Assembly: GCA_017534115.1 (NCBI GenBank)
Contig: JAFWDD010000053.1
Coordinates: 1-34,097, forward strand
DNA length: 34,097 nucleotides
DNA from: Bacillota bacterium
GTDB lineage: Bacteria > Bacillota > Clostridia > Lachnospirales > Anaerotignaceae
Direction of reading: 5' to 3'
Position 1 is the stretch's first letter; each line of letters opens with the position of its first letter. The notes under the pieces were generated by a model. The model was not told the DNA's origin and made no database searches. It saw nothing but the letters and a program-made list of their open reading frames with translations. Made by a program: the position numbers and the translations under genes. Shown in pieces: positions 1-34,097 of the stretch.

Positions 1-657
1 AACGGAAACAAGTATCTTTTCATTGACACCGCCGGAATCAGAAGAAAAAGCAAAATCAAGGAAAACATAGAGAAATACTCAATTATCCGCGCAGTTTCCG
101 CTGTTGAACGGGCGCAGGTAGTAATTCTTGTTATAGACGCAAAGGAAGGCATTACGGACCAGGACACCAAAATCGCGGGAATAGCCCACGAAAGAGGAAA
201 AGCGGCCATAATCGCCGTAAACAAGTGGGATCTGATTGAAAAGGACAACAAAACAATGAATAATTTCATTAAGGATATCGACACGGAGCTGGCTTATATG
301 CCCTACGCCCCGAAGGTATTCATTTCCGCTCTTACGGGTCAGAGGATCCCCAAAATGCTGGACATGATAAAGGTTGTCTGGCAGAATCATACCCTGAGGA
401 TAAGCACAGGCGTTCTGAATGATGTTCTCGCCGAGGCTCTGGCATATCAGCAGCCTCCCGCAGACAAAGGCAGACAGCTCAAAATATACTATGTTACACA
501 GGTTTCGGTTCGTCCGCCTACATTCATCCTTTTTGTAAACAGCCGAGAGCTTCTCCATTTCTCATATAAGCGCTATCTGGAAAACAAATTCCGGGAAGCC
601 TTCGGATTTGAGGGAACGCCCATTCATTTTATCGTAAGGGAAAAAGGAGAAAAATAA
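1..657 (+). CDS. der: Ribosome-associated GTPase Der (EngA), 3' part only
   Basis: Open reading frame running in from the left edge in frame 1, so only the last 218 codons are present. Der is a tandem-GTPase protein needed for 50S subunit maturation. What is visible is the second GTPase domain from its G3 motif (DTAGIRRKSK, about codon 9) through the G4 motif NKWD (about codon 75) and a G5-like ISAL, followed by the C-terminal KH-like domain containing YVTQVSVRPPTFILFVN. The first GTPase domain and the second P-loop lie outside the window. An in-frame ATG at 256 is internal, not a start. plsY begins 2 bp after the stop, so the two are almost certainly cotranscribed. Confidence 0.95.
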   Translation, partial: NGNKYLFIDTAGIRRKSKIKENIEKYSIIRAVSAVERAQVVILVIDAKEGITDQDTKIAGIAHERGKAAIIAVNKWDLIEKDNKTMNNFIKDIDTELAYMPYAPKVFISALTGQRIPKMLDMIKVVWQNHTLRISTGVLNDVLAEALAYQQPPADKGRQLKIYYVTQVSVRPPTFILFVNSRELLHFSYKRYLENKFREAFGFEGTPIHFIVREKGEK

Positions 658-659
658 AA

Positions 660-1262
660 ATGTTTCGCATAGTATCTTTAATCATAGGATATTTTTTAGG
701 TTCCATTTCCTTCGCCTACTTCATAGGCAGGTCCCAGCATACGGACCTTAGAAAGAAAGGAAGCGGAAACCTGGGAACCACCAATACAATTCGAGTACTG
801 GGCAAAAAATACGGCGCCATCAATTTTATACTGGATCTGGCAAAATCCATCGCCGCGTTTTACATTTGCTACAACCTTTTCAAGACAGACGCTCTTACGG
901 CCGCTTTTTACGGCTCGACAGGAGCAATTCTGGGGCACGACTTCCCCTTCTACCTGAAATTCAAAGGCGGAAAAGGCGTTGCCGCTGCCATAGGCATGAT
1001 GATAGCAAACTGGAATCTCGCCACGATAATCACTATTGTAATCGGCGTATGCTTCGGCCTTTCGGGATACATATCCCTTGGCTCAATGGTGTTCGTTGTG
1101 ACCATACCCATTGTGCTTGCCCTCATGCATTACAGTCTTGAAATAGTGCTCATAACCGTGGGAATCGCCATTCTGACCCTGGTTAAGCACAAGGAAAACA
1201 TAATCAGACTTAAAAACGGAAACGAAAACAAACTTTTCAACAAAAAGAAACATACATCCTGA
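660..1262 (+). CDS. plsY: Acyl-phosphate:glycerol-3-phosphate acyltransferase PlsY
   Basis: Integral membrane enzyme (200 aa) that transfers the acyl group of acyl-phosphate to the sn-1 position of glycerol-3-phosphate, giving lysophosphatidate, the first step of bacterial phospholipid synthesis. All three PlsY signature loops are visible: GSGNLGTTNTIR (about residue 35), the glycine-rich FKGGKGVAAAIG (about 101) and HKENIIRLKNGNE (about 180). Between them are hydrophobic membrane segments. Length is normal for the family. The ATG is preceded by AAGGAGA at 644-650. It sits between der and gpsA, and GpsA supplies its substrate. Confidence 0.96.
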   Translation: MFRIVSLIIGYFLGSISFAYFIGRSQHTDLRKKGSGNLGTTNTIRVLGKKYGAINFILDLAKSIAAFYICYNLFKTDALTAAFYGSTGAILGHDFPFYLKFKGGKGVAAAIGMMIANWNLATIITIVIGVCFGLSGYISLGSMVFVVTIPIVLALMHYSLEIVLITVGIAILTLVKHKENIIRLKNGNENKLFNKKKHTS

Positions 1263-1296
1263 ATTTTACTTGTTTTTAGCGAAAGAAGGTAATTAT

Positions 1297-2295
1297 ATGA
1301 AAAACATATCTGTTATAGGCTCAGGAAGCTGGGGTACGGCTCTGGCGTATATGTTCGATAAATACGGACACAATGTGACCCTCTGGTCATGGAAGGAGGA
1401 AGAAGCGGCAAGTATTATCGCCCACAGGGAAAACGTGGAATTCCTTCCGGGAGTTAAGCTGGGCGAAAACCTTAAGGTCGTTACCGACAGAGCAAAGGCT
1501 GTTGAAGGCGCGGACATTATCGTTACCGCCATTCCTTCAAAATACCTCAGACTGAACATGGAGGCATTCGTGCCTTATATAAAAGAAGACCAGATACTTC
1601 TGAACGTTTCAAAGGGTATTGAGGACGAGACATTCTTCACTCTTTCAGAGGTTTTGGAGGATATATTCCCCAAGAACACCGTAGCTGTCCTTTCCGGACC
1701 CAGCCATGCTGAGGATGTCGGAAACAGTATGCCCACAGCCTGCATAGTAGCGGCCAAATCCGAGGAATGCGCGCAAATGCTTCAGCATGAGCTTACAAAC
1801 GAGAATTTCCGGTTATACACTGTTACGGACGTTAAAGGCGTAGGCTTAGGCGGAGCTTTGAAGAACATTATCGCCATTGCCGCAGGAATCTGCGACGGAA
1901 TCGGCTTCGGAGACAACATCAAAGCCGCCGTTATGACAAGGGGCATGGCCGAAATGGCAAGACTTGGCAAAGCTATGGGCTGCCATACGGAGACCTTCTT
2001 CGGGCTTTCCGGCATGGGCGACCTGATCGTTACCTGTATCAGCGAGCATTCCAGAAACCACAAAGCCGGCGTTCTTCTGGGACAAGGCAAGACCCTCCAG
2101 GAAGCTCTGGATGAAGTGCATATGGTAGTTGAAGGCGTTTCTGCGTCAACAGCGGCATATAATCTCGCTCAGAAATATAATGTTAAGATGCCCATTACAG
2201 AGGCTGTTTACAAGGTCTTATTCGACAATGCCGACGTAAGAATCCTTGAAAAGGATCTTATGAAACGCGAGGTTAAGGCAGAAGAATTCAAATAA
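1297..2295 (+). CDS. gpsA: NAD(P)-dependent glycerol-3-phosphate dehydrogenase GpsA
   Basis: Cytoplasmic enzyme reducing dihydroxyacetone phosphate to sn-glycerol-3-phosphate, the backbone precursor used by PlsY upstream. The N-terminal Rossmann motif GSGSWGTALA begins at residue 7. GPSHAEDV, the catalytic/substrate segment GLGGALKNIIAIAAGICDG and GLSGMGDLIVTC follow in family order. The start is taken at ATG 1297 behind a GAAAGAAGG site at 1281-1289, giving 332 aa. A TTG at 1270 would add nine residues with no ribosome binding site. Many Firmicutes carry spoIVA next to gpsA; here a terminator and an unrelated convergent operon follow instead. Confidence 0.96.
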   Translation: MKNISVIGSGSWGTALAYMFDKYGHNVTLWSWKEEEAASIIAHRENVEFLPGVKLGENLKVVTDRAKAVEGADIIVTAIPSKYLRLNMEAFVPYIKEDQILLNVSKGIEDETFFTLSEVLEDIFPKNTVAVLSGPSHAEDVGNSMPTACIVAAKSEECAQMLQHELTNENFRLYTVTDVKGVGLGGALKNIIAIAAGICDGIGFGDNIKAAVMTRGMAEMARLGKAMGCHTETFFGLSGMGDLIVTCISEHSRNHKAGVLLGQGKTLQEALDEVHMVVEGVSASTAAYNLAQKYNVKMPITEAVYKVLFDNADVRILEKDLMKREVKAEEFK

Positions 2296-2319
2296 TCAAA
2301 ATTTCACAGAATAAAATCA

Positions 2320-2356
2320 AGCCGCTTATACTCAATGTACAGGCGGCTGTTTTTTG
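2320..2356 (+). terminator. Rho-independent terminator after gpsA
   Basis: AGCCGC (2320-2325) pairs with GCGGCT (2343-2348) and is followed by GTTTTTTGTTTT. It lies 25 bp past the gpsA stop. The opposite strand has a weaker T-rich run after the same stem, so it may also serve the convergent tlpA gene. Confidence 0.75.
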
Positions 2357-2368
2357 TTTTCATTATTT

Positions 2369-2947
2369 TCAATCATTAATCAGGGATATACCGTCCTGAA
2401 GGCTTTTCCCGTCAAGGCTTCCCACTGTGCTTGCGGCAATATTTCCATCCCTGTCTATGAAATAGGTTGCGGGAATATAGTATACTTCATACGCTTTCAC
2501 TCCGCTTGAATTCTTATCAAAATACACAGGAAAAGTGTAACCTTCGCTCTCAGCAAAGTCCATAACGCTTTCAATAGTATCTCCGCCTGAAAGCAGGTTT
2601 ACCATAATAAAGTTCACATCTTCGCCTGTCTCATTATATTTTTCGTTGAATTCGGGAAGCTCCGCCAGACATGGACCGCACCAGTCCGCCCAGAAATTGA
2701 GGACTATCGGTTTGCCGTAAAAATCCGAAAGCCGGAATTCATTCCCGTCTGCGTCACAGAATGTGAAATCGGAAGCGGCTTCTCTGCCTCCGGAGGAGCT
2801 TTCTTCCTTTGTATTTTCATCTGTCTCCTGAACCGCGATCCTTTCTGTCTCATAGCTTCCGGCAAGCTTATTGTAAAGCGCCCGGATTCCTGCAAAAAGC
2901 ACTGCAAGTACAACTATTATGATTATAAGAATTTTCTTTTTGCTCAT
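2369..2947 (-). CDS. Membrane-anchored TlpA/ResA-like thiol-disulfide oxidoreductase
   Basis: Thioredoxin-fold protein of 192 aa held at the outer face of the membrane by an uncleaved N-terminal hydrophobic segment (residues 5-20). A Ser/Glu-rich linker (about 40-58) leads into the redox domain. The active site WCGPC is at residues 89-93 (C90 and C93) and the cis-proline region is YIPATYFID. It probably reduces or exchanges disulfides in extracytoplasmic proteins. The CcdA-type protein encoded 12 bp upstream would pass electrons to it across the membrane. The start has a strong AAAGGAG site just before ATG. Sequence alone does not separate a cytochrome-maturation, sporulation or general repair role. 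Confidence 0.9.
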   Translation of the reverse strand: MSKKKILIIIIVVLAVLFAGIRALYNKLAGSYETERIAVQETDENTKEESSSGGREAASDFTFCDADGNEFRLSDFYGKPIVLNFWADWCGPCLAELPEFNEKYNETGEDVNFIMVNLLSGGDTIESVMDFAESEGYTFPVYFDKNSSGVKAYEVYYIPATYFIDRDGNIAASTVGSLDGKSLQDGISLIND

Positions 2948-2959
2948 TATCTCACTCCT

Positions 2960-3622
2960 TTAACTCAGCGTCCGCAGAAATCTTTCGAGGATACCCGCTG
3001 CCATAAGTATTCCTACAAATATCAGAAGGCAGCCGCAGACTGTATTTATCACGTTATAATGGCGTTTTACCGCATCAAACGCGGATTTCAGACTGTCAAT
3101 GAGGACCGCGCTCAAAACAAAAGGAATCCCCAGACCCAGGGAATATACCAGAAGCATAAGCATACCTTCCGCCGCATGACCCTGCTGAGACGCCAGCATA
3201 AGGGCCGAGCCTAAAAATGCTCCCACACAGGGCGTCCAGCCCACGGAAAACACCGCTCCGAATCCGAATGCGGAGAAAAATCCCATATTATCCGTGTTTA
3301 CAGAGCCCTGCACACCTCTGAAAAGATTGAATTTCAGCACTCCCAGATAGTTTAGCCCAAAAAATATTACCGCCAGCCCGGAAATTATATTCAGCACCAT
3401 TCTGTGAGATGCGAAAAAGCCTCCCGCTGTGCCGGCCAACGCACCCATCGCCACAAAAAGCACAGTAAATCCGGTCACAAAACCCAGAGCGCATTTCAGG
3501 GTCCTTCCCGTTTTTCTTTCTCCGCCGCCCGCAAAATAGGAAGCGTATATGGGAAGCATGGGCAAAAGACAGGGAGATATGAATGTTATTATACCTTCCA
3601 TAAACGAAATCACATACTGCAC
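2960..3622 (-). CDS. ccdA: CcdA-type transmembrane thiol-electron transporter
   Basis: Polytopic membrane protein (220 aa from the GTG at 3622) of the CcdA/DsbD-beta family, which carries electrons from cytoplasmic thioredoxin to extracytoplasmic thioredoxin-like proteins. The two membrane-buried redox cysteines are in SPCLLP (C18) and TPCVGA (C132), each in the usual Cys-Pro context. GTG is preferred because GGAGGAGG lies 7 nt upstream; an ATG at 3658 would add 12 residues and sit upstream of that site. The first gene of a two-gene operon with the TlpA-like protein. The upstream region (3623-3760) is very AT-rich with several TATAAT-like hexamers but no convincing -35. Confidence 0.9.
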   Translation of the reverse strand: MQYVISFMEGIITFISPCLLPMLPIYASYFAGGGERKTGRTLKCALGFVTGFTVLFVAMGALAGTAGGFFASHRMVLNIISGLAVIFFGLNYLGVLKFNLFRGVQGSVNTDNMGFFSAFGFGAVFSVGWTPCVGAFLGSALMLASQQGHAAEGMLMLLVYSLGLGIPFVLSAVLIDSLKSAFDAVKRHYNVINTVCGCLLIFVGILMAAGILERFLRTLS

Positions 3623-3772
3623 TTGTTTTCCTCCTCCGGAAACAATGGAAAAGACCATGCTCCAAGCCTTTTCACTTCTGTAAAATTGATTTTATTATAA
3701 GATATTATAATTATATCACTTTAATCTCGGCAGCTGTATCACAAACAAAGCATAAAACACTCCATTCGGACA

Positions 3773-3806
3773 CAAAAATATCCCGCCTGAATTTACAAAC
3801 GGGATA
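3773..3806 (-). terminator. Rho-independent terminator after the parE-parC operon
   Basis: On the minus strand TATCCCG (3806-3800) pairs with CGGGATA (3785-3779), followed by TTTTTG. It begins about 10 nt after the parC-like stop codon. Confidence 0.8.
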
Positions 3807-3816
3807 CCAGTCGTAT

Positions 3817-6042
3817 TTATTCAAAAAGTTTCATCTGTCTCGATATATCGTTTTTATCCTTGTCCTCGTCAGCGATAAACCTGCCTGTACCGGGGATTTT
3901 CGCCGCTCTGTAAAACTCCGCGTTCTCGGACTCGAATTCATCTTTCAGGCAGATCCGGCTCACAAGACTGTTCTTTTTCAGTGTATATGCCGTAACACCT
4001 GCCGCGGATTTTGTGGTCATAAGAGGAATCAGCTCCGTATTGATAAGCATTGCCTTGTCGGAATCACGCACAAGAACAACGTCCGTATCCTCCTGAATCC
4101 GAAGTATTTTTATAAGATTTCCTTTCGCGGAATATCCCTTTATGAGCTTTTTCCTGCTGCTGTCGTATACGGAAAGAGGCACCTTTGCCATTTTGCCGTT
4201 GTCGTAGCCGAAAACAAGCATTCCTGAATAATCCTCCGCCGCGATGAATGCCAGAATTCTCTCGTCCTCCTCCATTCCGAGGATATTGTTGAGATATTCT
4301 CCGAGGCTGGACGCCTTGCAGTCGGGAATGTCGTTCGCTTTAAGCTTGTAAACAGCACGTTTGTCGGAGAAAAACAGTATATCCGACTTGTTGGTGGTCT
4401 CGCCCTCTCCGACTATCTCATCGTCATCCTTTAGCTTCTGCGCGCCTGCGGAACGCATGGAAACAAGGGATATTTTCTTGAAATAATTGTGCTTTGTGAG
4501 GAAAAGCCGTATTCCGTAATCCGCAACCATTTCCTCAGGCTTGATTATCTTGGTATCCTCACCGGTGAGGATCTCCGTTTTACGGTCTTTTCCGTATTTT
4601 TTTGAAACCTCCGCAAGCTCTTTGCAGATTATGTTTTTGATTTTTCTGTCGCTTTCCAGAGTTCCCTTCAGATCGACGATTTCATCGTAAAGCTCGGACA
4701 TTTCCGAAACTCTTTTCAGAATGTATTCTTTGTTTATGTTGCGGAGCTTGATTTCCGCGATATATTCCGCCTGGACCTCGTCTATATCGAAGCCTGCCAT
4801 AAGATTTGGCACTACGTCAACTTCTTTTTCCGTGTTTCGGATTATGGCGATGGCCTTGTCTATGTCCAGAAGGATTTTTGAAAGACCCTCCAGAAGATGG
4901 TATCTTTCGGATTTTTTATCTATATCGAATGAAATCCGGCGTTTCACGGAATCCATTCTGAAATCCGTCCATTCCCGCAGAATACCTTCGATTCCCAGTG
5001 TAACGGGACTTCCTTTTACAAGAAGATTGAAGTTGCAGCTCACTGAATCCGAAAGAGGCGTCATGGAAAAGAGCTTGTGCATAAGCATATCCGGATCCGC
5101 CGATTTTCTGATGTCCATGGTTATCTTCAGTCCGTTCAGGTCCGTTTCGTCCCTGATGTCGGTGATTTCCTTCACCTTGCCCGATTTTATGAGCGAGATT
5201 ATCTTGTCCACGATAGCCTCAATGGTGGTGGAATAAGGAATCTCGTATATTTCTATTACGCTTTCTTCTTTTATGTAGCGGTATTTTGCCCTTAACTTTA
5301 CGCTTCCCCTGCCCGTTTCGTAAATCTTGTTTATCTCCGCCTCATTATACAGAATTGCTCCGCCTGTGGAAAAATCGGGAGCCTTCAGATTGCTTAACCA
5401 GTCGGGTTTTCCCTTTATGTAGGCTATGGCCGTATCGCAGACCTCTTTCAGATTGAATCCGCAGAATGAGCTTGCCATACCCACGGCTATACCCTGATTG
5501 GGGTTCACCAGAATGTTGGGGAACGTTGTGGGCAGAAGGAGAGGCTCCTGCATTGAGGAATCGTAGTTATCCACGAAATCCACAGTGTTTTTGTCAATAT
5601 CCTTGAAAATCTCTCTGCAGACCGGCGAAAGCTTTACCTCTGTGTATCTCGCCGCCGCGTACGCCATATCCTTTGAATAGACCTTTCCGAAATTTCCCTT
5701 TGAGTCCACAAAGGGCACAAGAAGCGCCTCGTTGCCTTCCGTAAGACGGACCATTGTCTCGTATATCGCCTGATCCCCGTGGGGATTCAGCTTCATGGTC
5801 TGTCCCACTACATTGGCGGACTTTATTCTGTCGCCTTTTATAAGTCCCATTTGGTACATTGTGTACAGGAGCTTTCTGTGAGAAGGCTTGAATCCGTCTA
5901 TCTCAGGGATGGCACGAGACACAATAACACTCATAGCATAGGGCATATAGTTGATTTCAAGAGTGTCCGTTATCCTTTGCTCGCTTATGAAATTGTCCTT
6001 GGGGAAGTCTTCCTGTCCCTTTTTCTTTTTTCCCGACGCCAT
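3817..6042 (-). CDS. parC: Type IIA topoisomerase subunit A (divergent ParC/GyrA-like)
   Basis: Breakage-reunion subunit of a type IIA DNA topoisomerase, 741 aa, somewhat shorter than typical GyrA or ParC. DGFKPSHRKLLYTM matches the winged-helix region and AARYTE carries the catalytic tyrosine (Y133) that forms the covalent 5'-phosphotyrosyl DNA link. The C-terminal half has beta-pinwheel-like segments. The N-terminal NPHGDQAIYETMVR aligns with the quinolone-resistance segment, with Gln at the position of GyrA Ser83 (residue 91) and Glu at that of Asp87. It lies 13 bp after the ATPase subunit with AAGGAG in the gap, so the two form an operon. Named ParC-like rather than GyrA because of divergence; a separate gyrAB pair is expected elsewhere. 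Confidence 0.9.
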   Translation of the reverse strand: MASGKKKKGQEDFPKDNFISEQRITDTLEINYMPYAMSVIVSRAIPEIDGFKPSHRKLLYTMYQMGLIKGDRIKSANVVGQTMKLNPHGDQAIYETMVRLTEGNEALLVPFVDSKGNFGKVYSKDMAYAAARYTEVKLSPVCREIFKDIDKNTVDFVDNYDSSMQEPLLLPTTFPNILVNPNQGIAVGMASSFCGFNLKEVCDTAIAYIKGKPDWLSNLKAPDFSTGGAILYNEAEINKIYETGRGSVKLRAKYRYIKEESVIEIYEIPYSTTIEAIVDKIISLIKSGKVKEITDIRDETDLNGLKITMDIRKSADPDMLMHKLFSMTPLSDSVSCNFNLLVKGSPVTLGIEGILREWTDFRMDSVKRRISFDIDKKSERYHLLEGLSKILLDIDKAIAIIRNTEKEVDVVPNLMAGFDIDEVQAEYIAEIKLRNINKEYILKRVSEMSELYDEIVDLKGTLESDRKIKNIICKELAEVSKKYGKDRKTEILTGEDTKIIKPEEMVADYGIRLFLTKHNYFKKISLVSMRSAGAQKLKDDDEIVGEGETTNKSDILFFSDKRAVYKLKANDIPDCKASSLGEYLNNILGMEEDERILAFIAAEDYSGMLVFGYDNGKMAKVPLSVYDSSRKKLIKGYSAKGNLIKILRIQEDTDVVLVRDSDKAMLINTELIPLMTTKSAAGVTAYTLKKNSLVSRICLKDEFESENAEFYRAAKIPGTGRFIADEDKDKNDISRQMKLFE

Positions 6043-6055
6043 GCGTTTTATCTCC

Positions 6056-8026
6056 TTAACTTAAATCTATCATATCCAGATATTTATGTCCTTCTTCGGC
6101 AATATGGAGCTTTCTGCCGCTCAGATTATCGCCCAAAAGAAGCTCGAATTTTTCCTTTGTTTCCTGAATGTCCTCGGGCATGACCTGTATGAGCCGTCTT
6201 GTTTCCGGGTTCATGGTGGTCTGCCACATCATGTCCGGCTGGTTTTCGCCCAAGCCCTTGGACCGCTGTATTTTGTATTTGCCCTTTATCTTTTTCAGGA
6301 TGTCTGTTTTTTCCTTGTCGGAATAGGCAAAATATGTATTTTTGCCCGTTGTTATCTCATAAAGGGGCGATTCCGCGATGAACACCTTCTTCTCCTCAAT
6401 AAGAGTTGGCACCAGCCTGTAAAGCATGGTAAGTATGAGGGTCCTTATCTGGAATCCGTCCACGTCCGCATCGGTGCAGATGATGATCTTGCTCCACCGA
6501 AGCTTTTCTATGTCAAATGTGCTCATGCCTTCGCTGTGCTTGGTCTTTATCTCCACTCCGCAGCCCAGGACCTTGAGCAGGTCTGTGATTATGTCGCTGT
6601 TGAAAATTTTTCCGTAATCCGCCTTAAGGCAGTTGAGTATCTTTCCTCTGACGGGAATTATGGCCTGGAATCTTGCGTCTCTGCCCAGCTTGCAGGCACC
6701 CAGAGCCGAGTCTCCCTCAACTATGTAGAGCTCTCTTCTGTCAACATCCTTGGAACGGCAGTTTACGAATTTTTCTATTCTGTTATTTAAGTCAACGTTT
6801 CCCGAAAGCTTCTTTCTTACGTCAACACGGGTCTTTTCCGCCGTTTCGCGGCTTCTTTTGTTTGCCAGAACCTGAGCGGCTATCTTATCCGCTTCCATTT
6901 TGTTCTCTATGAAGTATATCTCCAGCTTTTCTTTGAGGAAATCCGTCATGGCTTCCTGAATGAACTTGTTCTGAATGGATTTTTTTGTCTGGTTTTCGTA
7001 GCTTGTAGATGTTGAGAATGAATTCACCACAAGAACAAGGCTGTCCTCAATATCGGAAAACATGATCTTCTTCTCGTCCTTACGGTAAAGATTGTTATTC
7101 CTCAGATACCTGTCGATAGCCGTCAGAAAACCCGATTTCACTGCTCTGTCGGGAGAACCGCCGTATTCCAGAAAGCTGGAATTGTGGTAATATTCTATCC
7201 TGCTAACATAATTGTTGAAGCAGAAAGCCATTTTGAATTTCAGCTTGTATTCCGGCTTGTCCTCCCGGTCTCTGCCCCTGGTTTCATGCTCGAAAATAGT
7301 TACATTCGTAAAGTTTTTATCCTCGTTTATTTCCTTCAGATAGTCCTCCAGACCGTTCTGATACAAAAATCTGTATGTCTCTTTGGAAGGTTCGTCATAG
7401 AGAATGAATTCCACGCCTTCGTTGATTACGGCCTGCTTTTTCAGCACATCCAGATAATAATCCAGAGGAATATTTATGTCCGTAAAGACCTCAAGGTCCG
7501 GTTTCCACTTTATTTCCGTTCCTGTTTTATAGAACGAGGCTTCCGTCTTTTTCAAGCCGCCTACATTTTTGCCTTTTTCGAAGTGAAGCTCATATATTGC
7601 TCCGTCTCTTTTTACTGCAACATCCATATATTCGGAAGCGTACTGAGTCGCGCAGGCTCCCAGACCGTTCAGTCCCAGACTGTATTCATAGTCTCCGCCT
7701 GCGGCGTTGTTGTATTTTCCTCCCGCGTAAAGCTCGCAGAAAACCAGCTCCCAGTTATATCTTTCCTCTTCGGTGTTATATTCCATGGGAATTCCTCTGC
7801 CGTAGTCCTTGACGCAGATCGAGCCGTCGGAAAAACGTGTTACCCTTATGACATTTCCAAAGCCCTCTCTCGCTTCATCGATGGAGTTGGAAAGTATTTC
7901 GAAAAATGAATGCTCGCATCCGTCAATTCCGTCTGAACCGAAAATTACTCCCGGTCTTTTTCTGACTCTGTCCTCGCCTTTTAACGAAGAAATGCTGTCG
8001 TTTCCGTAATCCGGTTTCTTCTTCAA
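6056..8026 (-). CDS. parE: Type IIA topoisomerase subunit B (divergent ParE/GyrB-like)
   Basis: ATPase subunit of the pair, 656 aa. The GHKL ATP-binding fold shows EILSNSIDEAREG (catalytic Glu43 and Mg-binding Asn47), KDYGRGIP and LNGLGACATQ. The TOPRIM domain follows, with YIVEGDSALGACKLGRD and CTDADVDGFQIRTL supplying the metal-binding acidic residues, and QTTMNPETRRL near the end. The reading frame opens with TTG AAG AAG AAA behind AAGGCGGTGG; a nearby ATG is out of frame and stops after seven codons. gltX ends upstream with a 30 bp gap, so gltX-parE-parC may share a transcript. GyrB usually has EGDSAGG; the Ala-Leu-Gly version here marks it as a paralogue. Confidence 0.9.
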   Translation of the reverse strand: MKKKPDYGNDSISSLKGEDRVRKRPGVIFGSDGIDGCEHSFFEILSNSIDEAREGFGNVIRVTRFSDGSICVKDYGRGIPMEYNTEEERYNWELVFCELYAGGKYNNAAGGDYEYSLGLNGLGACATQYASEYMDVAVKRDGAIYELHFEKGKNVGGLKKTEASFYKTGTEIKWKPDLEVFTDINIPLDYYLDVLKKQAVINEGVEFILYDEPSKETYRFLYQNGLEDYLKEINEDKNFTNVTIFEHETRGRDREDKPEYKLKFKMAFCFNNYVSRIEYYHNSSFLEYGGSPDRAVKSGFLTAIDRYLRNNNLYRKDEKKIMFSDIEDSLVLVVNSFSTSTSYENQTKKSIQNKFIQEAMTDFLKEKLEIYFIENKMEADKIAAQVLANKRSRETAEKTRVDVRKKLSGNVDLNNRIEKFVNCRSKDVDRRELYIVEGDSALGACKLGRDARFQAIIPVRGKILNCLKADYGKIFNSDIITDLLKVLGCGVEIKTKHSEGMSTFDIEKLRWSKIIICTDADVDGFQIRTLILTMLYRLVPTLIEEKKVFIAESPLYEITTGKNTYFAYSDKEKTDILKKIKGKYKIQRSKGLGENQPDMMWQTTMNPETRRLIQVMPEDIQETKEKFELLLGDNLSGRKLHIAEEGHKYLDMIDLS

Positions 8027-8056
8027 TACGCCACCGCCTTTTTCATGCCCTTATTT

Positions 8057-9505
8057 TTAAGCATTGAGGGCATTCTCCAAAATTTCTATTCCTTTTTTCA
8101 TTCTGATTATTGTTTCTTCTTTTCCGAGGATCTCCGCTAACTCGCTGGCTCCGCCGGGTGATGTGGGCTGACCGGAAAGGGCTGTTCTTACAGGCCAGAG
8201 CATCTGTCCGTTTTTGATTCCCATTTCCTTCACAAGGTCAACCAAAGCTCCGTAAATACCGTCGTTTGTCCAGTCGTTCAGGTTTTCCAGAACCGGAATC
8301 GCCGCCTTAAGGCTTGCCAGTGAATTTTCGCTGTTCGTTTTCATCTTTTTATGTGTGTAAAGGTCAGCGCCGTATTCGGGAAGCTCATTGAAAAATCCCG
8401 CAAGCTCCGGAATCTGGTTCAGTGTCTCAAGACGGGTCTTTACCATTTCCGCAACCTTTCTGATATCCACATTGTCCTTTGTAATAGTGGATTTGAATTT
8501 ATCCTCCGTCAGAGCCCAGAATTTATCGAAATCCATGGCTTTGATATATTCCCCGTTCATCCATGTGAGTTTCTTTTTATCGAAAATGGAAGGAGATTTG
8601 CTCAGGCCGGAAACATTGAATTTCTCGCAAAGCTCCTTGAGGCTGAATATTTCCTGATTGTCGGAAGGCGCCCAGCCTAAAAGGGCGATATAGTTTACAA
8701 GAGCCTCTACAACGTATCCTTCTGCAAGAAGATCTTCAAATGAAGGGTCTCCGTTTCTCTTTGAAAGCTTGTGATGCTCGTCCCTCATAACAGCGGGAAC
8801 ATGAACATATGTGGGAAGATCCCAACCGAATGCCTTGTAAAGCAGGTTATATTTAGGGGTTGAAGAAAGATATTCGCTTCCTCTTACGATATGGGTAATT
8901 GCCATGAGATGGTCGTCTATTACGTTTGCGAAATTATATGTGGGCATTCCGTCGGATTTGATTAAAATCTGATCCTCCAGCTCCGCATTGTCAACTGTAA
9001 TGTGTCCGTATACCACATCATCAAAGGACGTCTGTCCTTCCTTGGGCATTTTCTGTCTGATTACGAAGGGTTTTCCTTCTTTGAGATTTTTGTCTATTTC
9101 CTCTTTGGGAAGGCTGGCGCAGTGTCCGTCATACTTTCCGAAGCCCTTTCCGTCTTTGAGGCTTTCCAGCCTTTCCTTGTCGCAGAAGCAGTAATAAGCC
9201 TCCCCTTTTTCAATGAGCTGAAGGGCGTATTCCATGTAAATGCCTCTTCTTTCGCTCTGGATGTAGGGACCGTATCCGCCGTCCTTTCCGGGACCTTCGT
9301 CATATCCAAGACCCGTAAGCTCAAGGGTATTGAAAATCACATCCACAGAGCCTTCCACAAATCTTTCCTGGTCCGTATCCTCTATTCTTAAAACAAATGT
9401 TCCGTTTTCATGCTTGGCTATAAGATATTCATATAACGCGGTTCTCAAATTTCCTATGTGCATATATCCAGTGGGACTGGGCGCAAATCTTGTTCTGACT
9501 GTCAT
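8057..9505 (-). CDS. gltX: Glutamyl-tRNA synthetase
   Basis: Class I aminoacyl-tRNA synthetase (482 aa) that charges tRNA-Glu. The HIGH-type motif is HIGN at residues 16-19 within [13 protein letters not shown], the second signature is [10 protein letters not shown], and the KMSKS-type loop is KLSKRNGD. The YYCFC...YDGHC arrangement resembles the zinc-binding insertion seen in many bacterial GluRS. The length is typical. Many Clostridia lack GlnRS and use a non-discriminating GluRS plus GatCAB; this cannot be decided here. The ATG has AAGGAAG upstream. The upstream 277 bp are AT-rich and include the terminator of the next gene, with no confident promoter. Confidence 0.96.
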
Positions 9506-9702
9506 ATCGCTATCTTCCTTTCAAATTCAGTTTATAATTGTATTTTCAAACCCGTAAATAAAAATATTTTCAGGGCAAATTTAAGTTTAAACATTGTCAA
9601 TACTTTATTTTATACAAAAAAATAAATCCTGTAAAGCGAAATCAAAAAAAGAATCCATATAATTTTGCAGAATTTCAAATATCCGCATATTTTCACACAT
9701 AA

Positions 9703-9745
9703 CAAAACGCAGGAGCAAATACCCTTTTCGATAATTGCTCCTGCG
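9703..9745 (-). terminator. Strong terminator after the copper-amine-oxidase-N gene
   Basis: Perfect 11-bp inverted repeat, CGCAGGAGCAA (9708-9718) with TTGCTCCTGCG (9735-9745). On the minus strand it is followed by TTTTG. It lies 37 bp beyond the stop of the minus-strand gene. Confidence 0.8.
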
Positions 9746-9782
9746 CCGGTTTATTTATTTTTTATATCTGCCATAAGGGTCA

Positions 9783-10781
9783 TCAGCCCATGGCTCCGCT
9801 GCCTGTAATAAATACGCTTTTCGTGTTGTTGTCCCAGTCTACGGAACAGCCCATTGCCTCTGCAGCCGCGCGGAGAGGAATGAATGTACGGCTGCTTCTG
9901 ATGCAGGGTACTACGTCCATTTGTCCGTATTCGGATACCTGGCCGTTTTTATACTTTGTAAGCCATGTTGAATCGATCATCATCTGAACGTCATAATTTC
10001 CTTTGGTCAGAGTAATACATTTGCTTGGCGCGTCCCATCCCACATTGTATCCAAGCGCTTCCGCAATAACACGTATAGGCACCATTGTACGTCCGTTGGT
10101 TATAAAAGGATCCGCGTCGGGGTATACCTGTGTGCCGTCAACATATATTTTGATTACATCTGACGATGAAGGTTTGTTCGATGAAGATGAGCCTCCGGAT
10201 TTAGCCGGATATTTGAAGCTTACTGTTTTCATCATAGCGTCGAAATCGCTCTGATTGGGCTTGGCGGAATTCAAAGAATAGTAGCTGAAGCCGTATCTGT
10301 TTCCGTTTCCGTCAAAATAGAGATAGATATCCCAATATACAGTCTGGTCTCCTGCCGGCTGCCCCACCTCAGTATGCAAAAACTCATACTGGTTGTTGAT
10401 GGTTTTAAAGCTTACCGTGCAGTTCTGATTATTTAAGTATTGCTCAAGCGCATCCTTCCACTGCTTTTCGGTCTTGTCCCGAACGGATGTAAGTTTTTCT
10501 CCGGGGAAAATCGCCTTATTCATACCCCAGTCATTGCCGGACACATAAATCTGCGCGTCAGCATTGGACGTTTTTCCGTCACTATAAGTAATCTTTACCC
10601 TGTCGTTCTCGTACGTATACTGCTGCTGAGAAATACCCGAATCATACTTGTTCGACGAGTATCCCGACGGCGCGGTATAGGTCATATCCTTCAAACTTTC
10701 CGCCATTGCCGGCACCGCGAAGGCCGCAACAGTCATTACTCCGGCAATAAGCATTGCCGCTGTTTTCTTAAATCCTTTCAT
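9783..10781 (-). CDS. Secreted protein with C-terminal copper-amine-oxidase-N-type repeats
   Basis: 332 aa from the ATG at 10781, which has AAAGGAGG 7 nt upstream; a longer frame from 10820 would place the site inside the coding region. A cleavable signal peptide (Lys-rich start, hydrophobic core, AMA-ES near residue 27) directs export. Residues about 30-190 form a domain I do not recognise. After a Ser/Gly linker (SGGSSSSNKPSSS), two tandem units follow the copper amine oxidase N-terminal fold: GRTMVPIRVIAEALGYNVGWD and SRTFIPLRAAAEAMGCSVDWD. In Clostridia these units occur on many surface proteins that have no amine oxidase activity and probably act in wall or polymer binding. It is a single-gene unit with its own terminator. 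The exact role is unknown. Confidence 0.85.
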   Translation of the reverse strand: MKGFKKTAAMLIAGVMTVAAFAVPAMAESLKDMTYTAPSGYSSNKYDSGISQQQYTYENDRVKITYSDGKTSNADAQIYVSGNDWGMNKAIFPGEKLTSVRDKTEKQWKDALEQYLNNQNCTVSFKTINNQYEFLHTEVGQPAGDQTVYWDIYLYFDGNGNRYGFSYYSLNSAKPNQSDFDAMMKTVSFKYPAKSGGSSSSNKPSSSDVIKIYVDGTQVYPDADPFITNGRTMVPIRVIAEALGYNVGWDAPSKCITLTKGNYDVQMMIDSTWLTKYKNGQVSEYGQMDVVPCIRSSRTFIPLRAAAEAMGCSVDWDNNTKSVFITGSGAMG

Positions 10782-10843
10782 TTTTATTCCTCCTTTAACT
10801 CTAAAATTTCCGCTTTCCATTTTCCGTTTGCTGAAAATAAAAA

Positions 10844-10889
10844 CAAAAAAAGCATACTCCGCAAGTCTTCCGCCTTTCAGAATATGCTT
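10844..10889 (-). promoter_or_regulatory. Hairpin with U-tract in the leader of the copper-amine-oxidase-N gene
   Basis: On the minus strand AAGCATATTCT (10889-10879) can pair with GGAGTATGCTT (10860-10850), 11 pairs if G-U is allowed, around a purine-rich 18-nt loop. TTTTTTTG follows at once. It ends 62 bp before the start codon with no gene in between, so it could be an attenuator or the end of a short RNA. A possible -35/-10 (TTGTTG, 18 nt, GATAAT at 10921-10892) lies right before it, which would put the hairpin at or near the 5' end. I cannot match it to a known riboswitch class. The remainder of the 10782-11200 gap holds a short TA dinucleotide run (about 10936-10950) and nothing else I can identify. 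Confidence 0.5.
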
Positions 10890-11200
10890 AAATTATCCCT
10901 GAAATTTTCAAAAATCAACAAAGCTGTAACCGCGTATATATATATATGATTATTCTTTTGTGCGTACGCCTTCGCCATATCCTTGTCAATCCTTTCAGCA
11001 AAATTAAATTTCTTTTTATATTTTACCACCATAAATCGGATTCCGCAATAGTTATGCCCGGACCTATCCTTCCATGAGCGCAAAAATAAAAAAGAATCCT
11101 CATAATTTATAATGATTATAATGGAAAAATAACAAAATATATGGTATTATTAAAAGAAAAACCTATTTTTGCCGGTTCGGAAGGAGGCTTGCGTCAGACT

Positions 11201-11731
11201 ATGAGCAGATATAATTCCATTCTTACTGTAGAACGTGATATAGCAAGATGCGGGGATGTTCTGGAAAATCATTCCAGAGACAAAGAAAAATTAGCGGCGG
11301 CTTTTTATGAAATCTTTCCCCGTTACATGGATGTAGAGGGATTTTCCAAAGGCCTTCAGGTAGTTAATGAATATGACGATGAGTTAAGCGATATTCAGAC
11401 TTATGTATCAAATATAAAAATCATGAAAGAAAGGCTTGAGGACTATTTCGCCAACAAATGCGAAGGACTTTCCAAAAGCTATGTAAAGGATCCCGAAGTA
11501 ATCGAAGAGCTTTTTGAAGGCGCGGTTTACGATATAAACGCTCTGGACTCTATTTCGGACGCATCAAAAAGAGACATACTGATGAAACTGGAAGAAATCA
11601 AAAAAATCTGTCTTTCAGAAAATACTCTCGATGAAAAATGGGCAAAGCTTCGCCCTTACATTATGTGGCTTTCGGGAAAAGACGTTAAAAGCGCGCTGAT
11701 TATTCTTCCTCTCATTGCCAGATTAGATTAG
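11201..11731 (+). CDS. Uncharacterised helical cytoplasmic protein
   Basis: About 176 aa, no signal peptide or membrane segment, rich in charged residues and predicted helical in character. I do not recognise a family. The frame is open from an ATG at 11141, but that codon has no ribosome binding site and follows closely on a TATAAT-like element at about 11117. GGAAGGAGG at 11179-11187 precedes the ATG at 11201 with a rather long 13-nt spacer, and that start is preferred. An in-frame TTG at 11189 is too close to the site. The HAD phosphatase starts 11 bp later, and mtaB overlaps that gene, so this is the first gene of a probable three-gene operon. Confidence 0.65.
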   Translation: MSRYNSILTVERDIARCGDVLENHSRDKEKLAAAFYEIFPRYMDVEGFSKGLQVVNEYDDELSDIQTYVSNIKIMKERLEDYFANKCEGLSKSYVKDPEVIEELFEGAVYDINALDSISDASKRDILMKLEEIKKICLSENTLDEKWAKLRPYIMWLSGKDVKSALIILPLIARLD

Positions 11732-11742
11732 GAGCATTTCTT

Positions 11743-12531
11743 ATGATAAAACTCGTTGCCAGCGATTTAGACGGGACACTTCTTACCGATGATAAAAGAT
11801 TACCGCCCGATATGTTCGATATTATAGAAAAACTGAATAAAAAAGATATTTTTTTCGTTCCCGCAAGCGGCAGACAGGTATGTTCTCTGGAAAGATTTTT
11901 CGCGCCCTACTCCGAGGAAATGCCTCTTATCGCGGAAAACGGAGGCATGATAACCTATAAAGGCGAGGAAATATACTCCAGCGTTATGAAACCCCAGTTT
12001 GTGCGGGAGATCCTGGAGAATGTCCTTTCCATGGGCGAATACACTGTTTTGCTTTGCGGAAAATATAATTCATTCACAGACAAAAAATATACCGTCGAAA
12101 AAATGAAAAGCAGCTGGTTTAAGTACAATTCCGAATATGTTGACGATATACTTGATGTAAAAGAAGATATTATAAAGATTTCCGTTGTTGACGATTATAA
12201 CATAATGCAAAGATATTATGACAAGCTTGCTCCCAAGTACAAGGACCGTCTCGGAATTACCATTTCCGGATTCAACTGTATGGATTTCATGAACAAGGGA
12301 GTTTCCAAAGGCTACGCGCTCAGACTTCTGAAAAAACGTCTGAACATAACCACCGAGGAAACAGTTTCATTCGGAGACAATTTAAACGATGTGGAAATGT
12401 TTGAGGAGGCAGGCAGAAGCTATGCCATGGAAAAATCCAGCAACGCCGTAAAATCCCGTGCAAAATTCGTTGCCGGAGACAATAACAGATTTGCTGTCGC
12501 GGAGGAAATTAAAAGATTATGCCAGATTTAA
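11743..12531 (+). CDS. Cof-type HAD-superfamily phosphatase
   Basis: 262-aa haloacid dehalogenase-family hydrolase of the Cof/YidA (class IIB cap) type. Motif I is ASDLDGTLL (nucleophile D8, acid/base D10), motif II lies in PASGRQ, and motif IV is FGDNLNDVEMF, providing the magnesium-binding aspartates. Such enzymes dephosphorylate sugar phosphates, phosphorylated cofactors or nucleotides; substrate cannot be inferred from this sequence. AGGAG precedes the ATG. The 3' end overlaps the mtaB start by 13 bp, which suggests translational coupling. Confidence 0.9.
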   Translation: MIKLVASDLDGTLLTDDKRLPPDMFDIIEKLNKKDIFFVPASGRQVCSLERFFAPYSEEMPLIAENGGMITYKGEEIYSSVMKPQFVREILENVLSMGEYTVLLCGKYNSFTDKKYTVEKMKSSWFKYNSEYVDDILDVKEDIIKISVVDDYNIMQRYYDKLAPKYKDRLGITISGFNCMDFMNKGVSKGYALRLLKKRLNITTEETVSFGDNLNDVEMFEEAGRSYAMEKSSNAVKSRAKFVAGDNNRFAVAEEIKRLCQI

Positions 12532-13826
12532 AAGTTGCCAGCTTCGCCTTGGGCTGCAAGGTGAATCAATATGAAAGCCAGGCTGTGGGAAACCTCTTCA
12601 GAGAAAGAGGATACATCCTCACGGACATTGACTGCTCCGCAGACATATATGTTATAAATACCTGCACGGTTACAAATCTGGGAGACAAAAAATCCCGCCA
12701 GTTAATAAGAAAATGCAAAAGACTGAACCCCGACGCGTTTATAGCGGTCATGGGATGCTATGCACAAGTGGCTCCCGACGAGGTCTTCGCAATAGAAGGC
12801 GTAAATCTTGTATTAGGCACAAATGACAAATCCAAAATTGTAGATATAATCGAGGAAAACTTTGACAAAAACACCCGCATGAAAATCGTTCGGGACATTA
12901 AACACGAAAAAACATTCGAGCCTTTAACGGAAGGCCTTCCCGAAGGACGTACACGGGCTTATATAAAAATCGAGGACGGCTGCGACAGATACTGCTCCTA
13001 CTGCATTATCCCCTACGCAAGAGGACCCGTCAGAAGCAGGGACATGGAAAGCATCGAAAAAGAAGCGGCCTGCCTTGCCGAAAACGGGTTTAAGGAGGTA
13101 GTCATAACCGGCATTCATATCGCTTCCTACGGAAAGGATACAAAGGACGCGAATTTAATAGATGTACTGAAAAGAATCGACTCAATCGAAGGAATAGAAA
13201 GGATCCGCATAGGCTCCATCGAACCCTATATAGTTACGGAAGAATTCGTTGGGGAGCTTAAAAAAATCGAAAAGCTCTGTCCTCAGTTCCATCTCTCTCT
13301 GCAGAGCGGCTGCGACAGAACTCTGAAGGCAATGAACAGACGGTATCTTTCCGAAGATTACAGAAAAGCGCTTGAGCTTATCCGGAAAAATATTCCCGAT
13401 TCCGCGTTCACAACGGATATTATCGCGGGATTCCCCGGAGAGACGGACCAGGATTTTGATGAGTGCCTTGAATTCGCCAGGGAAATGGGCTTTTTGAAGA
13501 TACACGTATTTCCCTTCTCCTCTAAAAAAGGAACCAAAGCGGAAAAAATGAGTCCCCAGATACCTAAAAAAATCAAAAACGAAAGAGCGAAACGGCTTAT
13601 TGAAATAAGCGCCCGAAGCACGGAAAATTTCATTGGCTCATACATTGGAAAAACTTTTCCGGTGCTTTTTGAGGAGCGGAATGAGGACGGACTTTTTTCC
13701 GGATATACAAAAAACTATATACACGTTCTTGCCGAAAGCGAAGATGATATACAGAACCGGATCCTTGATGTCGAAATAACGGGAATACGGGGAGAATCGG
13801 CGGAAGGCAGGATAATTTTAAGATAA
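12519..13826 (+). CDS. mtaB: tRNA t6A37 methylthiotransferase MtaB
   Basis: Radical SAM enzyme (435 aa) that converts t6A at position 37 of ANN-decoding tRNAs to ms2t6A. The N-terminal methylthiotransferase domain has its cluster cysteines at C13 (ALGCKVNQYES), C49 (NTCTV) and C80 (MGCYAQ). The radical SAM triad is CDRYCSYC (C155, C159, C162). A C-terminal TRAM-like segment completes the normal architecture. The ALGCKVNQYE start is typical of MtaB rather than MiaB or RimO. The ATG lies within the end of the HAD gene and uses GGAGG at about 12500. No clear terminator follows; the next promoter begins within 20 bp of the stop. Confidence 0.93.
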   Translation: MPDLKVASFALGCKVNQYESQAVGNLFRERGYILTDIDCSADIYVINTCTVTNLGDKKSRQLIRKCKRLNPDAFIAVMGCYAQVAPDEVFAIEGVNLVLGTNDKSKIVDIIEENFDKNTRMKIVRDIKHEKTFEPLTEGLPEGRTRAYIKIEDGCDRYCSYCIIPYARGPVRSRDMESIEKEAACLAENGFKEVVITGIHIASYGKDTKDANLIDVLKRIDSIEGIERIRIGSIEPYIVTEEFVGELKKIEKLCPQFHLSLQSGCDRTLKAMNRRYLSEDYRKALELIRKNIPDSAFTTDIIAGFPGETDQDFDECLEFAREMGFLKIHVFPFSSKKGTKAEKMSPQIPKKIKNERAKRLIEISARSTENFIGSYIGKTFPVLFEERNEDGLFSGYTKNYIHVLAESEDDIQNRILDVEITGIRGESAEGRIILR

Positions 13827-13844
13827 ATGAGCACAAATTTGTAA

Positions 13845-13873
13845 TTGAAAATGCAATGCATTTATTATATTAT
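13845..13873 (+). promoter_or_regulatory. Sigma-A-type promoter for ireB-ruvX
   Basis: TTGAAA at 13845-13850 and TATTAT at 13868-13873 are separated by 17 nt, in the mtaB-ireB gap, 45 bp before the ireB start. Confidence 0.6.
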
Positions 13874-13917
13874 TAATTAAGCGGATTATTTAAAACATTT
13901 TTACAGGGTGAAACATT

Positions 13918-14181
13918 ATGAAAGACAGACAACTGAACGAAACAACAAGATTTTCGGCAATATCAAAGGACAGCGTAAACGAGGCCAGAGACATTATCCT
14001 GAGCGTTACGGATTCTCTTCTTCAGAAGGGCTATAATCCCGTAAACCAGATCGTGGGATACATTCTTTCCGGAGACCCCACATACATTACCAGCTTCAAC
14101 AACGCCAGAATCCTTGTGAGAAGACTTGAAAGAGACGAGCTTCTTGAGGAGCTTGTAAAATTCTATCTGGATAACCATTGA
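13918..14181 (+). CDS. ireB: IreB-family regulatory phosphoprotein (UPF0297)
   Basis: 87-aa cytoplasmic protein, recognised by the highly conserved [18 protein letters not shown] segment followed by YITSFNNAR and [13 protein letters not shown]. In Enterococcus faecalis IreB is phosphorylated on N-terminal threonines by the PASTA kinase IreK and affects cephalosporin tolerance. The present protein has a Thr-Thr pair at residues 9-10 (NETTRF) in the matching region. No kinase gene is in the window. ruvX follows after 19 bp, the usual Firmicutes arrangement. Confidence 0.93.
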
Positions 14182-14200
14182 CTAAAAGGGATTGATATTA

Positions 14201-14647
14201 TTGCGAATTTTAGGCCTTGATTACGGCGACAGGTATATCGGAGTCGCCATAAGCGATCCTTTCGGCTGGACGGCTCAGGCCCTTGAAACCATCAAAAAAG
14301 AAACGGAAAACGAAATCAAAAAACCTTTGAGGCGAATCGCTGAAATCGTACAGGAATACAATGTGGAAAAAATCGTTCTCGGATATCCTAAAAACATGGA
14401 TAATACCGAGGGTGAACGCTGCGCGAAAACCAACGAGTTCAAGGAACGGCTGGAAAAGCGGTTCCAGAACGAAAAAATCCCCGTAATCCTCTGGGACGAG
14501 CGTCTCAGCACTCTGAGCGTGACAAAAATGCTGGACGAGGGAAATTTCTCAAAGGACAGAACAAAACGGAAGACCGTTCTGGACAAGTTAGCGGCGGTGC
14601 ATATCCTTCAGGGGTATCTTGACAGTATGGCAAATCAGAAATGTTAA
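14201..14647 (+). CDS. ruvX: RuvX/YqgF-family nuclease
   Basis: RNase H-like fold protein (148 aa) of the YqgF family, described both as a putative Holliday junction resolvase and as the nuclease maturing the 16S rRNA 5' end. RILGLDYGDRYIGVAISD at the N-terminus carries the first catalytic Asp; LGYPKNMD and WDERLST follow, and the last acidic residue lies in KLAAVHILQGYLD. A TTG at 14201 is taken as the start, 10 nt after AAAAGGG; an in-frame TTG at 14192 lies only one base from that site. It follows ireB closely. Confidence 0.92.
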   Translation: MRILGLDYGDRYIGVAISDPFGWTAQALETIKKETENEIKKPLRRIAEIVQEYNVEKIVLGYPKNMDNTEGERCAKTNEFKERLEKRFQNEKIPVILWDERLSTLSVTKMLDEGNFSKDRTKRKTVLDKLAAVHILQGYLDSMANQKC

Positions 14648-14732
14648 CCGTTTTCCGGCAAAATTTCTTAAATGGGAAATCTATTGCGCGATACGCATGA
14701 TAATAAATTAAATCTACACACATAAAAGACTG

Positions 14733-14780
14733 AAATCTCAAAAACAACTGTTCGGATTTATATGCTTTTTTGAGATTTTT
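14733..14780 (+). terminator. AT-rich hairpin between ruvX and rnjA, probable terminator
   Basis: A 12-bp perfect inverted repeat, AAATCTCAAAAA (14733-14744) with TTTTTGAGATTT (14767-14778), ends in a run of five T. It lies about 85 bp beyond ruvX and 34 bp before rnjA. The stem is AU-rich, so termination may be partial. Confidence 0.5.
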
Positions 14781-14813
14781 ACTTATGGAAAAAAATAAGG
14801 AGGTGCTCATGTT

Positions 14814-16478
14814 TTGGCATCTAAAAAACAGAAATTAAAGGTAATTCCTTTGGGCGGACTCCATGAAATCGGAAAGAACATGACTGTTTTCGAATACGGA
14901 AAGGACATTATAATTGTCGACTGCGGTCTGGCTTTCCCTGAGGACGATATGCTGGGAGTTGATATTGTTATCCCGGACATAAGCTATCTCAGAGCCAACA
15001 TGGAAAATATAAGAGGAATTATCCTTACCCACGGACACGAAGACCACATCGGCGCTCTGCCCTATGTTCTCCGTGAACTCAGAGTGCCAGTTTACGGCTC
15101 TCTTCTCACTTTGGGCCTTCTGGACAATAAGCTCAAGGAACACAAGCTTCTTAATGAGGTGGAAAAACACACGGTTTGTCCCGGAGATGAAATAAAGCTG
15201 GGAAGCTTCAAGGTGGAATTCATTCACACAAACCATTCAATCGCCGATTCAATGGCTCTGGCTATAACTACGCCCGTAGGCGTTGTGCTCCACACAGGAG
15301 ACTTCAAAATCGACTACACTCCCATTGACGGAGACGTTGCCGACCTTCACAGATTCGCGGAGCTGGGCAGAAAAGGCGTTCTTCTTCTCATGTCCGACAG
15401 TACAAACGCGGAAAGGCCCGGATACACAATGTCCGAAAAATCCGTAGGCTATGTCCTGAACAGGATCTTCGAGGAAACTCCCTCCAGCAGGATCATTGTC
15501 GCTACATTCTCGTCCAACATCCACCGTATCCAGCAGGTTATAAATTCGGCGGAATCCAACAGAAGAAAGGTAGCAATCATAGGCAGAAGCATGCTCAATG
15601 TGGTAAAGACCGCAACTGAGCTCAATTACCTTTCCATCAAGGACAAAACTCTCATTGATATTAATGATATAAAGCATTACAGGGACGACCAGCTTGTTAT
15701 TATATCCACAGGCTCCCAGGGCGAGGCAATGTCCGCCCTTTCAAGGATCGCATGGGGAGACCACAAGCAGGTAAGCGTTCATCCCGGAGACAAGATCATT
15801 ATCTCCGCAAGCTCCATTCCCGGAAACGAAAAGGATATTTCCAAGGTAATAAACGAGCTTCTGAAACGGGGAGCCGATGTTGTGTACGAAGGAATCGAGG
15901 ATATTCACGTTTCGGGACACGCCTGCTCAGAGGAGCTGAAGCTTATGCTTGCTCTGGCAAAACCCAAATTCTTCATGCCCGTACACGGGGAATACGTGCA
16001 TCTTTTGAGCCACAGAAATCTTGCTCTTTCCATGGGTATTCCAAAAGAGGACATATTCCTCATGCAGATCGGCGAGGTTCTGGAGCTGTCCAAAAAGGAA
16101 GCGAAAATCACGGGAACAGTGCCCGCGGGATACCTTCTTGTGGACGGTCTTGGCGTCGGAGATGTAGGAAACATTGTGCTTAGGGACAGACGGCATCTTT
16201 CCAACGACGGACTTATGGTGGTGGTTGTCAGCATCGACACGGAGTCCGGAGAGATCGTTGCCGGACCGGACATTATCTCAAGGGGCTTCGTTTATGTGCG
16301 TGAGGCGGAATTGCTTATGGAAGAAGCCAGAGAGGTCGTTGTGGACGCTCTGGAAAAATGCAGCCAGAGAAAGGGCTGGACATATATGAAGGGAATCATT
16401 AAGGACGCTCTGAAGAACTATTTATGGCAGAAAACAAAGAGAAGCCCTATGATTTTACCTATAATAATGGAAGTATAA
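14814..16478 (+). CDS. rnjA: Ribonuclease J
   Basis: 554-aa metallo-beta-lactamase/beta-CASP ribonuclease with endo- and 5'-3' exonuclease activity in mRNA turnover and rRNA maturation. The zinc motif LTHGHEDHIGALPY has its ligands at H73, H75, D77 and H78; HTGDFKIDY, SDSTNAERPGYT, ISTGSQGEAMSAL and HVSGHACSEEL follow in family order. The start is the TTG at 14814, 8 nt after AGGAGGT (14799-14805). An ATG at 14809 is out of frame and would encode only nine residues. Whether it corresponds to J1 or J2 of Bacillus cannot be told; its position after ireB-ruvX and its completeness favour the main RNase J. Confidence 0.95.
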   Translation: MASKKQKLKVIPLGGLHEIGKNMTVFEYGKDIIIVDCGLAFPEDDMLGVDIVIPDISYLRANMENIRGIILTHGHEDHIGALPYVLRELRVPVYGSLLTLGLLDNKLKEHKLLNEVEKHTVCPGDEIKLGSFKVEFIHTNHSIADSMALAITTPVGVVLHTGDFKIDYTPIDGDVADLHRFAELGRKGVLLLMSDSTNAERPGYTMSEKSVGYVLNRIFEETPSSRIIVATFSSNIHRIQQVINSAESNRRKVAIIGRSMLNVVKTATELNYLSIKDKTLIDINDIKHYRDDQLVIISTGSQGEAMSALSRIAWGDHKQVSVHPGDKIIISASSIPGNEKDISKVINELLKRGADVVYEGIEDIHVSGHACSEELKLMLALAKPKFFMPVHGEYVHLLSHRNLALSMGIPKEDIFLMQIGEVLELSKKEAKITGTVPAGYLLVDGLGVGDVGNIVLRDRRHLSNDGLMVVVVSIDTESGEIVAGPDIISRGFVYVREAELLMEEAREVVVDALEKCSQRKGWTYMKGIIKDALKNYLWQKTKRSPMILPIIMEV

Positions 16479-16494
16479 AAGCATTAAAATACAC

Positions 16495-16533
16495 GGGGTA
16501 TGGATTTTTTCCGTACCCTGAAAAACTTTTTTT
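16495..16533 (+). terminator. Hairpin after rnjA, probable terminator or attenuator
   Basis: GGGTATGGA (16496-16504) pairs with TCCGTACCC (16510-16518) with one G-T pair and a T5 loop. After TGAAAAAC come seven T (16527-16533), running directly into the GAGGAGG site of the next gene. The U-tract is offset from the stem, so read-through into the dehydrogenase gene is plausible. Confidence 0.5.
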
Positions 16534-16546
16534 GAGGAGGACATAA

Positions 16547-17488
16547 ATGAATTCGGAAGACATCAGGAAAATAGTTATCGCTGGCGCGGGAATAATGGGT
16601 GCTTCCATGGCGCAGGCATTTGCCCTCAAGGGTTTTGACGTTACCATGTATAATCACAGGGAGATTACTCTGGAGAAGGCCAGAAACCGCATAAATGCGG
16701 CTATGGAGACACTTGTGGAAAATGGCGAGATTACCGGGGAGCAAGGGGCTTTGGCTTTGAATTCCCTTAAATACACCGCATCCGAGGACTGCTTCAGGGA
16801 TTTTGATTTATTAGTGGAATCAATAGTCGAAAACGCTGATATCAAGAAGGACTTTTACAGGACGGTTTCCGGTTTGGCAAAAGAAGACGCCATAATTGCC
16901 ACAAACACATCGGCTCTGCCTATTACGGACTTACAGGAAGCCGTTAAGGCTCCGGAAAGGTTTCTGGGGATGCATTGGTTCAATCCGCCCAATCTTATTC
17001 CATTAATCGAGATTATAAGAGGAGACAAAACCGGTGATGATGCAGTAAATGCGGTTTACGGCATATCCGAAAAAATAGGCAAAAAGCCCGTTGTTGTCAA
17101 GAAAGACGTGAAAGGGTTCGCCGCCAACAGGATACAGCTGGCTGTGCTCAGAGAGGCTTTGCATTTAGTGGAAAATGACGTTATATCCATAGAGGATCTG
17201 GACAAGGTGATGAAGTACGGAATCGGGCCCAGATACGCGTTCCTCGGGCCTTTCGAGGTTGTGGATTTAGGCGGACTGGACACATTCCATTCCATTGGAA
17301 AGGGGTTATTTCCCGATTTATGCAACGCAGCTGAAGTTTCGCCGCTTCTATCGGAGCTGGTTGATAGCGGGCATTTCGGTGTTAAGGCCCAGAAGGGATT
17401 CTATGACTATGGCGAAGGAAAGGATGCCGAGGCCATAAAGCGCAGGGATGAGATACTGCTTAAGCTTTCGAAGATTTTATTTGAGTAG
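16547..17488 (+). CDS. 3-hydroxyacyl-CoA dehydrogenase family protein
   Basis: 313-aa NAD-dependent dehydrogenase with the two-domain FadB/Hbd fold. IAGAGIMGASMAQAFALKGF is the Rossmann nucleotide site near the N-terminus. VESIVEN, NTSALPIT and GMHWFNPPNLIPLIEI contain the family's Glu and catalytic His contexts, and GFAANRIQ the helix before the C-terminal domain. It is longer than typical clostridial Hbd (about 280 aa), and GPRYAFLGPFEVVDLGGLD resembles gulonate/lambda-crystallin-type members. Substrate could therefore be 3-hydroxybutyryl-CoA or a 3-hydroxy acid. GAGGAGG precedes the ATG. No thiolase, crotonase or butyryl-CoA dehydrogenase genes are nearby to support a butyrate pathway. Confidence 0.85.
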   Translation: MNSEDIRKIVIAGAGIMGASMAQAFALKGFDVTMYNHREITLEKARNRINAAMETLVENGEITGEQGALALNSLKYTASEDCFRDFDLLVESIVENADIKKDFYRTVSGLAKEDAIIATNTSALPITDLQEAVKAPERFLGMHWFNPPNLIPLIEIIRGDKTGDDAVNAVYGISEKIGKKPVVVKKDVKGFAANRIQLAVLREALHLVENDVISIEDLDKVMKYGIGPRYAFLGPFEVVDLGGLDTFHSIGKGLFPDLCNAAEVSPLLSELVDSGHFGVKAQKGFYDYGEGKDAEAIKRRDEILLKLSKILFE

Positions 17489-17528
17489 TTAAAATAATGG
17501 TTATAAATACAAAAAAGGAGTTGACAGC

Positions 17529-17780
17529 ATGGAAACGAGAGTAGCGTTGGTAGGCATAATAGTGGAGGATATTAATTCCGCAACGGAGGTTAACAGCATA
17601 CTCCACGAGTTCAATCAGTACATAATAGGCAGGATGGGGATTCCATACTCGCCCAAGGGGATTAATATTATCAGTGTTGTTGTGGATGCGCCCGGTGATG
17701 TTATAAGCACTATTTCCGGAAAGCTGGGTCAGCTGAACGGCATAAGCTCAAAGGTTTTATATACCAAAACCTCGAAGTAA
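17529..17780 (+). CDS. TM1266-like iron-only hydrogenase system regulator (putative)
   Basis: 83-aa protein of the small ACT/NikR-C-like family exemplified by Thermotoga TM1266, annotated as a putative regulator of [FeFe]-hydrogenase systems. Recognisable are VALVGIIVEDINSATEVN, YIIGRMGIPYSPKGINIISV and the DAPGDVISTISGKLGQLNG segment. There is no DNA-binding domain. It follows the dehydrogenase by 40 bp with AAGGAG upstream of its ATG. In many genomes it adjoins hydE/hydG/hydF; none of these is in the window. A repeat element starts directly after the stop codon. Confidence 0.8.
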   Translation: METRVALVGIIVEDINSATEVNSILHEFNQYIIGRMGIPYSPKGINIISVVVDAPGDVISTISGKLGQLNGISSKVLYTKTSK

Positions 17781-17904
17781 GGAGACTTGGGGCGCTGCCC
17801 CAAACCCTGCTTGTCTCCGACGGCTCAGGGGCGCTGCCCCTGAGAACCCCGCAAGGGATTTCATTCCTTGACCCCGTGGAATAAGCAAGGGAAGGTTATC
17901 GGCT
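17781..17904 (+). repeat. Modular hairpin repeat, copy 1
   Basis: Begins at the first base after the TM1266-like stop. GGAGAC (17781-17786) pairs with GTCTCC (17812-17817) around an inner TTGGGGC/GCCCCAA-type hairpin. A second hairpin, CTCAGGGGC-GCT-GCCCCTGAG, spans 17824-17844. The shared core runs from CCGCAAGGGATTTC (about 17849) to ATCGGCTA (17904). The 80 bp that follow, up to the permease stop at 17985, contain a GAAGC/GCTTC hairpin and a CTTTTCACTTT stretch like that after copy 4. Confidence 0.85.
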
Positions 17905-17984
17905 ATATTAAATCTTTTCACTTTAAGAAGCTCATGCGGCTTCACAATTTCCCGGCTAAAATTCAGATTATTAGAGATTTACGG

Positions 17985-18881
17985 CTATGCCTTTTTCTTC
18001 ATACCGTCCAGTGAAATGATTACAGATGTAATCACGATTGCTATGACGATCATGACCGCTCCCAATGTTCCTAATGGGAGCAGTTTTTCCTTCAAAAGGA
18101 TTCCTGCGGCAAGAGCTGTGAATATGGGTTCAAGGCAGAAGGTTACGGACGCGTAGACAGGCGAAAGCTTTCCGATAGCTTCGTTCTGGAGCATATACGC
18201 AAGGACTGTGCAGCCCAGCGCGAGATAGATAACACAATACCACCCTGTGGCATTAATTGCCATGGGGTTTATTATTTTGCCGCGGACTCCCGCAAGAACA
18301 AAGCTTACTGCCGCCGTGGCAACGCACTGGCCCGTGGAAAGAGTCACCGCGTCGTGGGTTTCAAGAAATTTTGAGCTCATAATAAGTGAAATTGCCGTCG
18401 TTAAGGAACAGCAGAGAGCCAGAACCTCGCCCCAGCCGAATGAAAAACTGCCGGTACCGCAGCAAAGGAGATAAAGGCCTATAACACAGAGAATGACCAC
18501 AGGGAAGATCCTTCTGTCCATTCTGGTTTTCAGCATTAGACCCGATAAAAAAGGTGTGAATATGATGGAAATGCACATGAGGAATCCGGCTACTGTTGCG
18601 GAGGAAAGCATAATGGCAAGATTTCCCGTTATGAATTCGGCCGCCGTCATGAATGAAACTGCCGCAAGGGGTTTTCTGTCCGCTCTTTTCAGCTTTTTCA
18701 CAAGGTCTTTTTTGAACACGGCGAAAAAGATGACTATGGCAATAACGTATCTCAGGCCAAGGGCGTAAAATACGTCCAGACTGCCCAGACCGATTTTGAT
18801 TACAGGATTGCCGACGCCCCACAAAAGGCAGACGATTACTATGAACATTATGTAAAAAAGGCTGTTTCTTCCCCGTTTCAT
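17985..18881 (-). CDS. EamA-type (DMT superfamily) permease
   Basis: 298-aa membrane protein with about ten hydrophobic segments arranged as two homologous five-helix halves, as in EamA/RhaT-type drug/metabolite transporters. The N-terminus reads IVCLLWGVGNPVIKIGL, a typical first EamA helix, and the second half contains LGCTVLAYMLQNEAIGKLSP and FCLEPIFTALAAGILLKE. Such proteins export or import metabolites, and substrate is not predictable. AAAGGAGG precedes the ATG. It is divergent from the CotS-like gene with a 131-bp spacer. No clear terminator is visible after its stop. Confidence 0.88.
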   Translation of the reverse strand: MKRGRNSLFYIMFIVIVCLLWGVGNPVIKIGLGSLDVFYALGLRYVIAIVIFFAVFKKDLVKKLKRADRKPLAAVSFMTAAEFITGNLAIMLSSATVAGFLMCISIIFTPFLSGLMLKTRMDRRIFPVVILCVIGLYLLCCGTGSFSFGWGEVLALCCSLTTAISLIMSSKFLETHDAVTLSTGQCVATAAVSFVLAGVRGKIINPMAINATGWYCVIYLALGCTVLAYMLQNEAIGKLSPVYASVTFCLEPIFTALAAGILLKEKLLPLGTLGAVMIVIAIVITSVIISLDGMKKKA

Positions 18882-18956
18882 CCGCTTTCCTCCTTTCCCG
18901 ATTATATATGAAATCCATGTTATTCCTTTACTAAAGTTTTGTCAATGGATTTTGCC

Positions 18957-18985
18957 GTATAAACCGAAGATTTCCCGCATAGATT
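18957..18985 (+). promoter_or_regulatory. Sigma-E/sigma-K-like promoter before the CotS-like gene
   Basis: GTATAAA (18957-18963), 14 nt, CATAGATT (18978-18985). The -10 fits the Bacillus sigma-E pattern CATACANT at seven of eight positions, and with the next base (CATAGATTA) it fits the sigma-K pattern CATANNNTA. It lies 27 bp before the start codon. Confidence 0.5.
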
Positions 18986-19012
18986 AAAATATGTTTAAGG
19001 AGGTCCGAAATT

Positions 19013-20002
19013 ATGGATACGGCATATATCACACTGCTGGAAAACAGTTACGGATTAAAGGCTCTGAGCTTTTTCAGGCAGAGAGGAAATTTCATTGTAC
19101 AGACGGAAAAGGGAACTAAGGAGCTGAAGAAAAACACATCCGATCCAAAACGGATTTTATTCGAAAACGACGCCAGAAACCATCTCGCTGCCTCGGGCTT
19201 CCCCGCGGAAACATTTATTCCCGCTCTGGAAGGCCTGCCCTACTCCTTTCTGGAGGATACCAATTATGTTCTGACTGATTATTTTCCCTCTTCCAGCGCG
19301 GATTTATCAAAGGAAAGCGCACTTCTGAGATGCGCTCGGCTTTTAGGGCAGTTCCATTCGGCGGCAAAGGGTTTGTTTTCGGAATTTGAAGTGCCCAACA
19401 CGGGAAATCTCATTGTATTTTATGAAAAAAGGATTCGGGAGATGAAAAAGATCCGGAACAGGATCTCTCAGTCCGTCTCTCCGTCCAAAGTAGACATAAT
19501 CATAAAGGAAAACTATGGGTATTATCTGAACAGAGCCGAAAAAGCTCTGGATATTCTGAAAAACTCCGATTATCCGGCTTTATGGGAGAAATCCGCCGCG
19601 GAAAAAAGATTCGTACACGGAGCCTTCAAAAGAGACAGCATACGAATATCGGAAAACAAAAAGAGCATCCTCATAACGAACTTTTCAAAATGCGCAGTTG
19701 ACGTTCAGCTTACGGACCTTTCGGAATATATAAGAAGGTACATGAAAAACACCGATCCGGAATTTTCCGTTATAGAAAAAATACTTACTGAATACGGGAA
19801 AACCTGTCCCTTATCCGACCCGGATATAAAAGTCCTTTCCGGACTTCTGACCTATCCTTATAAATTCATGAAGCTTTTGAACGAGCATTACAACAAGCGG
19901 AGAGTTTATGTTTCCGACGCTGTCTGCGAAAGGTTCATGAAATGCGTAAACCGCATACCCCGGGAAGACCGCCTGCTGGAGAAAATATGGAGACTGGCTT
20001 AA
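19013..20002 (+). CDS. CotS/YutH-family spore coat protein, probable pseudokinase
   Basis: 329 aa, with the length and pattern of the CotS family, spore-coat proteins built on an aminoglycoside-phosphotransferase/kinase fold. NSYGLKALSFFRQRGNFIVQTEKG resembles the N-lobe, YVLTDYFPSS the hinge, LLGQFHSAAKG the helix before the insert, and LTDLSEYIRRYMK the region after the metal site. The usual catalytic-loop motif (H-x-D-x-x-x-x-N) reads HGAFKRDS at 202-209 and the D-F/D-x metal motif reads NFSKC at 223-227, so both catalytic acids appear absent. It is therefore likely a structural or scaffold coat component. AAGGAGG lies 9 nt upstream, and a sporulation-type promoter precedes it. Family assignment is by pattern, with moderate certainty. 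Confidence 0.7.
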   Translation: MDTAYITLLENSYGLKALSFFRQRGNFIVQTEKGTKELKKNTSDPKRILFENDARNHLAASGFPAETFIPALEGLPYSFLEDTNYVLTDYFPSSSADLSKESALLRCARLLGQFHSAAKGLFSEFEVPNTGNLIVFYEKRIREMKKIRNRISQSVSPSKVDIIIKENYGYYLNRAEKALDILKNSDYPALWEKSAAEKRFVHGAFKRDSIRISENKKSILITNFSKCAVDVQLTDLSEYIRRYMKNTDPEFSVIEKILTEYGKTCPLSDPDIKVLSGLLTYPYKFMKLLNEHYNKRRVYVSDAVCERFMKCVNRIPREDRLLEKIWRLA

Positions 20003-20229
20003 ATTTTTCTTTCATTTCGCCGCAAAGGACTTACAATTTCCTGAATTTTATATAAACATTTTGACCCAAGAGAAGAGCTTAGTATTTCTCACGACCCGTT
20101 ATGCGCTGATTCTTAAGGATTTTCCCATGCAAAATATCGATAACGCTTATATTTATACCTTATTAAAGCCCTTGTTTTTTTTGTGAAAAAATTATACAAT
20201 ATTTGTATACTTATCAAGGGGGTTATACT

Positions 20230-21621
20230 GTGAAAGGTTACAACTTTGAAAAGCCTAATAAAGATTTCGACAAGACTGTAAAGCTTGATAAAATAAATGA
20301 AGAAGTAAGAAAACACGAGGAGAACAAAAAAGCGGAGGAGGCAGCGGCAAGAAGAGCCGCCCGCGGCAGAAAACCGGAGGATCCGAAGCCCTTCAGGTAT
20401 TTCACAATTATAATAATTATCGTGTGTATCGCCGCTTTTATAATCGTATTCTCTCTGGCATATAAAAAGACAAGCCGGAATGCATCGGAAATTACGGATA
20501 AATACGAGGAAACCATCAAGGCCGACGAGGTGCAGAAGGAAGAATATCAGAATACTCTGACTGAATTTTCCGCCCTCATAAAATCAATGCCCGATTCTTC
20601 GGACAAGGCTCTGACCCTTTACGATATTTCCGGAAATATCACAAGAACGCTCTATCCTGCGGACGATGTGAGCCTTTCGGAATTCAGCAAAGGGGATATT
20701 GTTGATGTTTCGGCTAATCTTTATCTGTCGAAGCTGGAAAAAATATCCAAAAACAACTCTTCGTTCAAGCTCGGGGAGCTGACCGGATTTTCTTATGACG
20801 CGGAAGGTTCGGCTATTAAATCCGATTCACAAAGCTACAATGTGACAAAGGAAACCATATTCACCCTGAATAACGAGATTACGGATATTTCCGCGCTGGA
20901 TGAGCACGATGTGATTTCCATAAGCGGACTGGACAAGTCTGTATTTTTCGTAAATGTCGACAAGGCTCATGGAACCATTGTTCTGGAAAACGCCTCTACA
21001 CTCACGGAAGGACAGCTTGTGATTGACGACGGCGCCGCAGTTCCCGTAACGGGAAATATTTCCGTGAATGTGGCTCCCGGAACACACAAAATCAGTCTTA
21101 CAGGCTCCAACATTAACGCTTATTCCACGGAAGCTTTCGTTTCTTCCGGAGATTCATACAAACTGGATATATCTAAAATACCCAAAAAGACAGGCGCTCT
21201 TTCCATAAAGGCCAATGTGTCCGATTTCTATGTATCCATAGACGGAGGAGCTCCTCAGGCCTATAATCCTTCCGAGAATCTGATCGTTCCGCCCGGAACA
21301 CACACGATTTCAATCTCTAAGGAAGGATACAGAAATTTCACGACAACCGTGGATGTTTCCAACGCATACGCCGAGGTAAAGGCAACTCTGGAAAAGGACG
21401 TCCATACAGGAACGCTGACCGTGGTTTCCAACCCTGACGAGGCGGAAGTATATATTAACGGAGATTATAAGGGCGTAACGCCTTATATAGAAACACTTGA
21501 ATACGATACCTATCATGTTTCAGTACAAAAAGAAGGGTACAAGTCCTATAGCGACTATGCCGACGTAAAAGGCGAGCATCAGTCCGTAGAATGCGTTTTA
21601 ACACCCATAGAGGAGGATTAA
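20230..21621 (+). CDS. Membrane-anchored PEGA-domain protein
   Basis: 463 aa from the GTG at 20230, 7 nt after AAGGGGG; a TTG at 20203 lies upstream of that site. Residues 1-56 are cytoplasmic, highly charged and coil-like (KINEEVRKHEENKKAEEAAA). One transmembrane segment (about 57-78) follows, then a large extracytoplasmic part. The C-terminal 140 residues are two PEGA domains, about 322-393 and 394-463, each with the hallmark PPGTHTISISKEGYRNF-type turn; an earlier APGTHKISLTG suggests a third degenerate unit. PEGA domains are surface beta-domains associated with S-layer or wall proteins. The next gene starts 5 bp later, so the two are cotranscribed. The promoter region is AT-rich with no single convincing -10/-35 pair. 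Confidence 0.85.
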   Translation: MKGYNFEKPNKDFDKTVKLDKINEEVRKHEENKKAEEAAARRAARGRKPEDPKPFRYFTIIIIIVCIAAFIIVFSLAYKKTSRNASEITDKYEETIKADEVQKEEYQNTLTEFSALIKSMPDSSDKALTLYDISGNITRTLYPADDVSLSEFSKGDIVDVSANLYLSKLEKISKNNSSFKLGELTGFSYDAEGSAIKSDSQSYNVTKETIFTLNNEITDISALDEHDVISISGLDKSVFFVNVDKAHGTIVLENASTLTEGQLVIDDGAAVPVTGNISVNVAPGTHKISLTGSNINAYSTEAFVSSGDSYKLDISKIPKKTGALSIKANVSDFYVSIDGGAPQAYNPSENLIVPPGTHTISISKEGYRNFTTTVDVSNAYAEVKATLEKDVHTGTLTVVSNPDEAEVYINGDYKGVTPYIETLEYDTYHVSVQKEGYKSYSDYADVKGEHQSVECVLTPIEED

Positions 21622-21626
21622 GAAAT

Positions 21627-23360
21627 ATGGATTACAAGGAAAGATATTTGAATTGGCTGGAAAATCCGTCAATAGATGAAGCTACAAAAGAGGAACTCCG
21701 CTCAATAGCGGGAAACGAGACTGAAATCGAGGAAAGATTCTTTCAGGACCTTGAATTCGGCACAGCCGGATTAAGAGGCGTTATCGGCGCAGGCACAAAC
21801 CGCATGAACCAGTACACCGTAGGCAAGGCAAATCAAGGTCTGGCAAACTACATTATCAAAAAAGGCAAGCAGGACAAAGGAGTTGCAATCTCATTCGACT
21901 CAAGGCATATGTCCAAGGAATTCACAGAGCTTTCCGCACTGATTCTCAACGCAAACGGAATCAAGACATATGTTTTTGAAACACTGCACCCCACTCCCAT
22001 GCTTTCATTCGCTGTGCGCTATTACGGATGCACCGCAGGAATCATGATAACGGCCAGCCACAATCCCAGAGAGTACAACGGATACAAAGCGTACTGGAGC
22101 GACGGATGCCAGGTAAGCGCGCCCAAGGACAAGGAGATCATCGACGAGGTAAACGCCGTTACGGATTTCAATTCCATTAAGAAAATGGACAAGGCCGAAG
22201 CCATCAAAGCAGGATTATACAATATAATTCCCGAAAGCTTCGATGATGAGTACATGAAAAAAGTTATGGAGCAGTCCTTGAACAGCGACCTGGTCAAATC
22301 AATGGCCAAGGACTTCACCATTGTATATACGCCACTGAACGGCACGGGAAATATCCCCGTAAGACGCATACTTTCCATGGTTGGGTTCGAGAATGTATTT
22401 GTTGTGCCCGAGCAGGAGATGCCTGACGGAGATTTCACCACTGTACCCTATCCCAATCCCGAGGACCCCAAGGCGTTTGAGTACGCAATAAAGCTGGCAA
22501 AGGAGAAAAATGCGGATATTATCGTTGGAACTGACCCTGACGCCGACAGAATGGGTCCCGTTGTGAAGAACAAGGACGGTTCATATTCCGTTATCAGCGG
22601 AAACATGGCAGGCGCGCTTCTTGCGGATTATGTGCTTTCACAGAGGACCGAAAAGGGACTTATGCCCAAGAATCCCGCGCTCATCAAGACAATTGTTACC
22701 AGCAGGATGACAAATGAGATCGCAAAAAAATACAACACAACGGTTTTTGACGTTTTAACAGGTTTCAAGCATATCGCAGGCAAAATACGTCAGTTTGACA
22801 AGACTCATGATTATAATTTTGTATTCGGATTTGAAGAGAGCTTCGGTTATCTTTCCGGGGATTATGTTCGGGACAAAGACGCTGTTGTAGCTACCATGCT
22901 TATTTGCGAGCTGGCGGCCCTTTACAAATCCAGAGGACTTACTCTTGCCGACGGTATTGAGGAATTATACCAGAAATACGGATATTTCGGAGACAGAGTC
23001 AAATCCTTGACACTCACAGGTCTTGACGGACTGGAGAAGATACACAAGATCATGGTTGAGCTTCGGAAGAATCAGCCCAAGGAGCTCGGCGGCATTGAGA
23101 TCGCGGCCATCGGAGATTATCAGACAGGGGATATTATGGAAATCGCCACAGGCAAGGTTACCAAATCCGATCTGCCTTCTTCCGATGTACTGCAGTACAC
23201 ACTGGCTGACGGGTCATGGATCTGCATAAGGCCTTCCGGCACGGAACCTAAGATCAAGATCTACACCGGAACCAAGGCCGACACCATGGATGCGGCAACT
23301 GCTCTCGCTGATAAGATCGAAGGCGGTATGCTCAGCATAATTGACGGAATTATCGGGTAA
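21627..23360 (+). CDS. Phospho-sugar mutase (phosphoglucomutase/phosphomannomutase)
   Basis: 577-aa alpha-D-phosphohexomutase interconverting glucose-1-phosphate and glucose-6-phosphate (or the mannose equivalents). The phosphoserine loop is TASHNPREYNGYKAYW, the magnesium loop DPDADRMG, the sugar-specificity loop GFEESFGYLSGDYVRDKDAV, and the phosphate-binding loop RPSGTEPKIKIY. The length and GFEES signature match the PgcA type of Firmicutes. The start is ATG 21627, behind AGGAGG; the frame extends upstream into the PEGA gene but those codons lie before the site. It makes precursors for wall glycopolymers and glycogen. The 3' untranslated region holds a modular repeat before the terminator. 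Confidence 0.94.
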   Translation: MDYKERYLNWLENPSIDEATKEELRSIAGNETEIEERFFQDLEFGTAGLRGVIGAGTNRMNQYTVGKANQGLANYIIKKGKQDKGVAISFDSRHMSKEFTELSALILNANGIKTYVFETLHPTPMLSFAVRYYGCTAGIMITASHNPREYNGYKAYWSDGCQVSAPKDKEIIDEVNAVTDFNSIKKMDKAEAIKAGLYNIIPESFDDEYMKKVMEQSLNSDLVKSMAKDFTIVYTPLNGTGNIPVRRILSMVGFENVFVVPEQEMPDGDFTTVPYPNPEDPKAFEYAIKLAKEKNADIIVGTDPDADRMGPVVKNKDGSYSVISGNMAGALLADYVLSQRTEKGLMPKNPALIKTIVTSRMTNEIAKKYNTTVFDVLTGFKHIAGKIRQFDKTHDYNFVFGFEESFGYLSGDYVRDKDAVVATMLICELAALYKSRGLTLADGIEELYQKYGYFGDRVKSLTLTGLDGLEKIHKIMVELRKNQPKELGGIEIAAIGDYQTGDIMEIATGKVTKSDLPSSDVLQYTLADGSWICIRPSGTEPKIKIYTGTKADTMDAATALADKIEGGMLSIIDGIIG

Positions 23361-23370
23361 ACGGTCTTTC

Positions 23371-23472
23371 TTGGGGCTCTACCCCAAACCCCTCTTAAGG
23401 CTCTGCCTTAAGAATCCGCAAGGGATTTCATCCCTTGACCCGTGTAATATGTATATGGAGGTTATCGGCTAA
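23371..23472 (+). repeat. Modular hairpin repeat, copy 2
   Basis: Lies 10 bp after the mutase stop and before its terminator. Two hairpins, TTGGGGC/ACCCCAA type (23371-23387) and CTTAAGGC-TCT-GCCTTAAG (23394-23412), are followed by the core CCGCAAGGGATTTCATCCCTTGACC (from 23416), ending ATCGGCTAA (23472). Confidence 0.85.
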
Positions 23473-23509
23473 AGGACAGGTTATTCCTAAATTATATTTT
23501 TAGATAATT

Positions 23510-23545
23510 AAAGACTTCTATGTTAATTCATGGGAGTCTTTTTTT
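23510..23545 (+). terminator. Terminator after the phosphohexomutase and repeat copy 2
   Basis: AAAGACT (23510-23516) pairs with AGTCTTT (23535-23541) and continues into TTTTA. The repeat would therefore be transcribed as part of the mutase 3' untranslated region. Confidence 0.65.
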
Positions 23546-23557
23546 ATGGGATTTTTG

Positions 23558-23563
23558 TATAAT
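23558..23563 (+). promoter_or_regulatory. Candidate -10 element for veg
   Basis: A perfect TATAAT preceded by TTTTTG, 80 bp before the veg start. The -35 is weak: AGTCTT lies at the right distance but overlaps the mutase terminator stem. Confidence 0.35.
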
Positions 23564-23642
23564 AAGTGAAAAAATCGGAAATAATACCATTACGGGAAAT
23601 TTTATCTTTCACAAAAATCCATTGCAAATGAGGTGCGTTAAT

Positions 23643-23888
23643 TTGTACAAAGCCAAAGACCTTAATTTTATCAGAAAGGAAATTGAGAAATTTATCGGAT
23701 TCAGGATACTTTTCCGGGCCAAAAAAGGCAGGCGGAAGACTAATCTGAAGGAAGGAATAATCGAAAACGCGTACGGAAACGTTTTCGTTGTGCAGGTATC
23801 GGACAAGACCCGCGAGGCGCCGGAGAAAATGTCCTTCAGCTATGCCGATGTGCTCACAAACGCTGTTGAAATCACAGTTTGTCATTAG
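23643..23888 (+). CDS. veg: Veg family protein
   Basis: 81-aa protein with the strongly conserved Veg core YKAKDLNFIRKEIEKFIG, the RAKKGRRKT basic patch and GIIENAYGNVFVVQV. In Bacillus subtilis Veg is an abundant small protein linked to biofilm matrix regulation and spore germination; the biochemical role is not settled. The start is a TTG at 23643, 7 nt after GAGGTG (23630-23635), which fits the family's N-terminus. Upstream in-frame codons do not resemble the family. sipL follows after 65 bp, an association that suggests shared expression around sporulation. Confidence 0.88.
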   Translation: MYKAKDLNFIRKEIEKFIGFRILFRAKKGRRKTNLKEGIIENAYGNVFVVQVSDKTREAPEKMSFSYADVLTNAVEITVCH

Positions 23889-23953
23889 AATTTATGAATA
23901 ATAAGCATCCTCCCGAAATATATTATTTATCATATATTAAAGGAGGTTTTTCT

Positions 23954-25522
23954 ATGCTGCCGGATATCAGCGTCCAGACGATTCAAGCTTCTAACTGCCT
24001 GCGTTTTGCCAATCAGGCTCTTATTGAGAACAACATCCTCATACCCGACACGAAACCTGATATCAAGAAGATTATTCGGATAAATTCCGCTGTAACCGAT
24101 ATTTCCGCCAAGGCATCCGATGGAGAGATCATTCTGGAAGGAAGCCTTTGCGAGACTTTGATTTATGTTGGGGAAAACGCTCAGCTGCCCTTTTATACCG
24201 TAAAGGAGAATACAGATTTTCGGGAAAGCGTCATTCTGCCCGAAATCACACCGACTATGAAGGTTTTCGTTCAGCCGGAAATTGAGTTTATTGAGGAAAA
24301 TTTACTAAACGAAAGGAAGGTGAATGTGAAAAATGTTGTGAATTTCCGGATATTCGCCTTTGCCGAAAAGACCTGCGAGGCAGTGAGCTCCTCCGGGGAT
24401 CCCAACCTTCAGACGCTGACGGAGGAAATAAGCTTTTCCGCGCCTGTGGACATTATCAAGGAGACCATAAACATTTCGGAAAACATTGTTCTGCCTGCAA
24501 ACAAGCCGGATATTTCGGAGCTTCTCACGTGGGACGCTTACATATGCGACAAGGACATCAGGGCTCTTGACGGACGGATTCAGATCAAGGCCACACTTTG
24601 CCTTGAGGCGCTTTATACCGATGATTACGCGGAAAACTCCACGCCCGAGGTGCTGAATGCCACTCTGCCCGTAAATGGGTTTGCGGACGCACCTTCTTCA
24701 CGGGAAGGAATGTCGGTTTTAGGAGAGGTATTTCCCAAAAACGTTTATCTTCGGGCTGCGGAGGATGAAAACGGGGACAACAGGCTCATTGAGGCCGACA
24801 TATCCATATGCGCGGACCTGCTGCTTTCCGAAAATCACAGGGAAAGTGTTGTGCGGGACGCTTATTTGCTGACTGCTCCTGTTATGACTGAAGCGGAGAC
24901 AATGGAGTACACCGGCCTTATACCGGCTGTCAGCTCAACTTTCACTGTATCCGATTCCGTTTCTCTGGACGACAGTCTGCCGGACATTGTTCAGGTGCTG
25001 AAAATATGGTCATATGTGAGTCTGGACGATTCCATAATCGAGGAAGACAGGGTCGTTGCCGAGGGCGATGTGCGGCTGGAGGTGCTTTATGTGGGTACGG
25101 ACGATTCACAGCCTTTGCAGATTTTCAATGTGAGCCTGCCTTTTCGTCAGGAAATCGAGATTACGGATGCGCATCCCAGTCAGCTTGCCTATGTGACATC
25201 CACCACGGAAAACACCGGATTTACTGTGCTCAATGACAGGGAGCTGGAGTTTACGGTGTCGCCTGTGCTGGAAATCACTCTCATGGAAAACGGAACTGCC
25301 GATTTTCTGACCAATATTGAGGGCGCAGGCGAGGACCTTGCCAATCCCAGCCTTTCCAGCGCTGTTATTTATGTGGTTCAGCCGGGAGACACCCTCTGGG
25401 ACATCGCCAAAAGGTTCGGGACTACTGTGGAAAATCTGGCGAATATCAATAATCTGGAGAATCCGGATCTGATATACGCGGGAGACAGACTTCTGATTAT
25501 GAGGACTGTGCTGTTCAAGTAG
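23954..25522 (+). CDS. sipL: SipL-like spore morphogenetic protein (SPOCS domains and LysM)
   Basis: 522 aa from the ATG at 23954, 8 nt after AAAGGAGG; upstream in-frame codons are not needed. Three repeats of the SPOCS/DUF3794 type are visible, each with an ILIPDTKPDIKKII-like motif: about residues 28-110 (IPDTKPDI), 183-260 (LPANKPDI) and 343-420 (DDSLPDIV). A C-terminal LysM domain (about 473-517, YVVQPGDTLWDIAKRFG) follows. This is the architecture and length of Clostridioides difficile SipL, whose LysM domain binds the SpoIVA ATPase to anchor the coat on the forespore; it is the functional counterpart of Bacillus SpoVID. spoIVA is not in the window. A strong terminator lies 12 bp after the stop. 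Confidence 0.85.
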   Translation: MLPDISVQTIQASNCLRFANQALIENNILIPDTKPDIKKIIRINSAVTDISAKASDGEIILEGSLCETLIYVGENAQLPFYTVKENTDFRESVILPEITPTMKVFVQPEIEFIEENLLNERKVNVKNVVNFRIFAFAEKTCEAVSSSGDPNLQTLTEEISFSAPVDIIKETINISENIVLPANKPDISELLTWDAYICDKDIRALDGRIQIKATLCLEALYTDDYAENSTPEVLNATLPVNGFADAPSSREGMSVLGEVFPKNVYLRAAEDENGDNRLIEADISICADLLLSENHRESVVRDAYLLTAPVMTEAETMEYTGLIPAVSSTFTVSDSVSLDDSLPDIVQVLKIWSYVSLDDSIIEEDRVVAEGDVRLEVLYVGTDDSQPLQIFNVSLPFRQEIEITDAHPSQLAYVTSTTENTGFTVLNDRELEFTVSPVLEITLMENGTADFLTNIEGAGEDLANPSLSSAVIYVVQPGDTLWDIAKRFGTTVENLANINNLENPDLIYAGDRLLIMRTVLFK

Positions 25523-25533
25523 CACCCACACAA

Positions 25534-25575
25534 AAACGGACTGCAGGATTTATTCTGCAATCCGTTTTATTTTTA
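25534..25575. terminator. Bidirectional terminator between sipL and the GNAT gene
   Basis: AAAACGGA (25534-25541) pairs with TCCGTTTT (25562-25569), with an inner TGCAG/CTGCA extension. It is flanked by ATTTTT on the plus side and TTTTTG on the minus side. It serves the two convergent genes. Confidence 0.85.
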
Positions 25576-25582
25576 TCAGATT

Positions 25583-26101
25583 TTATAGCTTTTTCTCCAA
25601 AAATATCATTTCCTCGGGAATTTTATCCATGAAAAGTGCGTCCTGTTTTCCGGCGCATCTGTAACCCATGCCGGCATAGAGCTTTTTGGCCGGTTCATTT
25701 TCCGCGCAGGTATCTATGCGTAGCACCTGAAACCCCTCTTCCCTTGCCTTTTTTTCGGCATATTCCATCATTTGCTTTCCACAGCCTTTTCGGGCAAAAG
25801 CGGGAGGCACGCACAGAGTGTGGACAACCTTAACCTTGCTGTCATCCGCCGTGTATTTCCAGTTTATATTCTTATAATTATCCAGTTGCCGTTCATTCAG
25901 GATCATACTGGCGCAGATCGCTCCGTTCTCTTCCATAACATAGAGACTGCCTGCTTCAAAAGCATTTTCCGCCGTTTCTCTCGTTGGATAGGCGCCCAAA
26001 ACCCAATGGGAATGGCTGCCGTGTTCCTGTTCGTACAGAAGAAGGTCGGTATAGCCCTTTTCGACGCTGTCCAGATCCTTTTTCAATGCTTTTCTTATCA
26101 C
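25583..26101 (-). CDS. GNAT-family N-acetyltransferase
   Basis: 172-aa acetyl-CoA-dependent acetyltransferase of the GNAT fold. VVHTLCVPPAFARKGCGKQM contains the beta4 strand and the pyrophosphate-binding R/Q-x-x-G-x-G/A loop (ARKGCG), and NEPAKKLYAGMGYRCAG is the typical C-terminal helix and beta strand. The substrate is unknown. The start is a GTG at 26101 with a weak GGGAAG site, 21 bp after the upstream hydrolase stop, so the two are probably cotranscribed. Confidence 0.88.
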   Translation of the reverse strand: MIRKALKKDLDSVEKGYTDLLLYEQEHGSHSHWVLGAYPTRETAENAFEAGSLYVMEENGAICASMILNERQLDNYKNINWKYTADDSKVKVVHTLCVPPAFARKGCGKQMMEYAEKKAREEGFQVLRIDTCAENEPAKKLYAGMGYRCAGKQDALFMDKIPEEMIFLEKKL

Positions 26102-26122
26102 GGTTTATCACTTCCCGCAGGT

Positions 26123-26665
26123 TTATTTTATCAAATCCGAAATGGTTCTGAAGGCCTCGTCCTTTGAGGAATAAGTCAGCTCAAAGAGTATGGCTTCCTT
26201 GGATGTTACGAATCCGCCTTCGCGGATAAATCTCTGGATTCCGGCGTTTTTGTCCATTTCACGTCTGGAGCCCACGCAGTCCACGGGCATGAACACGTTA
26301 TAGCCTGCTTCAATGAGGTCCAGAGCAGTCTGCAGGACGCAGATATGTGTTTCCGTACCGCAGATAATGATGTTTTTCCGCCACATATTGTCAATGAGGC
26401 TTTTATTTTCGTCGTTATATAAAGTGAATGTATTTTTCTCCAGCAATGTATAATCTTCGGGAAGAGCCTCTTTTATTTCCGGGATGGTCTCTCCCAGGCC
26501 TTTTGTGTACTGCTGGGAAACTATAACGGGCACTCCAAGGGCTTTTATTCCCTTAATTAAGACTGCCGAATCCTTTATAAGCTCCTCTTTTTTGTCCATT
26601 GCAGGAATCAGCTTTTCCTGGTAGTCTACTACAATCGCAAGTGTGTCTTTTTTCGTTATTCTCAT
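26123..26665 (-). CDS. Isochorismatase-fold cysteine hydrolase
   Basis: 180-aa hydrolase of the isochorismatase/nicotinamidase superfamily. The catalytic triad is recognisable: Asp in IVVDYQEKL near the N-terminus, Lys in LLEKNTF, and the nucleophilic Cys in GTETHICVLQTALDL. VDYQEKLIPAM resembles the YcaC-like subgroup; the natural substrate is not predictable. The start is ATG 26665 behind AAAGGAG. The frame continues upstream for 28 codons, but those codons translate repeat copy 3 and are not part of the protein. The first gene of a two-gene operon with the GNAT enzyme. Confidence 0.88.
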   Translation of the reverse strand: MRITKKDTLAIVVDYQEKLIPAMDKKEELIKDSAVLIKGIKALGVPVIVSQQYTKGLGETIPEIKEALPEDYTLLEKNTFTLYNDENKSLIDNMWRKNIIICGTETHICVLQTALDLIEAGYNVFMPVDCVGSRREMDKNAGIQRFIREGGFVTSKEAILFELTYSSKDEAFRTISDLIK

Positions 26666-26696
26666 TAAATAAACTCCTTTCGTTTCTCTCCGGGGG

Positions 26697-26800
26697 CTCA
26701 GGGCTCCGCCCTGAGAACCCGTCAGGGGCTCTGCCCCTGAACCCCGCAAGGGATTTCATCCCTTGACCCGTGTAATAAGTAAGGGAAGGTTATCGGCTAA
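26697..26800 (+). repeat. Modular hairpin repeat, copy 3
   Basis: Between the divergent hydrolase gene and sigG. Hairpins CTCAGGGC-TCC-GCCCTGAG (26697-26715) and TCAGGGGC-TCT-GCCCCTGA (26722-26740) precede the core CCGCAAGGGATTTCATCCCTTGACC, ending ATCGGCTAA at 26800. This copy is not 3' of a plus-strand gene. Confidence 0.85.
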
Positions 26801-26834
26801 AACTCAAATTCTTACAAAGCTTTATTTTTTCTGC

Positions 26835-26939
26835 TTGCCAAAGGCAAATTTCGCGCTCTCTAAGAGAGATTTTCGCTGACTGAAGGTCAATTCAGCTCGT
26901 CTAAGCGTCGAATTCCGCTTCCCCGAAGAGGGTCTTTCG
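26835..26939 (+). repeat. Tandem short hairpins with an ATTTTCGC-like linker
   Basis: About five units of 21-22 bp: TTGCC-AAA-GGCAA, CTCTC-TAA-GAGAG, TGAC-TGAAG-GTCA, a degenerate unit around TCGTCTAAGCGTC, and CCC-CGAAGA-GGG. They are separated by ATTTCGC, ATTTTCGC, ATTCAGC, ATTCCGC and CTTTCG. The arms differ but remain self-complementary in four units. The stretch from 26940 to 27032 is AT-rich with nothing recognised. Confidence 0.65.
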
Positions 26940-27032
26940 TTTGTTCTGATATTAATACATGATACAGTATCATTTATCTTTTTTCAACCAAAAAATTTCT
27001 TAAGATTCAAAAATCCATATAAACTATTTCCA

Positions 27033-27062
27033 GTATAAATTCGCCTCCCAAGGGAAAAATTT
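27033..27062 (+). promoter_or_regulatory. Sigma-F-type promoter for sigG
   Basis: GTATA (27033-27037), 15 nt, GGAAAAATTT (27053-27062). This agrees with the Bacillus sigma-F pattern (GYATA, about 15 nt, GGNRANANTW). The ribosome binding site GGGAGGTG starts at 27073, so the leader would be short. Confidence 0.7.
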
Positions 27063-27088
27063 ATTTATAAAAGGGAGGTGTCAATATT

Positions 27089-27865
27089 TTGCCGTCAAAT
27101 AAAGTTGAAATATGCGGAGTAAACACACTTAAGCTTCCGATCCTCTCGGCAAGGGAGAAGGACGAGCTTTTCCAGCGGATACTCAAGGGTGACCGCCTGG
27201 CCCGGGAAGAGTATATTTATGGTAATCTCCGCCTTGTTCTGAGCGTGATTCAGCGGTTTTCCAACAGGGACGAAAATATGGACGATCTTTTTCAGGTGGG
27301 ATGCATCGGACTTATCAAGGCCATAGACAACTTCGATATTACCCAGAATGTAAAGTTTTCAACCTATGCCGTTCCAATGATAATCGGCGAAGTGCGGCGT
27401 TACCTTCGGGACAATAATTCCATCCGGGTGAGTCGTTCTCTGCGGGACACGGCATACAAAGCTCTTCAGGCAAAGGAAAATCTTTCCAAAAAAAATCAGA
27501 AAGAGCCTTCTCTTTCCGAAATCGCGAAATATATGGACATCCCTCTTAAGGATGTGGTTACGGCGCTGGACGCCATCCAGGACCCCATTTCCCTTTTCGA
27601 GCCTGTTTTCAGGGACAGCGGCGGAGACGCCCTTTATGTTATGGATCAGGTAAAGGACCCCAAAAACCGTGACGATTCATGGCTGGAAAACATCTCCTTG
27701 AGCGAAGCCATGAAAAAGCTCACGGAAAGGGAAAAATACATTCTGAACCTGAGGTTTTTTCAGGGGAAGACCCAGATGGAGGTTTCCTCTGAAATCGGAA
27801 TCAGTCAGGCGCAGGTGTCCCGATTGGAAAAAAGCGCGCTGAAGCATATGCGGAAATTCATGTGA
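27089..27865 (+). CDS. sigG: RNA polymerase sporulation sigma factor SigG
   Basis: 258-aa forespore sigma factor, very close in pattern to Bacillus SigG (260 aa). The N-terminal NKVEICGVNT tag is specific to SigG. Region 2 contains NLRLVLSVIQRFSNR, DDLFQVGCIGLIKAIDNFD and KFSTYAVPMIIGEVRRYLRD. Region 4 ends with FFQGKTQMEVSSEIGISQAQVSRLEKSALKHM, the helix-turn-helix for -35 recognition. The start is TTG 27089, 8 nt after GGGAGGTG. It drives late forespore genes once engulfment is complete. Unlike Bacillus, it is not next to spoIIGA-sigE here. Its stop is one base from the stop of the convergent ogt gene, with no terminator between. Confidence 0.96.
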   Translation: MPSNKVEICGVNTLKLPILSAREKDELFQRILKGDRLAREEYIYGNLRLVLSVIQRFSNRDENMDDLFQVGCIGLIKAIDNFDITQNVKFSTYAVPMIIGEVRRYLRDNNSIRVSRSLRDTAYKALQAKENLSKKNQKEPSLSEIAKYMDIPLKDVVTALDAIQDPISLFEPVFRDSGGDALYVMDQVKDPKNRDDSWLENISLSEAMKKLTEREKYILNLRFFQGKTQMEVSSEIGISQAQVSRLEKSALKHMRKFM

Positions 27866-27866
27866 A

Positions 27867-28328
27867 TCAGCTGTTTTTCCGCTCCAGCTCCAGAAGACGC
27901 TCCTTCATTTCCAGACCCCATGCATAGCCCACAAGAGCTCCGCCCGCGCCAACAACCCTGTGGCAGGGAACAATTATGCACACGGGGTTTTTATTGTTTG
28001 CCATACCTACGGCTCTTGCCGCTTTGGGAGAGCCTATGGCTTTGGCGATCTCTCCGTAGGTTCTGGTTTCGCCGTAGGGAATTTCCAGCAGTGTCTCCCA
28101 TACCTTCAGCTGAAAAGGAGTACCCTCCAGCTTTACGGGAATGCTGAACGTTTTCCGCTTTCCTTCGAAATATTCCTCAAGCTGATTCAGGCACTTGCCT
28201 ATGAGATATGTTTTCAGACGCTTTCCGTCCAGATCCTCTGTTTCACCGAGATAAATCCTGGAAATTTCATTGTCCTCTTCGCACACTGTTATATTTATAC
28301 TGTCGATTTTTCGCGAATAATAGTACAT
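27867..28328 (-). CDS. ogt: Methylated-DNA-[protein]-cysteine S-methyltransferase
   Basis: 153-aa suicide DNA-repair protein that transfers the methyl group from O6-methylguanine to its own cysteine. The acceptor is C122 in VPCHRVVGAGG, preceded by the helix-turn-helix segment YGEIAKAIGSPKAARAVGMANNKN split around residues 91-114, with the arginine finger within KAARAVG. The short N-terminal domain fits Ogt/Ada-C type proteins. It begins 5 bp after the kinase gene and looks like the last member of that operon. Confidence 0.94.
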   Translation of the reverse strand: MYYYSRKIDSINITVCEEDNEISRIYLGETEDLDGKRLKTYLIGKCLNQLEEYFEGKRKTFSIPVKLEGTPFQLKVWETLLEIPYGETRTYGEIAKAIGSPKAARAVGMANNKNPVCIIVPCHRVVGAGGALVGYAWGLEMKERLLELERKNS

Positions 28329-28333
28329 TTATA

Positions 28334-29389
28334 TCACTTCTCCGTCAAAAAATAAAAATCCGCTTTGTCTTTTACGCCAAGCTTTGAAAAATACTCCTCT
28401 TCCAAAGGTATCCAGATTTTTTCAAATTTTTTCCAAAGCTCTTCCCCGCTCCGTTTCAGGATCCTTTCCCTCTGAAGCTCAGGCTTTATATCCAGAAATA
28501 CTTTCAAATCGTATTTATCCGCAAGCTTCGGGTGCATGGAATATACTCCCTCAACAATCGTCAGCGGAGTTTTTCTTATGGTCACAGCATCGCCGAAATC
28601 CTTTGTTTTGCAGGAATAGGGCTTGTATGAAAAGCCGTTTCCAAGGAAATTGAAGGCCTCTTTTTCAAATCTTTCGTAATAGACGTTTCCGCCCGGCTCC
28701 GCAAGCCTTTCGGGAGTTTTCATCTCCTCGGGCAGGAAAAAATCATCCATATGAACAACATCGCATTCGTACACAAATGCAAGCATCTCGGCCAAATCAC
28801 TCTTTCCGCTTCCGCTTCGGCCGTCTATTGCCATTATAAGACTGTCCTTTTTGGCAAGGCGCTTGTCTATCTCGGCAAAAAGTGTGAAATATCGGGCGAT
28901 TTCTTCTCTTACGAGCCTGTAATGAGGGTTATATCTCGCCTTGTATTCCATACTGTGGCCTATGGGTTCGAAGTCGTTTTCCTCCATGTATTCCAAAAAT
29001 CTGTCGATTTCATCGGGATAAACGGGAATCTCCTTATTTTCGGCGCATTGGCGCAGGATGTCAATCTTTTTCTCAAAGTCCGCCTCTCTGCCGGCTTTGC
29101 CTCTTCCGCTGAGATAAAAAATCCTGCAAAATGTGTCGAGGCTGATACCCAGCTCACGGATCTTTCCGATATTGGCCCGGCCAAGACCGTTGCCGATGGG
29201 CTCGAACAGCTCATCGCCTTCCCTGACGGGAGCGTTCCACTCCTCGGTGATGCTGTTTTTGGACTGCACTGTGCAGAAGCCGATGTGGGCGCCGCCGAAT
29301 TCGTTCTGATATATAAGCTTTATGAAATCCGCGGTCTGCATTGCGGGACGCTTTCTGTATTCATTTATGAGAATTTCCTTAAGCTCCAT
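28334..29389 (-). CDS. Uridine-kinase-like P-loop kinase with an N-terminal extra domain
   Basis: 351 aa in two parts. Residues 1-180 form an N-terminal region I do not recognise, containing QTADFIKLIYQNEFGGAHIG and IGHSMEYKARYNPHYRLV. The C-terminal part is a uridine kinase/phosphoribulokinase-like domain: Walker A GRSGSGKS at 190-197, VVHMDDFFLP (substrate/Mg acid), IVEGVYSMH (Walker-B-like) and a lid region near LQRERILKRSGEE. Uridine kinases are normally about 210 aa, so the N-terminal half is an addition. The substrate could be a nucleoside or another small alcohol. An ECF transporter S-component is encoded 5 bp upstream, suggesting that it phosphorylates what that protein imports. Confidence 0.8.
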   Translation of the reverse strand: MELKEILINEYRKRPAMQTADFIKLIYQNEFGGAHIGFCTVQSKNSITEEWNAPVREGDELFEPIGNGLGRANIGKIRELGISLDTFCRIFYLSGRGKAGREADFEKKIDILRQCAENKEIPVYPDEIDRFLEYMEENDFEPIGHSMEYKARYNPHYRLVREEIARYFTLFAEIDKRLAKKDSLIMAIDGRSGSGKSDLAEMLAFVYECDVVHMDDFFLPEEMKTPERLAEPGGNVYYERFEKEAFNFLGNGFSYKPYSCKTKDFGDAVTIRKTPLTIVEGVYSMHPKLADKYDLKVFLDIKPELQRERILKRSGEELWKKFEKIWIPLEEEYFSKLGVKDKADFYFLTEK

Positions 29390-29394
29390 GATTT

Positions 29395-29946
29395 TTACCT
29401 TTCTTTCCGCTCAGCTCCGCGAAATATATATTTTTTAGCGGCCATAACAATAGGCGGAATTATTATAAGCTGAAGGATTATGCCGGGAACCGCGGTCAGA
29501 TATGCTCCCTGCATGAAAGCCTGCCATGTAAAAGGGTTTTCGGTAAATGTGTAAAGCCACAGGCTTACCGCTCCCCACACAAATCTTCCCAGAATCATTG
29601 CCAGAATGAGGGATACATATATAAACGGTCTTTTTTTGGGGAGTTTTCCGAAAAATAATCCCGTAAAACCGCCGTATGCCAGAAGCTCGAACGCCATTGC
29701 CACAGCCGTAGGAAACATAGGCGGCATGGAAAGGGTTGCCGACCTTAAAAGAGGCGTTATGAAGCCTACCGCCATCCCGTAAATTGGTCCGCAGATGAAT
29801 CCGCAGAGCAGTACCGGTATGTGCATGGGCAGAAGCATTCTTCCGATTTCGGGTATCTGTCCCGTGAAAAAGGGCAGTATCATTCCAAGCGCTATGAAAA
29901 GTCCCGAGTATGCAATTTTTCTTGCCGAAAATTTTTTAGATTTCAT
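29395..29946 (-). CDS. ECF transporter substrate-binding (S) component
   Basis: 183-aa membrane protein with about six hydrophobic segments, the size and pattern of ECF-type vitamin transporter S-components. KIAYSGLFIALGMILPFFTG is the characteristic first helix, followed by LLPMHIPVLLCGFICGPIYGMAVGF and a Gly/Pro-rich second half. It needs the shared EcfA/A'/T energising module, which is not in the window. Substrate is uncertain. The start is ATG 29946 behind AAAGGAG; the longer frame upstream translates that site. First gene of an apparent operon with the kinase and ogt. Confidence 0.85.
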   Translation of the reverse strand: MKSKKFSARKIAYSGLFIALGMILPFFTGQIPEIGRMLLPMHIPVLLCGFICGPIYGMAVGFITPLLRSATLSMPPMFPTAVAMAFELLAYGGFTGLFFGKLPKKRPFIYVSLILAMILGRFVWGAVSLWLYTFTENPFTWQAFMQGAYLTAVPGIILQLIIIPPIVMAAKKYIFRGAERKER

Positions 29947-30020
29947 AATTTTTTCTCCTTTAGTATAACATAACATAAAATTCCGCCTGTGAAAAGAGAA
30001 TTAATTCCCGAAAACAGACA

Positions 30021-30061
30021 TAAAAAAAGAACCGAATTTCACAAAGTCAAACTCAGTTCTT
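30021..30061 (-). terminator. Terminator of the fur-znuACB operon
   Basis: On the minus strand AAGAAC (30061-30056) pairs with GTTCTT (30032-30027), with partial extension, followed by a run of T (TTTTTTA). It begins 2 bp past the permease stop. Confidence 0.7.
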
Positions 30062-30062
30062 A

Positions 30063-30890
30063 TTATTTTGCTGTTGAATTTTTTATAATGCCGATTAATG
30101 TGAATATAACGAAAGCCGCTAAATTCACCACAACAACACCTGCTCCGGCAGGAACGCCTTTCGTGAAGGAAATTACAATTCCGATAATGAAGCAGACTAT
30201 GGAAACAATAACCCCGCAGATAGTGACGGATTTGAAGCTTTTGCACAGCCGCATGGATGTAAGGGCCGGAAATACGATTAAGCTGGAGATCAAAAGAGCT
30301 CCCATGAGACGCATTCCAACCACCACGATTACCGCCGTCAGCACAGCGATAAGGCTGTTGTAAACTCCCGTTCTGACTCCTGTAGCCTTGGCGAAATCCT
30401 CATCGAAGGTCACCGCGAAAATCCTGTTGTAGAATAGAATATACAGGATTATCACCGCCACGGAGCAGATTACGCTTATAATGACGTCATTTCCGCTAAC
30501 TGCAAGGATCGAGCCGAACATATAATTATATATATCGGTATTTATGCCCACAGACGATGAAACGATTATTACGCCTATGGCCAGCGCGCTGCTGGATATG
30601 AGCGCTACTGCCGCGTCGCCTTTTATTTTGGCGTTTGAGCTGATCCTCAGAAGCAGAAAAGCCGCCGCAACTACTATGGGTATGGCAACCGCAAGGGGTG
30701 AAGCGTTCAGAGCCAACGCTACGGCGAACGCGCCGAATCCCACATGGGAAAGGCCGTCGCCTATCATAGAATACCTCTTAAGAACAAGGCTTACCCCCAG
30801 AAGAGCGGAGCAGAACGCGATAAGTGTTCCCGCAGCCAGCGCACGGACTATGAACGTATATGAGAAAAGCTCTCCGAATAAAGCTGTCAC
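30063..30890 (-). CDS. znuB: Metal ABC transporter permease (ZnuB-like)
   Basis: 275-aa ABC-3 family permease with about eight membrane segments, forming the channel for zinc (or manganese/iron) uptake. VSLVLKRYSMIGDGLSHVGFGAFAVAL holds the conserved loop near the second helix, and VRTGVYNSLIAVLTAVIVVVGMRLMGALLISSLIVFPAL is split over two helices with the family's GALL-SS-FPA signature. The start is GTG 30890, overlapping the ATPase stop by 4 bp (GTGA), with GGGAGGTG upstream. Last gene of the metal-uptake operon. Confidence 0.9.
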   Translation of the reverse strand: MTALFGELFSYTFIVRALAAGTLIAFCSALLGVSLVLKRYSMIGDGLSHVGFGAFAVALALNASPLAVAIPIVVAAAFLLLRISSNAKIKGDAAVALISSSALAIGVIIVSSSVGINTDIYNYMFGSILAVSGNDVIISVICSVAVIILYILFYNRIFAVTFDEDFAKATGVRTGVYNSLIAVLTAVIVVVGMRLMGALLISSLIVFPALTSMRLCKSFKSVTICGVIVSIVCFIIGIVISFTKGVPAGAGVVVVNLAAFVIFTLIGIIKNSTAK

Positions 30891-31591
30891 GGCAGGTCAC
30901 CTCCCGTAAGTCTCCGGTAGGAATCGGTTTTCAGGTATTCCTTTGTGGAGCCGAAAAACTCGATTTCCTTGTCTATGTGAAGTATCTTCTTGCCGTTTCG
31001 CAATGCGCCGTTTATGTCATGGGAAATCATGATGACCGTAACGCCTTCGTTGCTGTTCAGGTCCGATATTATATTGTAAAACTCCGCAGATGCCGCAGGG
31101 TCCAGCCCGGACGCAGGCTCATCCAGAAAGAGGACTTTGCTGTCCGCGCAGACAGCTCTGGCAAGGAGTATCCTCTGCTTCTGTCCCACGGAAAGGGAAG
31201 AAAAAGAAGCCTTGTCGTACTCGGAAAGATTGAGTTTTTCAAGAATTCCCTTTACCTTCTCGTTCTGGGCTTTGCTGAAAAAGAGCTTCCTCCCAAGAGA
31301 ACCCGTAAATCCGGACATAACTACCTCATGCACCGTAGCGGGAAAATCCTTCTGGAGCACCATAAACTGAGGAACATAGCCGATTTTGCTCTTCATGCCC
31401 TTTTCGTATGTAACCTTGCCAGAGGTTGCGGGAATAAGGCCCAAAAGCCCCTTTACAAAAGTAGACTTGCCCGCGCCGTTTCTTCCCAGAATGCAGATAT
31501 AGTCCCCTTCTTCAACCGAAAAAGAGGCATTTTCAACTACGGTCATGCCTTCGTAGCCCAGACATAAATTTTCACATTCCAAAACTTTCAT
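30887..31591 (-). CDS. znuC: Metal ABC transporter ATP-binding protein (ZnuC-like)
   Basis: 234-aa ABC ATPase energising the permease encoded by the next gene. Walker A GRNGAGKST is at residues 36-44, Q-loop YVPQF, ABC signature LSVGQKQRILLARA, Walker B VLFLDEP and the switch His in MISHDING. The ATG follows the binding-protein stop without a spacer, so translation is probably coupled. Metal specificity is inferred from the linked binding protein and regulator. Confidence 0.92.
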   Translation of the reverse strand: MKVLECENLCLGYEGMTVVENASFSVEEGDYICILGRNGAGKSTFVKGLLGLIPATSGKVTYEKGMKSKIGYVPQFMVLQKDFPATVHEVVMSGFTGSLGRKLFFSKAQNEKVKGILEKLNLSEYDKASFSSLSVGQKQRILLARAVCADSKVLFLDEPASGLDPAASAEFYNIISDLNSNEGVTVIMISHDINGALRNGKKILHIDKEIEFFGSTKEYLKTDSYRRLTGGDLP

Positions 31592-32551
31592 TTAACTCAA
31601 ACCCTTCTTCAGGTTCTCCACATTTTTCTCCATCAGGTCAAAATATGTGACTCCCGCATCGAAATCCTCCGCGGATATGTTGTGGCAGGAATGAAGGACA
31701 AGCTTTTCCGCGCCGGTCTCCTCGCAGATTATATCCGCAACTCTGCCTGTACTCAGCTCCTCATAATACACCACGGGAACATTTCTTTCCCTGACTGTTT
31801 CTATAATTGACGAGATCTTTGCCGCGGAAGGCTCCGATTCCGACGAACAGGATTCATATGCCGAAACATAATCCAGTCCGTATTCCTTAACAAAATAATT
31901 AAATGCGAATCTTCCGCCGAAAACAATGAATTTATCCGATGACGCGGAAACGATGTCCCGTATCTCGCCGTCCAGAGACGTGAGCTTTGCAATTACCCCA
32001 TCGTAATTTTCCTTGTAATAATCCGCGTTTTCCGAATCTATCTCACAGAGAGTATTGTATATGTTTTCCGCCATTTTCATGGCAAGCACAGGATCCGTCC
32101 AGATATGGGGATCCACATTATGCTCGTGTCCCTCATGTTCTTCATTGTCTTCATGGTGTTCGTTGTATTCTTCAAGATTTATGCCTTCGCTGACATCCAG
32201 CACATACACTTCTTCCGGAAGAACATCGATTATGCTCTCGGCCCATGTTTCCATATACCGGCCTGTGTATATGAAGAGATCGCATTTCCCAGCCTCTACA
32301 ATGTCAGTAGGCGAAGGCTCATAGCTGTGGCTTTCCGCGCCCGGCGGAAGAAGCATGGTGACCTCGGCCTTGTCTCCACCTATGGCTTTTGCGAAATCAT
32401 ACTGGGGAAAAAGTGTGGCTGTTATTCTGATTTTGTCCGTTTCACCATTTCCGCCTGCGCTTTCCGGAGCTTTTTCCGCTCCGCAGGCAGTGAACATAAG
32501 AATGCTCACGGCAAACAGTATTAATATGCTTATTATCTTTCGTTTTTTCAT
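31592..32551 (-). CDS. znuA: Metal ABC transporter substrate-binding lipoprotein (ZnuA-like)
   Basis: 319-aa cluster 9 (ZnuA/TroA) binding protein. A signal peptide ends in the lipobox FTAC, so it is a lipoprotein on the outer membrane face. ESHSYEPSP supplies the first metal His and DPHIW the second. Between them is an acidic His-rich loop (EHHEDNEEHEGHEHN), typical of zinc-type members. The segment that usually carries the third ligand (His or Glu before A-F) reads FGGRFAFNYF, with Arg at that position, and the C-terminal ligand region reads SCHNISAEDFDAG. The start is ATG 32551, overlapping the regulator stop by one base (TGATG). Zinc is favoured, though not proven. Confidence 0.88.
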   Translation of the reverse strand: MKKRKIISILILFAVSILMFTACGAEKAPESAGGNGETDKIRITATLFPQYDFAKAIGGDKAEVTMLLPPGAESHSYEPSPTDIVEAGKCDLFIYTGRYMETWAESIIDVLPEEVYVLDVSEGINLEEYNEHHEDNEEHEGHEHNVDPHIWTDPVLAMKMAENIYNTLCEIDSENADYYKENYDGVIAKLTSLDGEIRDIVSASSDKFIVFGGRFAFNYFVKEYGLDYVSAYESCSSESEPSAAKISSIIETVRERNVPVVYYEELSTGRVADIICEETGAEKLVLHSCHNISAEDFDAGVTYFDLMEKNVENLKKGLS

Positions 32552-32976
32552 CACGCGTTCACCTTCTTTTTGGCGGCGCATTCATCGCAGATGCCGTATA
32601 GCACGGTTTTTGACCTGTCTATGGTGAATTTGTGGTCCTCGTAAACATGGCGCGCGATGTCGTTCAGATGGTCGCACTCCAGATGTATGAACCTGCCGCA
32701 TTCCACGCATTTAAGGTGAAAATGCTCGTCGCAGTCATTGCATTCCACGTACTGGAAGCAAGCGCCGTTTTTCTCTTCCGTCACAAAACGCCTTGCCCGG
32801 CCTTCCTCCACCAGCTTGTCAATGTATCTGTAAACCGTGGTCTTGCCCACGGATATGCCCCGTTCCTTCAGGTCAAACACGATTTCGTCCACCGTTACGT
32901 GTCTTTCTTTGTTTTCTATGAGAAAATCCAGGATTATCTCCCTCTGTTTTGTCTTATAACCTTTTGATGCCGTCAT
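32551..32976 (-). CDS. Fur-family metal-responsive repressor (probable Zur)
   Basis: 141-aa Fur superfamily regulator. An N-terminal winged helix (VTVDEIVFDLKERGISVGKTTVYRYIDKL) binds DNA. The metal/dimerisation domain has FHLKCVECGRFIHLEC and a C-terminal GICDEC, the two CxxC pairs (C90/C93, C130/C133) of the structural zinc site. It leads an operon with znuA-znuC-znuB, which favours the zinc-sensing Zur type over Fur or PerR. The ATG has GAGGTG 7 nt upstream. A 7-1-7 palindrome between the promoter and start suggests autoregulation of the whole operon. Confidence 0.88.
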   Translation of the reverse strand: MTASKGYKTKQREIILDFLIENKERHVTVDEIVFDLKERGISVGKTTVYRYIDKLVEEGRARRFVTEEKNGACFQYVECNDCDEHFHLKCVECGRFIHLECDHLNDIARHVYEDHKFTIDRSKTVLYGICDECAAKKKVNA

Positions 32977-32995
32977 TTAAATCACCTCATAAATA

Positions 32996-33010
32996 TGAAA
33001 ACGGTTTTCA
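32996..33010. promoter_or_regulatory. Perfect 7-1-7 Fur-type operator
   Basis: TGAAAAC-G-GTTTTCA is a perfect inverted repeat of the Fur/Zur/PerR 7-1-7 layout. It starts 12 bp downstream of the operon's -10 and 19 bp before the start codon, a blocking position. Confidence 0.7.
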
Positions 33011-33022
33011 ATTTCATATTAC

Positions 33023-33051
33023 ATTATATATTCGCAAACATTCATTGTCAA
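33023..33051 (-). promoter_or_regulatory. Consensus sigma-A promoter of the fur-znuACB operon
   Basis: On the minus strand TTGACA (33051-33046), 17 nt, TATAAT (33028-33023): both hexamers are exact consensus with ideal spacing. Confidence 0.85.
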
Positions 33052-33107
33052 CTTAAATATAAGGCATTTTTTGCAGATTTACGCTTAATTATGTCATATC
33101 CGTATTA

Positions 33108-33136
33108 TTGACAACTATATCCCAAAATGGTAAAAT
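33108..33136 (+). promoter_or_regulatory. Sigma-A promoter upstream of tRNA-Arg
   Basis: TTGACA (33108-33113), 17 nt, TAAAAT (33131-33136). It is divergent from the fur promoter. Transcription would start about 143 nt before the tRNA, giving a leader that includes the hairpin at 33232-33278. Confidence 0.7.
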
Positions 33137-33231
33137 TTTAAATTGAAATTTGTATGAATTATAACCAAGTCCTAAATATACGATATCAAAATACTGCCGC
33201 TTTGCAATAAATTGCGAGGAGCCGCGGGGCA

Positions 33232-33278
33232 CCCAAAAGCGATGGAGCGAAACGCAGTGAAGCGGTATCGGTTTTGGG
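33232..33278 (+). other. Long hairpin in the tRNA-Arg leader
   Basis: CCCAAAA-G-CGAT (33232-33243) pairs with ATCG-G-TTTTGGG (33267-33278), 11 pairs with one G-G mismatch, and encloses a small GCG-AAA-CGC hairpin (33247-33255). The composition is far more GC-rich than the surrounding leader. No U-tract follows, so it is not an obvious terminator; it could be a processing signal or a repeat element. Confidence 0.5.
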
Positions 33279-33286
33279 GTAATTTT

Positions 33287-33359
33287 GCACCTTTAGCTCA
33301 GTGGATAGAGCGTTCGGCTCCGGACCGAAAGGCCGCAGGTTCGACTCCTGTAAGGTGCG
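33287..33359 (+). tRNA. tRNA-Arg (anticodon CCG)
   Basis: A complete cloverleaf: acceptor stem GCACCTT/AAGGTGC with discriminator G at 33359, D arm GCTCAGTGGATAGAGC, anticodon stem TTCGG/CCGAA enclosing the loop CTCCGGA (anticodon CCG, reading CGG), and T arm GCAGG-TTCGACT-CCTGT. CCA is not encoded. A run of T follows at once and may end the transcript. Confidence 0.95.
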
Positions 33360-33386
33360 TTTTTTTTTACGGGGTGAGACTTTATT

Positions 33387-33872
33387 ATGACTAAGACAAA
33401 CGCGATGCGTATTCTTGAGCAGGCCGGGATACCTTTTGAGGCTTTTGAATACGAAGTGGATGAGAATGATTTAAGCGGCGTGCATATTGCCGAAACTCTG
33501 AATATCGACCCTGAATGTATGTTCAAGACTCTTGTTACGAGAGGAGAAAAGAAAGGAATTCAGATTTTCGTTATACCCGTTGCGGAGGAGCTGGATTTCA
33601 AGAAATGCGCCGCCGCGTCACATGACAAGGCTGTGGAAATGGTGCACATGAAGGAGATACTCGGCATCACGGGGTATATCCGCGGAGGATGCTCGCCTGT
33701 CGGTATGAAGAAGAAGTACCCCACATACATTGACGAGACCGCAATTCTTTTCGACAAGATTTACTTAAGCGGCGGCAAGCGCGGCTGTCAGCTGTACATA
33801 GACCCGCAGGTTCTGGCGGATTTCATCGGCGCGGAGTTTGCGGATCTGACAAAAGACTCTCCGAGGGCTTAG
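33387..33872 (+). CDS. ybaK: Cys-tRNA(Pro)/Cys-tRNA(Cys) deacylase YbaK/EbsC
   Basis: 161-aa editing-domain protein that hydrolyses mischarged Cys-tRNA(Pro). The conserved lysine lies in MFKTLV (K47), and GYIRGGCSPVGMKKKYPTYID is the family's substrate-pocket segment. The length is normal. GGGGTGAG precedes the ATG. It follows the tRNA-Arg by 27 bp and may be read through from the same promoter. Its stop codon overlaps the first hairpin of repeat copy 4. Confidence 0.92.
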   Translation: MTKTNAMRILEQAGIPFEAFEYEVDENDLSGVHIAETLNIDPECMFKTLVTRGEKKGIQIFVIPVAEELDFKKCAAASHDKAVEMVHMKEILGITGYIRGGCSPVGMKKKYPTYIDETAILFDKIYLSGGKRGCQLYIDPQVLADFIGAEFADLTKDSPRA

Positions 33873-33999
33873 GGACTCCGCCCCTAAGAACCCCGTTCAG
33901 GGCTCTGCCCTGAAAACCCGCTTAAGGCTCTGCCTTAAGAATCCGCAAGGGACTTCGCCCCTTGACCCATGTAATAAGCAAGGGACTGATATCGGCTAA
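33868..33999 (+). repeat. Modular hairpin repeat, copy 4
   Basis: Three hairpins: CTTAGGG/CCCTAAG (33868-33888, including the ybaK stop), TTCAGGGC-TCT-GCCCTGAA (33896-33914) and CTTAAGGC-TCT-GCCTTAAG (33921-33939). The core follows (33941-33999), here with AAGGGAC-TTC-GCCCCTT in place of AAGGGAT-TTC-ATCCCTT, ending ATCGGCTAA. Confidence 0.85.
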
Positions 34000-34029
34000 A
34001 AATTAGCTTCTCACTTTCGGAAACTTATC

Positions 34030-34089
34030 CAATATAATTCCGTCTTTTAGTGCAAAGCACTTATATTGAATCCGCTTCAAGCGGATTCT
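34030..34089 (+). repeat. Hairpin cluster after repeat copy 4
   Basis: CAATATAA (34030-34037) pairs with TTATATTG (34061-34068) around an inner AGTGC-AAA-GCACT hairpin, and AATCCGCT-TCA-AGCGGATT follows (34069-34087). It resembles the hairpin array after copy 3. The window ends here, so it may continue. Confidence 0.55.
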
Positions 34090-34097
34090 GACCATAA

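Follow-up and report, generated by a model that had tools for sequence, protein, structure and literature searches.

What does an ECF S-component bring into the cell when its gene runs directly into that of a kinase, and what does the unrecognised sequence at the front of that kinase add? The pair that raises this question lies in a Bacillota bacterium of the family Anaerotignaceae (contig JAFWDD010000053.1, assembly GCA_017534115.1), on the stretch of 34,097 nucleotides that was analysed as a whole and that we call the window. We refer to the S-component as S and to the N- and C-terminal parts of the kinase protein as N and K. The first-pass annotation had placed the two genes 5 bp apart and described the kinase as a P-loop domain behind about 180 unrecognised residues; the open reading frames bear out the first statement (Table 1), and for the second the P-loop begins at about residue 187, behind approximately 170 residues that find no match in the libraries searched. 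For S, the ATG at 29946 is preceded by a good ribosome-binding site (AAAGGAG), and the start of a longer ORF at 29976 is less likely. Scans for promoters and terminators around the gene pair gave nothing above chance numbers. The next gene downstream, ogt (27867-28328; methylated-DNA cysteine methyltransferase), begins 5 bp past the kinase stop and may be co-transcribed with the N-K gene; it recurs as a neighbour of N-K in none of the other 80 regions compared. Upstream on the same strand (30063-32976) are a zinc/manganese-type ABC importer (binding protein, ATPase and permease) and a Fur-family regulator.

Table 1. Coordinates of the S and N-K genes and their parts in the window.
Feature	Position	Strand	Details
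ECF S-component gene	29395..29946	-	183 aa; PF12822 match
N-K kinase gene	28334..29389	-	351 aa; 5 bp between S stop and kinase start
Ribosome-binding site of S gene, AGGAG	29955..29959	-	read from sequence
N domain, residues 1-170	28880..29389	-	31-sequence alignment; stand-alone copies; no library match
K domain, residues 171-351 + stop	28334..28879	-	PRK06547 62.6 bits; profile matches; stand-alone copies adjoining S
Walker A/P-loop AIDGRSGSGKS, residues 187-197	28799..28831	-	G190, G195 and K196 invariant in 27 fusions
D215, invariant Asp of HMDDFF motif	28745..28747	-	invariant in 43 K sequences

Like the known ECF S-components of PF12822 (RibU, FolT, ThiT, PanT, BioY, HmpT/PdxU2), S scores well above the cut-off of that family (E=2.6e-19, 70.3 bits against 30.7) and is predicted to share the fold. 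The AlphaFold2 model (from 3 sequences, pLDDT 69) found only ECF S-components at ranks 1-20 in VIA-align (Z 9.8-17.1), with TmRibU first (Z 17.1, 2.7 A over 163 residues) and PanT, FolT, BioY, HmpT and ThiT following at Z about 15-16. By its modelled fold, then, S is an S-component, closest to RibU. Because this fold is common to all S-components, the structural rank gives no cargo assignment. S does not fall clearly within any family of known substrate, a point on which the first-pass annotation had made its reading depend: none of the substrate-assigned NCBIfam models reaches its cut-off, with 35.5 bits for the FolT family TIGR04518 (cut-off 60), 19.2 for ThiT TIGR02357 (108.45) and 13.5 for the riboflavin model PRK13661 (99). 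In an alignment of 44 members the S family has invariants of its own (P40-M41-H42, E87, Y91-G92 and G120-R121), and these, together with its partners (N, K, TM1506 or a methyltransferase; see below), set it apart from the known S-components. We think it unlikely that the cargo of S is one of the classic vitamins riboflavin, folate and thiamine, taken up by a divergent importer, with K and N as a parallel salvage step. That idea can draw on the TmRibU match, on the riboflavin-type Pfam model PF07155, which S passes (34.7 bits, cut-off 26.7), and on the FolT model, which 42 of the 44 family members match, the top count among NCBIfam models; but the PF12822 score is twice that of PF07155, FolT and RibU chains from the PDB match the S profile only weakly (E 0.002-0.06), and the rank in a shared fold says little. 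The RNA evidence is also against it: Rfam models found only tRNAs in the window and at 40 related loci of 2-4 kb, and FMN, THF and TPP riboswitches were seen at none of the 40. Our best reading is that S belongs to an orphan, uncharacterised S-component family.

A scan of the genome contigs with the single sequence gave one weak kinase match. K shares with uridine kinases, NRK and the PRK06547 kinases the P-loop, an MDDFF-type motif with an invariant Asp and an EG.YS motif; it differs from them in scoring below all curated cut-offs (62.6 bits against 173 for PRK06547, 26.8 against 220.3 for Udk TIGR00235 and, marginally, 21.7 against 22 for PF00485), in having its own C-terminal WIPxExxY, and in being fused to N or paired with S. 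Against the PDB, the K profile matched 1rz3, a hypothetical kinase, best (E 4e-17), followed by uridine kinases (3e-14 to 8e-12) and NRK1 (7e-10). Among the positions invariant in the family are the Gly and Lys of the P-loop, D215 in the MDDFF motif (a putative catalytic base, by analogy with NRK and uridine kinase), E280-G281 and a family-specific P-x-E-x-x-Y close to the C-terminus. These matches and motifs place K in the uridine/riboside kinase group, as a kinase of small molecules.

The first-pass annotation had also held that the pair should be conserved outside its source genome, and this stood up: of 78 K/N loci found across the order, 52 have an S gene no more than 1 kb away, 50 of these on the same strand; for another 16 the S gene is at a different place in the genome, and the remaining 10 are in genomes with no strong S match. 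These loci come from 295 genomes, 104 of which contain the full N-K protein or part of it (E up to 1e-3); a strong K was found in 72 genomes, at 73 loci, and the S family, counted in its strong range (E below 1e-34), in 95. S matches at E up to 1e-3 bring the total to 205 genomes, and the weaker ones, probably mostly other S-components, were left out of the counts. Of the 77 genomes with K or N, 67 also have S; 28 have S only, 10 K or N only, and 190 neither, a co-occurrence (Fisher p 1e-32) in which related genomes are not independent. In a set of 81 regions that includes the window and was picked from the stronger matches rather than from all of them, S lies at most 200 bp away on the same strand for 52 of 80 N/K genes (upstream for 50, downstream for 2) and on the opposite strand for 1; no S was counted for 27, one of which (L089) does carry S, displaced by an over-extended ORF. 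In Subdoligranulum variabile, N-K and S are likewise together, with S second. The adjacency of S and the kinase is far beyond chance. That it might be a chromosomal accident passed on by common descent strikes us as extremely unlikely: some neighbourhoods are indeed syntenic within a family (for example dapA-dapB-(S)-NK, with genes of 609 and 371 aa next in each), but the flanking genes differ across most families while S and N/K stay together, genes are fused, and S is re-paired with other modules. Other neighbours, such as a luxR-type regulator, GGDEF, YetF, a Cys/Met enzyme and RecO, recur too rarely to count as partners. As for known S-components, an ECF ATPase-ATPase-T block can stand directly before S-N(K), in 7 of the 81 regions, all from one genome family; one is clipped by a contig end, and the components were named by profile in 2 of the 7.

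Two side observations concern where these genes occur. One genome (G066, contigs C19 and C5; L082) has an N-K fusion plus a separate K that adjoins its S gene. In IMG/VR phage contigs (L216:125-634, L217:353-871 and L218:3-104) an S-family gene stands directly before that of the major head protein (phrog_422), which is followed by tail genes (tail sheath phrog_1480); two of these S sequences are 54% and 50% identical to S of the window, and the third, in L218, comprises only the last S residues. A prophage seems to carry an S-component gene. Scans of viral contigs gave no match for N or N-K.

The N-terminal segment (residues 1-170) matched nothing above threshold in Pfam, NCBIfam, PHROG or the PDB sequences. 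An alignment of 31 sequences (the N parts of 27 fusions plus 4 stand-alone copies) nevertheless contains 12 invariant positions, D21, K24, Q28, H35, E50, E63, R71, F91, H145, P155, Y157 and R158, and P15, G32 and S146 are nearly so. Since the aligned sequences are only 19-35% identical to N of the window, this invariance implies that a handful of positions, most of them polar, are under strong selection, and in the alignment the polar ones (D, K, Q, H, E, E, R, H, Y and R) look catalytic. Within the order, 33 of the 295 genomes contain N, and 5 of these 33 lack K; among genomes drawn phylum-wide the figure is 34 of 398. A separate gene for N alone is seen in 20 regions, with S adjoining in 11 and no S nearby in 9.

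Beside S we see three architectures: the N-K fusion, K alone and N alone. In the K tree, built from 60 domains of which 45 are fused and 15 stand alone, at least 3 switches between NK and K-only are needed on well-supported branches, and 7 by parsimony. One family (f94) documents the loss of K: G377 has a full N-K, and G446 and G521 keep an N 75-76% identical, with K cut to about 43 residues and, in G446, a broken P-loop. Between the two K-less genes N has a dN of 0.14 and a dS of 0.51 (dN/dS about 0.28), and the adjoining S genes have a dN of 0.06 and a dS of 0.50. As N, like the S beside it, is still under purifying selection after the loss of K, and S and K occur elsewhere without N, N must have an independent function. 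Sequence comparison makes N a real and separable domain family, and a new one by the libraries searched.

We infer that this function is enzymatic. N could instead be a non-catalytic regulatory or docking domain that senses the compound or ties the kinase or the ECF ATPases to S, leaving the chemistry to K; we consider this the less probable option, but one to be taken seriously. It would explain why N is mostly found beside or fused to another part and why S retains N where K is lost, and AlphaFold2 predicts N on its own to be helical, albeit in a poor model from a single sequence (pLDDT 47.5). However, that 12 residues, polar for the most part, are strictly invariant across 31 diverged sequences is more what one expects of an active site than of a surface for docking, and in 9 of 20 N-only regions N stands with no S nearby.

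The kinase is only one of several partners of this S family, and to that extent the pairing proposed in the first-pass annotation was too narrow, although the pair itself is conserved. Of the 28 genomes with S but neither K nor N, we inspected the S loci of 21. In two of the loci TM1506/DUF1893 (PF08973) is fused to S in one ORF (L232:4461-5474 and L234:4573-5541), and in two others (L233 and L237) it adjoins S. TM1506 is present in 15 of the 28 S-only genomes as against 2 of 40 K/N genomes (p 7e-6), and in 1 of 12 without a strong S; 11 of the 18 TM1506 genes lie beside or within the S gene. In G072 the S-TM1506 gene follows dapB (identified by profile), the slot that S-NK or NK occupies in its family relatives. 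TM1506 thus partners relatives of this S family as a neighbour or as a fusion, and its sequence is unrelated to N and to K. A class I methyltransferase adjoins five further S genes (L219-L221, L226 and L235; profile check on two). A tree of S sequences puts all four TM1506-linked members into a sister branch with 9 rows, and 4 of the 5 methyltransferase-linked members inside the N/K branch; given this position, the TM1506 link may concern a related but different cargo.

Three S genes of one genus (L223, L224 and L227) are next to CbiM-CbiQ and an ECF-type ATPase. There, and in L096, where K is also present, S is in line with CbiM-PDGLE, CbiQ and the ATPase, giving two S-type subunits per cobalt-type ECF operon. 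DUF3842, a small protein with a glycine-rich start, is encoded within five genes in 14 of the 81 regions, and 8 of 30 DUF3842 loci have S, N or K at a distance of about 1.5 kb or less; it is not enriched with K (22 of 43 genomes with K and 18 of 37 without). Its occurrences near S, N or K, which span several families, are L065, L066, L071, L077, L094, L096, L153, L154, L159, L162, L163, L165, L166, L168 and L171. In L065, a presumed 151-aa neighbour gene proved to be antisense to DUF3842 and was discarded, and our literature search returned no paper mentioning the domain. An aldo/keto reductase recurs near S, K or N across several families, in L078, L081, L100, L179, L183, L233 and L234, sometimes in the same operon, and the copy in L233 bears a 4Fe-4S tail.

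What the cargo might be was approached through pathway markers in 80 genomes, all at least 90% complete, 43 with K and 37 without, a small panel in which few families dominate. One passage of PMC6593275 reports PdxK missing in 116 B6 auxotrophs and CoaBC missing in some Clostridiales, and these gaps prompted the PdxK and CoaBC tests. CoaBC is present in 18 of the 43 genomes with K and 28 of the 37 without, and ThiD-like proteins in 17 and 27, respectively; these are the only two nominal differences, and neither persists once genomes of the window's own family are excluded (p 0.33 and p 1). PdxK-like proteins were found in 16 of 43 and 15 of 37, with PF08543 matches divided between ThiD and PdxK by score; the match in G189 (E 3.9e-16) lies outside the PdxK-like set. 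NadA was found in 11 of 43 and 9 of 37. For CoaBC, PdxK, ThiD and NadA this panel of 80 genomes therefore reveals no lineage-independent association with K, which we regard as weak negatives. Replacement of PdxK and a pantetheine shunt accordingly find no support as general answers, there being no marker association with K outside the window's family.

Importers whose genes adjoin that of the first enzyme for their cargo have precedents in two other S-component/kinase pairs, PdxU with PdxK and CblT with CblS. Their kinases presumably belong to families other than that of K, and S-N/K differs from both pairs in its extra N domain. CobS occurs in 20 of the 43 genomes with K, one being that of the window, and in 23 of the 37 without; as alpha-ribazole salvage of the CblT/CblS type needs this cobalamin synthase and no CobS was seen in 23 of the 43, alpha-ribazole was rejected as the general cargo.

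A more specific proposal makes nicotinamide riboside, or another pyridine nucleoside related to it, the cargo of S, with K as a riboside kinase giving NMN-type products and TM1506 contributing NAD-linked chemistry. K does resemble NRK1 among solved structures, no NadA was found in the genome of the window, and an excerpt of one review describes the TM1506 superfamily as having a deaminase-like fold and auto-ADP-ribosylation (PMC8946771). Against this, 1rz3 and the uridine kinases are closer to K by profile than NRK1 is, NadA is equally common with and without K, and TM1506 occurs mostly in genomes without K or N, together with the sister branch of S. We regard nicotinamide riboside as quite unlikely.

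The account that we favour, and on balance think probable, is that S imports a micronutrient, K traps it by phosphorylation and N adds a second conversion. The cargo would be a single small micronutrient, most likely a nucleoside- or vitamin-like one, whose hydroxyl can be phosphorylated; S would bind it and import it with the ECF module; K would phosphorylate the imported compound, trapping it in metabolism and starting its use; and N would be a second enzyme, converting the same compound or its phosphate. The N-K fusion in the window would then be a two-step intake station encoded directly after the importer gene. An uptake-and-trap pair was what the first-pass annotation had suggested, and the gene architecture (adjacency, fusions and co-occurrence) supports it; for the chemistry, we infer both the action of N and K on what S imports and the kind of compound that this would be. 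Counted against the two-step scheme are the lack of any riboswitch at the loci scanned, the lack of a K-linked pathway marker in the panel, and the 10 of 78 K/N loci without a strong S; the repeated loss of N or K would also be odd if both were obligatory steps of one pathway, and N, whose AlphaFold2 model failed, could have a structural or regulatory role. As a more speculative and rather doubtful extension, S may be a common port for a nucleoside-like micronutrient served by at least four exchangeable modules (K, the N enzyme, TM1506 and the methyltransferase), some of them fused to one another or to S itself, with N founding a new enzyme family.

We found no description of the S-kinase pair in the literature, most subscription papers lying outside the coverage of the search. 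The best reading of the locus as a whole is that of an ECF S-component with dedicated, exchangeable processing modules, one of which is a new domain family. ECF S-components with orphan substrates are a standing gap in bacterial nutrition, and a dedicated, conserved kinase offers a direct handle on this one, as the substrate of K is probably the cargo of S. N, for its part, is an unannotated family with a clear set of invariants that turns up in roughly one in ten of the genomes sampled from the order and from the phylum, and the S-TM1506 fusion provides a metabolic context for a family that the review excerpt describes only as ADP-ribosylating (PMC8946771).
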